Below are positions 1 to 64,000 of a stretch of DNA of 64,000 nucleotides, piece by piece. Source of the DNA: Crassaminicella thermophila (lineage in GTDB: Bacteria; Bacillota; Clostridia; Peptostreptococcales; Thermotaleaceae); assembly GCF_008152325.1 (NCBI RefSeq), contig NZ_CP042243.1, positions 935,026 through 999,025 on the forward strand, in the 5' to 3' direction. The notes under the pieces were generated by a model, which was not told the origin of the DNA, ran no database searches, and saw nothing but the letters and a program-made list of their open reading frames with translations. A program made the position numbers and the translations under genes. Each line of letters opens with the position of its first letter. Within the stretch, counting starts at the first letter, position 1.

Positions 1-150
1 GTTGATAATATAGATGATTTAGAGAATGCTTTGAATGAAGCTAAAAGACTTAGAAAACCTATTGTAATCGAATGCATATTATCAAAGGATGATTGTGTAT
101 TTCCTATGGTTCCACCAGGAAAACCAATCCACCATATTATTCTTGAATAA
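1..150 (+). CDS. ilvB: Acetolactate synthase large subunit, C-terminal fragment
   Basis: The window opens inside a gene whose last 49 codons are readable in frame 1 and end at TAA 148-150. The tail, with the motif CVFPMVPPGKPIHHII, matches the C-terminus of the thiamine-diphosphate enzyme that condenses pyruvate to acetolactate (or pyruvate plus 2-oxobutyrate to acetohydroxybutyrate) in branched-chain amino acid synthesis. It lies directly before cimA and leuCDB, which fits the pathway. A terminator-like hairpin separates it from cimA. The start and catalytic domains are outside the window. Confidence 0.85.
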   Translation, partial: VDNIDDLENALNEAKRLRKPIVIECILSKDDCVFPMVPPGKPIHHIILE

Positions 151-178
151 GCCCATAAATTAGTTTGGGTATATTTCG

Positions 179-212
179 TCCTTGAATAGTATGATTCAAG
201 GATGATTTTTTT
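179..212 (+). terminator. Rho-independent terminator or attenuator between ilvB and cimA
   Basis: A 9-bp perfect stem, TCCTTGAAT (179-187) with ATTCAAGGA (194-202), has a 6-nt loop and a T run at 206-212. It lies 28 bases after the ilvB stop and before the cimA ribosome binding site. It could end the ilv transcript or act as an attenuator; I see no leader peptide rich in branched-chain codons. Confidence 0.75.
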
Positions 213-244
213 ACAAAATATCCTTAATAGGGAGGAGGCAGGAA

Positions 245-1888
245 ATGTTTCAAATGGTAAAAATATTTGATTCAACGCTAAGAGATGGAGCACAGGCTGG
301 GGGAGTTTCATTTTCTGTTGAGGATAAATTAAAAATTGTAAAAGCATTAGATGATTTGGGAGTTAGCTACATTGAAGCTGGTAATCCAGGGTCAAATTTT
401 AAAGACTTGGAGTTTTTTAAAAGAATAAAAGAAATAAAATTAAATTATTCAAAGTTAACAGCGTTTGGAAGTACTAGAAGAAAAGGAATTTCTGTTGAAG
501 AAGATGAAAATATTAAGTCTTTATTAATGGCTGATACCCAGGCAGTTGCAATTTTTGGGAAAGCTTGGGACTTTCATGTAACAGAGATTATTAGAACTTC
601 TTTAGAAGAAAATTTAGATATGATTAAAGAAACAATAGCTTTTTTAAAGAGAAAAGAAAAAGAAGTCATATTTGATGCAGAGCATTTTTTTGATGGATAT
701 AAATCAAATCCAGATTATGCTTTTAGAGTCATAAAAGCAGCAGTAGATGGAGGAGCTGATTGTATTGTGTTATGTGATACAAATGGAGGAGCTTTTCCAA
801 ATGAAGTCTATGAAATCACAAAAAAGGTAGCAAAAACTTTCTCTGTTGAAATAGGGATACATTGCCATAATGATTGTGGTATGGCAGTTGCTAACTCAAT
901 TATGGCAGTAGAAGGAGGAGCAGTTCATATTCAAGGAACTTATATTGGATTAGGTGAAAGATGTGGAAATGCAAATCTTTCTACATTAATTCCAAATTTG
1001 CAGATAAAAAAGGGTATTTTTTGTATACCAAATGAGAATTTAAAAAATCTTACTGCTACTGCAAGATATATTTCAGAAATTACAAATGTTTCATTAGATA
1101 CAACAGCACCATATGTAGGAAATACTGCTTTTGCTCATAAGGGTGGAATGCATATTGATGGAGTAAATAAGGCATCTCATTCATTTGAGCATATATCTCC
1201 AGAGCTTGTAGGAAATAGAAGAAGATTTTTAATGTCAGAAGTTTCTGGTAAGACTACAATTCTTCCTATGATACAAAAGATTGATAGTTCATTAACTAAA
1301 AATTCACCAAAAACACAAGAAATTATAGACGAGCTTAAAAGATTAGAGCATTTTGGATATCAATTTGAAGGAGCAGAAAGTTCTTTTGAATTGATTATAC
1401 GTAAACATTTAGGAAAATATAAACCATTCTTTGAATTAAATTATTATAAAGTTATTGAAGAAGAACCAGCTAATAATAAAGATTATAGTTCTTCTGCCTT
1501 AATAAAAGTAAGAGTAGATGAAAAAGAAGAAATGACAGCTACAGAGGGGAATGGACCAGTAAATGCATTAGATAAGGCCCTTAGAAAAGCTTTAGAAGTA
1601 TTCTATCCAAGTTTAAAAGAAGTTCATTTGACAGATTACAAGGTTAGGGTGCTAAATGCAGAAGAAACTACAGCAGCAAAAGTAAGAGTTCTTATTGAAT
1701 CAACTGATGGGAAAGAACTATGGAGTACAGTAGGTGTATCTACGAATATTATTGAAGCAAGTATGATTGCTTTAGTAGATTCTATTGAATATAAGCTTAT
1801 AAAAGATTTAGAAAAAAATGAAGGAGGATTATCTTATGGGAATGACCATGACACAAAAGATTTTAGCAGCACATGCGGGATTGGATAA
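245..1888 (+). CDS. cimA: (R)-citramalate synthase
   Basis: This 547-residue enzyme condenses acetyl-CoA and pyruvate to citramalate, the first step of the threonine-independent route to 2-oxobutyrate and isoleucine. The N-terminus carries DSTLRDGAQ, the metal and substrate-binding signature of the DRE-TIM metallolyase family. Further family motifs are the [13 protein letters not shown] region near residue 210 and ERCGNANL near residue 238. The last 130 residues form the LeuA-type allosteric dimer domain. The length and the DGAQ form of the motif fit the CimA family better than LeuA (2-isopropylmalate synthase), which is the main alternative. The start has a GGAGGAGG site seven bases upstream. 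The 3' end overlaps leuC by 53 bases, so the two genes are probably translationally coupled. Confidence 0.85.
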
Positions 1889-3098
1889 GGTAAAAGCAGG
1901 ACAATTTATTGAAGCAAATTTAGATATGGTACTAGGAAATGATATTACAACACCTGTAGCAGTAAAGGAATTTAAAAAAATGGGTGCAAAAGAAGTGTTT
2001 GATAAGAAAAAAGTTTCTATTGTTCCAGACCACTTTACACCTAATAAGGATATAAAAGCAGCAGAGCAGTGTAAATTTATTCGTGAATTTGCTTATGAAA
2101 AGGAGATTGAAAACTACTTTGAAGTAGGAGAGATGGGAATAGAGCACGGACTTTTACCAGAAAAAGGTTTAGTTGTAGCAGGAGATGTAGTTATAGGAGC
2201 AGATTCTCATACTTGTACTTATGGAGCATTAGGGGCATTTTCAACAGGAATTGGTAGTACAGATATGGCAGCAGGTATGGCAAGAGGAAAATGTTGGTTT
2301 AAAGTACCAAGTGCCATAAAATTTGAATTAAAAGGAAAACCTCAAAAATGGGTAAGTGGAAAAGATATTATACTTCATATTATTGGAATGATTGGTGTAG
2401 ATGGTGCCCTTTATAAATCAATGGAGTTTATGGGAGATGGTATAAAACATCTATCTATGGATGACCGTTTTTCAATGGCAAATATGGCTATTGAAGCAGG
2501 TGGGAAAAACGGTATCTTTATCGTTGATGATAAGACAATCGAGTATATGAAAGAGCATAGTAAAAAGGAATACACAATATATACTCCTGATGAAGATGCA
2601 GAATATGATGAGGTTTATGAAATTGATTTGAGTACTATTCGTCCAACAGTAGCATTTCCACATCTTCCAGAAAATACACGTACAATTGATGAAGTGGGAG
2701 AAATAAAAATTGATCAGGTAGTCATTGGTTCTTGTACAAATGGAAGAATCGAAGACTTAAGAGTGGCAGCAAAAATATTAGAAGGAAGAAAAGTTGCAAA
2801 AGGAGTAAGAACAATAATATTCCCAGCAACACAAAAGATATATCTTCAAGCATTAAAAGAAGGATTAATAGAAACCTTTGTAAAAGCAGGAGCAGCTTTT
2901 AGTACACCTACTTGCGGACCATGTCTTGGAGGACATATGGGAATACTTGCAAAGGGTGAGCGTGCTATTGCAACAACAAATCGTAACTTTGTGGGAAGAA
3001 TGGGACATCCTGAATCAGAAGTATACCTTTCAAGTCCAGCAGTAGCAGCAGCTTCTGCAGTAACAGGAAAAATAACTAATCCAGAAGAACTAGAATAG
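1836..3098 (+). CDS. leuC: 3-isopropylmalate dehydratase (isopropylmalate isomerase) large subunit
   Basis: Large subunit of the aconitase-family [4Fe-4S] isomerase that interconverts 2- and 3-isopropylmalate and, with CimA present, probably citramalate and methylmalate. The cluster cysteines are visible in SCTNGR (near residue 290) and [10 protein letters not shown] (near residue 350); [15 protein letters not shown] is the third conserved block. At 420 residues it belongs to the shorter LeuC form of clostridia and archaea, not the roughly 466-residue enterobacterial form. I chose ATG 1836 because AAGGAGGA lies 8 bases upstream; an in-frame ATG at 1818 has no site. The gene starts inside cimA and is followed closely by leuD. 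Confidence 0.93.
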
Positions 3099-3110
3099 GG
3101 GGAACAGAAT

Positions 3111-3602
3111 ATGAAGAAAAAAGGATACGTTTTTAAATATGGAGACAATGTAGATACAGATGTAATTATACCTGCAAGATATTTAAATACTTCAGATCCT
3201 GCAGAACTTGCAAAATACTGTATGGAGGATATAGATGCAAACTTTTCTAAAAAAGTAAAAAAAGGAGATATTATTGTTGCAGGGAAAAATTTTGGTTGCG
3301 GATCTTCAAGAGAGCATGCACCTATTGCTATTAAAGCAAGCGGTATATCTTGTGTGATTGCAAGTACCTTTGCAAGAATTTTCTATAGAAATGCTTTTAA
3401 TATTGGGTTGCCTATATTAGAATGTGAGCAAGCTGTAAAAAGTATTGAAGCAGAAGATGAGATAGAAGTAGATTTTGAAACAGGAGAAATCTTTAATATA
3501 ACAAAGAATGAAAGCTACCAAGCAGAACCTTTTCCACCGTTTATACAAGAAATTATAAAAAATGATGGTCTTGTAAATTATGTAAAGCAGCAATTGAAAT
3601 AA
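3111..3602 (+). CDS. leuD: 3-isopropylmalate dehydratase small subunit
   Basis: 163 residues, the swivelling small subunit that completes the LeuCD active site. Visible signatures are DVIIPARYL near the N-terminus and [14 protein letters not shown] in the middle, the substrate-binding loop of the family. It starts 12 bases after the leuC stop, behind a GGGGGAA site, and ends 19 bases before leuB, so it is part of one cimA-leuC-leuD-leuB transcript. Confidence 0.93.
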
Positions 3603-3621
3603 AGAATTGGAGGGTATAATA

Positions 3622-4695
3622 ATGAATTTTAATATAGCAATGATTCCTGGAGATGGAATAGGACCAGAAGTTGTAGAGCAAACAGTTCTTGTATTAGAGA
3701 AGGTAGGAGAAATTTATAACCATAAATTTAACTTTAAAGAGGCTTTAGCAGGAGGATGTGCTATTGATGAATATGGTGAGCCTCTTCCTAAAAAAACAAT
3801 AGACATTTGTAAAGAAAGTGATGCTGTTTTGTTAGGAGCTATAGGAGGTCCGAAGTGGGATAATTTACCTGGGGATAGAAGACCTGAGAGAGCATTGCTT
3901 GGATTAAGAAAAGCTTTAGGATTATATGCAAATATTCGTCCAGCGATATTGTTTGACCAATTAAAAGAAGCTTGTCCTCTAAAGCCAGAAATTATAGGAG
4001 ATGGCCTTGATATTTGTATTGTTCGTGAGCTTACAGGAGGTATATATTTTGGAGAAAAGGGAAGAAAAGATACAGAGCTTGGTCAGGCTGCTTTTGACGT
4101 AGAAATATATAGTGAAGAAGAAGTAAGAAGAATCGCAAAAACAGCATTTGATATAGCAAGAAAGAGAAATAAAATAGTTACAAATGTAGATAAAGCAAAT
4201 GTGTTAGAAAGCTCAAGACTTTGGAGAAGTGTTGTTGAAGAAGTAGCAACTGATTATCCAGACGTTACATTAAATCATATGTATGTGGATAATGCATCTA
4301 TGCAGCTTGTAAGAAATCCAAAGCAGTTTGATGTAGTTGTTACGACTAATATGTTTGGAGATATATTATCTGATGAGGCAAGTATGATCACAGGATCTAT
4401 AGGAATGCTTCCATCTGCTAGTTTAGGGGAAGGAAACATAGGTATGTATGAGCCTGTACATGGTTCAGCTCCAGATATAGCAGGATTGGATAAGGCAAAT
4501 CCAATGGCGACAATATTATCTGCTGCTATGATGCTTCGATATTCCTTTGGATTAGAAAAAGAAGCAGATGCAATAGAAAAAGCTGTCAAAAAAGTATTAG
4601 ATGACGGCTATAGAACAATGGATATTATTAATGAAGGAAAGAAAGCAGTTGGAACAAAAGAAATGGGAAGATTGATCATAGAAGCATTAAGTTAA
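3622..4695 (+). CDS. leuB: 3-isopropylmalate dehydrogenase
   Basis: 357-residue NAD-dependent oxidative decarboxylase that turns 3-isopropylmalate into 2-oxoisocaproate and, in the citramalate route, methylmalate into 2-oxobutyrate. [11 protein letters not shown] opens the protein, [15 protein letters not shown] holds the catalytic lysine, and [12 protein letters not shown] carries the metal-binding aspartates. The HGSAPDIAG nucleotide-binding loop follows. ATG 3622 is preceded by GGAGGG with good spacing; an upstream TTG at 3607 overlaps that site and is unlikely. It is the last gene of the operon, and a long hairpin terminator overlaps its stop codon. Confidence 0.95.
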
Positions 4696-4712
4696 TGCTT
4701 CTATGATTTTTT
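4675..4712 (+). terminator. Terminator overlapping the leuB stop
   Basis: A perfect 16-bp inverted repeat, left arm 4675-4690 and right arm 4692-4707, is followed by six T residues. The left arm lies in the last leuB codons, so termination is built into the gene end. Confidence 0.9.
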
Positions 4713-4743
4713 ATTCTATAGGAAATTATAAATTTTTTGAACT

Positions 4744-4850
4744 GTTGATAACTTTGGTAACTGAATAAAAGTATCAACTATTTTGAGCAACGGAGTCCGT
4801 TAGGACTCGTTGGCGACATGAGCCATGCGATAGCATGAAGCGAATTTTTT
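4744..4850 (+). other. Intergenic element with three consecutive hairpins
   Basis: After the leuB terminator comes a GC-richer block that folds into three hairpins: GTTGATAACTT with AAGTATCAAC (4744-4778, one bulge), CAAC-G-GAGTCC with GGACTC-GTTG (4788-4812), and CATGC-GATA-GCATG (4824-4837), then GAAGCGAATTTTTT. It does not code. The look is that of a repeated intergenic (REP-like) element or a composite terminator for the convergent permease gene, whose stop begins two bases later. Only one copy lies in the window, so repetition is not shown. Confidence 0.5.
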
Positions 4851-4851
4851 A

Positions 4852-5607
4852 TTAATGGATTATCGTAAAAGATATTTTTGCCATAAATGCAATGGAAATA
4901 ATGATAAAGATGGGTTTTATCAACTTTCTACCATTTGTAATGGCAAGATTTGTTCCTAAAAGAGCACCTAGCATCATACATATTCCAAGAGGAATTCCAA
5001 TAGAATAGATGACTTTGCCGTTAATGGCAAAAACGAAAAAAGATGTAATGACACTTGTAGTATTTAATATTTTAGCATTTCCACAGCTTATTAAAAAATC
5101 AAATCCTAAAAAGGTAATGAATGAAAAGATTAGAAATGATCCTGCACCTGGGCCGAAAAAACCATCATAAAATCCTAATATGAATGCAATGCATCCACCA
5201 ATCATAATATTTCTTTTATTCATACCAGAAAAATTATCTTTGCTACCCAAATCTTTTTTGAAAATGGTATAAAGACAAACAACAAAAAGGAGTATGACTA
5301 CAATAGTGTTTAGAATTTTTTGATCAATCATTAATACTGTATTTACGCCTAAGATTGCCCCTATGACTGTACAAGGAATCATATACTTTAACATTGGAAA
5401 GTGAACTTTTTTTGATTTAATAAATTTTACTGAACTAGATAAGGTTCCAAAAATTGCACCTAGCTTATTTGTACCCAAAGCAAAATGAGGCGGTACACCA
5501 AATGCAAATAAGGCAGGAATACTAATAAGACCGCCACCGCCAGCAATAGAGTCAACAAATTGTGCTAAAAAACCAAAAAAACAGATATACAAAATTTTCA
5601 TTTCCAT
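4852..5607 (-). CDS. TauE/SafE (TSUP) family permease
   Basis: 251-residue membrane protein with about eight hydrophobic segments. The N-terminal GFLAQFVDSIAGGGGLISIPAL is the hallmark of the 4-toluene sulfonate uptake permease family, which moves sulfur-containing or organic anions; the second half repeats the fold with GFYDGFFGPGAGSF. The real substrate cannot be read from sequence. The start has AGGAGG seven bases upstream on the minus strand. It stands alone, convergent to leuB and divergent from the glycoside hydrolase. Confidence 0.85.
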   Translation of the reverse strand: MEMKILYICFFGFLAQFVDSIAGGGGLISIPALFAFGVPPHFALGTNKLGAIFGTLSSSVKFIKSKKVHFPMLKYMIPCTVIGAILGVNTVLMIDQKILNTIVVILLFVVCLYTIFKKDLGSKDNFSGMNKRNIMIGGCIAFILGFYDGFFGPGAGSFLIFSFITFLGFDFLISCGNAKILNTTSVITSFFVFAINGKVIYSIGIPLGICMMLGALLGTNLAITNGRKLIKPIFIIISIAFMAKISFTIIH

Positions 5608-5762
5608 AAATGTACCTCCTCAAATAATTTATCATGATACTATTTTATTGGAAAAATGAGTAAATGTCATCATAATATTTATAAAATAAAAATTATTAAC
5701 CATTTTCTAATAGAAGGAATAAAATAATATGAAGGATTTTATAAAAAGAAGAAGGTGGGAAA

Positions 5763-7139
5763 ATGTGGAGAAGTCCTGTTAAAATCTATGTTGTTCAACA
5801 AGGAGACACGTTATACAGCATTGCAAGAAGATTTAATACAACAATAGAAAGCATTATGGCATTAAATGGACTAACAAATACCATGTTAATGCCAGGTCAA
5901 CGTCTTAAGATTCCTCTTTATACAGAAGCAGTTGTCACTGTAGATGCTGCAAATATTCGAAAAGGACCTGGAATTAATTATCCGGTTATTGCTAAAATGA
6001 CTAAAAATGCGCGTCTTCCTGTTATAGGTGTTTGGAAGGATTGGTATAAAGTTAAGTTATTTGATGCAAGTAAAGGATGGATTAGAAAAGACCTTGTGGA
6101 GCGGTTTATACATGATGGAGAAAGGCCAATTGTAGGGAACTTAGGATTTTATACCTTAGAAGAAGGACCGACACTGCCTAGTTCTTATAATTCTTTTGTG
6201 AACAATACACCATATATTTCAGAAACAGGCTTATTCTTATTTCAAATCAATAAAGAAAATCCAACAGAAATAGTAAAATTTGGAGATTTCACAGATCAGT
6301 ATGTAGAAGATATTGTATCAATTGCACATAGCCAGAATATAAAGATTTTACCTGTAGTGCATAATTTGCTATATAAAAATGGTGGGTCAAAGGTTTCTAA
6401 AGATGTTGTAAAAGAACTCGTATCGAAAAAAGAAAATCGGCAAGCCTTTGTACAAAATATAATAAAGCTCATTGAAACATATGATTTTGATGGTGTAAAT
6501 ATTGATATTGAAGATGTATACCTAGAAGATAGTAAGAATTTATCTGCTCTTTATACAGAATTAGGAAAAGCACTTAGAAAAAAAGGTTATTACCTATCCG
6601 GATCTATTCCTGCTAGGGTAAGTGATGAGCCTTTTAATCCTTTCTCTGATCCGTTTGATTATGGTGCTATTGGAAAGGCCGTCGATGAATTTGTTGTAAT
6701 GCTTTATAATGAGCATGGATGGCCTGGAAGTGGACCAGGACCTGTTGTTTCAATAGGTTGGATGGATAGAGTAATAAGATATACAATGAGTAAAATGCCT
6801 AAAGAAAAAATTGTAGGAGCCGTTTCAGTCTTTGGTTTTGATTTTAATTTAACAACAGGTAAAAATACTTATGTAACTTATGAGATGGCCATGAAGCTTG
6901 CAGATAAATATAATAAAGAGATTATTTTTGATGAAACCACAAAAACACCTATGTTTGCTTATGTAGATGAAAAAGGAAATCAGCACGAAGTATGGTTTGA
7001 AAATAAAGATAGTATTTATGCAAAAATTCAAAAAGCCTGGGAATTAGGTATAAAAGGTATTGCTTTATGGAGACTAGGAATGGAGGATCCTCAGATTTGG
7101 ACTATGCTTAGAGAAAATGTTGTTGTAAAAAGAGATTGA
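5763..7139 (+). CDS. LysM-SH3-GH18 protein, spore-type peptidoglycan hydrolase (YaaH/SleL-like)
   Basis: 458 residues. A LysM domain sits at about residues 6-50 (YVVQQGDTLYSIARRFNTT), an SH3-like domain at about 55-110 (AANIRKGPGINYPVIAKM), and a GH18 TIM barrel from about 120 to the end. The catalytic signature DGVNIDIED near residue 246 keeps the acidic residues of GH18 enzymes. This architecture is that of spore cortex-lytic N-acetylglucosaminidases such as SleL/YaaH. There is no signal peptide, as in spore-coat-located members. A GGTGGG site precedes the ATG. It lies close to the spore membrane cluster and is followed by its own terminator. Confidence 0.85.
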   Translation: MWRSPVKIYVVQQGDTLYSIARRFNTTIESIMALNGLTNTMLMPGQRLKIPLYTEAVVTVDAANIRKGPGINYPVIAKMTKNARLPVIGVWKDWYKVKLFDASKGWIRKDLVERFIHDGERPIVGNLGFYTLEEGPTLPSSYNSFVNNTPYISETGLFLFQINKENPTEIVKFGDFTDQYVEDIVSIAHSQNIKILPVVHNLLYKNGGSKVSKDVVKELVSKKENRQAFVQNIIKLIETYDFDGVNIDIEDVYLEDSKNLSALYTELGKALRKKGYYLSGSIPARVSDEPFNPFSDPFDYGAIGKAVDEFVVMLYNEHGWPGSGPGPVVSIGWMDRVIRYTMSKMPKEKIVGAVSVFGFDFNLTTGKNTYVTYEMAMKLADKYNKEIIFDETTKTPMFAYVDEKGNQHEVWFENKDSIYAKIQKAWELGIKGIALWRLGMEDPQIWTMLRENVVVKRD

Positions 7140-7148
7140 TAAAAAAAG

Positions 7149-7181
7149 AGCTTATATTTCCTTGGAAATATAAGCTTTTTT
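7149..7181 (+). terminator. Terminator after the GH18 gene
   Basis: AGCTTATATTTCC (7149-7161) pairs with GGAAATATAAGCT (7164-7176) and is followed by a T run. The next 180 bases up to the micro-ORF at 7362 hold no gene that I can support. Confidence 0.88.
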
Positions 7182-7361
7182 AATGTCTATATGTAGCGGA
7201 ATTTGTCGTTTTAAATAAAAAAAGCATGAATTATAAGGAAATTTGTATTATAATTAATATCATGCGACAAAAAGTGCATGATTATACCTTGCAGATCGCC
7301 CGTATCTATGTTTTATGAGGATTGTTATTTTTGATCAATACTAAATGAGGAGGGGGTCATC

Positions 7362-7493
7362 ATGCAAAATCCTAAATACATAAGATTAATAGGAGGTTAT
7401 ACATTTCATAGGCGAAAAAGGTTTCGGTGTAAATTTTTATTTATTAGTGTAGTTTTAGGAATTTTAATTATTCTATATTTTATAAGAAAGTAA
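7362..7493 (+). CDS. Small single-pass membrane protein, unknown
   Basis: 43 codons, ATG 7362 to TAA 7491-7493, behind a strong GAGGAGGGGG site. The N-terminal half is very basic (HRRKRFRCK) and residues 25-41 form one hydrophobic helix, so the protein should insert with the basic end in the cytoplasm. I do not recognise the family. Its place between a spore hydrolase and the DUF1657/SpoVA cluster suggests, without proof, a sporulation role. Confidence 0.55.
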   Translation: MQNPKYIRLIGGYTFHRRKRFRCKFLFISVVLGILIILYFIRK

Positions 7494-7526
7494 AAGGGAC
7501 TTATTTTTATTTAATATGAAAACTTA

Positions 7527-7570
7527 ACAATAAACAAAATCTCTGCTTTGGCAGAGATTTTGTTTATTGT
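7527..7570. terminator. Bidirectional terminator
   Basis: A 20-bp perfect inverted repeat (7527-7546 with 7551-7570) with a TTTG loop separates the converging micro-ORF and DUF1657 gene. The arms are A-rich on one side and T-rich on the other, so it can work for both strands. It includes the DUF1657 stop codon. Confidence 0.88.
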
Positions 7571-7773
7571 TGCTGATTATATTGAGGTTCTTCATTTTTT
7601 ACAAAATCAAGCCTTCCTTGAAGGGTTTGAGCAGTATTTTCCATGGTTGTAGCTAGTTGATTAAACATTTGTTTTGCTTGCTGGTCATCTGTATCCATTG
7701 AAAAAGTTTTTAAATCTGCTGCGAGACCTTTAGCACTTGCTAAAGCTTGCTCTAGTTTATTTACTGTAGTCAT
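7564..7773 (-). CDS. DUF1657 protein
   Basis: 69 residues, soluble and helical, with the family pattern LADLKTFSMDTDDQQAKQMF followed by NEEPQYN. DUF1657 proteins occur almost only in spore formers, next to spoVA and DUF421 genes. A GGAGAG site lies upstream of the ATG. It is divergent from the 4-TM protein gene. A second copy (8408-8614) and a third, fused copy (C-terminus of 8628-9488) lie in the same cluster. Confidence 0.8.
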   Translation of the reverse strand: MTTVNKLEQALASAKGLAADLKTFSMDTDDQQAKQMFNQLATTMENTAQTLQGRLDFVKNEEPQYNQQQ

Positions 7774-7906
7774 AATTAGTCTCTCCTTTATATAAATGTT
7801 TTTACAAGTATAGTATTTACAAAATGTAAAAAAATATAAGCAGAGAAAAATACATAAAAATAACTTGAAGGGTAAATACTGTTATATAGAAAGGAGGTTG
7901 TTTTCA

Positions 7907-8272
7907 TTGGTAGAGAAAAAAAGAGAAGAAAATAATATAAGTTTAGGAGGCATGCTAATAAGAGTATTAGTATCTATGTTAGTATTAGCAGTTGCTGCTT
8001 TCTTTACACCACATTTTTCTATTACTGGCTTTGTTCCTTTATTTATGGCTGCAGTAGCTATTGGTGTAATTGATTATCTAATAGAAAGATTTACTGGATT
8101 TGATGCTTCTCCTTTTGGAAGAGGAATTACAGGATTTGTTGTATCTGCACTGATTATTTATTTAACAGGAATGCTTGTTAAAGGAGTAACAGTAAGTTTA
8201 TTTGGTTCAATTTTAGCAGCTTTGGCTATAGGGATTATCAATATGATTATTCCAGGAAGAAGTACATTATAA
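7907..8272 (+). CDS. 4-TM membrane protein (phage_holin_4_2/YvlD-like)
   Basis: 121 residues with four hydrophobic helices, of the small membrane family often labelled phage holin superfamily IV; in spore formers it appears as a chromosomal membrane protein, not a lysis protein. I chose the TTG at 7907 because AGAAAGGAGGTT ends 8 bases before it; the longer frame from 7865 has no site. It heads the spore membrane cluster and has a terminator just after its stop. Function is unknown. Confidence 0.65.
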   Translation: MVEKKREENNISLGGMLIRVLVSMLVLAVAAFFTPHFSITGFVPLFMAAVAIGVIDYLIERFTGFDASPFGRGITGFVVSALIIYLTGMLVKGVTVSLFGSILAALAIGIINMIIPGRSTL

Positions 8273-8301
8273 GCTCAGATGATGATCTGAGCTTTATTTT
8301 T
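8272..8301 (+). terminator. Terminator after the 4-TM gene
   Basis: AGCTCAGAT (8272-8280) pairs with ATCTGAGCT (8285-8293), loop GATG, followed by a T-rich tail interrupted by one A. Confidence 0.82.
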
Positions 8302-8407
8302 CGTAAAACTATAAAATATGTTGAGAAAAATAACTTTTATGAATGAATGCAGATCATAATTGAAAAAATAAATATAAATGCAAATTTTAAAAAGGAGATT
8401 AAAGGGT

Positions 8408-8614
8408 ATGACAGTTAGTTCAAAAGTAAAGCAGACATTAGCAAATTTAAAAGGTACACAAAGTACTTTAAGATTATATGCAATACAAACAATAGATGAA
8501 AATACGAAAGCTACATATGAAGAAGCATTAGTAATAACAAACGAGATTATAAAAGATTTAGAAGAAAGGTTAAAAACCTTAGAATTTGAAGAACCACAAT
8601 ATAAAGGTTATTAA
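8408..8614 (+). CDS. DUF1657 protein, second copy
   Basis: 68 residues starting MTVSSKVKQTLANLKG and ending FEEPQYKGY, clearly related to the product of 7564-7773 (shared helical pattern and the EEPQY tail). ATG 8408 has AAAGGAGA upstream; the longer reading from 8378 lacks one. It is the first gene of a tight run (DUF1657, DUF421, spoVAC, spoVAD, spoVAE) and ends 13 bases before the DUF421 start. Confidence 0.78.
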   Translation: MTVSSKVKQTLANLKGTQSTLRLYAIQTIDENTKATYEEALVITNEIIKDLEERLKTLEFEEPQYKGY

Positions 8615-8627
8615 GAGAGGGAATGGT

Positions 8628-9488
8628 ATGAAAAATTGGATTGAGATACTTATAAGATCTATAGGATTATTTTTTATTACTTTTGCTGCTGTTAGAATTA
8701 TGGGAAAAAGGCAAATAGCTAAAATAACACCTTTTCAATTTGTTTATTATACAGTAATTGCTATTTTATCTGCATTAATTTCAGTGAATCTTATTAAAAA
8801 TTTAGCATTTGGATTAATTTCTTTAGGGGTTTGGGTATTATTTCCAATAATATTCGATTATCTATCATTAAAAAGTAAGTATTTTCATGACTTAATAAAT
8901 GGAAAGGAAACCATTTTAGTAAAGCAAGGAAAAGTGATGGAAGAAAATCTAAGTCAGGTAAGAATTACTGGGGAAGAGCTTTTAAGGGAATTGCGTGCTA
9001 AGAATGTTTTTAATTTGGCAGATGTTGAATTTGCGATAATGGAAGCAACTGGTGAAATGAATGTATTGTTAAAATCAGATAAAAAACCTGTTACACCACA
9101 TGATTTAGGAAAACAAGTAGCACCTCAAAGTGAACCGCAGACGGTCATTTTAGATGGAAATATATTAGATGAAGCATTAAGTAACATAGGACTCAATCAA
9201 GGTTGGTTAAAAACCCAATTAAATGCCTTAGGAGTACCTTTAAATAATGTTTTTATAGGACAAGTAGATGCTTCAGGTGATTTATACATTGACTTATTTG
9301 ATGATAGCATACAAGTTTCTCAACCGAAAGTGAAAGAATTATTATATGCAAATCTTGAAAAAATTCAAGCAGATCTTATTACTTTTTCTTTAGAAACTCA
9401 AAATCAAAAAGCAAAATCTATGTATACTAATGATGCAAATAAACTTCAAGAAGTAATCCATAAGCTAAAACCTTATTTATTACATTAG
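8628..9488 (+). CDS. DUF421 (YetF-like) membrane protein fused to a DUF1657 domain
   Basis: 286 residues. About residues 1-85 hold three membrane helices, followed by a YetF/DUF421 cytoplasmic domain (FLVKQGK-like region and ELLRELRAKNVFNLADVEFA). The last 45 residues, including ADLITFSLETQNQKAKSMY, match the stand-alone DUF1657 proteins nearby, so the gene is a natural fusion. YetF-type proteins accompany SpoVA proteins in mobile operons linked to spore heat resistance. ATG 8628 is preceded by GAGAGGG; the longer frame from 8586 overlaps the previous gene without a site. Confidence 0.8.
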   Translation: MKNWIEILIRSIGLFFITFAAVRIMGKRQIAKITPFQFVYYTVIAILSALISVNLIKNLAFGLISLGVWVLFPIIFDYLSLKSKYFHDLINGKETILVKQGKVMEENLSQVRITGEELLRELRAKNVFNLADVEFAIMEATGEMNVLLKSDKKPVTPHDLGKQVAPQSEPQTVILDGNILDEALSNIGLNQGWLKTQLNALGVPLNNVFIGQVDASGDLYIDLFDDSIQVSQPKVKELLYANLEKIQADLITFSLETQNQKAKSMYTNDANKLQEVIHKLKPYLLH

Positions 9489-9502
9489 AAGGAGATTTAT
9501 CT

Positions 9503-9982
9503 ATGTCTAGTAAAAAAAATAAAAAATTAACACTTACACAACAAGAATATCAAGCATTTGCAAAAGCTAGAGAACCAAAACGAAAAGTATTACGAAATAT
9601 TTTTAGAGCATTCTTAGTTGGAGGAATCATTTGTACTATAGGTCAAGGATTACAGTGGCTCTTTATAAACTACTTTGATTTTACAGAAACAACAGCAGGA
9701 AATCCTGCTACAGCTGTTTTGATTATTATTTCCGTTTTGCTTACAGGACTGGGTGTGTATGATAAAATCGCACAATGGGCTGGAGGAGGAACAGTAATTC
9801 CAGTTACAGGTTTTGCTAATACGGTAGCTTCTGCTGCTATTGAACATCGTAGTGAAGGATATGTATTAGGTGTAGGTGGAAATATGTTTAAATTAGCTGG
9901 TTCTGTGATTGCTTATGGCGTTTTTTCTGCTTTTATAGTTGCACTTATAAAAATTATAATACAATGGTTAGGGGGGATGTAA
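9503..9982 (+). CDS. spoVAC: Stage V sporulation protein AC
   Basis: 159-residue membrane protein, part of the SpoVA channel that moves dipicolinic acid into the forespore and releases it at germination. SpoVAC has a mechanosensitive role in Bacillus. The protein has a basic N-terminus, then helices with GGIICTIGQGLQWLF and the conserved GVYDKIAQWAGGGTVIPVTGFANT block. An AAGGAG site precedes it. Its stop codon directly abuts the spoVAD ATG, so the two are translationally coupled. Confidence 0.92.
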   Translation: MSSKKNKKLTLTQQEYQAFAKAREPKRKVLRNIFRAFLVGGIICTIGQGLQWLFINYFDFTETTAGNPATAVLIIISVLLTGLGVYDKIAQWAGGGTVIPVTGFANTVASAAIEHRSEGYVLGVGGNMFKLAGSVIAYGVFSAFIVALIKIIIQWLGGM

Positions 9983-10984
9983 ATGTTAAAAGGACATCAA
10001 ACATGGAAGTTTGATTCTAAACCTGTCATATTAGCATCGGCTGCAGTTGGAGGACCCTTTGAAGCACAGGGAAATTTAGCAAAAGATTTTGATATTCTTC
10101 ATGAAGATTTATGGCTAGGGCAAGATAGCTTTGAAAAGGCAGAAAAAAAAATGTTAGAACAAGCTTGTGAAAAAGCAATCGAAAAAGCAGGAAAGAAAAA
10201 AGAAGATATCCAATTCTTTATAAGTGGAGATTTGATGAACCAAATTATTTCTAGCAGTTTTACAGCCAGAACTTTGGGAGCACCATATCTAGGGATTTTT
10301 GGTGCTTGCTCTAGTTCTATGGAAGGATTGGCATTAGGTTCTTTGCTGATTGATAGTAAAAGTGCAGCATATGTTATAGCTGGAGCATGCAGTCACAATG
10401 CAGCAGCTGAAAAACAGTTTAGATACCCAACAGAGTATGGATCTCAAAAACCACCTACGGCTCAATGGACTGTAACAGGAGCAGGAGCTGCATTATTAGC
10501 AGTAGCTGGTGATGGACCTAGAGTTACTTCTGCAACAATTGGAAGAGTAGTTGATATGGGAATTTCCGATCCTTTTAATATGGGAGCAGCAATGGCTCCA
10601 GCAGCTGTTGATACTATTGAGGCACATTTTAGAGATCTTAATATAGATCCATCATATTATGATTTAATTGCTACAGGAGATCTTGGAGATGTAGGCCATA
10701 GAATTGCTGGGGACTTATTAATAAAGCATGGATTTAAAATTCCAAAAGAAATATTTACAGATTGTGGAATAATAATATATAAAGAGGATCAAAAGGTTAT
10801 GGCAGGTGGAAGTGGTTGTGCATGCTCAGCTGTTGTAACTTATGGACATATTCTTAATCGAATGAGAAAAGGTGAATTAAAAAGAGTACTTATTATAGCA
10901 ACAGGAGCTTTAATGTCTCCTATGTCATATCAACAAAAAGAAAGCATACCCTGTATTGCCCATGCAGTATCCATCGAAATGTAG
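9983..10984 (+). CDS. spoVAD: Stage V sporulation protein AD
   Basis: 333 residues with a thiolase/ketoacyl-synthase-like fold; SpoVAD binds dipicolinic acid on the outer face of the spore inner membrane. Conserved blocks include GACSSSMEGLALGS near residue 108 and GDLGDVGHRIAGD near residue 232. There is no gap after spoVAC, and spoVAE follows 15 bases later. The length is normal for the family. Confidence 0.93.
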   Translation: MLKGHQTWKFDSKPVILASAAVGGPFEAQGNLAKDFDILHEDLWLGQDSFEKAEKKMLEQACEKAIEKAGKKKEDIQFFISGDLMNQIISSSFTARTLGAPYLGIFGACSSSMEGLALGSLLIDSKSAAYVIAGACSHNAAAEKQFRYPTEYGSQKPPTAQWTVTGAGAALLAVAGDGPRVTSATIGRVVDMGISDPFNMGAAMAPAAVDTIEAHFRDLNIDPSYYDLIATGDLGDVGHRIAGDLLIKHGFKIPKEIFTDCGIIIYKEDQKVMAGGSGCACSAVVTYGHILNRMRKGELKRVLIIATGALMSPMSYQQKESIPCIAHAVSIEM

Positions 10985-10999
10985 AAAAGAGGTGTTTTT

Positions 11000-11353
11000 A
11001 TGGAAAAATTTATCTGGGCTTTTGTTGTGGGTGGAGCAATATGTGTAGTTGGACAAATTTTGATGGATGTATTCAGGCTTACTCCTGCACATACAACGAG
11101 TACATTGGTTGTAGTAGGAGCAATACTTGGAGGCTTAGGACTTTATGAACCATTAATAAAATTTGCAGGTGCAGGAGCTTCTGTACCAATATGTAGCTTT
11201 GGAAATGCATTGGTAAAAGGTGCTTTAGCAGAAGCAAAAAGGCATGGGATTATTGGTGTGCTTACAGGTATTTTTGAAGTTACCAGTGCAGGAGTTTCTG
11301 CTGCAATAATATTTGGATTTATGGGAGCTTTGATTTTTAAACCAAAAGGTTAA
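11000..11353 (+). CDS. spoVAE: Stage V sporulation protein AE (SpoVAEb type)
   Basis: 117-residue membrane protein with three to four helices, related in sequence to SpoVAC (compare [20 protein letters not shown] with the SpoVAC block). It completes the C-D-E core of the SpoVA channel. AAGAGGTG is upstream of the ATG. A terminator follows, so this is the last gene of the operon. No spoVAA, spoVAB or spoVAF is seen. Confidence 0.92.
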
Positions 11354-11381
11354 TAACAAAAAATGATTAAAATAATATAAT

Positions 11382-11410
11382 AAAAAAGCAGGGAACTGCC
11401 TGCTTTTTTT
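11382..11410 (+). terminator. Terminator of the spoVA operon
   Basis: AAAAAAGCAGG (11382-11392) pairs with CCTGCTTTTTTT (11399-11410). The 180 bases from here to pyc hold no gene; they probably contain the pyc promoter, which I cannot place with confidence. Confidence 0.88.
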
Positions 11411-11590
11411 AAGTATGTGTTATTGAATTTATTTAAAATGCTAGAAAAATATAAATTGTATAATAAGAAAATATTTTGAAAAAATGCTTGTCTAAACTTC
11501 AAAAATATTATAAAATCTTATAATTATAAGCGAATATTTATACAAACGCGGATGGATATGGTCCGTTAAATTATGGAAGTGAGGGATTGT

Positions 11591-14500
11591 ATGAGGAAAT
11601 TTAAAAGAGTATTAGTAGCCAACAGAGGAGAGATTGCAATAAGAATTTTTAGAGCGTGTAGTGAGCTAGGGATTCGAACAGTAGCTATTTATTCTGATGA
11701 AGACAAAAACTCTCTTTTTAGAACAAAAGCTGATGAGTCATATTTAATAGGAAAAAATAAAGGACCAGTTGAAGCTTATTTAAATATTGAAGAAATAATT
11801 AAAATTGCACTGAAAAAAGGAGTAGATGCAATACATCCTGGATATGGATTTTTATCAGAAAATACGGAGTTTGCTAGAAGATGTGAAGAAGCAGGAATTG
11901 AATTTATCGGACCTAATTACAAGATGATGGAGCAGTTAGGAGACAAGATAAAGTCTAAATTAGTAGCAAATCGTGTGGGTGTTCCAACAATTCCAGGTGT
12001 AGAAAAGCCAGTTACATCAGATGAAGAAGCAATAGAATTTGCAAAATATTGTGGGTATCCTGTGATACTTAAGGCTGCTGCAGGAGGCGGCGGAAGAGGT
12101 ATGCGTATTGTAAGAGATGAAAAGGAACTACTTCAGGAATTTTATAGTGCAAAAAATGAAGCAAAAAAAGCATTTGGAATAGATGATATATTTATTGAAA
12201 AATATCTTGAAAAGCCAAAACATATAGAAGTACAAATATTAGGAGATAAATATGGAAATATTGTACATTTATATGAAAGAGACTGCTCTATTCAAAGAAG
12301 GCATCAGAAGGTTATTGAGTTTACTCCTGCTCTTTCTATTTCAGAAGAACAAAGACAAAAGATATGTAATGATGCTTTAAAAATTGCAAAGGCAGTAAAT
12401 TACAGAAGTGCTGGAACTGTTGAATTTTTAGTAGATATGCATGGAAATCATTATTTTATTGAAATGAATCCTAGAATTCAAGTTGAGCACACTGTTACAG
12501 AAATGGTTACAGGAATTGATATTGTACAAAGCCAAATTTTGGTTGCACAAGGATATGCCCTTGATTCTAAAGAAATAGGAATAAAATCACAAGATGATAT
12601 AAGTTTAAGAGGATACTCTATTCAGTGTAGGGTGACAACAGAGGATCCATTAAATAATTTTGCACCAGATACAGGAACAATAGATGTTTATAGAACAGGT
12701 TCTGGGTTTGGTATAAGACTTGATGGAGGAAATGGATTTACTGGATCTGTAATAAGCCCTTATTATGATAGTCTTTTAGTAAAGGTTATTTCACATGCAA
12801 GAACTTTTGAGGATGCAATAAGTAAAGTAAATAGAGCAATAAGGGAAATAAAGATTAGAGGTGTTAAAACAAACATTCCATTTTTAGTAAATGTTCTAAA
12901 TCATGAAGAGTTTAAGAAGGGACAGTGTGATACTGGATTTATTTCAGATAATCCGGAATTATTTGATATAACACCAAAGGCAGATAAAGAGCTTAGAGTT
13001 TTAAAATATATAGGAGAAAAAGTAGTAAATGAAACAAAAGGAAATAAAATAGAATTTGACGTACCAGTTGTTCCAAAAGTAAAACGTCCAAAAGACTTAA
13101 AAGGAACTAAGCAAATTTTAGATGAAAAAGGACCAGAAGGTCTTGTAGAATGGGTTAATAAACAGAAAAAACTATTATTAACAGATACAACTATGAGAGA
13201 TGCTCATCAATCTTTAATGGCTACAAGAGTAAGAACGAAAGATATGGAGAAAATATCAAAAGCTACATCTGTTTTGGCAAAGGATTTATTTTCTCTAGAA
13301 ATGTGGGGAGGAGCTACATTTGATGTTGCTTATAGATTTTTAAAGGAATCTCCATGGGAAAGACTAGAAATCATTAGGAATAAAGTGCCGAATATATTAA
13401 TGCAAATGCTTATAAGGGGTTCAAATGCAGTAGGATATAAAAATTATCCAGATAATGTAATTAGAGAATTCATAAAAGAATCTGCAAATAGTGGAATAGA
13501 TGTATTTAGAATATTTGATTCTCTTAATTGGCTAAAGGGCATGGAAGTTGCAATTGATGAAGTGTTAAAGAGTGGAAAAGTTGCTGAAGCATGTATCTGT
13601 TATACAGGAGATATTTTAGATGAGAGAAAAGATAAATATACACTCGATTATTATGTAAAAATGGCAAAAGAAATAGAAAAAACAGGTGCACATATTTTAG
13701 GAATAAAAGATATGTCTGCACTATTAAAACCTCATTCAGCTTATAAATTGATTAAAGCATTAAAAAATGAAATTAGTATACCTATTCATCTTCATACACA
13801 TGATACAAGTGGAAATGGTGTTGCAACAATATTAATGGCAGCAGAAGCTGGTGTAGATATTGTAGATACTGCTTTTAACAGTATGGCAGGGCTTACAAGC
13901 CAGCCTGCACTAAATTCAGTTGTTGCAGCTTTAGAAAATACGAAAAGGGATACAGGGCTAGTACTCGATGACATTCAAAAGATTGCTGATTATTGGGCAG
14001 ATGTAAGACCTGTTTATAGTCAATTTGAATCTGGGTTAAAATCAGGTACAGCAGAAATATATAAATATGAAATACCTGGAGGACAGTATTCAAATCTAAA
14101 ACCTCAAGTAGAAAGCTTTGGATTAGGTCATAGATTCAATGAAGTAAAAGAAATGTATAAGACAGTAAATGAAATGTTTGGAGATATAATTAAGGTTACA
14201 CCATCATCTAAGGCAGTAGGAGATATGGCAATTTTTATGGTTCAAAATGATTTAACTCCTGAAAACATTTATGAAAAGGCTGTAGATTTGGCATTTCCTG
14301 ATTCAGTAGTTGCATACTTTAAAGGTATGATGGGGCAACCAATGGGAGGATTTCCAAAAAAGCTTCAAAAACTTGTATTAAAGGGAGAAGAGCCAATTAC
14401 TACTAGACCAGGGGAACTTCTTGAACCAGAGGATTTTGATAAAATAGAAAAACATTTAAAAGAAGAATTTGAAATAGATCCTACTAAAAAAGATTTACTA

Positions 14501-15028
14501 AGCTATGCATTATACCCTAAGGTATTTGAAGAGTATTTAAAATACGTAAAAGAGCATGGAGACTTTAGTAGAATGGGTAGTGATATTTACTTCCATGGAT
14601 TAAGTGAAGGAGAAACTTGTCAGGTAGAAATTGCTGAGGGAAAAGTATTAGTAATCAAGCTTTTAGAGATTGGTAGATTAAATGAAGAAGGTTATAGAAC
14701 CGTTCTATTTGAAGTAAATGACAGCAGAAGAGCGGTAAAAATTTATGATAAGGATAGTAGTGTTGTAGCAAAAGAAGCAAATTTTGTTCAAATGGCTGAT
14801 CCTTCTAATCCATTAGAAATAGGATCAAGTATTCCTGGAACCCTTATAAAAGTTCTTGTAAAACAAGGCGATAAAGTTAAAGAAAATCAAATTGTTGCAG
14901 TCGTTGAAGCAATGAAGATGGAGACAAATATTACAGCACCAGCTGATGGTGTGGTAGAATCTGTAATTGCGAAGGAAGGTCAGCAGGTAGATGCAGGAGA
15001 ATTATTGATAAAACTTAGTGAAAAATGA
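11591..15028 (+). CDS. pyc: Pyruvate carboxylase
   Basis: 1145 residues, full length. It carboxylates pyruvate to oxaloacetate in two steps using ATP, bicarbonate and covalent biotin. The biotin carboxylase domain spans about 1-455 (KAAAGGGGRGM, EMNPRIQVEHTVTE). The carboxyltransferase domain spans about 530-800 (TDTTMRDAHQSLMATR, metal ligands in HLHTHDTSGNG). The C-terminal biotinyl domain carries EAMKMET, whose first lysine is biotinylated. ATG 11591 follows GTGAGGG; the reading from 11573 has no site. Monocistronic, in front of the methionine riboswitch. Confidence 0.95.
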   Translation: MRKFKRVLVANRGEIAIRIFRACSELGIRTVAIYSDEDKNSLFRTKADESYLIGKNKGPVEAYLNIEEIIKIALKKGVDAIHPGYGFLSENTEFARRCEEAGIEFIGPNYKMMEQLGDKIKSKLVANRVGVPTIPGVEKPVTSDEEAIEFAKYCGYPVILKAAAGGGGRGMRIVRDEKELLQEFYSAKNEAKKAFGIDDIFIEKYLEKPKHIEVQILGDKYGNIVHLYERDCSIQRRHQKVIEFTPALSISEEQRQKICNDALKIAKAVNYRSAGTVEFLVDMHGNHYFIEMNPRIQVEHTVTEMVTGIDIVQSQILVAQGYALDSKEIGIKSQDDISLRGYSIQCRVTTEDPLNNFAPDTGTIDVYRTGSGFGIRLDGGNGFTGSVISPYYDSLLVKVISHARTFEDAISKVNRAIREIKIRGVKTNIPFLVNVLNHEEFKKGQCDTGFISDNPELFDITPKADKELRVLKYIGEKVVNETKGNKIEFDVPVVPKVKRPKDLKGTKQILDEKGPEGLVEWVNKQKKLLLTDTTMRDAHQSLMATRVRTKDMEKISKATSVLAKDLFSLEMWGGATFDVAYRFLKESPWERLEIIRNKVPNILMQMLIRGSNAVGYKNYPDNVIREFIKESANSGIDVFRIFDSLNWLKGMEVAIDEVLKSGKVAEACICYTGDILDERKDKYTLDYYVKMAKEIEKTGAHILGIKDMSALLKPHSAYKLIKALKNEISIPIHLHTHDTSGNGVATILMAAEAGVDIVDTAFNSMAGLTSQPALNSVVAALENTKRDTGLVLDDIQKIADYWADVRPVYSQFESGLKSGTAEIYKYEIPGGQYSNLKPQVESFGLGHRFNEVKEMYKTVNEMFGDIIKVTPSSKAVGDMAIFMVQNDLTPENIYEKAVDLAFPDSVVAYFKGMMGQPMGGFPKKLQKLVLKGEEPITTRPGELLEPEDFDKIEKHLKEEFEIDPTKKDLLSYALYPKVFEEYLKYVKEHGDFSRMGSDIYFHGLSEGETCQVEIAEGKVLVIKLLEIGRLNEEGYRTVLFEVNDSRRAVKIYDKDSSVVAKEANFVQMADPSNPLEIGSSIPGTLIKVLVKQGDKVKENQIVAVVEAMKMETNITAPADGVVESVIAKEGQQVDAGELLIKLSEK

Positions 15029-15118
15029 TTTATATAAGCAGGTGGTTTTTAGAAAATAAAAAACATTGACAAAAATTAAAAAATCATATAAAATAATTTT
15101 AATTTAATATTCTATCAA

Positions 15119-15306
15119 TTTTTCATCAAGAGAGATGGAGGGACTGGCCCTATGAAATCTCGGCAACCTTCAAATGTTAAGTTTGAAAAGGTGCCAATTC
15201 CAGCAGAACAATTTGTTCTGACAGATGAAAAAGACGAGATTTTATATTAAGAGAATATCTTATTATTATCAAAGTCTTCTCCATTTGTCAGGAGAAGACT
15301 TTTTTA
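15119..15306 (+). promoter_or_regulatory. SAM-I (S-box) riboswitch with terminator
   Basis: The conserved S-box core is present: AGAGATGGAGGGACTGGCCC followed by TATGAAATCTCGGCAACC and GGTGCCAATTCC. P1 pairs TTTTTCATC (15119-15127) with GATGAAAAA (15224-15232). Downstream, 15272-15282 pairs with 15291-15301 and is followed by T residues. AAAGAC at 15230-15235 can pair with the terminator's left arm as antiterminator. High S-adenosylmethionine should therefore stop transcription before metY-metA. Confidence 0.95.
15272..15306 (+). terminator. Riboswitch expression-platform terminator
   Basis: An 11-bp stem, AAGTCTTCTCC with GGAGAAGACTT, loop ATTTGTCA, then a T run. It lies between the SAM aptamer and the metY ribosome binding site. 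Confidence 0.92.
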
Positions 15307-15333
15307 TTATTTATATTATTAGGAGGGATAAAA

Positions 15334-16611
15334 ATGAAAGAAGCTTGGAAAATAACAACTTTAGCAGTGCAGGGAGGCTACTCACCAGATGCTACTGGAT
15401 CAAGAACATTGCCAATTTATCAAACTACAGCTTTTGAATTTAAGGATGCAGATCATGCAGCAAAATTATTTGATTTAAAAGAAGCTGGAAATATCTACTC
15501 CAGAATTACAAATCCTACAGTCTCTGCATTTGAAGAAAAGATTAGCTTATTAGAGGGAGGTGTAGGGGGGCTTGCAACAGCTTCTGGGCAAGCAGCTATT
15601 ACCATAGCCATATTAAATATCTGTCAAGCAGGTCAGCATATAATTGCAGCTAGTACATTATATGGAGGAACATATACTCTTCTTGGAACCACACTTAAGA
15701 AGTTAGGAATCAAAGTAACTTTTGTAGATCCACAAGATTCTATAGAAAAAATTAAAGAAGCTTTTAGACCAGATACAAGAGCTATATATGCTGAAACGAT
15801 TGGAAATCCAGGGTTGAATATATTAGATTTTGAAAAATTCAGCAAAATAGCTAAAGAGCATGAAGTTCCTTTAATTATTGATAATACTTTTGCAACTCCA
15901 TACTTGTGTCGTCCAATAGAGCATGGAGCAAATATTGTTATTCATTCAGCTACCAAATATATTGGCGGGCATGGAACGAGCCTAGGAGGAATTATTGTAG
16001 ATGGTGGAAACTTTAACTGGGATAATGGTAAATTTCCAGAACTTACAAAACCAGATCCAAGTTATCATGGTATAAAATATGTAGAAGCATTTGAAAATAG
16101 AGCGTATATTGTAAAAGCACGAGTACAGTTGTTAAGAGATATTGGGCCTTGTATAAGTCCATTTAATGCATTCTTACTAAATACTGGATTGGAAACATTA
16201 CCTCTTAGAATGAAACAACATAGTGAAAATGCGCTGCAACTTGCAAAATACTTAGAGAGAAATGAAAAAGTAAAATGGGTAAAATATCCAGGGCTTGTTA
16301 GTCATCAGAGCTATTCGAAAGCAAAGAAATATTTTTCTAATGGTGCAAGCGGTATATTAACATTTGGTATCAAAGGAGGAATAGAAGCAGGTAAAAGCTT
16401 TATTAACAATGTTAAGTTAGCATCTTTAGTAGCTAATGTAGGAGATACTAGAACATTAGTTATTCATCCAGCTAGTACAACTCATGCTCAGTTAACAAAA
16501 GAAGAGCAACGATCTTCAGGAGTAACGGAAGATTTGGTGAGAGTATCTGTAGGAATTGAAGATATAGAGGATATTATAAATGATTTTGAACAAGCATTAA
16601 GTAAAATATAA
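15334..16611 (+). CDS. metY: O-acetylhomoserine sulfhydrylase (aminocarboxypropyltransferase)
   Basis: 425-residue PLP enzyme of the Cys/Met metabolism family that makes homocysteine from O-acetylhomoserine and sulfide. The PLP lysine is in [10 protein letters not shown] near residue 209; [16 protein letters not shown] and TASGQAAIT near residues 60-90 are further family blocks. The length and the long insert around [10 protein letters not shown] separate it from cystathionine synthases (about 380 residues). AGGAGGGA precedes the ATG. It sits behind a SAM riboswitch and before metA, which makes its substrate. Confidence 0.93.
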
Positions 16612-16638
16612 AAAACATGAAAATGGAGGTGTATAGAT

Positions 16639-17556
16639 ATGCCAGTAATAATTCCTGAGAGTCTTCCAGCAACGGAAACTCTTTTAAATGAAAATATTTT
16701 TGTTATGAATGAAGTGCGAGCTTTGCATCAAGATATTCGTCCATTAAAGATTGCTATTTTGAATTTAATGCCGACAAAAATTGAAACGGAAACACAGTTG
16801 CTTCGTCTTATTGGAAATACGCCTTTGCAAGTAGAAATTGTTTTATTACGGTCTGAAATATACAAGTCAAAAAATATTTCTGAGGAGCATCTGAGTACAT
16901 TTTATAAGAAATTTACAGATATAAAAGACAAAAAATTTGATGGCATGATTATAACAGGAGCTCCAGTAGAACAGCTTTCATTTGATGAGGTTGCATATTG
17001 GGAAGAATTGAAAGAAATTATGGATTATGCAAAAAGGAATGTTACATCAACACTTTTTATTTGTTGGGGAGCTCAAGCAGGATTGTATTATTATTATGGG
17101 ATTCCAAAGTATGAATTAAAAGAAAAAGTATTTGGAGTTTTTTCGCATAAAATAAATAATAAAAAATCAAAACTTTTAAGGGGCTTTGATGATGTATTTT
17201 ATGCACCTCACTCACGACATACTGAAATAAGAAAGAAAGATATAGAAAATATTTCTGAACTTGAAATTTTATCTGAATCAGAGGAGGTTGGTGTCTATAT
17301 TGCTGCAACAAGGGATGGTAGACAGATTTTTGTAACAGGACATTCAGAATATGATCCGTATACATTAAAAAAAGAATATGAGCGTGATGTAGAAAAAAAA
17401 CTACCTATTGCTATACCTAAGAATTATTTTACAGATAATGATCCTTCAAAAGAACCTATTGTAAGATGGAGAGGACATGCAAATTTATTATTTTCAAATT
17501 GGCTAAATTATTATGTATATCAAGAAACACCATATGATATTAATTTAATAAGATAA
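16639..17556 (+). CDS. metA: Homoserine O-acetyltransferase (MetA family)
   Basis: 305 residues. MetA acylates homoserine; the catalytic cysteine (Cys142 in TLFICWGAQ), His235 and Glu237 ([11 protein letters not shown]) are all present by count. The position that sets acyl-CoA choice, residue 111, is glutamate (TGAPVEQL), the form linked to acetyl-CoA use; Escherichia coli has glycine and uses succinyl-CoA. This agrees with the upstream O-acetylhomoserine enzyme. A GGAGGTG site lies upstream. It is the second gene of the riboswitch operon and ends in a strong terminator. Confidence 0.92.
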
Positions 17557-17596
17557 ATAATTTAATCCGTGTGAATTCACACGGATTAAATTATTT
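17555..17596. terminator. Bidirectional terminator metA / reductase
   Basis: A 19-bp perfect inverted repeat, left arm 17555-17573 and right arm 17578-17596, with AATT in the loop. It contains both stop codons of the converging genes. Confidence 0.92.
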
Positions 17597-19336
17597 TAAG
17601 TTTTCAAAAGCACTATCTCCTGCAATTTTCCCAAATACAGTTATATCTGTTAAGGAGTTACCACCTAATCTATTGGCACCATGAATACCACCTGTAACTT
17701 CCCCTGCTGCATATAAGCCTTTTATGATTTTTCCAGAATTATTGATAACTTGAGCTTTTTCATTTATTTTTATTCCTCCCATAGTATAGTGAACTGCTGG
17801 GGCAACCTTTATACCATAAAAGTTTGGCTTTTCTATTTTTATTTTTATTGATTTTTTATGAAAATCTTTATCTTCTCCTAATTTAACGTATTCATTATAC
17901 TGCTTAACTGTTTCTTGTAATTGTTCTGGATCTATCTCTAAAGAAGATGCTAAGTTTTTCAAAGATGTAGCTTCAGTTAGTAGACCTTCATTGTAATATT
18001 TTTCTATTGCTTTTAAGCTTTTTCTTATATTTTCATCAAATATTAAATATGCTGCTTTTCCTTCTTGAGATAGTTCTGCTTGAGAAACTACATCACGAGT
18101 TTCTAGCTCATTTACAAATCTTTTTCCTGCTTTATTTACTAATATAGCTCCATTACCTCTTACAGCTTCTGTTATAAGATGGTTTGTGTTAAAAGCTACC
18201 GTTGGATGGATTTGAATCTGATCCATATCTACTAAAGCAACATCTAAATCTTTTAATAAATTTATTGCATCGCCTGTAGCACCTGGACTGTTGGTAGTGC
18301 CAAAGTTTTTTAAATCTTTTCTATAAGCTGTTATCATATCTTGATTTGCTCCAAAGCCACCAGTTGCTAATATTACTGATTTTGCATATATATTATAGGT
18401 ATTTCCATCAATGTTTTTAACACCTATTCCTATGACTTTATTTCCATCATATAATATTTTTTCAGCTTTTGTGGCTATTTTTATATGAACACCATTATTT
18501 TTAGCTGCCTTTTCTAGAGTATCAAATAATTTGTCTCCTACAGGAGCTCCTCCTTTCGGTCTGTGGGCTCTATCTACGCTAGAACCACCTAGTCTTCCTA
18601 CATCTGATAAGTCCATACCAAGGTTAGTGAGCCAATCTACTATTTTAGAAGAATTTTTAGCTAATATATTTACTAAATCTACATTATTTTTATATTTTCC
18701 TCCTTTTAAGGTATCTTCTAAAAATTTTTGAGGGCTATCTTGTATTCCTTTTTCTTTTTGAAATACTGTTCCTGCTGCATTCAAACCACCTGTGGCAAAT
18801 TTTGTATTTCCTCCAAGTATTGGCAATTTTTCAACTAATATAACATCAGCTCCATGAGCGCTTGCTGTTATTGATGCAGTTAAGCCTGCACCTCCACCGC
18901 CTACAACTACAACATCTGTATATATATCTTTAAGTTTGTTTTTTTGAGATTTATTTACTACGGTTGATAAGGTTATTCCAGCTTTATCTATTGCATCTGA
19001 AATAGCACTTTTTATATCCTTACTACTTCTAGTAGCTCCAGCTACATCATCAACAGCTAAACTATTATTTTTCACTACATTTTTTGCAATAAATTCAAAA
19101 ACCTTTTGAGCCATTTTTGATTCTTTATTTTTTAAAATTTCAATATTAGTGATTTTTCCATCATCTATGGATAAAGCTACTTTGACTTTTCCGTTTTTGC
19201 CCATAGCTTCACCAATGTATTTTCCTTTTAAGTCGATATGTTTTGTATCTTGCATATGTCTATATCCTATTACAAATATAACAAGTAAAAGACCTATTAT
19301 TAAAAATACTATTGTTTCTTTTGTTTGTCTTTTCAT
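17591..19336 (-). CDS. Exported FMN/FAD flavoprotein reductase (fumarate reductase flavoprotein family)
   Basis: 581 residues. One N-terminal hydrophobic helix (about 8-25) anchors or exports the protein. An FMN-binding domain follows (about 35-115) with VDDVAGATRSS, the threonine motif for covalent FMN attachment by ApbE. The rest is a fumarate reductase/succinate dehydrogenase-type FAD module: VVVVGGGGAGLTASI near residue 140, GGNTKFATGG, and the C-terminal GGNSLTDITVFGKIAG. Such enzymes reduce fumarate, urocanate, acrylates or similar acceptors outside the cytoplasm; which one cannot be told. A GGAGATGG site precedes the start. It is divergent from the helicase gene. Confidence 0.87.
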   Translation of the reverse strand: MKRQTKETIVFLIIGLLLVIFVIGYRHMQDTKHIDLKGKYIGEAMGKNGKVKVALSIDDGKITNIEILKNKESKMAQKVFEFIAKNVVKNNSLAVDDVAGATRSSKDIKSAISDAIDKAGITLSTVVNKSQKNKLKDIYTDVVVVGGGGAGLTASITASAHGADVILVEKLPILGGNTKFATGGLNAAGTVFQKEKGIQDSPQKFLEDTLKGGKYKNNVDLVNILAKNSSKIVDWLTNLGMDLSDVGRLGGSSVDRAHRPKGGAPVGDKLFDTLEKAAKNNGVHIKIATKAEKILYDGNKVIGIGVKNIDGNTYNIYAKSVILATGGFGANQDMITAYRKDLKNFGTTNSPGATGDAINLLKDLDVALVDMDQIQIHPTVAFNTNHLITEAVRGNGAILVNKAGKRFVNELETRDVVSQAELSQEGKAAYLIFDENIRKSLKAIEKYYNEGLLTEATSLKNLASSLEIDPEQLQETVKQYNEYVKLGEDKDFHKKSIKIKIEKPNFYGIKVAPAVHYTMGGIKINEKAQVINNSGKIIKGLYAAGEVTGGIHGANRLGGNSLTDITVFGKIAGDSAFENLK

Positions 19337-19485
19337 ATCTGTCCATCTCCTTCTTTTTATGATTTTAAAAAGAACATTTTATTTTAATTATACTATAATC
19401 TTTTTCAAATGTTTATTTTGTTTATCTATAGTGTGTTAAAATATGTAGTATATAATAATTAATATAAAAAATAAGGTTGATAAAT

Positions 19486-21828
19486 ATGGATACAAAACAT
19501 AAAGTAAAAATTTCAATCAGAGATTTGGTAGAGTTTATTCTTCGCTCTGGTAATATTAGTACAAATTTTTCAGGGAGTAGCAGAGCTGTTGAAGGAACAA
19601 AAGCACATAAAAAAATACAGAAAGCTAGTAAAGAAAAATATGAAGCAGAGGTTACTTTAAAATTAAGTCTAGATTACAAGGATTTTATATTGGAAGTTGG
19701 AGGAAGAGCCGATGGAGTTATTTGTGATAATGGCGTTGTAACTATTGATGAAATTAAAACTACTGTGGCTCCACTTGAGATAATTGATGAAAATTTTAAC
19801 CACCTACATTGGGCTCAAGCTAAATGCTACGCATACATATATGCTAAGCAATATGAACTTGATAGTATTAACATCAGATTGACGTATTATCAACTTGATA
19901 CTGAAGAAATAAAATATATAGATAAAACTTTTACCTTTGAAGAACTTAGAGTATTTTTTTACGATATTACAGATAAGTATTCTGTATGGGCTAAAATGAT
20001 TTTAGATTGGAAGGCTAAGAGAGATGCTTCTATTAAGAGATTAGAATTTCCTTATAAAGCTTATAGGAAAGGACAACGTGAATTAGCAGTAGCAGTTTAT
20101 AAAACAATTGCAAATGGTAAAAAACTCTACGCTCAAGCACCAACTGGTATAGGAAAAACAATATCCACAATATTTCCTTCTATTAAGGCAGTTGGGGAGG
20201 GGTTAACTTCAAAAATATTTTATTTAACTGCAAAGACTATTACACGTACTGCTGCACAAGATGCGTTTGAACTGATGAGAGAAAATGGATTAGAGTTTAA
20301 AACTATAACTCTTACTGCTAAGGAGAAAATTTGCTTTTGTGATGAAACTAATTGTAATCCAGATACTTGTGAATATGCACGAGGCCATTTTGATAGAGTA
20401 AATGATGCAATTATGGATATATTAAAGAACTCTAATGAATTGACGAGAGAAACTATAGAACGATATTCTAGAAAGTATAACGTATGCCCTTTTGAGTACT
20501 CATTAGATTTAACATCTTGGGCTGATGCAGTCATATGTGATTATAATTATTTATTTGATCCTAATGTTTCTTTGAAAAGATTTTTTTCAGATACAGGTGG
20601 AGACTATACTTTTTTGATTGATGAAGCACATAATTTAGTGGATAGGTCAAGAGAAATGTTTTCGGCAGAGCTTTATAAGAAGCCTATTTTAGAATTGAAA
20701 AAAGCTACTAGAGATAAGAAACCTAAACTTTCAAAAGCTTTAGACAAAATAAATAAGTTCATGCTAAAAATGAAAAAAAACTGTAATGAATTATACTATA
20801 TAAGCAAGGAAAGCCCAGATGGTATATATGGATTATTAATGAAGTTTATAAAAGAGGCAGAAGAATGTCTGCTTAGAGAAAAAGAATTAGAAGAATATGA
20901 AGAGTTACTTCAGTTATATTTTGATGTTCTTATGTTTATAAAGATATTGGAATTATATGATGAAAGATATATAACTTATGTTGAAAAAATAAATAATGAT
21001 GTAAAGATAAAACTATTTTGTATAGATCCATCATATTTACTAAGTGAGGTATTAAAGAAGGGGAAAGCCACAGTATTTTTCTCAGCTACATTAATACCTA
21101 TGAATTATTATCACAATATATTAGGTGGAAAAGAAGATGATAAATTTATACGGTTAGATTCTCCGTTTGATGTAAATAATAGATGCTTATTAATCGCAGG
21201 GGGTGTTTCTACTAAATATCGTCAAAGGGAGATGAGTTATTCTCATATTGTAAGTTTTATAGGTCGAGTTATTGAAGAACAAAAAGGCAATTATTTAGTT
21301 TTTTTTCCTTCATATAAATATATGAATGCTGTTTATGAAATGTTTAATAAAGAATACCCTGATATAAATACGTATATTCAAGAGCCTTCTATGACTGAAT
21401 ATGAGCGTGAAGATTTTTTAAAATTATTCAAGCCAAATCCTAAAAGTAATACATTAGGATTTTGTGTATTAGGAGGAATATATTCTGAAGGTATTGACCT
21501 TAAAGATGATAGGCTTGTTGGTACTATTATAGTGGGAGTAGGATTACCACAAATGTGTTTAGAAAGAGATATTATAAAGGATTATTTTCAAGATAAAAAT
21601 AATATGGGGTATGAGTATTCTTATATGTATCCTGGAATGAATAAGGTTTTACAGGCAGCTGGAAGAGTAATTAGGTCTGAAACGGACAAGGGTGTAATAC
21701 TATTGATAGATGAAAGATTTACATATAGCAGTTACAAAAAATTGTTTCCAAAAGAATGGTTTCCTTATATCAATGTAAATGAAAATAATATAGGAAGATG
21801 TATTAATGCTTTCTGGAATAAGAAATAA
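19486..21828 (+). CDS. PD-(D/E)XK nuclease-DinG/XPD-type helicase fusion
   Basis: 780 residues. The first 190 or so resemble a RecB/Cas4-like nuclease: VGGRADGVI followed by TIDEIKTT gives the D...D/E-x-K pattern. The helicase part has Walker A APTGIGKTI (near residue 225), a DEAHN box (near residue 381), and cysteines in KICFCDETNCNPDTCEYA plus NVCPFE, consistent with the XPD/DinG [4Fe-4S] cluster. The C-terminal motif VI is QAAGRVIRSETDKG. It is probably a 5'-3' DNA helicase with nuclease activity in repair. ATG 19486 is preceded by a weak AAGG; TTG 19477 is an alternative start. Confidence 0.82.
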   Translation: MDTKHKVKISIRDLVEFILRSGNISTNFSGSSRAVEGTKAHKKIQKASKEKYEAEVTLKLSLDYKDFILEVGGRADGVICDNGVVTIDEIKTTVAPLEIIDENFNHLHWAQAKCYAYIYAKQYELDSINIRLTYYQLDTEEIKYIDKTFTFEELRVFFYDITDKYSVWAKMILDWKAKRDASIKRLEFPYKAYRKGQRELAVAVYKTIANGKKLYAQAPTGIGKTISTIFPSIKAVGEGLTSKIFYLTAKTITRTAAQDAFELMRENGLEFKTITLTAKEKICFCDETNCNPDTCEYARGHFDRVNDAIMDILKNSNELTRETIERYSRKYNVCPFEYSLDLTSWADAVICDYNYLFDPNVSLKRFFSDTGGDYTFLIDEAHNLVDRSREMFSAELYKKPILELKKATRDKKPKLSKALDKINKFMLKMKKNCNELYYISKESPDGIYGLLMKFIKEAEECLLREKELEEYEELLQLYFDVLMFIKILELYDERYITYVEKINNDVKIKLFCIDPSYLLSEVLKKGKATVFFSATLIPMNYYHNILGGKEDDKFIRLDSPFDVNNRCLLIAGGVSTKYRQREMSYSHIVSFIGRVIEEQKGNYLVFFPSYKYMNAVYEMFNKEYPDINTYIQEPSMTEYEREDFLKLFKPNPKSNTLGFCVLGGIYSEGIDLKDDRLVGTIIVGVGLPQMCLERDIIKDYFQDKNNMGYEYSYMYPGMNKVLQAAGRVIRSETDKGVILLIDERFTYSSYKKLFPKEWFPYINVNENNIGRCINAFWNKK

Positions 21829-21841
21829 GGAGGAGATAAAA

Positions 21842-22504
21842 ATGATAGATATTCGAATCTCTAGTGAATTAAAGGAAATTTGTCCAAATATAGCGTTAGG
21901 ATGTATACAAGCAAAAGTAAGTTTAGAAAAAGATATGAAAGATTTGTGGAACGAAATTAATAGTGTTTGTGAAGAACTTAAAAATAAAATAACCTTACAG
22001 GAAATATCTAAGTTACAAAATATAAAAACATCAAGAGAAGTATATAAAAAATTAAGAAAAGATCCTACAAGATATAGATTATCTTCAGAATCTTTATTAA
22101 GAAGAATCATAAAGGGAAATGAACTATATAAAATAAATAATATTGTAGATATAAATAATCTAATTTCAATTACTTCATACTATTCTGTTGGATCTTACGA
22201 CATAGATAAATTAAAACCGCCTATCATCTTTAGCATTGGAAAAGAAGGACAACCATATGAAGGCATTGGAAGAGGACAGATTAATATTGAAAATTTGCCA
22301 GTACTTACTGATGAAATAGGACCTTTTGGCAGTGCTACAAGTGATTCAGAAAGAGCAATGATTACAATGCAAACAAAAAATGTCTTTATGAATATTATTT
22401 CATTTAATGGAAAAGACCAGTTGATGAAGTATATAGATTATGGAATAGAGCTTTTAGAAAAATATGCAAAAGCAAAAGAAACTATGAGCAAGATTATAGA
22501 ATAA
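21842..22504 (+). CDS. B3/4 domain protein (tRNA-editing domain-like)
   Basis: 220 residues resembling the B3/B4 domain of phenylalanyl-tRNA synthetase beta chain, found as a free protein in many Firmicutes. Recognised blocks are DPTRYRLSSESLLRRI, SYYSVGSYDIDKL and GPFGSATSDSERAMI. Free B3/4 proteins are thought to hydrolyse misacylated aminoacyl-tRNA. GGAGGAG precedes ATG 21842; the gene starts 13 bases after the helicase stop and probably shares its transcript. Confidence 0.82.
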   Translation: MIDIRISSELKEICPNIALGCIQAKVSLEKDMKDLWNEINSVCEELKNKITLQEISKLQNIKTSREVYKKLRKDPTRYRLSSESLLRRIIKGNELYKINNIVDINNLISITSYYSVGSYDIDKLKPPIIFSIGKEGQPYEGIGRGQINIENLPVLTDEIGPFGSATSDSERAMITMQTKNVFMNIISFNGKDQLMKYIDYGIELLEKYAKAKETMSKIIE

Positions 22505-22527
22505 CCCCTAAGTTTAGGGGTTATTTT
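22503..22527 (+). terminator. Terminator after the B3/4 gene
   Basis: AACCCCTA (22503-22510) pairs with TAGGGGTT (22515-22522), followed by ATTTT. The hairpin begins at the stop codon. Confidence 0.8.
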
Positions 22528-22544
22528 GGAAACAAGATAGTATA

Positions 22545-22988
22545 CTAGTGAATATCTATTTTTCTTTTGTGAACTTTTGACTTTTCTAATTTTGGTAAAG
22601 TAATTTTTAAGACTCCATTTTTAAAAGAAGCATTTATTTTTTCTTCATTTACATTGTCAATATAAAATCTTCTTTTAAATTCACCATAACTTCTTTCACG
22701 TCTTACATAGTTATTATTTTCATTTTCTATAGTTTCTTCTCTTTTAGCACGAATTGTTAAATAATTATTTTCATAGTCAATATCAATAGCTTCTTTATTA
22801 ATACCAGGTAAATCAGCTTCAATTGTATATTCGTTTTCTGTCTCTTTTAAATCAACTTTAAAAGCATTGCCAAAAGTAATCATTGGAGCAAAAAAATCAT
22901 CATCAAAAAAGTTATTGAAAAGCTGATTAAAATAATCATTTCTTTTTTCTAAAGAATTGTTTCTTTTAAAAGGAACCATACCAAACAT
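22545..22988 (-). CDS. Hsp20/alpha-crystallin small heat-shock protein
   Basis: 147 residues. The alpha-crystallin domain runs from about residue 40 to 140, with TIEADLPGINKEAIDIDYEN and the signature FKNGVLKITLPK near the end. The N-terminus with NDYFNQLFNNFFDDDFF is typical of clostridial Hsp18-type holdases that bind unfolding proteins without ATP. AAGGAGG precedes the ATG. It is alone on the minus strand; I see no CIRCE or CtsR box nearby. Confidence 0.93.
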   Translation of the reverse strand: MFGMVPFKRNNSLEKRNDYFNQLFNNFFDDDFFAPMITFGNAFKVDLKETENEYTIEADLPGINKEAIDIDYENNYLTIRAKREETIENENNNYVRRERSYGEFKRRFYIDNVNEEKINASFKNGVLKITLPKLEKSKVHKRKIDIH

Positions 22989-23091
22989 TAAAAAAGCCTC
23001 CTTATAGTTTTTGTTTACTTAATTATTTTAACCAAGTATATTTTAATTTATGATACTGGTAAAAATATCCTAAAAATTTTTTGAAAGCATT

Positions 23092-23135
23092 TTGTGATGC
23101 AAATCATATTTTATGGAGAAAATAAAGTTTATAAT
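23092..23135 (+). promoter_or_regulatory. CRP/FNR-family (HcpR-like) operator and promoter
   Basis: TTGTGA (23092-23097), six bases, then TCATAT (23104-23109) is close to the TTGTGA-N6-TCACAA site of the HcpR branch of CRP/FNR regulators. A perfect -10 TATAAT lies at 23130-23135 with no -35. The site centre is about 41.5 bases before the expected start, the classical class II activator position. It faces the cupin-reductase genes. Confidence 0.6.
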
Positions 23136-23181
23136 AAAAACAAGAATTAAGAAAAAAAGAAATTGAAAGTGAGGAGTTATA

Positions 23182-23505
23182 ATGATTGAAAAGGTATTTA
23201 AATATAGTGTTACAGATGAAAAAGTGGTGGAGAAGATTATCATGGATGAGAATATTAATTATATCCATATGGTTTTTAATAAAAACCAAGGACTACCAGA
23301 GCATTTTTCAAACTCAAATGTTTATATGACAGTACTCAGAGGTACATTATCGATAAGACTAGATGAACAAGATGTACATGAATATAGAAAAGGTGATATT
23401 TTACAAATACCATATAATACAAAGATGAATGTAAACAATTTACATGATGAAGTTTTAGAATTGATTGTAGTTAAAGCCCCAGCTCCTATAAATTATAAAA
23501 AATAA
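23182..23505 (+). CDS. Small cupin-domain protein
   Basis: 107 residues forming one cupin barrel: LPEHFSNSNVYMTVLRGTLSI followed by YRKGDILQIPYNT. The metal-binding histidine pattern is only partly kept. A GAGGAG site precedes the ATG. It is the first gene after the HcpR-like site and ends 13 bases before the siroheme reductase-like gene, so both are likely co-transcribed. The ligand is unknown. Confidence 0.78.
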   Translation: MIEKVFKYSVTDEKVVEKIIMDENINYIHMVFNKNQGLPEHFSNSNVYMTVLRGTLSIRLDEQDVHEYRKGDILQIPYNTKMNVNNLHDEVLELIVVKAPAPINYKK

Positions 23506-23518
23506 AGGAGTGCTTATT

Positions 23519-24196
23519 ATGATGAAAGCACCAAAATATGCAGTTCTTCAAAAAATAAGGGAAGGTAAAAGGACTTATGGGATTACTCCACGTATTCCTG
23601 GAGGGTTTATTAAACCAGATCAGTTAATGCATATAGCACAAGTAGCAAAAAAGTATAATGGCATTATAAAAATAACATCAGGACAAAGAATTTCAATACT
23701 GGGTTTAAAACCTGAAGATGTTGATAAGGCTTGGAAAGATCTTGATATGGAACCTGGTGTTTTATCACCTTATTCTGTTAAGAATGTAGAAATGTGCCCT
23801 GCATCATTTTGTAAAAGAGCCAAGCAGAATTCTTTAAAACTAGGTATGAGACTTGAAAAGAGATTTTATGGAGCATCAACTCCAAACAGAACAAAAATTG
23901 GAGTGGTAGGGTGTAGAAACTCTTGTACAAGTGCTTATTCAAAGGATATTGCAGTTATTGGAGATGTTGAGGGGTATATAGTTACAGTCGGAGGAAGTGC
24001 GGGTTTTTATCCAAGGATGCCAGATGTTGTAGCTGAAAAATTATCAGAAGATGAAGCTTATTATATGGTTGAAGCTATATATGAATATTACACGAGAGAA
24101 GCTGAGATGGGAGAAAAGTTAGGTCATTTTATCGATAGGATTCATTTTGAAAAATTCAAAGAGGGTGTTGAAGAAATATTTAAAGAAAAGATCTAA
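23519..24196 (+). CDS. Short nitrite/sulfite reductase-like protein (siroheme and 4Fe-4S)
   Basis: 225 residues, about the length of one nitrite/sulfite reductase repeat. The N-terminal half is the ferredoxin-like domain (GGFIKPDQLMHIAQVAKKY, ITSGQRISILGL). Cluster and siroheme cysteines appear as CPASFC and CRNSC, the latter followed by a YSKDIAVIG region. It resembles the small siroheme proteins of anaerobes whose reaction (sulfite, nitrite or NO-related) is not settled. ATG 23519 has AAGGAG eight bases upstream. Confidence 0.83.
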   Translation: MMKAPKYAVLQKIREGKRTYGITPRIPGGFIKPDQLMHIAQVAKKYNGIIKITSGQRISILGLKPEDVDKAWKDLDMEPGVLSPYSVKNVEMCPASFCKRAKQNSLKLGMRLEKRFYGASTPNRTKIGVVGCRNSCTSAYSKDIAVIGDVEGYIVTVGGSAGFYPRMPDVVAEKLSEDEAYYMVEAIYEYYTREAEMGEKLGHFIDRIHFEKFKEGVEEIFKEKI

Positions 24197-24311
24197 AGAG
24201 AGGCTGATTACAATTAGTAGAGTTTTAGGAGCTATTTAGAATATACTCATAATTTAAACAAAGATTAAAGTATGAAATATCAAAAAAATAAGTTATATGG
24301 AGGTTATAAAT

Positions 24312-24497
24312 ATGAAAATAACAAAGGACACTTTAATTAGTGATGTGTTAAAAATGAATCCTAAGGCTGCTGAAATTTTAATAGAATTTGGAATGGGTTG
24401 TCTAGGCTGTCCATCATCTCAAATGGAGTCATTAGAACAGGCAGCAGAAATTCATGGGATAGATCTTGAAAAATTATTAGAAGAATTAAACAAATAG
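24312..24497 (+). CDS. DUF1858 / hybrid-cluster-associated redox disulfide protein
   Basis: 61 residues with FGMGCLGCPSSQMESL, the CxxC-type motif of the DUF1858 (prismane-associated) family, which co-occurs with hybrid cluster proteins and nitrosative-stress genes. ATG 24312 follows TGGAGG; the longer frame from 24297 has no site. It lies 115 bases after the siroheme protein and probably belongs to the same HcpR-like regulon. Confidence 0.85.
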   Translation: MKITKDTLISDVLKMNPKAAEILIEFGMGCLGCPSSQMESLEQAAEIHGIDLEKLLEELNK

Positions 24498-24518
24498 AAA
24501 ATATCTAAGTGGGTGTTT

Positions 24519-24554
24519 TGAGACTGTTAAAAAATGAACTTTTTTAACAGTCTC
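24519..24554. terminator. Bidirectional terminator
   Basis: GAGACTGTTAAAAAA (24519-24533) pairs with the T-rich right arm ending GTCTC at 24554, loop about 5 bases. It separates the redox gene from the converging ABC permease. Confidence 0.85.
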
Positions 24555-24603
24555 AGACCTTAGATTCAATTTTTTTTTATTGAATGATTTTATGTGTTTA
24601 TTT

Positions 24604-25437
24604 TTATTTCATTAATCTTTTCTCTAGATAAGCTACTCCTTGATACATAAGTGCTGCCAATATGGCTAGTATAATGACACTTGTCATAACTAAATCAAGT
24701 TTAAAGACTTGACCACCGTAAACAATCAGATAGCCGATTCCTGCTTGAGATACTAAAAATTCTCCAACGATTACACCGACCCATGATAGACCAACATTTA
24801 TTTTAAGAGCGTTTATTATAGTAGGAATGCTTGCAGGAATGATTACCTTTTGCAGTATCTGAATTTTTGTAGCACCAAAGGTTTTAAGCATTTTGATTTT
24901 GTCTTTATCAACTTCCTTAAATCCTCCGTATACTCCTAAGATGGTAACTACAATAGATACAGTCATTGCAGTAACAATTATACCAGTTATTCCTGCACCT
25001 GCCCATAATATAATAATTGGTGCTAAAGCTGTTTTTGGTAATGCATTTAGTATAACCATGTATGGATCAAGAACTTTAGAAATAAAGTCAGACCACCATA
25101 GAAGAATGGCAATAATAGTTCCTGAAAAAGTTCCTAATAAAAACCCTACAATGGTTTCAAAAGAACTTATGCCAATATGTTTAAAAAGTGAACCATCTTT
25201 AGCAAGTTTTAAAAATAAATGCCACATTTGAGAAGGATAACTAGTAAGAAAGGTATCAATCAATTTTAATCTTGCTGCAATTTCCCAGAGAACAAAAAAT
25301 ATCACAATCAAAGCTATTTGTGTAATAAAAATTACTTTTTTTCTTTTCCTATGTTTACAAAGAAAATCAATATGTTCATGAGAAAATTTATTGTTTATAT
25401 TTTTAAACTGTGTATTACACATTATTTTATCTAACAT
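24604..25437 (-). CDS. ABC transporter permease (SsuC/TauC type)
   Basis: 277 residues with about six membrane helices; the cytoplasmic EAA loop is seen as LKTFGATKIQILQKVIIPASIPTI. The family takes up nitrate, sulfonates, taurine, pyrimidine precursors or similar compounds. ATG 25437 lies inside the end of the ATPase gene (11-base overlap) with AAGGAG upstream, so the permease was translated together with an intact ATPase. The ATPase is now split by the prophage, so this permease has lost its upstream promoter unless one lies in the prophage end. Confidence 0.85.
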   Translation of the reverse strand: MLDKIMCNTQFKNINNKFSHEHIDFLCKHRKRKKVIFITQIALIVIFFVLWEIAARLKLIDTFLTSYPSQMWHLFLKLAKDGSLFKHIGISSFETIVGFLLGTFSGTIIAILLWWSDFISKVLDPYMVILNALPKTALAPIIILWAGAGITGIIVTAMTVSIVVTILGVYGGFKEVDKDKIKMLKTFGATKIQILQKVIIPASIPTIINALKINVGLSWVGVIVGEFLVSQAGIGYLIVYGGQVFKLDLVMTSVIILAILAALMYQGVAYLEKRLMK

Positions 25438-25621
25438 GCACATCAAGCTCCTTCCATATTGTATTAAAATAATGTCTAAACTCGGGAGCTTCTCTAGATG
25501 AAAGAGGTGTTCTTTCGTTTTCAAGGGTTAAGTTTATTGTATGAATACTTTTGACAAATGCAGGTCTTTTAGACAATACAATAACGCGATCTGCCATAGA
25601 TATGGCTTCTGCTATATACAC
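25427..25621 (-). pseudogene. 3' fragment of an ABC transporter ATPase (SsuB/TauB type), split by the prophage
   Basis: Only the last 60 or so codons remain, reading IAEAISMADRVIVLSKRPA to HVR. In this family that stretch follows directly on the switch histidine (THDI-AEA), so the prophage entered just after the H-loop. The Walker A, Q-loop, signature and Walker B parts must lie beyond the right end of the prophage, outside the window. The junction is near 25618, where the reading turns from IAEA into unrelated sequence. Confidence 0.85.
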
Positions 25622-25626
25622 AAAAT
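25608..25626. other. Probable attL junction of the prophage
   Basis: Similarity to the ABC ATPase stops at about 25618 (GCTATATACAC on the plus strand) and the recombinase terminator starts at 25624. The crossover must lie in this short stretch. The second site (attR) is outside the window, so the shared core cannot be defined. Confidence 0.7.
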
Positions 25627-25661
25627 GGCTACCATGTTTAATTTAAAACATAGTAGCCATT
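25624..25661 (-). terminator. Terminator of the serine recombinase gene
   Basis: The arms 25624-25639 and 25646-25661 pair over 15 of 16 positions (one C-A mismatch). It lies between the recombinase stop and the attachment junction, reading on the minus strand into TTTTGTG. Confidence 0.75.
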
Positions 25662-25664
25662 CTA

Positions 25665-27281
25665 TTATTTCTGGCAAAATATATTTATTTCAATTTTTTC
25701 TCCATCCCATGTAATACTATCAATAATCTGCTCTAATATTTTTTTCTGCTCATCAATTGTTAAATTTTCAAAATCAGTTGCAAATTTACGAATAGAAGAT
25801 TCTACTAATTCTAGATTCATCTGCTCAAGCAGAGTAGATTCTTGTACTTCATCCATGTTATTAATTTTTTTCTTAATATCAGTTATTTTATTATCTAAAG
25901 CTTCTATTTGTTGAATTATATATTTTGAAGCAGTAGAATTTGCATTTTTAGCAAGTTGCATTGTTAGATTATTGATAGATTCTTCATATTTTTTAAGTTC
26001 TTTTTGAAGTCTATTTTTTTCAGATTCATGAGATTTTGTTAGATGCTTAATATTATCTTTTTTTCTAGCGAGCTCTTTGTAGAGTTTATTTTCATCAAAA
26101 GCTAATTTTTTAATTTCATTAACTATAAGATCATCTACAACCTTACCATTTACATTAGGTATATCGCATTTTGATTTTCTAGAACGTTCTTTTAACAAGC
26201 ATCTATAATAATAGTTTTTAACTTCTCCATTTACTGTTTTGTAAGATACTCTCATTTTAGAACCACAATTATTACATCTTAAAAGTCTTGTTACAAGACC
26301 ATATTTACCTGTGCCAGCTCTAGGAGCTTTGCTACTATTTTTATTTAATATATTTTGTACCTTAATCCAATCTCTGGAGGCAATAATACCTTCGTGTTTA
26401 CCAACAGCAATAATCCATTCCGATTCATCTTTTCTTACAACCTTAGTTTTTTTCTTCTGATTGTGTTTATTAAATACCATGAGACCATGTTTATTATCAA
26501 AATCAAATAAAGGAGCTGCTACGTCAGCATTAAGGTTTTGAAAGTATTCATAGATAATATCATCAGCTATACAATATACTGGATTAGTAAGAATTAATTT
26601 TAATGCACTTTTATCAAAATTATTTCTATTTTTAGTAGTTATACCATTTTCTAGTGTCCAACTTTCAAGCTTGGTAAGGCTTTGGAATTCTAGGTATTTA
26701 TTATATATTTTTTTCACTAATTCCAGTTCTTTAGATATAGGAGCTAGCTTATAAGCTTTCCTTTTAACTAAGTTTTCGTCATGATATATAATAGCTTCAC
26801 TTTTATACCCTGTAGGGGTTTTACCACCTAGCCAACGTCCAGAGCGTGCTAGTTGATACATGTTATCTCGAATACGTTCAGCAATAGTTTCTCTTTCTAA
26901 TTGAGCAAATACAGAAGATATATACATCATAGCACGACCCATAGGAGTAGAAGTATCGAATTGTTCTTTTATAGAAACGAAGCTAATGTCATTTTCTTCA
27001 AGAAGCTCCATAGTAGAAGAAAAATCAGATATGTTTCTACTGATACGATCAAGCCTATAACATATTAATATATTGAATTTCTTTTTCTTTACATCTTTTA
27101 TAAGTCTTTGAAATTCAGGACGATCTACATTGCCCCCAGAAAATCCTTCATCTTCATATACTAAAAATTCATCAATATTAAAATGTTTTTGCGCATATTC
27201 TTTACAAAGTTCTATTTGGTTTTGTATAGATTCACCTTTTCCAGTAAATTTACTTTTTCTACTATATATTGCTGCTTTCAT
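25665..27281 (-). CDS. Large serine recombinase (prophage integrase)
   Basis: 538 residues. The resolvase catalytic domain covers about 1-150, with YSRKS (Ser10 as nucleophile) and the conserved CYRLDRISRNISDF. The recombinase domain follows, with the zinc ribbon CNNCGSKM and YYRCLLKERSRKSKC near residues 340-385, then a long coiled coil (about 410-480) that controls the direction of recombination. Length and order fit phage integrases of the phiC31/TP901 class. AAAGGTG precedes the ATG. It sits at the attL edge and should insert and, with a directionality factor, remove the prophage from the ABC ATPase gene. Confidence 0.95.
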   Translation of the reverse strand: MKAAIYSRKSKFTGKGESIQNQIELCKEYAQKHFNIDEFLVYEDEGFSGGNVDRPEFQRLIKDVKKKKFNILICYRLDRISRNISDFSSTMELLEENDISFVSIKEQFDTSTPMGRAMMYISSVFAQLERETIAERIRDNMYQLARSGRWLGGKTPTGYKSEAIIYHDENLVKRKAYKLAPISKELELVKKIYNKYLEFQSLTKLESWTLENGITTKNRNNFDKSALKLILTNPVYCIADDIIYEYFQNLNADVAAPLFDFDNKHGLMVFNKHNQKKKTKVVRKDESEWIIAVGKHEGIIASRDWIKVQNILNKNSSKAPRAGTGKYGLVTRLLRCNNCGSKMRVSYKTVNGEVKNYYYRCLLKERSRKSKCDIPNVNGKVVDDLIVNEIKKLAFDENKLYKELARKKDNIKHLTKSHESEKNRLQKELKKYEESINNLTMQLAKNANSTASKYIIQQIEALDNKITDIKKKINNMDEVQESTLLEQMNLELVESSIRKFATDFENLTIDEQKKILEQIIDSITWDGEKIEINIFCQK

Positions 27282-27368
27282 ATTATCACCTTTCTAGGTA
27301 TTGTTACATTAATTATATGATTTTTAGAGAAAAAATAAAAGCTACCTGAAAGTAGCTTTGAAATTAAA

Positions 27369-27959
27369 TTAATTACCAAAGGCTTTAGCCATTTCTATTA
27401 AATTTCCAGTAATTGCATTTACTAAATCTTCATCAGCTTTAATTATCCAAGAATTATCTTGTTTCACAAGATGTATATTCACATTCTTTTTAACCATAGG
27501 AATGTCTTCACTATTTATTTTATCAAGAAACATTGTTTCTATCATAGAATCCATTTTGTCTTGATTATTATTTTCACTAAAAGCATTAGACAAAGCTAAT
27601 GTAAAAGCTTCTTGTATTAATTCCCTTGTTACTTTACCTAGATTTGGTACAGTTATTTCAGTTTCAACAACAGCAGTGTCATTTTCTATTTTAGTATTGA
27701 TTATATTGTATTTAAGTTTGCTAAAAGTTTTTATAAAAGCTTTTGTAAGTTTTTCATCTTCTTTTTCTTCAAAATCTTTTTTTATTTTCTCCATACTAAA
27801 ATTTTCGCTATCTATTATGTAATTCATAGCTTCTGTAAAGTTTCCACTTTTATATGAATCTAAAAAAGACTTTACTGTATTCTCAGGTTTAGGACCTGAA
27901 CAAGCAACAGTTAGCATTGTTAATATTGCAATTAATAAAAAACTAATAATTTTTTTCAT
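27369..27959 (-). CDS. Prophage lipoprotein, unknown function
   Basis: 196 residues. A lipoprotein signal peptide ends in LTVAC, with Cys at about 20, followed by SGPKPENTVKSFLDSYKSGNFTEAM, the pattern of NTF2-like DUF4878/DUF5105 lipoproteins. The protein should be anchored outside the membrane. ATG 27959 has GGAGGA upstream; a longer reading starts with TTG inside that site. It is transcribed away from the structural genes and next to the repressor, so it is a candidate for expression in the lysogen. Confidence 0.7.
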   Translation of the reverse strand: MKKIISFLLIAILTMLTVACSGPKPENTVKSFLDSYKSGNFTEAMNYIIDSENFSMEKIKKDFEEKEDEKLTKAFIKTFSKLKYNIINTKIENDTAVVETEITVPNLGKVTRELIQEAFTLALSNAFSENNNQDKMDSMIETMFLDKINSEDIPMVKKNVNIHLVKQDNSWIIKADEDLVNAITGNLIEMAKAFGN

Positions 27960-27994
27960 TAGAAATTCCTCCAAAAAATTAATTTAAGATAATA

Positions 27995-28363
27995 TTAAGC
28001 AAATTTTGTATTTTTCACAACCCATTTTTTAATGGCAATATTAGCCCAAAATCCATAAATACCTAAAGTAATAAAACATAATAGTAAAATTTTAATCCAT
28101 TGACCGAACAATCCCATTGCTGTTCCAGTAAATTTTAGTCTCCTACCTTCAATAACTGTGTGTTCTGCAATCCATCTTTCTTTTAGGCATACAGCCCATG
28201 GTAAACATATTCCAGCAGTGAATACAGTAATTAAAAAGCCTAATATACTTATTCCGACAAGACCAAGTAAACCACCATCAAAATATGATTCTGAAGCAGA
28301 AGATGATGTTTGTATATTTGTATTAATATTATTAATGTTTATATTCATATCTGCATTTGTCAT
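27995..28363 (-). CDS. DUF898 (YjgN-like) membrane protein
   Basis: 122 residues: a polar, asparagine-rich start, then three hydrophobic helices with FGQWIKILLLCFITLGIYGFW, the conserved core of DUF898. The protein is short for the family. It lies 35 bases upstream of the lipoprotein on the same strand, so both probably share a transcript. Two Spo0A-box-like repeats lie 60 to 100 bases before its start. Function is unknown. Confidence 0.7.
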   Translation of the reverse strand: MTNADMNININNINTNIQTSSSASESYFDGGLLGLVGISILGFLITVFTAGICLPWAVCLKERWIAEHTVIEGRRLKFTGTAMGLFGQWIKILLLCFITLGIYGFWANIAIKKWVVKNTKFA

Positions 28364-28424
28364 CCTTTCGTCACCTCCTTTTCCAAAGCAAATTATATAA
28401 TAATTATTATGTCAAAATCCTCAA

Positions 28425-28463
28425 AATATTGTCGAAAGCTAATGTTTTTTAATATTGTCGAAA
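28425..28463. promoter_or_regulatory. Two tandem Spo0A-box-like repeats
   Basis: The 13-mer AATATTGTCGAAA occurs at 28425-28437 and again at 28451-28463. Each contains TGTCGAA, the Spo0A-box consensus. A single such 7-mer is expected by chance several times in a window this size, but two identical 13-mers 26 bases apart are not. They lie upstream of the DUF898-lipoprotein pair. They could also be the binding site of another regulator. Confidence 0.5.
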
Positions 28464-28611
28464 CATACAAGAAAAAGGCGAACGATAACGCTATAGTGGA
28501 CATTTTTTTTGGTACAATAGTATATGCAGTAGGCCTACAAAAAATTTTTTGTGTTATTCATACGATTTTTAGAACAACACAAACATAGTATTTGCAATGG
28601 TTGTAGCGTTG

Positions 28612-28686
28612 TTGTATAATACAATTACAAATTTGGTATTGAATACCATAAGAGGTAGTAGTATAATTTAAACAGAACATGTGTTC
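28612..28686 (+). promoter_or_regulatory. LexA-controlled promoter with two further palindromes
   Basis: A strong promoter, TTGAAT (28639-28644), 17 bases, TATAAT (28662-28667), is followed at the expected transcription start by GAACATGTGTTC (28675-28686). That is a perfect GAAC-N4-GTTC LexA/DinR box of Firmicutes. The palindromes TTGTATAATACAA (28612-28624) and GGTATTGAATACC (28635-28647, covering the -35) may bind a second regulator. The promoter points to the micro-ORF at 28736. Confidence 0.75.
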
Positions 28687-28735
28687 GATATAAATACAAA
28701 AACGCCTCGCCATGTAGAATAAGGGGGAATATATA

Positions 28736-28837
28736 GTGAAAAATACAGAAACTAAAGAAATTAATATCGACGTACCTTATCTAAAGGATTTAAAGATAAA
28801 AAATAATATAATTATAAATTCTAAACATAAAAAATAA
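28736..28837 (+). CDS. LexA-controlled 33-residue micro-protein
   Basis: GTG 28736 to TAA 28835-28837, behind AGGGGGAA. The peptide is charged and has no hydrophobic segment, opening MKNTETKEINIDVPYLKDLK. It is the only gene between the SOS promoter and a strong terminator, directly beside the CI-like repressor. A DNA-damage-induced peptide at this place could inactivate the repressor or signal induction. No family is recognised; the LexA box is the main support. Confidence 0.5.
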   Translation: MKNTETKEINIDVPYLKDLKIKNNIIINSKHKK

Positions 28838-28870
28838 CAACTGATCTTTTGATCTAGTTGTTATTTTTTT
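28833..28870. terminator. Bidirectional terminator between micro-ORF and repressor
   Basis: AATAACAACTGATC pairs with GATC-T-AGTTGTTATT (one bulged T), loop TTTT, followed by a T run. It overlaps the stop of the micro-ORF and ends at the repressor stop. Confidence 0.85.
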
Positions 28871-29219
28871 AGGTATGTTTTTTTAAAACATCAAGTATTT
28901 TTTTGATGTCTTCGGGTGGAATTTCTTTATCTTGCATTTCTTTTGCTAATGTTAAGTATTCAACCCCTATATTGCGAAGTTCTTTTGGAACTTGATCTCC
29001 TGTAACCCTTATTACATCAGGATCATCTACAATTCCTAATAAATAATCTGTAGAAACATTGAAATAATTAGCAAGAAACTTTATTGTATTTGTATCTGGG
29101 TCTCTTCTTCCTTGTTCATACATACCTATTGTACTTGGTGATACATTTAATAGCTCAGCTAATTCCTGCTGAGTTATTTTCTTTTTACTTCTTAAGTGTT
29201 TCAATCTACTACCAAACAT
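28869..29219 (-). CDS. CI-like phage repressor (XRE family)
   Basis: 116 residues. The helix-turn-helix occupies about 6-60 (ITQQELAELLNVSPSTIGMYEQGRR), then a linker and a short helical C-terminus that probably dimerises. There is no LexA-like autocleavage domain, so SOS induction would need another route, for example the neighbouring LexA-controlled peptide. ATG 29219 is preceded by AGAGGTG. The gene is divergent from a Cro-like gene with shared ACAC-N5-GTGT operators. Confidence 0.88.
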   Translation of the reverse strand: MFGSRLKHLRSKKKITQQELAELLNVSPSTIGMYEQGRRDPDTNTIKFLANYFNVSTDYLLGIVDDPDVIRVTGDQVPKELRNIGVEYLTLAKEMQDKEIPPEDIKKILDVLKKHT

Positions 29220-29242
29220 AAATATCACCTCTAAAACATTTT

Positions 29243-29351
29243 AACACATAATGTGTTGATAAAAAATATTTCACACAAAAAGTATAAAAAAGCATTTGAC
29301 ATCACACAATAAGTGTAGTAATATTAAATTAACGAATCACACTTAAAGTGT
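29243..29351. promoter_or_regulatory. Lysogeny switch operators and divergent promoters
   Basis: Three palindromes of the form ACAC-N5-GTGT lie in the divergent region: ACACATAATGTGT (inside 29243-29257), ACACAATAAGTGT (29304-29316) and ACACTTAAAGTGT (29339-29351), plus a half-matching ACACAAAAAGTAT near 29273. The rightward promoter is TTGACA (29296-29301), 17 bases, TAATAT (29319-29324), with the second operator filling its spacer. The first overlaps the likely repressor promoter. A fourth full site, ACACGAAAAGTGT, lies at 29587-29599 at the end of the Cro-like gene. Confidence 0.8.
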
Positions 29352-29383
29352 AGAAAGAACATTACTAGTGAGGAGGTGTTTTA

Positions 29384-29620
29384 GTGCAATCTCAAGAACG
29401 ATTAAAAAAGTTTAGAGAAAATAAAAATCTAAATAAAGAACAAATGGCAAGTTTACTAGATATTTCAACATCATTCTACGAGAAAATAGAAAAAGGAGAA
29501 AGAAATCCTAGTTATAATTTTATTAAAAAATTTAAACGTAAATTCCCAGAAGCAGATATAAACTATATTTTTTTTAACATACTACTACACGAAAAGTGTA
29601 AAAACAAAACTACTGCCTAA
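29384..29620 (+). CDS. Cro-like XRE regulator
   Basis: 78 residues, almost all one helix-turn-helix domain (LNKEQMASLLDISTSFYEKIEKGER). It starts with GTG behind GAGGAGG. As first gene of the rightward early operon, facing the CI-like gene, it should compete for the shared operators and favour lytic growth. One operator copy overlaps its 3' end. Confidence 0.82.
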   Translation: MQSQERLKKFRENKNLNKEQMASLLDISTSFYEKIEKGERNPSYNFIKKFKRKFPEADINYIFFNILLHEKCKNKTTA

Positions 29621-29683
29621 CTATATTTTCTCACACTTAACAACACAAAAATAGCTGTAAATTTTGGCAAAGGAGGGAGAAAA

Positions 29684-29839
29684 GTGGATAAAACATCAAA
29701 AAATCTTTACGCAACTCTAAATATTGAAGTTAAAGAAAGTAATAAAGAAAAAGAAGCAGATTGCTCATTGATTGTTAAAGCAACCTGCAACAGCAAAACA
29801 GAAGTACTAGTAGAAATTAACAATCCTGAAAGGTGGTGA
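29684..29839 (+). CDS. Small early protein, unknown
   Basis: 51 codons, GTG 29684 to TGA 29837-29839, behind AAAGGAGGGAG. It is soluble, with two cysteines and no recognised motif. It ends four bases before the next start, and the tight packing and strong site support it as a gene. Confidence 0.5.
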   Translation: MDKTSKNLYATLNIEVKESNKEKEADCSLIVKATCNSKTEVLVEINNPERW

Positions 29840-29843
29840 AAAA

Positions 29844-30002
29844 ATGAAAACTTTAGAGCAAAGAGTAGAAGAGTTAGAAAAAAGAATAGCTGAACTGGAA
29901 GGGCGAGTTCCAGAACAGCCAAAGAAAATTAGCACTCTAAAATTCAAAGAAATAGAGAATATAACTTTCTCTGAGTTAGAAAAAGATAAATTTACTTGGT
30001 AA
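29844..30002 (+). CDS. Small coiled-coil protein, unknown
   Basis: 52 codons, ATG 29844 to TAA 30000-30002. Residues 1-22 (LEQRVEELEKRIAELEG) form a heptad coiled coil, and a short polar tail follows. AAAGGTGG is the ribosome binding site, inside the end of the previous gene. It converges with a minus-strand micro-gene whose stop it overlaps. Confidence 0.5.
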   Translation: MKTLEQRVEELEKRIAELEGRVPEQPKKISTLKFKEIENITFSELEKDKFTW

Positions 30003-30162
30003 GATGAATCCTTTTGATATCTTCTAAGATTTTTTCGTTATTTTTTATTATAGCAGTTGCTATAACATCACGTATAGCATTAGAGTCTATAGTTTTTTCA
30101 GGAGATATAGCATTTTTTAATATAGCATCTATTTCTTCATGTGAAAGACCAATTTTATTCAT
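29992..30162 (-). CDS. Minus-strand small helical protein, unknown
   Basis: 56 codons on the minus strand, ATG at 30162 to TAA at 29994-29992, behind a strong AGGAGGTG site. Sequence begins MNKIGLSHEEIDAILKNAI and is helical throughout. It is the only minus-strand gene in this part of the early region, where the plus strand has no competing gene from 30003 to 30266. No family is recognised. Confidence 0.55.
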   Translation of the reverse strand: MNKIGLSHEEIDAILKNAISPEKTIDSNAIRDVIATAIIKNNEKILEDIKRIHLTK

Positions 30163-30266
30163 AATTTCACCTCCTTCCTATTTCCATATTTCTACAGGAA
30201 GAGAGTGAAACCTTCATACAAATATCGACAAAAGGGGGCAATAGACAAAACAGGAGATGGAATCAG

Positions 30267-30464
30267 ATGAAACTGTATATCAAAGAGATTAGAGAACGCA
30301 GAGGATTCAGCATAAGACAATTATCAGAGCTATCTGGTATATCTAAGACATATATAGCTGAGTTGGAAAGAGGCACTAAAAAGAATGCATCAATGAAAGT
30401 TCTTTGCAGATTAGCAAAAGCTTTAGACGTTCATGTATCAGTTTTATTTAATTGTGATGAATAG
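30267..30464 (+). CDS. XRE-family transcriptional regulator
   Basis: 65 residues, a single helix-turn-helix domain (FSIRQLSELSGISKTYIAELERG). AGGAGATGG lies upstream of the ATG. It is the third HTH regulator of the switch region and may tune early expression or act as a second Cro. It has no C-terminal domain. Confidence 0.8.
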   Translation: MKLYIKEIRERRGFSIRQLSELSGISKTYIAELERGTKKNASMKVLCRLAKALDVHVSVLFNCDE

Positions 30465-30518
30465 TACAAACTAGAAAATTCATAAAATTTAGCAAAAGAA
30501 AAGAAAGGGGAGTGACAA

Positions 30519-30701
30519 TTGGCTAAACAAAAAATAAAAGTTGTTGTAAACATTCCAGATAAAGAATATGCATCAGAATTGAAAGCAAAAGCAATGGCTG
30601 ACATTATAGCAGCTAGAATAAGTAAACTCCCTTATGAACAACAGATATTAGCATACGAAAAAATTGAAAGAACATATGAACAAAGGGGGAACGAAAGATG
30701 A
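30519..30701 (+). CDS. Small conserved early protein, unknown
   Basis: 60 residues, TTG start at 30519 behind AAAGGGGAG. It is soluble and charged (KVVVNIPDKEYASELKAKAM). Its stop overlaps the Rha start by four bases, which supports expression. The function is unknown. Confidence 0.6.
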   Translation: MAKQKIKVVVNIPDKEYASELKAKAMADIIAARISKLPYEQQILAYEKIERTYEQRGNER

Positions 30702-31438
30702 AAGAATTGATTACAAAACCAGCTACATTAGATAGCAGAGAAGTAGCTGAGATGGTAGGGAAAAGACATAGTGATTTATTGAGAGATATAGAAACATATA
30801 TCCAATATTTAGAAAACGCAAAATTGCGTTCTCAGGATTTTTTCTTAGAAAGCACATATAAAGCAGAAGGAAACAACAAGACATATAAGCGTTATAACGT
30901 AACCAAAAAGGGTTGTGAGTTTATAGCACATAAACTAACAGGACAAAAAGGAGCAATATTTACTGCAAGGTACATCAATAAATTCCATGAAATGGAGCAA
31001 CAATTATCAGCACCTTTACAACAACTTAGTCCGCAGCTTCAATTACTTATTAATATGGAACTGGAACAGAAAAAGCTTAAAGCAGATATACAGGAGACCA
31101 AAAAAGAGCTACAAGACATGCGTGATGTAATCACATTAGATACTACAAGTTGGAGAACAGATGCAAGAAATATAATTGTCAAAATAGCGCAAAAACTAGG
31201 TGGTTTTGGATATATAAAAGAGGTTAATACAGAAATTTATACGCTATTAGATAAGCGTATGGGGACAAACTTAAAACAACGCTTGACTAATAAGAGAAGA
31301 AGAATGGCAGATGAAGGAGTTTGTAAATCCAGAAGGGACAAGCTTAACTATCTTGATGTAATTGCAGATGATAAAAAGCTTATTGAGGGTTATGTGGCTA
31401 TAACGAAGGAAATGGCAATTAAATATGGAGTGGCATGA
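30698..31438 (+). CDS. Rha family phage regulatory protein
   Basis: 246 residues. The Rha domain is N-terminal: SREVAEMVGKRHSDLLRDIE, then a block around NVTKKGCEFIAHKLTGQKGA. A coiled-coil region follows (about 115-150), and the C-terminal part (TSWRTDARNIIVKIAQKLGG) is shared with ORF6C/antirepressor-type proteins. Such proteins interfere with repression or with host regulators. It is coupled to the previous gene by ATGA overlap. Confidence 0.85.
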   Translation: MKELITKPATLDSREVAEMVGKRHSDLLRDIETYIQYLENAKLRSQDFFLESTYKAEGNNKTYKRYNVTKKGCEFIAHKLTGQKGAIFTARYINKFHEMEQQLSAPLQQLSPQLQLLINMELEQKKLKADIQETKKELQDMRDVITLDTTSWRTDARNIIVKIAQKLGGFGYIKEVNTEIYTLLDKRMGTNLKQRLTNKRRRMADEGVCKSRRDKLNYLDVIADDKKLIEGYVAITKEMAIKYGVA

Positions 31439-31450
31439 GGAGGACAAAAG

Positions 31451-32233
31451 ATGAACGATTTACAAATTTTCAAAAACAGAGAATTTGGGCAGGTAAGAGT
31501 AGTTACAAAGGATAACGAGCCTTGGTTTGTGGGAAAAGATGTAGCAACAATTTTAGGGTATTCAAATGCATCTAAAGCAGTAATGGTACATGTTGATGAT
31601 GATGACAAAATTAAAGAAATGATAGCACATTCCCAAAATGGGAACATGGTTAAAAGTCAAACTACATTAATCAACGAAAGTGGACTTTACAGTTTAATTC
31701 TAAGTTCTAAACTTCCGAATGCAAAGAAGTTTAAAAGATGGGTAACAAGTGAAGTTTTACCTAGCATTCGCAAGCATGGAGCATACATGACAGATGATAC
31801 ATTAGAGAAAGCACTAACAAGTCCAGATTTTCTAATTCAATTAGCAACAAAGCTAAAAGAAGAAAAACAGAAACGAATTGAAGCAGAGAGAAAAATTGAA
31901 AAGGACAAGCCTAAAGTCCTATTTGCAGACGCTGTAAGTGCTTCTAAAACTTCAATATTGGTTGGAGATTTAGCAAAGCTTTTGAAACAAAATGGTATTG
32001 ATACAGGAGCAAAGAGACTATTTAAGTGGCTAAGAGATAACGGCTACTTAATAAGGAGAAAAGGTACAGATTATAATATGCCAACACAAAGAAGTATGGA
32101 GTTAGGATTATTTGAGGTTAAAGAAACATCTATAACGCATTCAGATGGGCATGTAACGGTAAATAAAACTCCAAAGGTAACTGGTAAAGGGCAACAGTAT
32201 TTTATCAATAAATTTTTAGAAAAGAGTGCGTAA
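31451..32233 (+). CDS. BRO-N/KilAC antirepressor-type protein
   Basis: 260 residues. The BRO-N domain spans about 5-105 (FGQVRVVTKDNEPWFVGKDVATILGY, AKKFKRWVTSEVLPSIRKHG). The KilAC (ANT) DNA-binding domain spans about 150-255 (VGDLAKLLKQNGIDTGAKRLFKWLRDNGYL). This is the standard layout of phage antirepressors. GAGGAGG lies before the ATG. Together with Rha and the AntA-type protein at 45499 it gives the prophage three antirepressor-like genes. Confidence 0.9.
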   Translation: MNDLQIFKNREFGQVRVVTKDNEPWFVGKDVATILGYSNASKAVMVHVDDDDKIKEMIAHSQNGNMVKSQTTLINESGLYSLILSSKLPNAKKFKRWVTSEVLPSIRKHGAYMTDDTLEKALTSPDFLIQLATKLKEEKQKRIEAERKIEKDKPKVLFADAVSASKTSILVGDLAKLLKQNGIDTGAKRLFKWLRDNGYLIRRKGTDYNMPTQRSMELGLFEVKETSITHSDGHVTVNKTPKVTGKGQQYFINKFLEKSA

Positions 32234-32255
32234 ATGGAAAGGGAGAGATATAGGG

Positions 32256-32507
32256 ATGAATCTAGATGATCTCAAAGATGTAATAAAACAAACTATTGAG
32301 AAATCTTTATTAAAGCAAAATAAAGTGACCTTAACAATAGAAGAATGTGCTAAATTCACTGGTATTGGAAGAGATAAACTTAGGGAATTAGCACATAGCA
32401 AAAATTCTGATTTTCCTTGTTTCAAAGTTGGAACTAAATTTTTAGTAAATAAAGAAATGCTGATGGTTTGGCTAGAAAAAATAACAAAAGAAGGAAGGGT
32501 ATTATAA
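32256..32507 (+). CDS. Excisionase-like DNA-binding protein (MerR/HTH_17 type)
   Basis: 83 residues. The winged-helix pattern LTIEECAKFTGIGRDKLRELA and the wing FKVGTKFLVNKEML match Xis-type small DNA-binding proteins. It could be the directionality factor for the serine recombinase, although such factors of serine integrases are very diverse, so this is inference. I chose ATG 32256 with GGGAGAG upstream. Confidence 0.75.
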   Translation: MNLDDLKDVIKQTIEKSLLKQNKVTLTIEECAKFTGIGRDKLRELAHSKNSDFPCFKVGTKFLVNKEMLMVWLEKITKEGRVL

Positions 32508-32569
32508 ATTACCGATAGTTTTAGTAAGTGTTATCTAATTTAGGACAAGCCTAGAGAGGGGGTGGAAGG

Positions 32570-32806
32570 ATGGGTACAGCAACTAGAAAAATAGATGAAA
32601 TTGAACATGATCGAAATGAAGTTATAGCTACATTGAAGTGTGCTAGAAAAGTGATGCAAAATTTAGAAGAAAACAATATGAGTTTATTGGTTGATGTAAC
32701 AAATCAAGTATATATCAAAAACAATAAAAATGGAATATTAGTATGTCTTAATGATATGCAAGATGCGTTTAATGTAAAAGTTTTAAAAGAAGATGAAAGC
32801 ATGTAA
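32570..32806 (+). CDS. Small early protein, unknown
   Basis: 78 residues behind GAGGGGGTGG. A helical N-terminal half with one cysteine is followed by a beta-rich end. No family recognised. The 160 bases after it hold no gene I can support. Confidence 0.55.
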   Translation: MGTATRKIDEIEHDRNEVIATLKCARKVMQNLEENNMSLLVDVTNQVYIKNNKNGILVCLNDMQDAFNVKVLKEDESM

Positions 32807-32968
32807 TAAGTTACTTTATTTTTACAACTTTATCGAGTTTGCGGTGTATGAAAGAAAGTGTAGTTAATAAGTCAATAGCATCATTTTTATCAATATACCA
32901 TTTTACTTTAGCTTCATGAGCTAAGGGGGTTCGAAACATATTAAATATTCCATAAGAAAGGAGGTGTA

Positions 32969-33097
32969 ATGGTGAACTACTGGGGGATATTCTTCATGAC
33001 TGCAATAGTGTTCATTCCGTTGATTCTTAATTACATGTTGCGGCATGAACTAGAGGAAAAAGAAAAAAGCACTAAGGTTGCTGCAACAACCAAATAG
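32969..33097 (+). CDS. Small single-pass membrane protein
   Basis: 42 codons, ATG 32969 to TAG 33095-33097, behind GAAAGGAGGTG, a near-perfect site. One hydrophobic helix (about 5-23) is followed by a charged, lysine-rich tail. No family recognised. It is the gene just before the Spo0E-like gene. Confidence 0.55.
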   Translation: MVNYWGIFFMTAIVFIPLILNYMLRHELEEKEKSTKVAATTK

Positions 33098-33164
33098 TGC
33101 ACTAAAAAAACAACGTTACGTGTATTATAGCAGATTTTAAGAAATTTATACAGGGGGACTAGAG

Positions 33165-33305
33165 ATGAATAGCTTAAAAATCGAAAAGAAAAGGTTAGAT
33201 TACTTAATTTCGAAATACGGCGATTTGCAACATCCATTGGTGCAAAAGCAATCTCAAATTGTGGACAAGCTCGTTGTTGAGCATATGAGAGGGGTGACAG
33301 CGTGA
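33165..33305 (+). CDS. Spo0E-like aspartyl-phosphate phosphatase (phage copy 1)
   Basis: 46 codons, ATG 33165 to TGA 33303-33305, behind AGGGGG. The protein has the Spo0E helical-hairpin pattern: RLDYLISKYG in the first helix and VQKQSQIVDKLVVEHMR in the second, with the family SQxxD motif (Ser30, Asp34). Spo0E proteins remove phosphate from Spo0A~P and so block entry into sporulation. In clostridia Spo0A is phosphorylated directly by kinases, so this is an effective brake. The gene overlaps the next one by four bases, within the early operon, which suggests expression during lytic growth or soon after infection. Confidence 0.75.
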   Translation: MNSLKIEKKRLDYLISKYGDLQHPLVQKQSQIVDKLVVEHMRGVTA

Positions 33306-33601
33306 AATGTAAAGTGTGTGGAAATGAGTTATATACAGATAGTTGGAGTGAATATGATTTTGGAACTGTAGAAACTATCGAAAGATGTGATAGATGTGGA
33401 TTTTTAGAACACTGGTCATATGGGAGATTACTATTAGCACTAGGTGGAAAATGTTTCTATGATGGTCCCGCACATGGGTACATTGGAGAAGAAGTGAAAA
33501 AAGAGTTAGAAGAAGCCTACGAGAAATTTGAGAGAGCAATAAAGAGGACCAGGAAGTATTATAAGAGGTCGGGTAAATTTAGGAGGAGCAAGCATGCCTA
33601 A
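33302..33601 (+). CDS. Small zinc-ribbon-like protein, unknown
   Basis: 99 residues, GTG start overlapping the Spo0E-like stop. An N-terminal zinc ribbon is suggested by CKVCGNEL and CDRCGFLEHW; the C-terminal 35 residues are very basic (KRTRKYYKRSGKFRRSK) and may bind nucleic acid. GAGGGG lies upstream. Confidence 0.65.
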   Translation: MKCKVCGNELYTDSWSEYDFGTVETIERCDRCGFLEHWSYGRLLLALGGKCFYDGPAHGYIGEEVKKELEEAYEKFERAIKRTRKYYKRSGKFRRSKHA

Positions 33602-33716
33602 GAAAATTAAGTTTCGAAACGTTGTAACAGGAACAGTAATAGAAGTTGGTACAGGTTTAGTTGATTATTATAGAGCGAATCCAAGTTTCAAAGAGATTAA
33701 GGAGGAAGAAAAATGA
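33594..33716 (+). CDS. Small protein, unknown
   Basis: 40 codons, ATG 33594 to TGA 33714-33716, behind AGGAGGAGC. Beta-type sequence (VVTGTVIEVGTG) with a polar end; both ends overlap neighbours by a few bases, as expected for a tight early operon. No family recognised. Confidence 0.5.
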   Translation: MPKKIKFRNVVTGTVIEVGTGLVDYYRANPSFKEIKEEEK

Positions 33717-34195
33717 AATTATATGAATTAACTGAGAATTATACAAACCTTTTAGACTTATTGGAGAACCCTGAGACACCACAAGAAGTTATACAAGAAT
33801 CTTTAGGAGAATTACAAGAAGAGTTTAACGTAAAGGCAGAGAACATATGCAAGCTGATTAAGAGCATTGATCTCGAAGCGAAAGCAGTTAAGGAAGAAGA
33901 AAAAAGATTAGCTGATAGAAGGAAAGTATTAGAGAATAGAGTTTTGTACCTAAAAGAGTATTTAGACAGCAATATGAAGGCTATAGGTGTGAAAAAAATT
34001 AAAGGCAATATATTTACCCTATCAATACAAAAAAATCCTGCTAACGTGAATATACACACTACAGATGCAATTCCTAAAGAGTATATAGTTGTAAAAGAAG
34101 AATTTGACAAAAAAGCTATTAAAGAAGCATTGAAGAGAGGAATAGAAGTTCCAGGAGCTGAGCTCAAACAAACAGAATCGTTGAGAATTAGGTAG
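33713..34195 (+). CDS. Siphovirus Gp157-like protein
   Basis: 160 residues, mostly coiled coil (about 15-100), ending in the basic beta region LSIQKNPANVNI. This is the pattern of the Sipho_Gp157 family, named from a Streptococcus thermophilus phage and sometimes linked to phage resistance. It lies in the replication-recombination module. AAGGAGGAA is the site; the start overlaps the previous stop (ATGA). Confidence 0.78.
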   Translation: MKLYELTENYTNLLDLLENPETPQEVIQESLGELQEEFNVKAENICKLIKSIDLEAKAVKEEEKRLADRRKVLENRVLYLKEYLDSNMKAIGVKKIKGNIFTLSIQKNPANVNIHTTDAIPKEYIVVKEEFDKKAIKEALKRGIEVPGAELKQTESLRIR

Positions 34196-34203
34196 GTGTA
34201 AGA

Positions 34204-34326
34204 ATGAATACTTTAAATGTAAATTATGATATATATTGCAGAATTTGTTCACATCAAGACGTGGAGCCAGTGAGCAGAGAAGAATTTGAGCAAAAGAAAG
34301 AACTACTTAGGAGTGAGGGGAGATAG
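34204..34326 (+). CDS. Small protein with CxxC, unknown
   Basis: 40 codons, ATG 34204 to TAG 34324-34326, behind TAGGTG. It contains CRICSHQD, a possible half zinc site, then a charged helix. It fills the gap between Gp157 and the nucleotidyltransferase. Confidence 0.42.
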   Translation: MNTLNVNYDIYCRICSHQDVEPVSREEFEQKKELLRSEGR

Positions 34327-34333
34327 GCGAAAG

Positions 34334-35305
34334 ATGAATAGTAAAGCGATTAAATCAGTATTAGCTAAAAAACATAAAGAGTTATGTAATTCAATTAAAG
34401 ATGAGAATGTAAGGAAATTAGTTGAAAAGAACACTATTATCACAGGCGGTTGCATTGTATCGTTATTAAATAATGAGGATGTAAATGATTTTGATTTTTA
34501 TTTTAGGGATAAGGAAACAACATTAGCAGTATCACGATATTATGTCGGGAGATTCAATCAAAGACAAAATAAAAGTGTCGCTTCTGTAGTTGTAGGTAAT
34601 CACATCAATAGATTAGAAGATATGTTAGCTGAAAATGAAGAAGAAATAAAAGAACTTGAAGAAAAGATTGTTAAAAGGATTCCAGAGAATTCAAAAGTTT
34701 ATGATCCTGACAGAATTAGAGTATGGGTTCAATCATCAGGGGTAGCTGGTGAAATGCAAGAAGAAGAAAGTCTAAATCAAGAGAGTTTTGATTTAGATAA
34801 AGAAGAAAAAGAATCTGTAACTATTGAAAAATATGAACCTGTTTGGTTATCATCAAATGCCATAACACTAAAAGGTAAGGTTCAGTTGATTGTCAGATTT
34901 TATGGAGAACCTAATAAGATTCATGAAAATTTTGATTTTGTGCATTGTACATGCTATTGGGATTCAAGAACAGGCAAATTAGAACTACCTTCCAAGGCAC
35001 TAGAAGCCATTTTAACTAAGCAACTTATATATGTAGGGAGTAAATATCCATTGTGTAGCATTATAAGGACTAGAAAGTTCATTAAACGTGGGTACACAAT
35101 CAATGCAGGACAGTATCTTAAAATGGCTATGCAATTAAATGAATTTAACTTAAAAGATATTGATGTCCTAGAAGATCAATTAATTGGTGTAGATAGTGCT
35201 TATTTTGCAGCATTGATTGAACAGATTAAAACAAGGCAATCAAATGATCCTGGATTCACGTGGAATTTAGGATATGTAACAAGCATAATCGATAAGATAT
35301 TTTAA
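34334..35305 (+). CDS. Nucleotidyltransferase-fold phage protein
   Basis: 323 residues. ITGGCIVSLLNNEDVNDFDFYF near residues 36-57 matches the GG...S plus DxD motif of nucleotidyltransferase/tRNA-adding enzyme folds. The C-terminal part (HCTCYWDSRTGKL, LCSIIRTRKFIKRGY) is conserved among phage proteins of this type. The acceptor molecule is unknown. ATG 34334 is preceded by GGGGAGA; an upstream TTG at 34286 has no site. Confidence 0.7.
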   Translation: MNSKAIKSVLAKKHKELCNSIKDENVRKLVEKNTIITGGCIVSLLNNEDVNDFDFYFRDKETTLAVSRYYVGRFNQRQNKSVASVVVGNHINRLEDMLAENEEEIKELEEKIVKRIPENSKVYDPDRIRVWVQSSGVAGEMQEEESLNQESFDLDKEEKESVTIEKYEPVWLSSNAITLKGKVQLIVRFYGEPNKIHENFDFVHCTCYWDSRTGKLELPSKALEAILTKQLIYVGSKYPLCSIIRTRKFIKRGYTINAGQYLKMAMQLNEFNLKDIDVLEDQLIGVDSAYFAALIEQIKTRQSNDPGFTWNLGYVTSIIDKIF

Positions 35306-35348
35306 GGTAGTGTAAACATGAACAGAAAGATAGAAGGAGTGAAGGAAG

Positions 35349-35948
35349 ATGAATGTATATGAAAAGCTAATGAATATTCAATCGAAGCTAAAAGCTCCTA
35401 AAAATCAATACAACTCTTTTGGAAATTACCATTATAGGAGCTGTGAAGATATCTTAGAAGGATTAAAACCGTTATTAAATGAGCATAAAGCAATATTAAC
35501 ACTAAATGATGAAGTTTTACAAATAGGCGATCGATTCTATATCAAATCAACTGCTACATTCACAGATATAGAGAAAGGTGAAAGTATAAAAGTAGATGCT
35601 CTTGCAAGAGAGGATTTAAATAAAAAAGGAATGGACTTAGCACAAATAACTGGTAGTGTATCGTCATACGCTAGGAAATACGCTTTAAACGGATTATTTT
35701 GTATAGATGATACAAAAGACAGTGATGCAACAAACAATCATGGTAAGGGTGATAAGGACAAGCAGTCAAAGAAATTAAGTGAAGCACAAGTTAAAAGACT
35801 ATATGCAATAGGAGCTAAAAATGGATATGATGCTGAATGCGTGAAGAAAGCAGTATTGAAGAAATATAGTAAAACAAAAGCAGAAGATTTAACTAAACAA
35901 GAGTATGATGAACTAATCAAAAACATAGAAGCTAATCCTAAGAAATAG
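35349..35948 (+). CDS. ERF-family single-strand annealing recombinase
   Basis: 199 residues. The ERF core is seen in KAPKNQYNSFGNYHYRSCEDIL and ITGSVSSYARKYALNGLFCIDD; the latter is the hallmark of the family. A polar linker (about 128-145) leads to a small C-terminal helical domain. It anneals single strands in phage recombination and genome circularisation, together with SSB (43163) and RusA. AAGGAG precedes the ATG. Confidence 0.92.
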   Translation: MNVYEKLMNIQSKLKAPKNQYNSFGNYHYRSCEDILEGLKPLLNEHKAILTLNDEVLQIGDRFYIKSTATFTDIEKGESIKVDALAREDLNKKGMDLAQITGSVSSYARKYALNGLFCIDDTKDSDATNNHGKGDKDKQSKKLSEAQVKRLYAIGAKNGYDAECVKKAVLKKYSKTKAEDLTKQEYDELIKNIEANPKK

Positions 35949-35959
35949 GAGGACAAGCC

Positions 35960-36094
35960 ATGAAATATTTGAGATTAGAGCGGGGACATGTTCCCCGCAG
36001 GATTAAAAAACGTCAGAAAATCAACAAATGCATATTTATTCTAGCATTAGTATCAGCAATTACAGTAAAGATTATACATGCCTTAATCAAATAA
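35960..36094 (+). CDS. Small basic membrane protein
   Basis: 44 codons, ATG 35960 to TAA 36092-36094, behind AGGAGGACAAGCC. A strongly basic start (RRIKKRQK) precedes one hydrophobic helix. Its coding sequence includes a GC-rich perfect hairpin, GCGGGGA with TCCCCGC (35980-35998), unusual in this AT-rich region. No family recognised. Confidence 0.5.
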   Translation: MKYLRLERGHVPRRIKKRQKINKCIFILALVSAITVKIIHALIK

Positions 36095-36107
36095 GCAGGT
36101 GGTAAAG

Positions 36108-36968
36108 TTGCGAGGATGGATTAGTTTATATAGATGTTTATTAGAAAAACCAATATGGAAAAACTCAACACCTGAACAAAAAACTATATTGATAACTTTG
36201 TTGCTAATGGCTAACCATCAAGAAAGCGAGTGGGAATGGAAAGGTCAAAAATTCAAAGCGAAACCAGGTCAATTTATTACAAGTTTAGATAGTATTGTAA
36301 AAGCATGTGGCAAAGGAATCACAATACAAAATGTTAGAAGTGCATTAAAACGTTTTGAAAAATTGGGATTTCTAACAAACCAATCAACAAAGACAGGAAG
36401 GCTTATAACTATTGAAAATTGGGAGATATACCAAGAAAACAACAATCAATCTAACAAAGCTAATAACAAAGAGGTAACAAAGAGGCAACAAAGAGGTAAC
36501 AAAGAGGTAACACCTAACAATAATGATAATAATGATATAAATAATACTATATCTAAAGATATAGTTAGTAGCACTAAAGTGCAACCAATAATTCAAAAAT
36601 GGAACTCACTAGGGTTGCAAAAGATTATTTCGGTTAATCCAGGTACTAATAGATACAAGTTATTGAATGCAAGACTTAAAGAATATGGACTAGATAATCT
36701 ATTAAAAGCTATAGATAACATAAAGCAATCATCTTTTTTAAAAGGTCAAAATCCAAAAGGATGGACAATTACTTTCGACTGGCTTATTAAGCCTAACAAC
36801 TTTATCAAGGTACTTGAAGGAAATTACGTAGACAAGGAAACTGAGAACAATGCAAGCAATACTCAACCGCAGTTTAAAAAAAATGGATTCCACAACTTCG
36901 AGCAACGGACTAAAAAGTATACGAAAGAACAGTTAGAAGCTATGTTTAGAGAAAATAAAACAAGTTAA
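36108..36968 (+). CDS. Phage replisome organizer / replication initiation protein
   Basis: 286 residues. The N-terminus RGWISLYRCLLEKPIWKN and the following winged-helix region (TIQNVRSALKRFEKLGFL) match phage replisome organizers that bind the phage origin and recruit helicase. The C-terminal domain (YKLLNARLKEYGLDNLLKAI, GWTITFDWLIKPNNF) is the usual partner domain. The central low-complexity stretch is encoded by 11-bp tandem repeats, a likely origin. I prefer TTG 36108, giving the typical MRGWI start, with AGGTGG five bases upstream; GTG 36099 is possible. Confidence 0.88.
   Translation: MRGWISLYRCLLEKPIWKNSTPEQKTILITLLLMANHQESEWEWKGQKFKAKPGQFITSLDSIVKACGKGITIQNVRSALKRFEKLGFLTNQSTKTGRLITIENWEIYQENNNQSNKANNKEVTKRQQRGNKEVTPNNNDNNDINNTISKDIVSSTKVQPIIQKWNSLGLQKIISVNPGTNRYKLLNARLKEYGLDNLLKAIDNIKQSSFLKGQNPKGWTITFDWLIKPNNFIKVLEGNYVDKETENNASNTQPQFKKNGFHNFEQRTKKYTKEQLEAMFRENKTS
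36464..36507 (+). repeat. Iterons, probable phage replication origin
   Basis: Four tandem 11-bp copies of TAACAAAGAGG (36464-36474, 36475-36485, 36486-36496 with C for the first T, 36497-36507), with a partial copy just before. An AT-rich stretch follows (36512-36560). Iterons plus an AT-rich unwinding region inside the initiator gene is the lambda O / Gram-positive phage origin arrangement. Confidence 0.75.
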
Positions 36969-36980
36969 GGGGGAGAAACC

Positions 36981-37124
36981 ATGCAAGATAAGTTTGCTGA
37001 GGAAATATCGAACGGAGTAGTACAACTTGCGCAGCAGGGGATTGGCTGGAATAAGTTACTTGCAGAAGCAAAAGAGATATATGAAAAGCATAGACAAGCT
37101 ATTAAACAAGAGGTGATTGTGTGA
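36981..37124 (+). CDS. Small helical protein, unknown
   Basis: 47 codons, ATG 36981 to TGA 37122-37124, behind AAGGGGGAG. Amphipathic helices (FAEEISNGVVQLAQQGIGWN). The next gene starts inside its stop. The function is unknown; its place after the replisome organizer suggests a DNA replication role. Confidence 0.5.
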   Translation: MQDKFAEEISNGVVQLAQQGIGWNKLLAEAKEIYEKHRQAIKQEVIV

Positions 37125-37300
37125 GGTGCGGAGATAAGAAAATCGAATGGAATAGTGAAATTATTGATTACATGATAAAAAGATTCTCAGAAGGAGCTAC
37201 ATTTACACAGATCGGCAGAGAGATTGGGTGCAGTTGTTGGACTGTTGGAAGAAAATTGCAAGAAGTTGGATTTCTAAAAAAGAAGGTGGAGGAAGATTGA
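37121..37300 (+). CDS. Small helix-turn-helix protein
   Basis: 59 codons, GTG 37121 to TGA 37298-37300, behind AAGAGGTG. The stretch GATFTQIGREIGCSCWTVGRKLQ is a resolvase-type helix-turn-helix. It overlaps both neighbours by a few bases. It may be a DNA-binding regulator or a partner of the nucleases that follow. Confidence 0.6.
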   Translation: MRCGDKKIEWNSEIIDYMIKRFSEGATFTQIGREIGCSCWTVGRKLQEVGFLKKKVEED

Positions 37301-37725
37301 TGGGACCAGAGGGACATATACAAACGATATTAACACCTAATGGGAAAATTGAGGATGAACTAAGAATAACAATACCAGATATTCCACCTAGCAATAATAA
37401 GTACATGGGTAGGGGTTCAACATACACTCAGGCTTTTCAGTATCAAGCAGAAAAGAAAAAATGGCAGTCGGTAATAGGTTGGCTAGTCCGAGAACAAAAA
37501 TGGGCTCAGAATCCATTAAAAAAGGCCGTGGTAGAAATTACCTATTTCTTCAAAGACAAAAGACGAAGAGATCCAGATAATTATAGCGGGAAATTCATAC
37601 TAGATAGCTTAGTTCGAGCAGGAGTGTTGCAAGATGATAGTTTTGGAAATATCGAATTAATCTTGAAAGGGAATTATGACAAGAAAAATCCTAGAACAGA
37701 GGTAAGGGTTAGGAAAAATGAATGA
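37300..37725 (+). CDS. rusA: RusA-family Holliday junction resolvase
   Basis: 141 residues. The family core is KDKRRRDPDNYSGKFILDSL followed by GVLQDDSF, holding the catalytic aspartates. RusA cuts Holliday junctions made during phage recombination. ATG 37300 overlaps the previous stop (TGATG) with GGTGGAGGA upstream; the reading from 37228 runs through the previous gene and lacks a site. Confidence 0.9.
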   Translation: MGPEGHIQTILTPNGKIEDELRITIPDIPPSNNKYMGRGSTYTQAFQYQAEKKKWQSVIGWLVREQKWAQNPLKKAVVEITYFFKDKRRRDPDNYSGKFILDSLVRAGVLQDDSFGNIELILKGNYDKKNPRTEVRVRKNE

Positions 37726-38353
37726 GTATGCTGAAATAGTTGGATACAGAGAACTAGAAAAAGGAACTAGATTATCTGTCATAATTCCTGAAAAACACCT
37801 GGGGGAATATCTCAAAAGATTTGCAAGAGATGGAAAAGTAAAATCAGAAATACGTCTTGATGACGGAAGAACAATTACAGCAGAGCAAAGAAAAAAGGTA
37901 TATGCAACTATACGAGATATGGCTACATATACAGGATACATGCCAGAAGAAATGAAAGAACTTATGAAATATAGCTATATATCAGAAACGGGAAGTGATT
38001 ATTTTTCTCTTTCAAATTGCAGTGTTACAACAGCGAGGTTGTTCATCAATTATATTATAGAATTTTGTTTTCGGTGGAATATACCATTACTGGATCATGG
38101 ACTAAATCGAACGGATGATATAGGGAAATATTTGTGGCAGTGCTTAAAATACAAAAAATGCGCGATATGTGGAAAAGAAGCTGAAATACACCATTGGGAT
38201 GCAATAGGAAGAGGGATAGATAGGAAGAAATATGATGATTCAAAACATAGAAAAATAGCATTGTGCAGGATACATCACACTGAGGCACACACGATCGGTA
38301 GAGATACATTTGCAGAGAAGTATCATGTGTACGGGATTATCTACAAGGAGTAA
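37718..38353 (+). CDS. Putative HNHc nuclease
   Basis: 211 residues. The C-terminal third has a zinc-finger-like pair, CAICGKEAEIHHWDAIGRG, and CRIHHTEAHTIG, an HNH-type site (HH then H). The N-terminal part resembles the phage putative HNHc nuclease family found beside recombination genes. It overlaps RusA by eight bases. Confidence 0.82.
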   Translation: MNEYAEIVGYRELEKGTRLSVIIPEKHLGEYLKRFARDGKVKSEIRLDDGRTITAEQRKKVYATIRDMATYTGYMPEEMKELMKYSYISETGSDYFSLSNCSVTTARLFINYIIEFCFRWNIPLLDHGLNRTDDIGKYLWQCLKYKKCAICGKEAEIHHWDAIGRGIDRKKYDDSKHRKIALCRIHHTEAHTIGRDTFAEKYHVYGIIYKE

Positions 38354-38366
38354 AGGGGGGAGCAAT

Positions 38367-38570
38367 GTGGATATAGGAACTGTAGTATTTATAGATGATG
38401 TACACAGTGACCTGTATATGAAACATGGAGAAGTTATAGAAATTGCAGCGGATAAAGCTAGGGTTATGGTTGTGCTGAGAGACAAGCTAAATCGAAATAT
38501 TGTTTGTATTACAGATAAATTTGATATGGACAAGCTGTATGAACATAAAGAAGTTAAAAAGATGGCTTAA
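38367..38570 (+). CDS. Small protein, unknown
   Basis: 67 residues, GTG 38367 behind AAAGGGGGGAG. The N-terminal half looks like a small beta barrel (DIGTVVFIDDVHSDLYMKHGEV, ARVMVVLRDKLN). No family recognised. The longer reading from 38310 overlaps the HNH gene without a site. Confidence 0.58.
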   Translation: MDIGTVVFIDDVHSDLYMKHGEVIEIAADKARVMVVLRDKLNRNIVCITDKFDMDKLYEHKEVKKMA

Positions 38571-38584
38571 GGGGGAACTTGATA

Positions 38585-39613
38585 ATGAGAAATACAGATG
38601 CGGTGATGATAAAGAAAGCAATTATTCATGTGTTAGATAGAAATGGAGATGCACCAATCCTTACAGATTATGAACAGGAGATCAATGAGGATATCCATGA
38701 ATTTTTAGAAAAACATATTGTGAAATCACTAGGTAGTGAAGAAAACAGAAAAGGGAAGTTTAGAGGTGGATCAACGATTGTTAAAGATTCATGTGCAGCA
38801 ATATTTAAGAACAAAGAAACATTTATCGAAGCTTCAAAGGATATTGCAAACCAGTTGTTTAAGGCGATGAAAAAGGATAACAACATACCTTCTGCTGATT
38901 TAGTGATATGTTTATATACAGCAAAGGATAAGAACTACATAGGCATATTGAAACTAGATTACAAAAAGTCATTCATCCATAATGTTGAATTTGAAGAGGA
39001 CAAGCTTAAGACATCTATAGTGCCACAAATGATAGGTTTGCCTGGAATGAGCCAAAAGTTACAACAATGTGCTTTTGTAAAAGAAATAGATGAAGAGGAT
39101 GAATATGATCTAATTTTCTTGGATAAGCAAGTTTACAGTGACGATTTTGAGCAGCTATTTTCAAATGTATTTCTGAACTGCAGATCACTGATTGATGATA
39201 GGGATAAGACGAAGATTTTTAAAAATGTTACTGAAAAGTGGACTAGAAGAAACCTAAAAGAAGACATAGATAAGGCTCAGGAAGTAAGAGAAGAAGTTAT
39301 TGCATCCATGAAAAATTGCGCTGAGATAGATGTTGAAAAGTTTGTACAGAGTGTTTTTGGTAATGATGTTGAAATGCAGCAAAATTTTATACAACACCTT
39401 GAAAGAGAAGGGATTCAATTAGAAAAAATTGAGATTGATAAAAAATGGGTTGAGAAAAAAATGAAAAAGAGAATTATGAAAACAGATACAGGTATAGAGA
39501 TAAAAGGAGAGTATGAGGATTTAGAAGATAAAATGAAATTTGAAATAGTAAGGAATGGAGATGGAACGGTAAATCTGATTATAAAAAATGTTAGAAGTAT
39601 GATGGAAAGGTAA
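38585..39613 (+). CDS. Nucleoid-associated (NdpA/YejK-like) protein
   Basis: 342 residues matching the 37-kDa nucleoid-associated protein family: AIIHVLDRNGDAPILTDYEQ at the start, FEASKDIANQLF-like helices, then LDYKKSFIHNVEFEED. Phage-borne members may compact DNA or guard it against host enzymes. ATG 38585 has GGGGGAA upstream; TTG 38579 is too close to that site. Confidence 0.82.
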   Translation: MRNTDAVMIKKAIIHVLDRNGDAPILTDYEQEINEDIHEFLEKHIVKSLGSEENRKGKFRGGSTIVKDSCAAIFKNKETFIEASKDIANQLFKAMKKDNNIPSADLVICLYTAKDKNYIGILKLDYKKSFIHNVEFEEDKLKTSIVPQMIGLPGMSQKLQQCAFVKEIDEEDEYDLIFLDKQVYSDDFEQLFSNVFLNCRSLIDDRDKTKIFKNVTEKWTRRNLKEDIDKAQEVREEVIASMKNCAEIDVEKFVQSVFGNDVEMQQNFIQHLEREGIQLEKIEIDKKWVEKKMKKRIMKTDTGIEIKGEYEDLEDKMKFEIVRNGDGTVNLIIKNVRSMMER

Positions 39614-39644
39614 GCGGAAACGTTGTAGTTAGTGGTGGGGAGAG

Positions 39645-39860
39645 ATGAAAATGCCAGATTACTTTTGGGAATGGTATAAAAATAAAGGGTATAATCGGCT
39701 ACTAGATAAGGAAATATGTTTTAGAAATAAGACATTTTTAATTGGATGTTGTATAGAGTATCTTACAGAAAAAGGACAAAAAATAAACAATTTGCAGGGA
39801 CAAAACAATTTAGATGAAATTTTGGAATATTTGACATTGGGCGTAGCATGGACAAAATAG
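39645..39860 (+). CDS. Small protein, unknown
   Basis: 71 residues behind GGTGGGGAGAG; a second ATG at 39651 is also possible. Sequence begins MKMPDYFWEWYKNKGYNRLL; helical and soluble, with two cysteines (GCC). A family of such small phage proteins exists, but I cannot name a function. Confidence 0.58.
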   Translation: MKMPDYFWEWYKNKGYNRLLDKEICFRNKTFLIGCCIEYLTEKGQKINNLQGQNNLDEILEYLTLGVAWTK

Positions 39861-39910
39861 AATATTAGTGGTGGTGGGAGTATGAAAAAATATAATAGAT
39901 TCACTTTTCT

Positions 39911-40131
39911 AAAGTCCTGGTAAACCAGGTTGTGGAGGATTGAGGACACATCACATGTCCAATAGGAAGTCCAACCATGCGAAAGCATGATCCGTGCAGG
40001 GTGAAAAACAAAAGCGTAAAACTTGCTCATGGTAGCGTCGGTGATGTAGGACAAAGACTTAATGGCGTGGGAAGCCCGAGCAGGTGACCTTTCTGAGATT
40101 GTGAAATACAATCAAAAGGAAGGTTAGAAAA
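39911..40131 (+). ncRNA. Structured RNA, possibly HEARO / IscB omega-RNA-like
   Basis: A GC-richer non-coding block between a 13-codon truncated reading frame (39882) and the PAPS-reductase-like gene. Stems that I can draw: CCTGG/CCAGG (39916-39929), GGACA/TGTCC (39944-39960), CATGC-GAAA-GCATG (39976-39989), GCAGG/CTTGC (39996-40026), GCTC/GAGC as a possible pseudoknot (40025 with 40078), GGG/CCC (40069-40077), and a 3' hairpin ACCTTTC/GGAAGGT (40087-40124) topped by GATTGT/ACAATC. The right edge is GTGA, the flank described for HEARO elements. The 3' stem contains the ribosome binding site of the next gene, so a cis-regulatory role is also possible. My family call rests on memory of the HEARO layout. 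Confidence 0.55.
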
Positions 40132-40860
40132 GTGAAACATATAGTAATGTTTAGCGGAGGAGCGAGTTCTAGTTATACAGCATATTTGGTTTTACAAGAA
40201 CAAAAGAAAGAAGATGTTATATTATTACATACACCAACTTATTCAGAACATAAAGATGCAGATAGATTCAGACATAAAGTAGCTAATTTTCTAGGATTAC
40301 CAATAACTGTAGTTGGAGATGGTAGAGATATATGGGATTTGATAGAAGATAATAATTGTTTACCAAGTTTTCATATACCATTTTGCACAACAGAGTTAAA
40401 GATCAAGCAATCGAGGAAGTTTTTTAAAATGTTAAGCGAGGATTTTATAGTATATTTTGGATACGGATCAGATGAATGGAATAGGGTACAAAAACAAAAG
40501 ATTAGGTTTGAAGCAGAGGGGATTAAATCAAGGTATCCAATATTTGAGAAGAAAATTTCAAATGATGAAATAAAAAATATTATTCGCAACGAATGGAAAA
40601 TATGTTTACCAGAAACGTATAAATACTTAAAGCATAACAACTGTATTCCGTGTTTTAAAGGTGGTAAGGGACATTTTAGAAAAGTAGCAAAGTATTATCC
40701 GGAAAAATTTAAAAGAGCAATGGAGATAGAAGAGAAGATAGGACATACGGTGTTCAAAGATTGTACACTAAAAGACATTTGGGATGAAGTACAGGCAGGA
40801 AAACTACAAGAATCTATGTTTGATGATGATTTTGGAATACCTTGTATGTGTGCTGATTAA
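40132..40860 (+). CDS. Phosphoadenosine phosphosulfate reductase-like protein
   Basis: 242 residues. VMFSGGASSSYTAYL is the SGGxxS PP-loop of the PAPS reductase/N-type ATP pyrophosphatase family. Later cysteines (FCTTELKIKQ, NNCIPCFKGG, GIPCMCAD) suggest a metal or Fe-S site. Phage members occur near DNA-modification and replication genes; the reaction is unknown, and sulfur modification of DNA or tRNA is one idea. It starts with GTG, and its AAGGAAGG site lies in the 3' stem of the structured RNA. Confidence 0.8.
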   Translation: MKHIVMFSGGASSSYTAYLVLQEQKKEDVILLHTPTYSEHKDADRFRHKVANFLGLPITVVGDGRDIWDLIEDNNCLPSFHIPFCTTELKIKQSRKFFKMLSEDFIVYFGYGSDEWNRVQKQKIRFEAEGIKSRYPIFEKKISNDEIKNIIRNEWKICLPETYKYLKHNNCIPCFKGGKGHFRKVAKYYPEKFKRAMEIEEKIGHTVFKDCTLKDIWDEVQAGKLQESMFDDDFGIPCMCAD

Positions 40861-40910
40861 TGTGGGGCTGACTCCAGTCCTGCTGAATAAAATTAACGGA
40901 GGTATATTTT

Positions 40911-41149
40911 ATGGGATATGAAGTAGGTTATACAAGCAGTACAGAAAGTGGTAAGTGTATAATATGCGGAAAAAAAGTTTCTGGAATATATTTGACTATA
41001 AACCAACATCAAGAATTAAAAAAACTAAATACAATAAGATAAATTCAAGTATATTAATACCTGTATGTCTTGAACATTATAACGTAGTAGCAGAACAAAA
41101 AAAGAAAATACTAATATATCACTTAGAAGTAATCAATAAGTTTTTTTAA
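40911..41149 (+). pseudogene. Small zinc-finger-like gene with a -1 frameshift
   Basis: ATG 40911 (behind GGAGG) opens a frame with CIICGKKVSG that stops at 41040-41042. A -1 shift within the A7 run at 41018-41024 joins it to a frame containing PVCLEHYNVV, restoring a CxxC...CxxH zinc-ribbon protein of about 79 residues ending at 41149. The slip could be a real mutation, a sequencing error, or programmed slippage at A-AAA-AAA. Confidence 0.6.
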
Positions 41150-41221
41150 AGTCGTTAAAAATAAGATTCCACAGCGAATAGACCATATTGCTAACATATG
41201 AGTGGAAAGTGAGGGGTAAAT

Positions 41222-41480
41222 ATGAGTATACAAGCACATAGATGCAATCAAGACAATTGCAACGGATTTATATTAGCTGAAAAATGCTGATTATAACTAT
41301 GAACATGCAATGAAAAATAACAATGGTATTCTTGATAGATGTAAATGTACTGAATGTGGCAAAGAATTTGTAATGGTAGTAGCTCATGTATTAGTTGAAG
41401 TTGACGAAGATGATATGTTGGTTGATGAGCTTCCTCAATGTGATATTAGGGAATATGAAAAATCTCAAATTAGAAAGTGA
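41222..41480 (+). pseudogene. Small cysteine-rich gene with a -1 frameshift
   Basis: ATG 41222 (behind GTGAGGGG) reads MSIQAHRCNQDNCNGFILAEK and stops at 41288-41290. A -1 shift at the A5 run 41280-41284 continues into NADYNYEHAM, then CKCTECGKEFVMVVAHVLVE, ending at 41478-41480. The joined product of about 86 residues has two zinc-type cysteine pairs. No family name known to me. Confidence 0.55.
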
Positions 41481-41496
41481 GGGAGGTTGAGTAAAA

Positions 41497-41669
41497 ATGA
41501 AAATTGAGGAAAAATTAATTTGTAGAAAAAATGGAAGCGTTGTAGAGTTAATGATCGGCAATAGATGTATAGGGGAAAGGAAAAATTAGAATTGTTGTTA
41601 GTAAAAGAAAAAAGTTTTTTTAAGAACAAAAAGAATATTGATAAAAAGTGGTATTTTAGAAGAAAGTGA
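41497..41669 (+). pseudogene. Small gene with a -1 frameshift, unknown
   Basis: ATG 41497 (behind GGGAGG) gives a 30-codon frame stopping at 41587-41589. A -1 shift at the A5 run 41581-41585 continues as KLELLLVKEKSFFKNKKNI and ends at 41667-41669. This is the third neighbouring small gene broken in the same way. The joined product would be basic and soluble, about 57 residues. Confidence 0.42.
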
Positions 41670-41678
41670 GGGAAAAGC

Positions 41679-42107
41679 ATGAATCGTTTTTATGAATTAG
41701 TTTTAATAGATAGAATTAAAAAACTTGAAGAAAAAAACAAAAGATTAAAAATAGAAATAAAAGAACATAAAAAACAAAATCCAGTATTTGTTGATAACGG
41801 AAATCATGAAGAATGTATGAAATTATGGAATAGAATTGAAGAATTAGAAGAAGAAAATGAGAATTTAAAATTTCAACATGAGAAAATGGCTGAAAAGATT
41901 AGAGAACTTAGAAAATTCAAGAATGAAGCTGTAAAAAGAGTTGTGAGTGCAGAAAAATTAAATCGCGAATTAATAAAAGCACTAGAATTTATGTTAAATT
42001 GGAACACAAAAATATCAGAAGAAATGGGAATAGCAGATACAGAAGAAAGTTTAATAAAGTTTATTGAGTTAAAAAAGCTGCTAGAAAAAGCAGAGAAGGT
42101 GATCTAA
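41679..42107 (+). CDS. Coiled-coil protein, unknown
   Basis: 142 residues, with heptad coiled coils at about 10-30 and 45-90 (RIEELEEENENLKFQHEKM). GTGAGGG precedes the ATG. It is intact, unlike its three upstream neighbours, which share the same AAAGTGAGGG leader. No domain recognised. Confidence 0.65.
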   Translation: MNRFYELVLIDRIKKLEEKNKRLKIEIKEHKKQNPVFVDNGNHEECMKLWNRIEELEEENENLKFQHEKMAEKIRELRKFKNEAVKRVVSAEKLNRELIKALEFMLNWNTKISEEMGIADTEESLIKFIELKKLLEKAEKVI

Positions 42108-42128
42108 ATTAATTATAAAGAATATGAG

Positions 42129-42497
42129 ATGATGAAAAAAGCAGGGTTTGTGGCATTTGAAATAGGGAATTTTAAATTGCTTACAAAATATAGCAAGAAA
42201 AATAAATTATCCTATTTGGGAGATATAATTGATTCTATAGATATTTTAGTTACAGGGATTGCAAATATTATATATTTCCCTTTTAATTTCTTAGCAACTT
42301 TATACGGCTTTATACCTAAAATACGAATACTAGATGCAAATACAGAATTAAAAGGAAAACAAATGGATAAAGAAAAGTATGCTAGAGAAATTAATTATAA
42401 ATGTCCAGATTGTGAATTTGCTTTTAATAAAGCTGCATGTGAAACTTGTAGATACAAATATGGATTAGAACAACATATTAAAAATATATCAGATTAA
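42129..42497 (+). CDS. Membrane-associated zinc-ribbon protein, unknown
   Basis: 122 residues from ATG 42129. One hydrophobic segment (about 35-60, IDILVTGIANIIYFPFNFLATLYGF) is followed by a C-terminal zinc ribbon, CPDCEFAFNKAACETCRYKYG. The only good ribosome binding site, AGAAGGTG, is about 27 bases before this ATG and would instead serve an ATT codon at 42108, so the true start may be a non-canonical ATT adding seven residues. Confidence 0.55.
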   Translation: MMKKAGFVAFEIGNFKLLTKYSKKNKLSYLGDIIDSIDILVTGIANIIYFPFNFLATLYGFIPKIRILDANTELKGKQMDKEKYAREINYKCPDCEFAFNKAACETCRYKYGLEQHIKNISD

Positions 42498-42528
42498 ATT
42501 GAGGATTAGTGGAGATGGTGATAGAGCA

Positions 42529-42699
42529 ATGAAGAAATTTGATTTATGTATTGCAGATTGTAAGCGGTGTAATGGTATAAATGTAGAGCATATAGAAAGA
42601 AATGTGTATAAATGCAAAGAGACAGGAAAAGTTTTGTTGTATATGATGTCGACAAAGAAATTACGAGAAATTAAGTCAGAGAAGGTGATGGAGTGGTGA
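42529..42699 (+). CDS. Small cysteine-rich protein, unknown
   Basis: 56 residues from ATG 42529. Cysteines in LCIADCKRCNG and YKCKETG suggest a small zinc-binding protein. GGAGATGGTGAT lies upstream. It overlaps the next gene by a few bases. Confidence 0.5.
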   Translation: MKKFDLCIADCKRCNGINVEHIERNVYKCKETGKVLLYMMSTKKLREIKSEKVMEW

Positions 42700-42881
42700 A
42701 AATAAAAACCATGCAAGACTTAATTTCAAATTCAAAATATTTACCTCAATCAGTAGTTGAGGATATAAACAGAAGAATAACCGATTGGCTAGCAAGTGGA
42801 GGAAATATAGATGATGATTATATTCAACAACAATTTAGATATGCTGAAAAATTTGTCAATCAAGAATTAAAGAGGAGGTAA
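42696..42881 (+). CDS. Small protein (DUF6877-like)
   Basis: 61 residues with GTG start (42696; another GTG at 42693) behind GAAGGTG. The pattern YLPQSVVEDINRRITDWLASGG is familiar from small phage and plasmid proteins of Firmicutes; the name is from memory. Function unknown. Confidence 0.55.
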   Translation: MKIKTMQDLISNSKYLPQSVVEDINRRITDWLASGGNIDDDYIQQQFRYAEKFVNQELKRR

Positions 42882-42886
42882 TACTG

Positions 42887-43048
42887 ATGAATAATATAGA
42901 AAGATTATATAAAAATATTAAGATTTTAGTTGATACAAATATGTTAGAAGAAGAATTCAAAGTGTTTGCGGAAGAAAATTCAGATGTAACAACCATAGAA
43001 GAACTAAACGATGTGATAGAAACGGAGATTTCTTATTGGGAAGAATAA
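42887..43048 (+). CDS. Small acidic protein, unknown
   Basis: 53 codons, ATG 42887 to TAA 43046-43048, behind AGAGGAGGTAAT, an excellent site. It is strongly acidic and helical. Highly acidic small phage proteins can mimic DNA, but nothing specific supports that here. Confidence 0.5.
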   Translation: MNNIERLYKNIKILVDTNMLEEEFKVFAEENSDVTTIEELNDVIETEISYWEE

Positions 43049-43121
43049 TTTTACAATAGAACAAAATCTAAGAGATATAAAGCAGATTGAAAATAGTATA
43101 AATCTAAAGTAAAATCCAACT

Positions 43122-43144
43122 GCTCCTGGGACATGCCTGGGAGC
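43122..43144 (+). promoter_or_regulatory. GC-rich hairpin in front of ssb
   Basis: GCTCCTGGG (43122-43130) pairs with CCTGGGAGC (43136-43144) over nine positions including two wobble pairs, loop ACATG. It ends three bases before the ssb ribosome binding site and has no T tail. It may adjust ssb translation or message stability. Confidence 0.5.
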
Positions 43145-43162
43145 GAAAGGGGGAATGCAAAA

Positions 43163-43528
43163 ATGAACAGTGTTAATCTTATAGGAAGATGGACAAGAGA
43201 TCCAGAAATGCGATTTACTCAAAACGGAAAAGCATTAACAAAAGTAAGTATAGCTGTTAATAGAACTTTTGGAGAAGGAGCAGATTTCTTTGAAGTTGTG
43301 ATATGGGGAAAGATTGCTGAGAATACAGCACAATATACGAAAAAAGGTAGCAAAGTAGGAATAGAGGGTAGGCTACAACAGGAAACATGGGAAAAAGACG
43401 GACAGAAAAGAAGCAAAGTTGTGATAGTAGCTGAGAGAGTAGAATTTCTTGATAATAAAAATAGCCAATCAAATAATGAAATAGATGGATTTCAAGCAAT
43501 AGATGATGACGATGATATACCATTTTAA
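43163..43528 (+). CDS. ssb: Single-stranded DNA-binding protein
   Basis: 121 residues. The OB fold starts NSVNLIGRWTRDPEMRFTQNG and includes FFEVVIWGKIAENTAQYTKKGSKV; the acidic tail DDDDDIPF at the end is the partner-binding tip of bacterial SSBs. AAAGGGGGAA precedes ATG 43163; the reading from 43133 covers that site. It serves phage replication and recombination with ERF and RusA. Confidence 0.94.
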   Translation: MNSVNLIGRWTRDPEMRFTQNGKALTKVSIAVNRTFGEGADFFEVVIWGKIAENTAQYTKKGSKVGIEGRLQQETWEKDGQKRSKVVIVAERVEFLDNKNSQSNNEIDGFQAIDDDDDIPF

Positions 43529-43548
43529 GCGTTAAGGGGGCAAAATCG

Positions 43549-44073
43549 ATGGAGGATATTCAATATAGAAGAACAGAAGGAATATTATATAGGCATTTTA
43601 AGAAGATCAAGAGGATCGAAAGATTAAAGTACGATATAGAGAATACAAAGCAGACTATACATAAGATACAACAAGACCTGAGAAACGTGAACGTAGAGCT
43701 ATCGGATTGTGTTAAAGCTATAGATTATAGCCAGGACAGAGTACAATCTAGCATTGTTACATCAAGTGCTGTAGAAAGAGAGTTGGAACGAATTACGAAT
43801 AAACTTTTAAATGAACTTAAATATAAAATCCAAAGGAAATATAAGTTAAAAGCAAGATTGAGAAAAATAGAGGAAGATGTTAAAAGGATTGAAAAAATAC
43901 TTAGTGATCTTACCGAAGAAGAAATGCAGATTGTAGAACTTAGGTATTCGGAACATAGAACAAATAGAGCTATAGAAAAGATACTATACATGGAAGGAAG
44001 GCCTAGTAGTTATGTAAGTATTTGGAGGAAGAAAAATAAAATAATAGAATATATTTATAGTCAATTGAAGTAG
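43549..44073 (+). CDS. Sigma-70 region 4-like late transcription regulator (DUF1492/ArpU-like)
   Basis: 174 residues: a long coiled-coil N-terminal part (about 15-115) and a C-terminal helix-turn-helix (LTEEEMQIVELRYSEHRTNRAIEKILY, then SSYVSIWRKKNKI). This is the plan of phage late-gene activators that lie just before packaging genes. AAGGGGG lies upstream. A -10 element without a -35 (44121) follows it, which fits control by an activator. Confidence 0.72.
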   Translation: MEDIQYRRTEGILYRHFKKIKRIERLKYDIENTKQTIHKIQQDLRNVNVELSDCVKAIDYSQDRVQSSIVTSSAVERELERITNKLLNELKYKIQRKYKLKARLRKIEEDVKRIEKILSDLTEEEMQIVELRYSEHRTNRAIEKILYMEGRPSSYVSIWRKKNKIIEYIYSQLK

Positions 44074-44120
44074 ATTGAAACAAAAATGAAACAAGATAGA
44101 AACATTTAAAATTAAAAATC

Positions 44121-44203
44121 TATAATATAATTGTATTGTAGAAATAGTTACCCCCTGATATCTTCTAATGACTAAGGCAGTCGAGAAATCGGCTGTCTTT
44201 TTC
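44121..44203 (+). promoter_or_regulatory. Putative late promoter and terminator
   Basis: A perfect TATAAT at 44121-44126 has no recognisable -35. Downstream an 11-bp stem (44174-44184 with 44189-44199, loop GAAA) is followed by T residues. The unit could be an activator-dependent late promoter with an early-transcript terminator, or a promoter giving a short RNA of about 70 bases. Confidence 0.5.
44174..44203 (+). terminator. Terminator at the end of the early region
   Basis: AAGGCAGTCGA pairs with TCGGCTGTCTT (11 positions, two wobble), GNRA-type loop, T run to 44202. Confidence 0.85.
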
Positions 44204-44226
44204 ATGTATAAAAATGAGGTGATCGC

Positions 44227-44436
44227 ATGGAATTACACAGATGCAAAGTTAAATTTCATAAAGGCAAGATAGTATGCGCTAGTGAAATTCTATGTTCAGA
44301 TTGCCCTGAAAAAGATAAATGCGAGGATATAGATATTTATGTAGATAGTAAGTACTGGGGAAGCAAGGAATGCATGAGCCACGATAGCTATGAAAGGAAA
44401 AATAAGAGGATCAGGCAGAAAGGGTGGGGGAAATGA
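44227..44436 (+). CDS. Small cysteine-rich protein, unknown
   Basis: 69 residues behind GAGGTGATC. Cysteines in HRCKVKF, ILCSDCPEKDKCED and KECMSHD suggest a compact zinc-binding fold; the end is basic. It lies right after the early terminator. Function unknown. Confidence 0.58.
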   Translation: MELHRCKVKFHKGKIVCASEILCSDCPEKDKCEDIDIYVDSKYWGSKECMSHDSYERKNKRIRQKGWGK

Positions 44437-44705
44437 GTATACCTGAGAAAATATGGGGTATTAAATAGAACTATTGCAAGATGTGTATCACGTGGTGTAA
44501 ATGATTATCATAATAAAAAGAAACAAAAGATAATAATACAAAAAAACTAAAAGATGAAATAAGTGAAAAAAAGGAAGCTTATTAATAGAAATTGGAATAT
44601 TTCTTGGCGTAGGATTTGTATTGTTTGGAAGAGGAGAATATTGGATGTATAATAATATTTATTAGTTTTGCTTTAGCTGGTTTGCTTAATCATGAAAATA
44701 AATAA
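44433..44705 (+). pseudogene. Decayed small membrane protein gene, several frameshifts
   Basis: No intact gene lies between 44437 and 44807. Translating across frames gives a chain: MSIPEKIWG from ATG 44433, then NRTIARCVSRGVNDYHNKKK, KLKDEISEKKEA, IEIGIFLGVGFVLFG and IFISFALAGLLNHENK, ending at 44703-44705. Together these would make a protein of about 100 residues with a charged middle and two membrane helices. Four shifts are needed, too many for read errors. Confidence 0.5.
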
Positions 44706-44807
44706 GTAGTCAATAAGTTAAACGATTTGTGTCGAAATTTGCGAGTGGAATATAAAGGATACTGTTTTCTTGTAGAGAATTCTAATAATTAGGAAGGAGG
44801 AGGACGT

Positions 44808-44990
44808 ATGGGAGATAATGATAAAAAAGTAGCTGACAATTCTTTTGAAGCATCTGAAAATCTGAAAGATCATGTGGCAGGTGCTATAGACAAAGCTTCG
44901 AAAGGAGATTTTGCAGGAGCAGCTAAAGATGCAATGGATGCTGTTGGGGATATGGCACAAGTTGCAGGACATGTAGTAGAAGGAAATTAA
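44808..44990 (+). CDS. Small alanine-rich protein, unknown
   Basis: 60 residues behind AAGGAGGAGG. The sequence is amphipathic and Ala/Asp-rich (GAIDKASKGDFAGAAKDAM), like small apolipoprotein-type helical repeats. It has its own terminator, and the gap before it could hold a promoter, so it may be expressed separately from the early and late operons. Confidence 0.6.
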   Translation: MGDNDKKVADNSFEASENLKDHVAGAIDKASKGDFAGAAKDAMDAVGDMAQVAGHVVEGN

Positions 44991-45013
44991 AAAGAGCCAA
45001 CCGGCTCTTTTTT
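44991..45013 (+). terminator. Terminator
   Basis: AAAGAGCC pairs with GGCTCTTT, loop AACC, followed by further T residues; directly after the gene ending at 44990. Confidence 0.88.
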
Positions 45014-45029
45014 CATGCAAAAATTCAAG

Positions 45030-45296
45030 TAGCACAACAGGTTAAATCAAATTTAACGTGCTACAATTATTTGTTATTTTTGCATACTATCATATTTTGA
45101 TAGTAATTTATCCAGTAATTGGCTTAATTCAATTACTTCTTGATCCAGTAAATTTTCTTCTTTATGCTTGATTAATTCGTTTAGTGCAAATCTAGTTTGT
45201 TCAATCTGATCTAAGAGAGATTTTAATTTATTGTTATATTTATCCATTTTCCATACTCCTTTTCATTCGTGTATTTAGATTTAACCTGTCGCACTA
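45030..45296. repeat. Inverted-repeat-bounded cassette holding a Spo0E-like gene
   Basis: TAGCACAACAGGTTAAATC (45030-45048) recurs in reverse complement as GATTTAACCTGTCGCACTA (45278-45296), 16 of 19 positions identical. The single gene between them runs against all its neighbours. The left repeat is extended by a second stem (GTTAAAT/ATTTAAC and GTAGCAC/GTGCTAC, 45029-45064), which can act as the gene's terminator. The layout suggests an inserted unit of about 270 bp, but no target duplication is evident. Confidence 0.55.
45074..45247 (-). CDS. Spo0E-like aspartyl-phosphate phosphatase (phage copy 2)
   Basis: 57 codons on the minus strand, ATG at 45247, TAA at 45076-45074, behind AAAAGGAG. 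Two helices, LLDQIEQTRFALNELIKHKE and VIELSQLLDKLLSKY, with the family SQxxD motif (Ser42, Asp46) fit Spo0E-type phosphatases that act on Spo0A~P. It differs strongly from copy 1 (33165), so it is not a recent duplicate. Its opposite strand and flanking inverted repeats suggest independent acquisition and expression, possibly in the lysogen. Confidence 0.75.
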   Translation of the reverse strand: MDKYNNKLKSLLDQIEQTRFALNELIKHKEENLLDQEVIELSQLLDKLLSKYDSMQK

Positions 45297-45358
45297 TTGT
45301 AAATTCTAATGGAAAAATATAACAAAGAGTAAATCATTTCAAAATATATAGATAATTT

Positions 45359-45383
45359 AGACACTGTAAAAGGTGTCTTTTTT
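45359..45383 (+). terminator. Terminator before the antirepressor leader
   Basis: AGACAC pairs with GTGTCT around an 8-base loop, followed by TTTTTT (45378-45383). Confidence 0.75.
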
Positions 45384-45397
45384 AATGCAAATTTTTA

Positions 45398-45490
45398 GGT
45401 TTGCAGGATAACAACCTGCCACCTCTTAGGAGTTACGCATGGTGGGGGTAAGTTCCTACCACTCCTAGTTATCAATAAAATTCTAGGAGG
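45398..45490 (+). promoter_or_regulatory. Switch-like leader RNA of the antirepressor gene
   Basis: A hairpin GCAGG/CCTGC (45403-45419) is followed by a long hairpin: TAGGAGT (45427-45433) with ACTCCTA (45461-45467), and GGTGGGGG (45441-45448) with TTCCTACC (45453-45460). CTCCTAG (45462-45468) can instead pair with CTAGGAG (45483-45489), the gene's ribosome binding site. The two pairings exclude each other, which is the logic of a translational riboswitch or thermosensor. No known class is recognised. Confidence 0.55.
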
Positions 45491-45498
45491 TAGTCGAT

Positions 45499-46326
45499 AT
45501 GAGAGTGGCAAAAATCAATGATGTAAAAGTAAAAGTATTTGAGAAAAAAGAATTAATTGAGAAGCTAGGATTTACAGAAGAAGATGCAAAATTAGTTATG
45601 AAGTACCAAAAGACATTTCCTGAGTTATTACAGGATGGTGTAGAAGGGTTTGTTATTGACGCTGAAACTTTATGGGAGCAATTAGGTAAGCCGAATGGGC
45701 AATTTAGTAAATGGGCTAATAAAAGAATAAAGGAAGTGTTTAAGAATGGCTTAGAATGGAGTTTTAGCCGGATTAGGATAAAAGATGGTAGACCAAAACA
45801 AGTAATAAAATTAACTTTGGAAACTGCTAAACATGTAGCAATGGCTACTGGTTTAGATGGCAATTCGAGTAAAAAAGTAAGAGAAAAGGGAAATCTCGTT
45901 AGAAACTATTTTATAAAAATGGAAAAAGCTTTAAGAGATTATGAGTATTGGATCATGGTTAGAGAACCACAGAAAGAAGGATATAAAAAACTAAGTGAAG
46001 TATTAGATACAAATTACCAATTAACCCATGAAGGAAAATCAGCACCTAATTATGTATTTTCTAATGAAGCAGATATGATCAATAGAGCTTTACTTGGTAT
46101 GTCGGCTAAAAAGCTTCAGGCACTATTGGATACAAAAGATAAAGCAACAAGAGAGCATTTTACTGTGGAGATCAATAAGACTATTTCTGAATTACAGACA
46201 ATGGATATGGGTTTAGTAATGGCAGGACTTGACTATGAAACAAGGAAAAAGACTATAACAAATATTTGTAGTACGAAATATAAATATATGCAGCTGATAG
46301 TAAAAGAATTAAAGAAAACTGCATAA
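45499..46326 (+). CDS. AntA/AntB-type antirepressor
   Basis: 275 residues. The AntA/AntB domain lies at about 60-140 (NGQFSKWANKRIKEVFKNGLEWSFSRIR, then LTLETAKHVAMATG and NLVRNYFIKMEKALRDYE). The C-terminal half is helical. Such proteins bind phage repressors and trigger lytic growth. The AGGAGG site can be masked by the upstream leader structure. The gene sits between the early region and packaging genes. Confidence 0.85.
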   Translation: MRVAKINDVKVKVFEKKELIEKLGFTEEDAKLVMKYQKTFPELLQDGVEGFVIDAETLWEQLGKPNGQFSKWANKRIKEVFKNGLEWSFSRIRIKDGRPKQVIKLTLETAKHVAMATGLDGNSSKKVREKGNLVRNYFIKMEKALRDYEYWIMVREPQKEGYKKLSEVLDTNYQLTHEGKSAPNYVFSNEADMINRALLGMSAKKLQALLDTKDKATREHFTVEINKTISELQTMDMGLVMAGLDYETRKKTITNICSTKYKYMQLIVKELKKTA

Positions 46327-46356
46327 ATTGTAATTTTTCATTTATGAGGTGGTGGT

Positions 46357-47241
46357 ATGGCAAGAGTAAGAAGCCCAGATAGTATAAAAGCAGAAGAAAT
46401 GTATCTAAAAAGTAAAGGTGAAATAGAATTAGTTGAAATTGCAAAAGAATTGAATGTATCACCTGGTACAGTTAGATCATGGAAGAATAGATATAAGTGG
46501 GATGATAAATTAAATGGTAACATAAATGCAACGTTGCAAAAAGAGAAGAAAAAGAAACGCAACGTTGCGAAAAAAGAAAAGAAAAAGGAAATTAAGACGG
46601 ATGAAAAAATATTAGAGCAATTAGAAGATGCTGAACTTACTGAAAAGCAGCGTCTTTTTTGTTTGTATTACATAAAGAATTTCAATGCAACAATGGCAGC
46701 AATCAAGGCAGGATATTCGAAAGATACAGCACACGTAATAGGGCATGAAAACCTTAGGAAACCTAAAATTGCAGCTGAGATAAGAAGGTTAAAAGGAGCA
46801 ATAAGACAAGAAGTATTCATTGATGCTATGGATGTACTAAATAAATACATCAAAATAGCTTTTGCAGATATAACAGACTACGTAACCTTTGGTCAGAAGG
46901 AAGTGCCTGTAATGGGACCATTTGGACCAATAGAAGATGATGAAGGTAATCCAGTGACGAAAATAGTAAACTATGTTGATTTTAAGGAAAGCAATATGGT
47001 AGATGGAACAATAATCGCTGAAGCAAAACAAGGGAAAGATGGGATATCTATTAAGTTGGCTGATAAGATGAAAGCTCTCGATAAACTATCTATGTATTTT
47101 GATCTATTCCCTGATAAGTTTAAGCGCCAAGTAGAAGAAGAGAAGATTAAGATACAAAAAGAAAAATTAAATTTAGATGGTAAAGATAAAACAATGAAAG
47201 TAGTGATTGTTGATGATATAGAAGGTGTAGAAGATGATTAA
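46357..47241 (+). CDS. Terminase small subunit
   Basis: 294 residues. The N-terminal helix-turn-helix (LVEIAKELNVSPGTVRSWKNRYKWD) is followed by a lysine-rich linker, then the terminase small subunit domain LTEKQRLFCLYYIKNFNATMAAIKAGYS. It recognises the packaging start on phage DNA. The long C-terminal part is as in XtmA/PBSX-type proteins. It overlaps the large subunit gene by eight bases. Confidence 0.92.
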   Translation: MARVRSPDSIKAEEMYLKSKGEIELVEIAKELNVSPGTVRSWKNRYKWDDKLNGNINATLQKEKKKKRNVAKKEKKKEIKTDEKILEQLEDAELTEKQRLFCLYYIKNFNATMAAIKAGYSKDTAHVIGHENLRKPKIAAEIRRLKGAIRQEVFIDAMDVLNKYIKIAFADITDYVTFGQKEVPVMGPFGPIEDDEGNPVTKIVNYVDFKESNMVDGTIIAEAKQGKDGISIKLADKMKALDKLSMYFDLFPDKFKRQVEEEKIKIQKEKLNLDGKDKTMKVVIVDDIEGVEDD

Positions 47242-48487
47242 AGTTAAACTATCAGAAAAAGTAATCCCAGCCTTTTATGACTTTTGGAAGAATTGTGATA
47301 AATACCTTTATAAAGTATTAAAAGGTGGACGTAATAGTTCTAAATCATCACATATAAGTATCAAAATCATTACTGAACTTATGAAAAAAACTATTAATGC
47401 ACTTGTTGTTAGAAAAGTAGGCAATACGTTAGAAACAAGTGTATATGAACAGCTTATATGGGCTATAGAACACCTTGAGGTGTCAGATTATTGGCATATA
47501 CAAAAAAGTCCATTAAAACTTATTTACAAGCCAACCGGCAATTATATTATCTTTCGTGGCGCTGATAAACCAGAAAAAATTAAATCTATTAAAACAAGTA
47601 AGTATCCAATAGCAATTTTATGGATAGAGGAACTTGCAGAGTTTAAAACAGAAGAAGAAATATCGACTATAGTCAACTCTGTTATAAGAGCAGAGTTGCC
47701 AAAAGGATTAAACTATAGCATTTTTTATTCCTACAACCCACCAAAGAGAAAACAATCCTGGGTAAATAAGAAATATGAAACTCAATTTATAGCTGATAAT
47801 ACATATATTCATCATAGCACGTATTTAGATAATCCTTATGTATCAAAAGCTTTTATAGAAGAAGCGGAGGAAGTTAAAAAGAAAAATGAATATAAATATA
47901 GTCATGAATATTTAGGTGAGCCTATAGGAAGCGGCATAGTGCCATTTAACAATCTTGTATTTAGAAAAATTACTGATGATGAAATAAGAAGTTTTGATAA
48001 TATAAGGCAAGGTATTGACTGGGGATATGCAGCAGATCCTTTTGCTTTTGTAAGATGGCATTATGATAAGACTAGGAGAAAACTTTATTGTATAGATGAA
48101 TTATACGGAGTCAAATTAAGCAATAGAGAAGTAGCAGAGTGGATTAAAAATAAAAAATACAACGATTTTAGAATTATTGCAGATAGTGTAGAACCAAAAT
48201 CCATAGCAGAACTGAAAAGTTATGGAATTAATATTGTTGGAGCTAAAAAAGGGCCAGGAAGTGTTGAGTATGGTGAAAAATGGCTTGATGATTTAGACGA
48301 AATAGTCATTGATCCAGATAGAACACCAAATATAGCAAAAGAATTTGAATCAATAGATTATCAAGTTGATAAAGATGGAAATATTAAATCAAAGCTTGAA
48401 GATAAAGATAATCACACGATAGATGCTACAAGATATGCTACTGAAAATGACCAAAAGTACAAACAATCAATACAATTCCTAATATAA
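47234..48487 (+). CDS. Terminase large subunit (PBSX/XtmB type)
   Basis: 417 residues. ATPase domain: KGGRNSSKSSHISIKI as Walker A-like loop and AILWIEELAEF as Walker B. RNase H-like nuclease domain with GIDWGYAADPFAFV and the later ADSVEPKSIAELKSYG and DKDNHTIDATRYA, giving the acidic metal ligands. It drives DNA into the prohead and cuts it. Length fits the PBSX-type TerL. Confidence 0.94.
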   Translation: MIKVKLSEKVIPAFYDFWKNCDKYLYKVLKGGRNSSKSSHISIKIITELMKKTINALVVRKVGNTLETSVYEQLIWAIEHLEVSDYWHIQKSPLKLIYKPTGNYIIFRGADKPEKIKSIKTSKYPIAILWIEELAEFKTEEEISTIVNSVIRAELPKGLNYSIFYSYNPPKRKQSWVNKKYETQFIADNTYIHHSTYLDNPYVSKAFIEEAEEVKKKNEYKYSHEYLGEPIGSGIVPFNNLVFRKITDDEIRSFDNIRQGIDWGYAADPFAFVRWHYDKTRRKLYCIDELYGVKLSNREVAEWIKNKKYNDFRIIADSVEPKSIAELKSYGINIVGAKKGPGSVEYGEKWLDDLDEIVIDPDRTPNIAKEFESIDYQVDKDGNIKSKLEDKDNHTIDATRYATENDQKYKQSIQFLI

Positions 48488-48501
48488 AGGTAGGTGATAA
48501 A

Positions 48502-49941
48502 GTGTACGAAGTTGAGTTAATTAAAAGCAAATTGACTGCAGAAAGTCAAATATCAGATACAGCAGTAATTAAAGACTGGATAGAATCGGATTTGAAAAGT
48601 CAATCGAAACAGGATATGACAGACGGTGTAAATTATTATGATTGCAACCATGATATTTTAAAAATTGATTTTAGAGAGTATATAGTAGATGGACAAAAGT
48701 TAATTGATTCTAACAAAGCCAATAATCAGCTTATAAATCCATTTCATAGGCTGCTGGTCCAACAGAAAATAGGATATATTGCAGGAAAGCCTGTTGTATT
48801 TACTTCTGAAAAAAAAGAATTAACAACGATTATCAACGATATCCTAGGTATTAAATTTGATGATATCCTAGTAGATTGGATTAAAGGAGCCAGCAACAAA
48901 GGAATTGAATGGCTACATCCTTTTATTGATGAAGAAGGGAATTTTGACTATGTAATTATTCCGGCAGAGCAGATCATACCCATTTACGATACGTCATATC
49001 AAAAGAACCTAGTATATATTATTCGATATTATACTATGCAAGTGGTAAAAGGGGATGAAACAGAAGAACGATACAAGGTTGAATTGTGGGATAAAGAGAA
49101 AGTAACATATTTCATTGAAGATGACCATGGAAATTTTATTTATGATGATACAGAACCATTAAATCCGAAATATCATTGGTATAGTTTTAACACCAATAAT
49201 CCAGACGATAAGAAGCCTAGTAGCTGGGGAAAGATTCCTTTTATAAACTTAGACAATAATAGCGAAAAAACAAGTGATTTAAAATCAATTAAAAAATATA
49301 TAGATGCATACGATAAGGTGTCTAGTGGATTCTTAAATGATCTTGAAGATATACAAATGGCTATATGGGTCCTAAGAGGATACGAAGGGACAAATCTATC
49401 TGAGTTTATGAGAAACCTTATTCAATTTAAAGCTATGAAGGTATCAGAAGAAGGAGGTGTCGATAATAAGACATTAGAAATCCCCGCGGAAGCTAGAAAG
49501 ATAATGCTAGAGATATTAGAGGATAAGATTTATGAAATAGGGCAAGGGGTTAAAATGTCTACTGATAAGTTTGGACAGAATCCAAGTGGAGTAGCTTTAA
49601 AATTTTTGTACAGTGGATTAGACCTAAAAGCTAATACTATGATTAGAAAGCTAAAGAAGGCATTGAGTGAATTTGTTTGGTTTGTAACAGAGTATGTTAA
49701 TAATAAAAACAATACTTCTTATGATTATAAATCTATAAAATTCACTACGAACAAAACTATAATAACGAATGAAACCGAACAGATTGATAATTGTACAAAG
49801 TCAATAGGCATTCTTTCAAATGAAACAATTATAGCAAATCATCCTTGGGTAGATGATGCTAAAGAAGAAATTGAGAAGAAGAAAAAAGAGCAGGAAGAAA
49901 ATATGTATGGTTATGATTTAGAAGGTGTTGTAAATGAATAA
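48502..49941 (+). CDS. Portal protein (SPP1 gp6-like)
   Basis: 479 residues, GTG start behind GGTAGGTG. Family blocks are NPFHRLLVQQKIGYIAGKPV near the N-terminus and GFLNDLEDIQMAIWVLRGYEG in the middle; the C-terminal region is helical and acidic. It forms the dodecameric DNA gate. It overlaps the gp7-type gene by eight bases. Confidence 0.92.
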   Translation: MYEVELIKSKLTAESQISDTAVIKDWIESDLKSQSKQDMTDGVNYYDCNHDILKIDFREYIVDGQKLIDSNKANNQLINPFHRLLVQQKIGYIAGKPVVFTSEKKELTTIINDILGIKFDDILVDWIKGASNKGIEWLHPFIDEEGNFDYVIIPAEQIIPIYDTSYQKNLVYIIRYYTMQVVKGDETEERYKVELWDKEKVTYFIEDDHGNFIYDDTEPLNPKYHWYSFNTNNPDDKKPSSWGKIPFINLDNNSEKTSDLKSIKKYIDAYDKVSSGFLNDLEDIQMAIWVLRGYEGTNLSEFMRNLIQFKAMKVSEEGGVDNKTLEIPAEARKIMLEILEDKIYEIGQGVKMSTDKFGQNPSGVALKFLYSGLDLKANTMIRKLKKALSEFVWFVTEYVNNKNNTSYDYKSIKFTTNKTIITNETEQIDNCTKSIGILSNETIIANHPWVDDAKEEIEKKKKEQEENMYGYDLEGVVNE

Positions 49942-51529
49942 AATTACAATACCAGATAAAGATTATTGGCAAAAGAGATCAGAAAAAAGAATTTCAAATT
50001 GGTTCAAAGAAGCTGAACGTTTAGAAAAACGCTTGAAAAGAGAATACGAAAAAGCGCTACAAGAGATTCAAAAGGAAATCTCTTATTTTTATGCAAAGTA
50101 TGCTGTAAAAGAAAATATACAATATAAAAATGCTATTCTTAAACTTAACAAAAGCGAATTAAGACAGTTTAGATATAAACTAGAAAATTATATCAAAGAA
50201 ATCCAAGTTTATGGAAATAAACAACTGGAGAAAGAATTAAATGCTCTAAGCGTAAGAAGTAGGATCACAAGACTTGAATCGTTAGAAGCAAACATAAAAG
50301 CTGAATTAAGTAAATTGTATTCTGAGGAACAATTAGAAATTGGTCAATTCCTGAGTGCTGCTACGAAAGAAAATTACTATCAATCAGTATATGAAGTGTT
50401 TAAAGGTATTGGAATTGGAGGTAGTTTTGCAAAAATTTCTCCGGTTACAATAGAAGCTATATTGAAATACCCATGGAGTGGAGAAAATTTTTCAGATAGA
50501 ATATGGGGTAACGCAGAAAGACTTGCAAGAGCAATCAAACAAGAACTTACTCAAGCGTTTATCCAAGGAAAATCAAATCAGAAGTTAGCAAGATCTATAA
50601 GAGATAGAATGAATGTAAGTTATAAAAACTCTATGAGGCTTGTTAGAACAGAAACGGCATATATTGCTAATGAATCTACTGCTTTAGGGTATGAAGCTAC
50701 AGGGATAGTTAATGAGTATGAATATATATCTACATTAGATAGTCGTACAAGTGATATATGTTCAAAGCTAGATGGGAAAGTATTTAAGCTATCAGAAAGG
50801 CAAGTAGGGGTGAACTATCCACCTTCTCATCCAAATTGCAGGAGCACAACAGTAGTTCATTTTGAAGATGAGATAGGGGAAAGAATTGCAAGGAATTTAA
50901 AGGGTAAAAGTTATTATGTACCATCTGATATGACATATGAAGAATGGTATCAGAAACATGTGGTTGATAAATACGGAAAAGATCAAATAGATATTTTAGA
51001 AAGACAGAGAAAAAATAGAACCAATGACAAGCAGCAATATAAAAAATATAAAAAGATTTTAGGAAAGAAAATACCTACTTCCTTTGATAAGTTCCAGGAA
51101 TTGAAATATAATAATAGTAAAGAATGGAATAAGCTAAAAGAGGAATATCATAAGGTATTTATTACAAAAGATTTTAAAGAGATTGCACCGTTGTTCAAGG
51201 GAAAATTAGGGGATGTTGAAACAAGAAAGTGGTATAAGTGGCATGATGAAAATATACCAAATTTGATTGATAAATCTAAACCTATTGAGGATCAGGCAAG
51301 AGAAGCGCACAGTTTAAGAAATACATATAGAACTCAAGCAAGAGATTTGATGAGAGATCAAGAAAAAAGAAAAAGCCTAGATTTAAACTACCCAAATAAA
51401 ACCTTTGAGGAATTAATTGCTGATAAAATGAAAAGAAAGAATATGACAAGAGAACAAGCTATTCAAGACATATTAAAGACGGCTACAAAGTCTAATAAAA
51501 AGGTCAATAAATCTTTGGGACTGGAGTGA
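49934..51529 (+). CDS. SPP1 gp7-like head morphogenesis protein with an added C-terminal domain
   Basis: 531 residues. The Mu F/SPP1 gp7 domain is at about 200-320 (SMRLVRTETAYIANESTAL, STLDSRTSDICSKLDGKVF, YPPSHPNCRSTTVV). After a linker comes an extra domain of about 150 residues with ETRKWYKWHDENIPNLIDKS, SLRNTYRTQARDLMRD and KSNKKVNKSLGLE. I recall similar modules at the C-termini of polymorphic toxins, but I cannot name the activity. The stop overlaps a small gene that could encode its immunity partner. The core protein enters the capsid in SPP1. Confidence 0.85.
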   Translation: MNKITIPDKDYWQKRSEKRISNWFKEAERLEKRLKREYEKALQEIQKEISYFYAKYAVKENIQYKNAILKLNKSELRQFRYKLENYIKEIQVYGNKQLEKELNALSVRSRITRLESLEANIKAELSKLYSEEQLEIGQFLSAATKENYYQSVYEVFKGIGIGGSFAKISPVTIEAILKYPWSGENFSDRIWGNAERLARAIKQELTQAFIQGKSNQKLARSIRDRMNVSYKNSMRLVRTETAYIANESTALGYEATGIVNEYEYISTLDSRTSDICSKLDGKVFKLSERQVGVNYPPSHPNCRSTTVVHFEDEIGERIARNLKGKSYYVPSDMTYEEWYQKHVVDKYGKDQIDILERQRKNRTNDKQQYKKYKKILGKKIPTSFDKFQELKYNNSKEWNKLKEEYHKVFITKDFKEIAPLFKGKLGDVETRKWYKWHDENIPNLIDKSKPIEDQAREAHSLRNTYRTQARDLMRDQEKRKSLDLNYPNKTFEELIADKMKRKNMTREQAIQDILKTATKSNKKVNKSLGLE

Positions 51530-51768
51530 AAAATATGTATGAATATAATATTTGTAATCATGCAGATGAAGAAATATTTACTAAACAATGTAATGCGTTA
51601 GAAAAAAATATACCTAATATCATAAAAGATGAGTTGCTGACAGATGTTGATGATAGTAAAATACAGAAATACTTGTTAAATGATAAAGTGATTTTGGTAT
51701 ATAATAGCAACTATGAAAATGAGGTTTATGTTAAATCAGAAATAGATTTGATGCCATATTTTAATTAA
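51526..51768 (+). CDS. Small protein, possible immunity partner of the gp7 C-terminal domain
   Basis: 80 residues, ATG overlapping (within GTGA) the end of the gp7-type gene. It is acidic and compact (ELLTDVDDSKIQKYLLNDKVILVYNS, VYVKSEIDLMPYF). Size, acidity and the tight coupling behind a toxin-like C-terminal domain are what an immunity protein would show; it is not a known head protein. A terminator follows, which sets this pair apart from the scaffold and coat genes. Confidence 0.6.
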   Translation: MKNMYEYNICNHADEEIFTKQCNALEKNIPNIIKDELLTDVDDSKIQKYLLNDKVILVYNSNYENEVYVKSEIDLMPYFN

Positions 51769-51769
51769 T

Positions 51770-51800
51770 AAGCACTTACTAAGAAAAATAGTAGGTGCTT
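51770..51800 (+). terminator. Terminator before the scaffold gene
   Basis: A 12-bp stem (51770-51781 with 51789-51800), loop of 7, and a T-rich tail. Partial termination here could raise the ratio of coat to portal messages only if a further promoter lies downstream; none is clear. Confidence 0.8.
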
Positions 51801-51906
51801 TTATTATGCCTAAAATTATTCGTCTTTTTGGTATTTATGACGTTAAACTGAAAGACTATCGTGTCGTTACACGAAAAAAACGTAATAGAATATAGGAGGT
51901 AGTAGA

Positions 51907-52569
51907 ATGGATTGGTTAAAGGAACTATTAGGAGAAGAATTATATGGACAAGTAAAAGATAAACTTGGGGATACAAAGATCATGAAAGATGATGGGAATT
52001 TTATTCCTAAGTCTAGGTTTGACCAAGTGAATGAACAGAAGAAAGAATTGCAAAAGCAAGTAGATGAATTGAAAGACATATCTACAAAGTATGAAGCGTT
52101 ACAAAATGATATTACAAAGTGGAAGGATCAAGCTGAACAAGTTCCTGCATTGAAGAAAAAGATGGAGGAATGGGAAAGTCAATCTATTGATCTTCAGACA
52201 AAACTATCTGAGGCTAATAAGCAGATAGAAGGTTTTGCTGCTAAAGAACAAGAGTATCAAACAAAACTTAGGGATACTCAAATCAACTCAGCGATTGAAA
52301 AGGAATTGATGAAGCATTCTGTTAAATACCCTGATCTTATCCTAGGTAAATTTGACAGGGAAAAGATAGAAATAGCAGAGGATGGGACTGTTAAAGGTAT
52401 AGATGAGCAACTAAATCAAATCAAAGAAAATTATAAAGAATTGTTTGGTGAAATCAAAATGACAGGTGGATCACCAAATCCAGGCGGAGGAAATCCAACA
52501 CCAAAAGCAGATCCAAGCAAAATGTCTGATGCTGAATGGCTAAAAATGAGAATGAGTGAACAAAAATAG
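51907..52569 (+). CDS. Phage scaffolding protein (GP20 family)
   Basis: 220 residues: WLKELLGEELYGQVKDKLGD at the start, then a long coiled coil (about 38-125) and a Gly/Pro-rich linker (GGSPNPGGGNPTP) before a short helical, charged end that binds coat protein. It shapes the prohead and leaves before packaging. TAGGAGG precedes the ATG. It lies right before the coat gene. Confidence 0.9.
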   Translation: MDWLKELLGEELYGQVKDKLGDTKIMKDDGNFIPKSRFDQVNEQKKELQKQVDELKDISTKYEALQNDITKWKDQAEQVPALKKKMEEWESQSIDLQTKLSEANKQIEGFAAKEQEYQTKLRDTQINSAIEKELMKHSVKYPDLILGKFDREKIEIAEDGTVKGIDEQLNQIKENYKELFGEIKMTGGSPNPGGGNPTPKADPSKMSDAEWLKMRMSEQK

Positions 52570-52585
52570 AAAGGATGATTAACTT

Positions 52586-53743
52586 ATGGGAAACACATTA
52601 TTAACACCACAAGAAATCGCTAGAGAGGCTTTAGTAAGATTAAAATCTAACATGGTTATGGCTGGGTTAGTTCATACGGATTATTCAGCAGAATTTCAAA
52701 AGAAGGGCGATACAGTAACAATAAGAAAACCAGCTACTTTTGTTGCGGATGAATTTGGAGGTACAATTAATCTTCAAGAGATTGGAGAAGATTCTGTTGC
52801 TGTAAAGCTAGATAAGATTGCAGATGTTTCTGTTGAGGTAACATCAAAAGAGTTGACATTGGATGTTCAGGATTTTGGAGCACAGATATTAGATGGTGCT
52901 GTTTTAGCAATTGCTGAAAAAATTGACAATGATTTAGCGTCGCTATATAAATACGTTCCGTATTTTAGTGGAACACCTGGAAGTACACCATCTGCATTAA
53001 CGGATATATCTGCTGCAATGAAGGTATTAAATGCAAATCGTGTTCCAATGGGAATGAGAAGTGCTGTTTGGGATCCTGAAGCGCATGCAAGTTTAGTAAC
53101 GTTAGATGCATTAGCTGGACTTGATAAGTCTGGAACAACTGCAGCTTTAAGAGAGGCTTCTATGGGTAGAGTTATGATGTTTGATAACTTTATGGATCAA
53201 AATATTAAAACTCATGTAGCTGGAGGATATACAGCTTTAGAAGATGTTACTGCTACTGTGAATGTAGCAAACAATGCAAGTGATTCTATAACTGGATTAA
53301 CATATTCTGTAGCAGCATTAACAAGTGCTGCAGAAACAGCAACAACTAAGTTAGTAAAAGGCGATATTTTAACAATCGGTGGAAAACAATATACTGTAAT
53401 CGAAGACACTGCAACTGCTGTAGCGGGTGTAATTTCTATTGTAAAAGTATTCCCAGCATTAGAGGCTAATGTAACTGATGCAACAGTAACATTCCCTGAT
53501 AAAACTGCAGGAGGACATACTGCAAACTTAGGATTCCACAAAAATGCGTTTGCATTAGTATCTAGGCCACTTGTTGCACCAATGGGCGGAGCTGATTCTT
53601 ACGTTACAAATTTAAGTAACGATATTAACATTAGAGTTACCATGGGCTATGATATGACAACAAAGAAAAATATTATATCTATTGATTGTTTATATGGTGT
53701 AGCACCGATTTTCTCACAATTAGCAACAAGAATATTAGGGTAG
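52586..53743 (+). CDS. Major capsid protein (P22 coat-like)
   Basis: 385 residues. The N-terminal part (PQEIAREALVRLKSNMVMAGLVH, FQKKGDTVTIRKP) and the C-terminal KNAFALVSRPL and GVAPIFSQLATRILG match P22 gp5-type coat proteins with HK97 fold. The middle (about 210-310) is a Thr/Ala/Val-rich insertion (ATATKLVKGDILTIGGKQYTV-like), as in the I-domain of the family. An AAGGATG site precedes it. Confidence 0.9.
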   Translation: MGNTLLTPQEIAREALVRLKSNMVMAGLVHTDYSAEFQKKGDTVTIRKPATFVADEFGGTINLQEIGEDSVAVKLDKIADVSVEVTSKELTLDVQDFGAQILDGAVLAIAEKIDNDLASLYKYVPYFSGTPGSTPSALTDISAAMKVLNANRVPMGMRSAVWDPEAHASLVTLDALAGLDKSGTTAALREASMGRVMMFDNFMDQNIKTHVAGGYTALEDVTATVNVANNASDSITGLTYSVAALTSAAETATTKLVKGDILTIGGKQYTVIEDTATAVAGVISIVKVFPALEANVTDATVTFPDKTAGGHTANLGFHKNAFALVSRPLVAPMGGADSYVTNLSNDINIRVTMGYDMTTKKNIISIDCLYGVAPIFSQLATRILG

Positions 53744-53767
53744 GATTTATTTCCTACCTCCTTTTTA
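53739..53767 (+). terminator. Terminator after the coat gene
   Basis: GGTAGGA (53739-53745) pairs with TCCTACC (53752-53758), loop TTTATT, followed by a pyrimidine-rich CTCCTTTTT tail. It includes the coat stop codon and may be leaky. Confidence 0.72.
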
Positions 53768-53787
53768 TAAATTAGAGGAGGGATGAT

Positions 53788-54003
53788 ATGATTTGTCCAA
53801 ATTGTAACAAAGAATTTAGCCCCAAGGTTTTTCAATTACACCTTCAACGATGCAAAAAACAAGAAGATAAAAAAGAAGAAAATGTTGAATTGGCAAGATT
53901 GAAAGTGGATCAATTAAAAGAAATGGCTAAGGAGAAGGGGATTGAAGGGTATTCAAATATGAAGAAAAATGAATTAGTTGAAGCGTTAGAAGGTGATGTA
54001 TAA
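53788..54003 (+). CDS. C2HC zinc finger-SAP/HeH small protein
   Basis: 71 residues. CPNCNKEFSPKVFQLHLQRC is a C2HC finger; DQLKEMAKEKGIEGYSNMKKNELVEAL is a SAP/HeH (Rho-N-like) helix pair that can bind DNA. Such proteins lie between coat and connector genes in many phages. GAGGAGG is upstream, and the stop overlaps the connector start. Confidence 0.82.
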   Translation: MICPNCNKEFSPKVFQLHLQRCKKQEDKKEENVELARLKVDQLKEMAKEKGIEGYSNMKKNELVEALEGDV

Positions 54004-54299
54004 TGCTTGAAGAAATTAAAAGACTGTTAGGTTATACAAGTATCGAATACGATATTGTTATTGATCATTATATAAATGGTGTTACACAAAAGATATTGAA
54101 TTACTGTAATATCAGTGAGCTTCCGAAGGAATTAGAACATGTTGTCGTTGAAAAAGTTGTTGCTATCATGAAGGATGAAAAAAGTGTAAAAACAGTAACG
54201 AGGGGTGATACGACAATCACATATCAAGACGGTGAAATTGATCTTATAGATAATATTAAAAGCCAATTGAACCGTTTTAGGAAGGTGAAATTTGTGTGA
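54003..54299 (+). CDS. Head-tail connector protein (gp6/gp15-like)
   Basis: 98 residues, helical, with EYDIVIDHYINGVTQKILNYC and the end TRGDTTITYQDGEIDLIDNI; this is the phage_connect/Gp6 adaptor pattern that extends the portal. Overlaps both neighbours by a few bases. Confidence 0.82.
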   Translation: MLEEIKRLLGYTSIEYDIVIDHYINGVTQKILNYCNISELPKELEHVVVEKVVAIMKDEKSVKTVTRGDTTITYQDGEIDLIDNIKSQLNRFRKVKFV

Positions 54300-54652
54300 T
54301 TGAGAAAGATATTTTAGAGCAAACTTATTTCAATAGAATGAAGATTATAAGGATTACAGAGATAATTACTGAATGGGATGAAACTATTTCAAAGGAAATT
54401 ACAGTAGCCAGTAATATAAAATGTGCTGTATCTCAAACTAGAAGATCATCATACAATGCTGCTCAAACAAATGTGGCTAATGAAATAAAATATACTCCAA
54501 AATTGTTTTGTGGACCTGATGTAGATATAAAAGTAGGAGATAAGCTAATTATTACACTAGAAAATGGAATGACAAGAGAATACAAAACTGGAGAACCTTA
54601 TCTATATTCTTCGCATCAGGAAATACCACTGCTTAGAGAAGGTGAAGCATAA
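54296..54652 (+). CDS. Head closure (stopper) protein, SPP1 gp16-like
   Basis: 118 residues, beta-rich: IKCAVSQTRRSSYNAAQTN, then CGPDVDIKVGDKLIITLENG. Such sequences close the connector after packaging. GTG/ATG region overlaps the previous gene by four bases, and the stop overlaps the next start. Confidence 0.72.
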   Translation: MIEKDILEQTYFNRMKIIRITEIITEWDETISKEITVASNIKCAVSQTRRSSYNAAQTNVANEIKYTPKLFCGPDVDIKVGDKLIITLENGMTREYKTGEPYLYSSHQEIPLLREGEA

Positions 54653-55041
54653 TGGGTTTTAGGATTAATGGATTAGACAGTTTTGAGAGAGCGTTATTAG
54701 AAACAATCAAAGTGAAATTTCCACAAGAAATCGAAAAAGAATTACAAAGGTTAGCTTTAGATTTAGAAGGAACGATAAAAAGAAGAACTCCTGTAGATAC
54801 AGGAAGATTAAGAGGGAGCTTTACTACTGGTAGAGTAAAGAAAATAGGTGGAGAATGGTATATCGAAGTTGGTACAAATGTTGAATATGCTGAACACATC
54901 GAATATGGGCATAGAACAGCTAACGGTGGATTTGTACCAGGTATAAAAATGGTAGAAGTAAGTGTAACACAATTAGAACAGAGGCTTCCTATAAAAATGA
55001 GAGCATGGCTTAGAAGAATGTTAAGAGAATTTGAATTATAA
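54652..55041 (+). CDS. HK97 gp10-like minor head-tail protein
   Basis: 129 residues with the family core KRRTPVDTGRLRGSF and VGTNVEYAEHIEYGH, typical of HK97 gp10 proteins that act in tail completion. Fully embedded in the connector module. Confidence 0.9.
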   Translation: MGFRINGLDSFERALLETIKVKFPQEIEKELQRLALDLEGTIKRRTPVDTGRLRGSFTTGRVKKIGGEWYIEVGTNVEYAEHIEYGHRTANGGFVPGIKMVEVSVTQLEQRLPIKMRAWLRRMLREFEL

Positions 55042-55053
55042 GGTGGTGGATAG

Positions 55054-55575
55054 ATGTCATATAGCCAAGAAGAAATACCAAGTACGATAAAAACGCCACT
55101 AATACTTATAAAAGAGGCAATCTTTAAAAAGTTAAGCAGTAATTTTCAAGGATATAAATTATATGGAGAAGAGATACAACAAGGATTTAAAAGGCCTTGT
55201 TTTTTTGTGCAGATTATACCCGTAATAGACACAATGGATCATCAATTCTACAAAAGTAGAGCAATCAACATTGATATACATTATTTTTCAGAGAATGAGA
55301 CAAACCATGAAAATCTTTTAATGCTTGATCAATTAAATGACGTATTTTCAAAAGGATTAAAAGTAGATGATAGGTGTATTAGTATAGATGAAACTACATC
55401 TAACACTATAGATGGTGTACTTCATTTTGCTTTTACACTTAATTATACGGATAGCGAAGATGGTGTCATAATTGATGGTGTGTTAGTGCCAAAGTCTGAA
55501 ATCAATCCTGATCTTGGATATACAGATGATACAACTGAAACCATGCAAGAATTAGAAATAAAGGAGGAGTTATAG
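55054..55575 (+). CDS. Tail terminator-like protein (DUF6838)
   Basis: 173 residues with FKRPCFFVQIIPVIDTMDHQFYK and HYFSENETNHENLLMLDQLND, the pattern of phage tail terminator proteins preceding sheath genes. The last 45 residues are acidic and poorly conserved. GGTGG precedes the ATG; it ends directly before the sheath gene. Confidence 0.75.
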   Translation: MSYSQEEIPSTIKTPLILIKEAIFKKLSSNFQGYKLYGEEIQQGFKRPCFFVQIIPVIDTMDHQFYKSRAINIDIHYFSENETNHENLLMLDQLNDVFSKGLKVDDRCISIDETTSNTIDGVLHFAFTLNYTDSEDGVIIDGVLVPKSEINPDLGYTDDTTETMQELEIKEEL

Positions 55576-56637
55576 ATGGGACTTCCTGAAATACTTATTG
55601 AGTTTAAAACCCAAGGAACAACAGCGATACAGCGAAGTGCTAGAGGGATTGTAGCGTTAATCCTTAAAGATGATACAAATGCAACATTCGATACAAAGGT
55701 ATACACAGAAATTGATGAAATAGATGCAAATGATTGGACGGCAACAAATAAAGATTATATCGAAAAAACTTTTCTAGGGATACCGAGTAAAGTTATTGTA
55801 GAAAGGATTGCCACAGCTGCAACAGATTACAATACAGCACTTGGGAGACTGAAAAATAAAAAATGGAATTATCTTGCCATTCCAGGACTTCAAACTGCAG
55901 ACGTTACAAATATTGCTACATGGATTAAAACGGAAAGAGATAACAATAAAAAAACCTTTAAGGCCGTACTACCAAATCATACAGGTGATCATGAAGGCAT
56001 TATAAACTTTGCTACAGACAATATAAAAGTGGGAGAAACAACTTATACAACTGCAGAATATTGCTGTAGAATCGCTGGCATACTGGCAGGACTTCCATTT
56101 AGTAGATCATCTACTTATTATGCTTTAACGGAAGTGGAAAGTATTACTGAGTCTGTTGATCCAAGTGGAGATATTGACGCTGGAAAACTTATTTTAATTA
56201 ATGATGGAGAAAAAATTAAAATAGGCCGTGGAGTAAATTCTTTGACTACCACAACAGCAACAAAAGGAGAAGAATTTAAAAAGATTAAGATTGTAGAGGG
56301 TGTAGATTTAGTCAGAGACGATATTAGGGATACGTTTGATAGCGAATATGTAGGAAAAGTAGTAAATATTTACGATAACAAGGTACTGTTTCTTGCTGCA
56401 GTAAATGCTTATTTTGGCGAATTAGAAAGAATAGATGTATTAGATTCAAGTTATGATAATAAAGCTGAAATAGATATTATCGCACAAAAGCTTTATTTAC
56501 AAGGAAAAGGAATTGACATTAATTCTTTGAAAGAGCAGGAAATCAAAGAGTATAACACAGGGTCAAAAGTATTTGCAAAAGCACAAGTAAAATTTAGTGA
56601 TGCAATGGAAGATTTGTCTTTCACTGTATTTATGTAG
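55576..56637 (+). CDS. Contractile tail sheath protein (XkdK-like)
   Basis: 353 residues. GTTAIQRSARGIVALILKDD at the start and LFLAAVNAYFGELERIDVLD, then KVFAKAQVKFSDAMEDLSF at the end fit the PBSX XkdK sheath family. The protein shows that this phage has a contractile, myovirus-type tail. It is compact, without the large surface inserts of T4 sheath. AAGGAGGAG precedes the ATG. Confidence 0.92.
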   Translation: MGLPEILIEFKTQGTTAIQRSARGIVALILKDDTNATFDTKVYTEIDEIDANDWTATNKDYIEKTFLGIPSKVIVERIATAATDYNTALGRLKNKKWNYLAIPGLQTADVTNIATWIKTERDNNKKTFKAVLPNHTGDHEGIINFATDNIKVGETTYTTAEYCCRIAGILAGLPFSRSSTYYALTEVESITESVDPSGDIDAGKLILINDGEKIKIGRGVNSLTTTTATKGEEFKKIKIVEGVDLVRDDIRDTFDSEYVGKVVNIYDNKVLFLAAVNAYFGELERIDVLDSSYDNKAEIDIIAQKLYLQGKGIDINSLKEQEIKEYNTGSKVFAKAQVKFSDAMEDLSFTVFM

Positions 56638-56649
56638 GAGGTGTTTTGA

Positions 56650-57087
56650 ATGGGTAAAATACCAGGTAATAGACAAATAAGTGGAAAATATGGGATGCTT
56701 TACTGGGATGGAGAACCTATATATGAAGTTGAAGCATTTGAAGCTAAACTTACTATAAATCGTGAAGACGTTCAGCAAGTTGGGGAAGGTGCTAATGATT
56801 CAAAGATTACAGGATACAAAGGTGAAGGGATGTTTAGAGTTAAGAAGGTATTCAGTAGAGGACAAAAGAAAATCGCTCAGGCTATTAAAGAGGGTAGAGA
56901 TCCACGAAGCCAATTAGTTGGCAAACTTGCTGATCCAGATTCTTATGGAACAGAGAGAGTGGTACTTAATAATGTTTGGTTTAATGAAGTAATACTTATG
57001 CAGTTTGAAGTTGGACAGGTTTTAAATAGAGAATTCCCATTTGGATTTACGGATTGGGATTTTCCTGATTTGATAGAAGTACAATAG
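56650..57087 (+). CDS. Tail tube protein (XkdM-like)
   Basis: 145 residues starting MGKIPGNRQISGKYGMLYWDG, a hallmark of PBSX-type tube proteins, and ending NREFPFGFTDWDFPDLIEVQ. It polymerises inside the sheath. AGGAGGTG is upstream. Confidence 0.92.
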   Translation: MGKIPGNRQISGKYGMLYWDGEPIYEVEAFEAKLTINREDVQQVGEGANDSKITGYKGEGMFRVKKVFSRGQKKIAQAIKEGRDPRSQLVGKLADPDSYGTERVVLNNVWFNEVILMQFEVGQVLNREFPFGFTDWDFPDLIEVQ

Positions 57088-57100
57088 GAGGGTGAATAAT

Positions 57101-57502
57101 ATGAAGATGGATACAAAACAAACTAAAGAGACACCAAAAAAGGTTACCTTGAAGGAATTGATTGCAAGGAAACATGAAATTGAAGATCAGAAAAATGCTA
57201 AAAAAGATTTATATATTAAATCATTAGATGGTGTAATTACAGTAGAGAAACCGAGTAGAGAGCTGTGCATTGATGCCATGGATATGGGAGCTGCGGATGG
57301 TGACAAATATTTGGTTTATAGTTGTGTAATAGAACCAAATTTAAAAGATACAGAATTACAAAAAGCATATGGATGCGCTGAACCAATGGACATAGTAGAA
57401 AAGATTTTTGAATCTGGAGAAATAACACAAATAGCAAAAGCTTGTGTTTTTCTTGCTGGTTATGGTGATAGTGTAAAAATGGTAGATGATATAAAAAACT
57501 AA
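57101..57502 (+). CDS. Tail assembly chaperone (XkdN-like), upstream frame
   Basis: 133 residues from ATG 57101 behind GGAGGG. LKELIARKHEIEDQKNAKKDLYI and DAMDMGAADGDKYLVYSCVIEP match XkdN-type proteins that bind the tape measure. The last codons, ATA AAA AAC, carry a canonical -1 slip site, so part of the ribosomes should make a longer product reaching 57645 (see next entry). Confidence 0.9.
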   Translation: MKMDTKQTKETPKKVTLKELIARKHEIEDQKNAKKDLYIKSLDGVITVEKPSRELCIDAMDMGAADGDKYLVYSCVIEPNLKDTELQKAYGCAEPMDIVEKIFESGEITQIAKACVFLAGYGDSVKMVDDIKN

Positions 57503-57645
57503 TAAATAGTGATGGAGAACTATTTCTCCTTCACTACTATTTGCAAAAGGGATTTACGCATGAATTTATTTTAAATCTATCTGAGTCAGAAAAACTTTTT
57601 TACATAGCTAGTATGGAACTAGAAATAGAAAAACAAAACCAGTAG
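57493..57645 (+). other. Programmed -1 frameshift site and extension of the tail chaperone
   Basis: The heptamer A-AAA-AAC (57493-57499) is in the right frame of the XkdN-like gene, just before its TAA. After a -1 slip the reading goes on from CTA 57499 as LINSDGELFLLHYYLQKGF and then FILNLSESEKLFYIASMELE, ending with TAG 57643-57645, 48 codons. This open extension has no start codon or ribosome binding site of its own. It mirrors gpG/gpGT of lambda and the tail chaperone pairs of other phages. Confidence 0.85.
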
Positions 57646-57666
57646 ACTATTAATTCCACATTTTGG

Positions 57667-57988
57667 TATAATAATATCGAAAGGGGTGGAAAAATTGAAA
57701 AAAATAATATCGCTTCTGATTTTTGTATTATTGGTTAGTATATTGACTTCATGCGGAAATAATACTACTAAGGTCACTTTAGAAAACTTCAATAAAATAG
57801 AAACAGGTATGACATTAAAAGAAGTAACAGCTATTTTGGGGGAAGGCGTACAAGATGCAAAAACTGAAAGTAAAAGTATTGGTTTAGTAGTAGAAAGTTA
57901 TATATGGAAAAATAAAGATGGCTCGAATATAATAATCATGTTTAAAAACGGCAAGGTAGATACTAAGGCACAATCATTTTTAAAATAG
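57667..57988 (+). CDS. Moron lipoprotein (DUF3862/SmpA-like fold) with its own promoter
   Basis: The protein runs from TTG 57695 (AAGGGG upstream; GTG 57686 possible) to 57988, about 97 residues. A lipoprotein signal ends in ILTSC, followed by FNKIETGMTLKEVTAILGEG, typical of BLIP/SmpA-like small domains. It interrupts the universal order tail chaperone-tape measure. An extended -10 (TGGTATAAT, TATAAT at 57667-57672) and a terminator frame it, so it can be expressed in the lysogen. A surface lipoprotein of this kind may block superinfection. The given start includes the promoter -10. Confidence 0.75.
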
Positions 57989-58012
57989 CACTCGTTTGAG
58001 TGCTATTTTTTA
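57983..58012 (+). terminator. Terminator of the moron lipoprotein gene
   Basis: AAATAGCACTC (57983-57993) pairs with GAGTGCTATTT (57998-58008), loop GTTT, followed by T residues. Confidence 0.9.
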
Positions 58013-58034
58013 TACCGTTAAAGGTGGTGAGTAT

Positions 58035-59816
58035 ATGGCACAACGTATTGGAGCGATCCTTACGTTAAGAGATAATTTTACAGTACAAATGCGTAATGCA
58101 ACAAATAGATTAAGAAGTTTTAGGAACGAAAGCCGAAATACAGAAAGTGCAGTTGGAAGCTTAACAAAGAAACTCACGGGTGTAGCTGCAGGTTTTATAG
58201 GAATCAAAACTGCATCAAACGTATTTGAAAAAGCTTTAAATAGTGCTAGTTCTTTTGAAGGATATAGAAATACATTGAATGTGGTTATGAAAGATACTAA
58301 AAAAGCTGCAGAAATGATGTCGTGGGCTACTGATTTTGCTAACAAGACTCCATTTGAAACAGATAGTGTTGTAGAAGCAACAGTGAGATTGCAAAGTTAT
58401 GGAATAGAAGCTAAGAAAGTAATGTCAGCTATTGGTGATATGGCTGGAGTAATGAACAAAGATATTATGCAAGCTGTTGAAGCGGTTGCTGATGCACAGA
58501 CAGGAGAATTAGAGAGGTTAAAAGAATTTGGTATAACCAAGCAAATGATTATTGATCATGCAAATAAAATTATGAAAAGAAAACAGATTGTAAACAACAA
58601 AGGGCAAATTACAGATCAGAAAAATTTCAACAAAGCATTATTTAGTTTGATGAATGAACGTTTTAAAGGTGGTATGGAAATACAGGCTAATTCATTTAAG
58701 GGATTAATGTCAACAGTAAAAGGTGTATTTGGTACTGCATTAGCAGAAATGATGGGGATATCTAAAGAAGGAGAGATTGTTACTGGCAGTGCTTTTGACA
58801 TGATAAAACAGAAAGTTAAATCTGTTGCTGATACTATGCAAAAATGGTCTGAAGATGGTACAATCAAAAAAATTTCAAGCAAAATTACAGAAGGAATGGA
58901 AACTGCAAGCAAATTTATACAAAAGGCAAGAATAAGGTTCAACGAGATTGGAAGTGTAATAGGAGAGATTGCTGATACTTATTTACCAAATTTAGATGGC
59001 GAATTTACAACTTTCAAACAAATCTTAGGAAGTACTTTTAATGAAGGACTAAATCTTGTTCAAAGTGGCTTGGAATGGATAAGAGATAATTCAACATTGA
59101 TTCAAACAGCAATCGTAGGATTAACCACAGCTTATATTACACAGAAAGGAATACTAGCAGGAGTTGCACTTGCTCAAAATTCTTTAAATGTTGCAGTAGG
59201 AATTTCAAGAACTTATCATTTATTAAATCGCGCAGCGATTATAGCTTCCACTACTGCTACATTAACTGGATCTAGTGCAATAGGTGTAATAACAGCTGCA
59301 CAATGGTTATGGAATACTGCAATGGCTGCGAATCCAATCGGAACAGTGGTTACTGCAGTAGCGCTTTTGACAGCGGGGATTTATGCGCTATATAAAAATT
59401 TTGATAAAGTCACAGGAGCAATAAAAAAAGCATGGGATTGGCTTACAAAATGGAATGATACTGATTCAAAAGATAAAAGTGTTAATATTTCAAACAATAA
59501 ATCATCTATGGCAAATAGAGACGATAAGAGTTCTATTGAAAAAAGCAACTGGCGTAATCATGACAGAACTACAAAACAAAACGCTCTAGGAACATCATAC
59601 TATACTCACGGAACAGTAGATGAAAAAGGTGGAGAAATAAAAGTTTTACCAAATGGAACCAAAGTGATTCCCCATGATGTATCTGTGAAAACTATGCAAA
59701 ATAGCAAAGCAAAGCCTAATATAATCATTAATATTAATGGTGTGAATAAGTCTACAGAGGAAATTATGAATGATTTGATGCCGAAATTAAAACTAGCTTT
59801 ATTAAATTCAAATTAA
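58035..59816 (+). CDS. Tail tape measure protein
   Basis: 593 residues. The start ILTLRDNFTVQMRNATNRLRSF and the TAEFANKTPFET-like block (WATDFANKTPFETDSVVEA) are the classic tape measure pattern. Two strongly hydrophobic segments lie at about 370-460 (ALLTAGIYALYKNFDKVTGA). The protein is short, so the tail should be under about 100 nm if the usual 0.15 nm per residue holds. ATG 58035 follows AAAGGTGGTGAG. Confidence 0.93.
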   Translation: MAQRIGAILTLRDNFTVQMRNATNRLRSFRNESRNTESAVGSLTKKLTGVAAGFIGIKTASNVFEKALNSASSFEGYRNTLNVVMKDTKKAAEMMSWATDFANKTPFETDSVVEATVRLQSYGIEAKKVMSAIGDMAGVMNKDIMQAVEAVADAQTGELERLKEFGITKQMIIDHANKIMKRKQIVNNKGQITDQKNFNKALFSLMNERFKGGMEIQANSFKGLMSTVKGVFGTALAEMMGISKEGEIVTGSAFDMIKQKVKSVADTMQKWSEDGTIKKISSKITEGMETASKFIQKARIRFNEIGSVIGEIADTYLPNLDGEFTTFKQILGSTFNEGLNLVQSGLEWIRDNSTLIQTAIVGLTTAYITQKGILAGVALAQNSLNVAVGISRTYHLLNRAAIIASTTATLTGSSAIGVITAAQWLWNTAMAANPIGTVVTAVALLTAGIYALYKNFDKVTGAIKKAWDWLTKWNDTDSKDKSVNISNNKSSMANRDDKSSIEKSNWRNHDRTTKQNALGTSYYTHGTVDEKGGEIKVLPNGTKVIPHDVSVKTMQNSKAKPNIIININGVNKSTEEIMNDLMPKLKLALLNSN

Positions 59817-59870
59817 AGCAAGGAAAAATTCATCCTAAATAGAAGTATTATATAAACGGAGGTGCGTTAT

Positions 59871-60038
59871 ATGGATTTTGAGGAACTTAGACTAAAAGTA
59901 GTAAAAGAAATGAAAGAAAAATTAGTTCGTGATGGAACAAGCATTGATAATTTAGTTGAAGTACTTATTGAACTTTCTTCAAAGGTATCTAAAAATATGC
60001 TACAAGAATATCATGATCAAATTAATCAAAAAGGCTAG
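59871..60038 (+). CDS. Small helical protein, unknown
   Basis: 55 codons, ATG 59871 to TAG 60036-60038, behind GGAGGTG. Two helices (LRLVVKEM-like start, NLVEVLIELSSKVSKNMLQEY). It sits between tape measure and baseplate genes and has its own terminator, again moron-like. It lacks the SQxxD motif, so I do not call it Spo0E-like. Confidence 0.55.
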   Translation: MDFEELRLKVVKEMKEKLVRDGTSIDNLVEVLIELSSKVSKNMLQEYHDQINQKG

Positions 60039-60057
60039 AAAAATATCTAGTCTTTTT
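60031..60057 (+). terminator. Terminator inside the tail operon
   Basis: AGGCTAGA pairs with TCTAGTCT (one wobble) around AAAATA, followed by TTTTTT; it overlaps the stop of the 55-codon gene. Confidence 0.75.
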
Positions 60058-60073
60058 TGTTTGGAGTGATGAA

Positions 60074-60493
60074 ATGGATATATTTCTTTCAATCAATAAC
60101 CGACAGAAAATTATTAAGCTGCCTGTACTACCTAAAGAATTTAAAGTACAATCAGGAATGAAAAATGAAGCTTATGACACCATAAGCCAAGGTGAAATAA
60201 AACTTATTGGTATGCCTACATTAAAAGCAATATCATTGCAATCATTTTTCCCTATGAAGGATTATCCTTTCCTTAGAGATAGAACCTATACTGGGTGGGA
60301 GTATGTCGAAATGATTGAATCGTGGAAGGAACGTAGAGAGCCTATAAGGATTATAATTACAGATACACCTATTAATATGCCTTGTACTATAGAATCATTT
60401 GATTATGGCCTACAGGATGGTTCAGGAGATATATATTATACATTGTCATTATCAGAATTCAAGTTTATAAACCTAGATCAAAGGAGTGTATAG
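60074..60493 (+). CDS. Baseplate protein, XkdP-like without LysM
   Basis: 139 residues: KIIKLPVLPKEFKVQSGMKNEAYDT and a WEYVEMIESWKERREPIRIIITDTPINM core match the N-terminal domain of XkdP-type baseplate proteins. The C-terminal LysM domain seen in Bacillus relatives is absent, which is common in clostridial phages. TTTGGAG precedes the ATG. Confidence 0.8.
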   Translation: MDIFLSINNRQKIIKLPVLPKEFKVQSGMKNEAYDTISQGEIKLIGMPTLKAISLQSFFPMKDYPFLRDRTYTGWEYVEMIESWKERREPIRIIITDTPINMPCTIESFDYGLQDGSGDIYYTLSLSEFKFINLDQRSV

Positions 60494-60494
60494 G

Positions 60495-61475
60495 ATGCAT
60501 GAGTTATTCAATATATCAAATAATGTGCAAACCAATATCACTCCTTTGGTGGGATTATTACAATGGAGCAGCAATATTAATGAACTTGGAGAACGGCTTG
60601 ATTTTGATATAGCATATAATGATGATAGATATTTTCCTAAGAATCCTGTAGATATAGGGAACCTAATTATTTTAAGGAACCAGGGTGAAATATTTAGAGG
60701 GATAGTTATTACAGAAAATAAAGCTGGAAAAGATCCAATAACCTATACATGTTTTGACTATGCATTTTATCTCAATAAATCAAAAGGTATATACCAATTT
60801 AACAAAGTTAAAGGGAATAAGGCCATAGAATCTATTTTAAATGATTTTAATGTTCCAATAGGTAGTATTGCACCTATTAACGTCGCTATAAGTAAAATAT
60901 ACAACGACAAGTACATTAGCGATATTATAAAAGACATATTAGATATCGCTCAAAAAGAGACAGGAATAAAGTATAGGATGGAAATGAGATTAGGAAAGCT
61001 ATATATTGAAAAACAAACAGATTTGATTATTAAAGCAACTTTTAAATTAGCAAGTAATATAGCTCCTAACAATGTTACAGATGCAATTTTTAATCCTACT
61101 AAACGAAGAACCATTGAAGATATGAAAAATTCTATTAAAATCATTACTACAAACAATGATAAAACAAAGATCGTGACAGAGGCTAAAGATAATGGATTGA
61201 TAAATAAATATGGTTTACTTCAAGAAGTTAAAAGTATAGATAAAAAAGATATTGCTCAGGCTAAGAATATTGCTCAAAATATGCTAAAAGATCTAGGGAA
61301 AATATTTGAAGAAAATAATATTGAAGTACCTGGAGATGATAGCGTAAGAGCTGGAAGGATTTTAGAAGTAAACGAACAGGTAACAGGCATGAAAGGAAAT
61401 TATTTGATTACAGATGTTATCCATACTGTAAAAAACGGTATCCACAGGATGAAGTTAGGACTAGGGGTGATATAG
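60495..61475 (+). CDS. Baseplate hub protein (XkdQ/YqbQ-like)
   Basis: 326 residues, beta-rich, with LVGLLQWSSNINELGERLDF near the start, FDYAFYLNKSKGIYQF, and the end KNGIHRMKLGLGVI. This family forms the central hub or spike stem of PBSX-type tails. ATG 60495 has AAAGGAGTG upstream; GTG 60486 is too near that site. Confidence 0.87.
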   Translation: MHELFNISNNVQTNITPLVGLLQWSSNINELGERLDFDIAYNDDRYFPKNPVDIGNLIILRNQGEIFRGIVITENKAGKDPITYTCFDYAFYLNKSKGIYQFNKVKGNKAIESILNDFNVPIGSIAPINVAISKIYNDKYISDIIKDILDIAQKETGIKYRMEMRLGKLYIEKQTDLIIKATFKLASNIAPNNVTDAIFNPTKRRTIEDMKNSIKIITTNNDKTKIVTEAKDNGLINKYGLLQEVKSIDKKDIAQAKNIAQNMLKDLGKIFEENNIEVPGDDSVRAGRILEVNEQVTGMKGNYLITDVIHTVKNGIHRMKLGLGVI

Positions 61476-61891
61476 TGGATGGAATAAGTGAATTGGCAAA
61501 AATGTTAAAAGAGAGGGATAATCAGCCCTATTTAGGCCCACAGATTGGGGAAGTTATTACTCCACCACCAAATATCCAGATTGCTTTAGGTGATAAGATT
61601 ATTCTCACAAAAGAGCATCTTGTCATTGCAGCTCATGCACTAACAGATTATCAAAGAGAAATAAATATTACAGGGGATATACAAACTACAGAAGAAGGTG
61701 GATCTGTTATCCTGCAAGTAAATCCACCACCTACAACATATACTGTAGTGGATGGAAGTGTAAATGGAAATGTAGTAATCACAGGGGCAATAAAATATAC
61801 AGATACTTTGAAGAAAGGTGATAAAGTAATACTCATACCTTCTACAGATGAACAAACGTATTTTTTAATTGATAAGGCGGTGACGCTATAA
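61475..61891 (+). CDS. DUF2577-like baseplate protein (XkdR-like)
   Basis: 138 residues, GTG start overlapping the previous stop. The N-terminal DGISELAKMLKERDNQPYLG and GDKIILTKEHLVIA then LKKGDKVILIPSTDEQTYFLIDKA form the OB-like core. It belongs to the small spike or hub proteins of the PBSX tail. Confidence 0.82.
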   Translation: MDGISELAKMLKERDNQPYLGPQIGEVITPPPNIQIALGDKIILTKEHLVIAAHALTDYQREINITGDIQTTEEGGSVILQVNPPPTTYTVVDGSVNGNVVITGAIKYTDTLKKGDKVILIPSTDEQTYFLIDKAVTL

Positions 61892-62337
61892 TGCTTCCTG
61901 AAATAGCAAACTTAGAATTTAATACTCAGCAAATAGAAGAAGTACCAAGTCAAGGAACTTCTTTTTTATTTGACTTTAAAATTGGAGACTTTATTTTAAA
62001 GAATGGAAGATTAGTAAAAGTATCCGATATTGAAGCTTTGAAAATATGGATAGAAAAGTGTTTGAGGACTGAAAAATTCAAATTTAAAGTTTACGAAAAG
62101 GAAAATAAAGATCTAGAATATGGTGTTACAATAGAGGATCTGATTGTAGGTCATGATTATCCACAAAGCTTTATCGAATCAGAATTAAAAAGAGAAATAA
62201 GCATAGGATTGCTGAAAAATCCAATGATAGCAAGTCTTTCAGAATGGAAGATTGAAAAGAAAAATCCAATCGTTAATGTATCATTCAGAGTAAATTTAAA
62301 AACAGGTGAAACATTCACCCAGGAGGTGAATTTCTAA
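61891..62337 (+). CDS. DUF2634 baseplate protein (XkdS-like)
   Basis: 148 residues: FDFKIGDFILKNGRLVKVSD and YGVTIEDLIVGHDYPQSFIESELKREI match the gp25-like wedge family DUF2634. It should join the sheath to the baseplate. Overlaps the previous stop by one base. Confidence 0.9.
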   Translation: MLPEIANLEFNTQQIEEVPSQGTSFLFDFKIGDFILKNGRLVKVSDIEALKIWIEKCLRTEKFKFKVYEKENKDLEYGVTIEDLIVGHDYPQSFIESELKREISIGLLKNPMIASLSEWKIEKKNPIVNVSFRVNLKTGETFTQEVNF

Positions 62338-63381
62338 TTGGCAGATACAATAGATGTTATACATGAACGTATGCTTTCGAATATTTCAGATGAATACGAC
62401 AAGACCGAAGGGTCTTTTTTTTATGATACAACTAAGCCAGTTGCTATTGAATTAGAAAGTGTTTATAAAGAACAGGAATCAATACTTGATAAAGGTTTTG
62501 TTGAAACTGCTACTGGTGAATGGTTAGATAAGAAAGTAGCAGAGCAAGGCTTAACAAGAAAACCAGCTACAAAAGCAACTGGATATGTAACTATAGAAGG
62601 TTCAGAAGGTGCAATTATAAATGCAGGAGATAAGGTAGCAAATGATACAGTAACATATACAATACTTGAATCTAAAACTATAGATAGTACATTAAAAGCT
62701 TCTGTACAAGTTGAATGTGATGAATTTGGAAGCGTAGGGAATGTACCTATAAATGCTATAAAATACTTTCCTGTAACCTTGTCTGGACTTACCAAAGTCT
62801 ATAATGAAGAAAAAATTGACAATGGTTATGATGGAGAGACTGACGAAGAATTAAGACAACGATATTATGACAAAGTAAGAACTCCTGCGACTTCAGGAAA
62901 TAAATATCACTACAGAAATTGGGCTAAGGAAGTTACAGGAGTTGGAGATGCTAGAGTTTTTCCGCTTGCCAATGGTCCAGGAACAGTAAAGGTAATGATT
63001 ATAGATAGTAATAAAACAGGAGCAGAACAAGAGTTAATAGATGCAGTATATAACCACATTGAAGAAAATAGACCAATAGGCGCAACAGTAACAGTTGTAA
63101 GTGCAACAGAAGTTCCAATAAATATTAATGTGACTTTAACTATTGATACAGACAATTATGCAGAGCAAGAGGTAATAACAAATATAGAAAATAATATAAC
63201 TGCATATTTGAAAGAAATAGCTTTTGTAGAGGACTATGTAAGCTATGCAAAAGTCGGTAGCATTATATTAGATACTATAGGAGTACTTGACTATTCAAAT
63301 TTAATTGTAAATGGTGGCACTTCAAACATAACTATAGCTGATAATGAAGTTGCAGTTTTAGGTGGTGTAACAAATGTCTAA
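62338..63381 (+). CDS. Baseplate J-like protein (XkdT-like)
   Basis: 347 residues, TTG start behind AGGAGGTG. ERMLSNISDEYDKTEGSFFYD near the N-terminus and GYDGETDEELRQRYYDKVRTPATSGN in the middle are family hallmarks; the end is the ring-forming domain. The codons for DKTEGSFF form an accidental or regulatory terminator-like hairpin (62401-62422). Confidence 0.92.
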   Translation: MADTIDVIHERMLSNISDEYDKTEGSFFYDTTKPVAIELESVYKEQESILDKGFVETATGEWLDKKVAEQGLTRKPATKATGYVTIEGSEGAIINAGDKVANDTVTYTILESKTIDSTLKASVQVECDEFGSVGNVPINAIKYFPVTLSGLTKVYNEEKIDNGYDGETDEELRQRYYDKVRTPATSGNKYHYRNWAKEVTGVGDARVFPLANGPGTVKVMIIDSNKTGAEQELIDAVYNHIEENRPIGATVTVVSATEVPININVTLTIDTDNYAEQEVITNIENNITAYLKEIAFVEDYVSYAKVGSIILDTIGVLDYSNLIVNGGTSNITIADNEVAVLGGVTNV

Positions 63382-63919
63382 TCAGCTTATGAAATACCTT
63401 CCTGGTTACTATAAAACAAGTCAAGTAATAGCTAATATCACAGATGTAGAAAATAGCGAAATACAGCAATTCAAAACAAGTTTAGATAATACGCTTAATC
63501 AATTCTTTGTAGATCTAGCTGATACATCATTAGATAGATGGGAAAAGGAATTAGGAATTCCTGTTAACAGTAGTAAACCTGATGAGTATAGAAGATCGGT
63601 AATTAAATCTAAACTAAGAGGGCAAGGGACTATAACTGTCAATCTGATAAAAAATGTATCTGAAAGTTATTCTAATGGAGAAGTAGAAGTAATTGAAGAT
63701 AATCCTAATTATAGTTTTACAATTAAGTTTGTAGGTACGAGAGGCATACCACCAAATTTAGATGACCTAAAATCAGCAATAGAAGAAATTAAACCAGCAC
63801 ATCTGGCAGTAGAATATGAATTTACTTATACAGTGTGGAGTGAAGTAAAAAATATAACTTGGAATGACGTAAAAACAGGTACTTGGGACGATTTAAAAAC
63901 AAGACAAATAATTGTATAG
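63374..63919 (+). CDS. DUF2313/YmfQ-like tail protein (XkdU-like)
   Basis: 181 residues: LMKYLPGYYKTSQVIANI at the start and SLDRWEKELGIPVNSSKPDEYRRSVIKSKLRG are typical of YmfQ-type baseplate proteins. The end has two imperfect WxxVKT-like repeats (WNDVKTGTWDDLKT). Overlaps the baseplate J gene by eight bases. Confidence 0.9.
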   Translation: MSNQLMKYLPGYYKTSQVIANITDVENSEIQQFKTSLDNTLNQFFVDLADTSLDRWEKELGIPVNSSKPDEYRRSVIKSKLRGQGTITVNLIKNVSESYSNGEVEVIEDNPNYSFTIKFVGTRGIPPNLDDLKSAIEEIKPAHLAVEYEFTYTVWSEVKNITWNDVKTGTWDDLKTRQIIV

Positions 63920-63930
63920 CGAGGTGATAT

Positions 63931-64000
63931 AATGCCTGATTTGACAACTAATATTGGTCTTAAAAAACCTGCTGGGAATGAAACTGCGGATATTGATATG
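63931..64000 (+). CDS. Tail fibre protein, N-terminal fragment
   Basis: ATG 63931 behind GCGAGGTG opens a frame reading LTTNIGLKKPAGNETADIDM that runs to the window end. This is the usual N-terminus of PBSX-type tail fibre proteins, which bind the host surface. Confidence 0.75.

Follow-up and report, generated by a model that had tools for sequence, protein, structure and literature searches.

A bacterium that has become a spore is sheltered from phages. Spo0E-like aspartyl-phosphate phosphatases include Spo0E, YisI and YnzD. The signature of this family is SxxxD, and Spo0E of B. subtilis is reported to depend critically on its aspartate (PMC11115286). The same article describes a short clostridial Spo0E of 53 residues in C. 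difficile, which carries SxxxD, is reported to interact with both Spo0A and RstA, and restrains sporulation to the extent that disruption of spo0E approximately doubled it (PMC11115286). Spo0E–Spo0A interactions are reported there to be species-specific, and the C. difficile protein to act elsewhere too (PMC11115286).

Related genes have been described in phages. In temperate phages, viral homologs of Rap, Spo0E or AbrB occur beside RRNPP quorum-sensing systems, and manipulation of host sporulation has been proposed (PMC10075063). Brevibacillus phage SecTim467 carries a Spo0E-like gene in a putative transposable region, with a product 96% similar to a host Spo0E (PMC4909266). Gut-phage sporulation genes, spo0A among them, have been listed, and phage sigma-factor and spo0A homologs reported, in an article whose main text contains no occurrence of 'spo0E' (PMC10294663). 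Both phage Spo0E genes and the idea of steering host sporulation are already in print.

Here we follow up an earlier note on the window, by which we mean the whole 64,000-nucleotide stretch of the Crassaminicella thermophila chromosome that was analyzed. A prophage in this window carries a Spo0E-like gene in its putative early region and a second Spo0E-like gene on the other strand. With the PF09388 phosphatases (2c0s, 2bzb) the early protein has in common a predicted two-helix hairpin, the SxxxD signature, small size and a host with Spo0A; it differs from them in being encoded by a phage early gene, in its length of only 46 residues, in a V before D and an H in helix 2, and in a Q that is not kept in the subfamily. 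It resembles the C. difficile protein in its shortness and in SxxxD (PMC11115286); its own gene, however, lies in a prophage. The RRNPP-linked phage genes likewise encode viral Spo0E homologs proposed to manipulate host sporulation, (PMC10075063), but here a conserved hairpin precedes the gene, and the opposite strand carries another Spo0E gene. None of three HTH genes searched with Pfam at the repressor end showed a TPR domain. Unlike the SecTim467 gene, the one described here belongs to a divergent subfamily and stands in an early region (PMC4909266). What is newer is that the early gene belongs to a divergent subfamily, that it comes in a cassette with a hairpin, and that one prophage has two such genes. 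Among the titles and abstract openings listed, none concerned paired Spo0E genes in one prophage or a hairpin before such a gene.

Results

The Spo0E-like gene stands among early phage genes, as the earlier note had placed it, judging from Pfam-identified neighbors and gene order; early timing is likewise read from the gene order of the window prophage. A serine recombinase gene (25665–27281, minus strand) lies at the left end. An XRE-type repressor (28869–29228, minus strand; PF01381, 64.9 bits) is divergent from the early genes, the first of which is an HTH gene in a Cro-like position (29384–29620, plus strand; PF12844, 40.9 bits). Rightward follow an antirepressor with Bro-N and KilAC domains (31451–32233, plus strand; PF02498 and PF03374), an excisionase-like gene at 32226 and a 42-residue ORF with a hydrophobic stretch that ends in VAATTK (32969–33097, plus strand), and then the Spo0E-like gene. 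Beyond it lie a cysteine-rich 99-residue gene matching no family over cutoff (33302–33601, plus strand), a Gp157-family gene (33713–34195, plus strand; PF05565, 180.8 bits), an ERF-type recombination gene (35349–35948, plus strand; PF04404, 166.9 bits), an HNH nuclease gene at 37718 and an NA37 gene at 38579, with the terminase large subunit at 47234 after the early genes. The order around the Spo0E-like gene looks like that of an ordinary temperate-phage early region.

Three further features lie toward the prophage ends. Near the integrase end, two TTGTCGAA words at 28429 and 28455, 26 bases apart, stand upstream of a DUF898 gene. Near the right end, an actin-like gene with a small ORF behind it (ALP_N; L025:8433–9567) is reminiscent of ParM/ParR plasmid partition. 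The right end also carries a 727-residue ORF with a GxxGxGKS-like motif (L025:10176–12359), which has a sub-cutoff match only, to a type IV coupling-protein family.

The early Spo0E-like ORF occupies exactly 33165–33305 on the plus strand, begins with ATG preceded by AGGGGG and encodes 46 residues, in agreement with the 46-codon gene of the earlier note. Its TGA overlaps the GTG start (33302) of the next ORF in a shared GTGA, so that the translational overlap described before is confirmed. A profile search matched the protein to PF09388 (Spo0E-like) at 25.8 bits against a cutoff of 23 (E 1.1e-5), and a six-frame search of the whole genome, which returned 13 PF09388 matches, scored it at 24.1 bits, again over the cutoff. 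The same search found a match in one of 14 control genomes, that of Bacillus subtilis. For this protein the PF09388 match is modest. PHROGs offered no family at E<=0.1, and NCBIfam none above its cutoff.

For comparison, we built a profile on 35 Spo0E proteins drawn from the own genome and its relatives (4 from the own-genome search and 31 from 31 of 31 loci), none of which comes from the four phage elements compared. The window protein scored 19.7 bits against this profile and the best of 20,000 letter shuffles 16.5 bits; because no shuffle reached the score of the protein, the family match is more than chance. All five members of the early subfamily pass the Pfam cutoff, the four others at 24.2–27.7 bits.

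The signature of the window protein is S30-Q-I-V-D34. S30 and D34, which form SxxxD on helix 2, are present in all five subfamily members, and in the corresponding columns of the 35-protein set the S is invariant (35 of 35) and the D nearly so (33 of 35). The SQxxD motif claimed earlier is present here as SQIVD, but its Q is not fixed in the subfamily: three of the five members lack it, these sister copies reading SKKVD, SKKVD and SRKVD. The strict SQxLD form is found in neither the window protein nor these copies. Since Q is also lacking in 9 of the 35 comparison proteins (26 have it), SQxLD does not define the family. Two other positions set the early phage subfamily apart in the alignment. 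Every comparison protein has L, M or I before D and Y or F in helix 2 (35/35 each), whereas the early subfamily has V at the first position and H at the second.

AlphaFold2, given an alignment of three sequences, predicted the two-helix hairpin that the earlier note had anticipated, with helices at residues 2–18 and 24–45 (mean pLDDT 93.2, pTM 0.70). Foldseek ranked 2c0s, a Bacillus anthracis protein aspartic acid phosphate phosphatase, first among the PDB matches of this model (probability 0.98; TM 0.82 on the query; rmsd 1.2 over 44 columns; E 0.34). None of the 30 PDB matches listed reached E 0.001, and the other 29 are unrelated proteins with probabilities below 0.5; given these values, the structural support is one of ranking only. 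When a profile was made from eight Spo0E-like proteins, its leading matches were 2bzb and 2c0s (E 1.9e-5 and 2.9e-5). Membership in the Spo0E family, the central claim of the earlier note, is thus borne out by a Pfam match over cutoff, retention of S and D, the predicted helix hairpin and a Bacillus phosphatase as the best-ranked structural match.

Close homologs, 80–85% identical, occur in two further chromosomal prophages, P2 (C1:1972179) and P3 (C1:2084216), and in the 36.6-kb contig C2. A fifth member, 72% identical, lies in another genus of the same family as the host (genome G015), where it adjoins a divergent pair of repressor-HTH genes and a RecT gene, a locus that by its sequence appears to be a prophage-like early region. 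In all five members the spo0E stop codon overlaps the following start codon, although the following gene is of three kinds: the window, P2 and P3 have the same 99-residue gene there, C2 a 70-residue ORF and G015 a 48-residue ORF. Among the four own-genome copies of the early gene, changed codons were synonymous and nonsynonymous in the ratios 9 to 9 (window–P2), 10 to 9 (window–P3), 10 to 7 (window–C2), 3 to 1 (P2–P3), 3 to 6 (P2–C2) and 6 to 7 (P3–C2). The two kinds are about equally frequent, which gives no strong sign of purifying selection.

The phage-like C2 is a contig of its own (L013, L014). The bases at its end and at its start correspond to neighboring segments of the window prophage (43139–43544 and 43549–44432), which suggests a circular phage genome or a phage-plasmid.

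Subfamily searches found matches in three of 393 genomes from an order-wide draw (the own genome, G015 and one weak match at E 9.7e-4) and in three of 59 genomes, the own included, where the third (G005) is weak at E 5.2e-4 and its protein fits ordinary Spo0E better (40.1 bits to PF09388). By these counts, the early subfamily looks narrow within the genomes searched. PF09388 overall is found in 32 of the 59 genomes (own included), in every listed genome of some families and in none of others. Seven of the 13 PF09388 matches in the own genome lie in four phage elements; four are of the early type, each in a phage element, and three of a second type.

Searches for the early protein beyond these genomes returned little. 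Among named phages there was one unconvincing record (E 7), and among plasmids two weak ones (E 0.9 and 3), both from Paenibacillus and both annotated as Spo0E family. Viral contigs gave only two loci, both on IMGVR_UViG_2883367716 contigs; one is 100% identical, and its contig probably comes from the same genome as the window. Pattern searches of GTDB genome contigs, whose reach is limited enough that G015 was missed too, gave 35 and 136 hits and no relative.

A conserved hairpin (33069–33100, plus strand) precedes the early gene by 64 nt, within the last codons of the upstream ORF. Its sequence, GCACTA A GGTTG CTGCAA CAACC AAA TAGTGC, is identical in the four own-genome copies, and a hairpin with the loop CTGCAA precedes early spo0E in all five aligned copies. 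The G015 version (L026, about 11550–11582) reads GCCC AAGA GGTAG CTGCAA CTACC AATTA GGGC. There, two synonymous codon changes have turned one T-A pair of the inner stem into A-T, and one A-T pair of the outer stem has become C-G, the latter read by eye with the outer stem shifted one column in the alignment. Only two compensatory changes separate the two versions, so their support for a hairpin structure is suggestive. The RNA fold of 33065–33110 has an energy of -13.8 kcal/mol (z -4.2, with 0 of 200 shuffles as good), and a 66-base G015 stretch has z -3.6; longer stretches that include the leader are not unusual in folding (z -1.3 and -0.9). Rfam searches of a 501-base region gave four matches, each far below its gathering score.

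This hairpin lies in the VAATTK or VAATTN tail of upstream ORFs that are of three kinds among the five elements, one common to the window and P2, another to P3 and G015, and a third in C2. Allowing up to three mismatches, the 24-base hairpin core occurs four times in the own genome, once before each early spo0E, and its reversed control not at all. In viral contigs the hairpin pattern was found in four stretches, two on IMGVR_UViG_2883367716 contigs and two on others (L038, L039). The 420 bases translated after the hairpin in L038 and L039 hold no spo0E-like ORF, and the hairpin alone is therefore not specific to spo0E. Between hairpin and gene, GTATTATA (33122–33129, plus strand) is invariant in all five copies and is a possible -10 element of a candidate spo0E promoter; no clear -35 was seen before it, and the promoter scan gave no plus-strand site there.

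The second Spo0E-like gene of the window prophage, absent from the earlier note, lies on the minus strand at 45074–45247 and encodes 57 residues with SQLLD. It outscores the early gene on PF09388 (42.4 against 25.8 bits), and its protein is letter-for-letter identical in P2 and P3 (L005, L006). C2 has no similarity to 44433–45560 and no second PF09388 match, and among named phages a single, unconvincing record matched the second protein (E 4). A promoter-like site, TTTACA-16-TATATT (45343–45370, minus strand), agrees with the consensus at 10 of 12 positions; it is weak evidence, since 6.2 sites of this kind are expected in the stretch and 10 were found. Terminator-like hairpins lie after the gene (44989–45012; found by the minus-strand scan, with a plus-strand T run read from the sequence) and upstream of it (45359–45378, plus strand; terminator scan), two in a stretch where 0.3 are expected. 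The arrangement suggests that the second gene is placed like one expressed apart from the lytic program.

The 0A box has the consensus TGTCGAA, plus longer forms. In a search for such boxes, none lay within 700 bases of the early gene in the window and none near it in P2. In C2 a 0A box stands about 350 bases before the early gene, and in P3 one stands about 590 bases from it. Another at 44730, near the second gene, is also present in P2 and P3. Its conservation is uninformative because the window, P2 and P3 stretches are 97–99% identical, and we built no case on any of these boxes.

Two host genes are split at prophage ends. The C-terminal half of a Mn-catalase-family gene (PF05067) lies at C1:1011468 (plus strand; L025:12455–12832) and the N-terminal half at C1:2091290 (minus strand; L012:5097–5291). 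We take this gene to be cotJC, with a cotJB-like ORF before it; the titles and abstract openings listed gave no instance of cotJC as an insertion site. The other is an ABC transporter ATPase gene, recognized from its motifs by eye. The left end of the window prophage has its C-terminal part (window 25440–25640, minus strand), and its N-terminal part is at C1:2034820–2035446 (plus strand; L074:2820–3446). In both genes about 1.1 Mb separates the halves, which are on opposite strands and lie at ends of the window prophage and P3. These two prophages have in common one stretch of 4.5 kb at 98.4% identity and another of 3.7 kb at 95.9%. Such a reciprocal pair of splits is consistent with an inversion spanning about 1.1 Mb via these common stretches, or with an assembly chimera there.

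Discussion

The early gene probably encodes a Spo0E-family sporulation brake that acts on Spo0A~P, a reading in which we infer binding, dephosphorylation and the effect on spores from the family, and timing from the gene order. The host has a Spo0A (PF08769, 160.5 bits, C1:1485393), and its genome also encodes SpoIVA (418.4 bits). Once the repressor is lifted, or upon infection, the small two-helix protein would be made alongside the other early proteins. It would lie against the receiver domain of host Spo0A and lower Spo0A~P, and the cell would be kept out of sporulation while the phage replicates.

The main rival, which we consider unlikely, is that this Spo0E-family protein has a different partner, such as a response regulator or an RRNPP-type regulator, and steers motility, competence or a quorum system. 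Its departure from relatives at two otherwise kept positions would suit such a partner, as would the C. difficile Spo0E, which is reported to interact with RstA and to repress toxin and motility, independently of Spo0A according to the authors (PMC11115286). Set against this are the presence of Spo0A in the host and the distribution of PF09388, whose occurrence in 32 of 59 genomes, scored by profile alone and covering every listed genome of some families and none of others, is compatible with a tie to sporulation.

We regard as more improbable still a family member that is no phosphatase and instead blocks Spo0A or is a competitor of the Spo0E proteins of the host. The C. difficile Spo0E has been modeled covering the phosphorylation site of Spo0A (PMC11115286), and what stands between S and D is variable, with SKKVD or SRKVD in the three sister copies; the aspartate reported as critical, however, is kept in all five members. 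A chance resemblance to Spo0E in some unrelated, short and helical phage protein is very improbable, for although the sequence is short, its bit scores modest, the Foldseek E value 0.34 and 29 of the 30 PDB matches unrelated, none of 20,000 shuffles reached its score, all five members pass the Pfam cutoff, both motif columns are occupied by the expected S and D, and 2c0s is the sole PDB match with a probability above 0.5.

Returning to the brake on Spo0A~P, the second gene lies off the early strand, so that a purely lytic-phase reading may be half the picture. Alone on the other strand, this gene would probably act in the lysogen. We tentatively propose, as a less probable reading than the early brake itself, that the prophage has a two-phase brake: an autonomous Spo0E gene for lysogeny, and a mobile cassette, consisting of a structured leader RNA and a translationally coupled spo0E, that is switched on lytically, with the hairpin tuning the early brake.

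Phages have been suspected of denying their hosts the refuge of the spore (PMC10294663, PMC10075063). The Spo0E pair described here may let a virus keep its host from becoming a spore. A natural prophage with Spo0E genes on opposite strands is a clean test case for the role of each gene, and its very short, divergent early protein could reveal which Spo0E residues are really needed.
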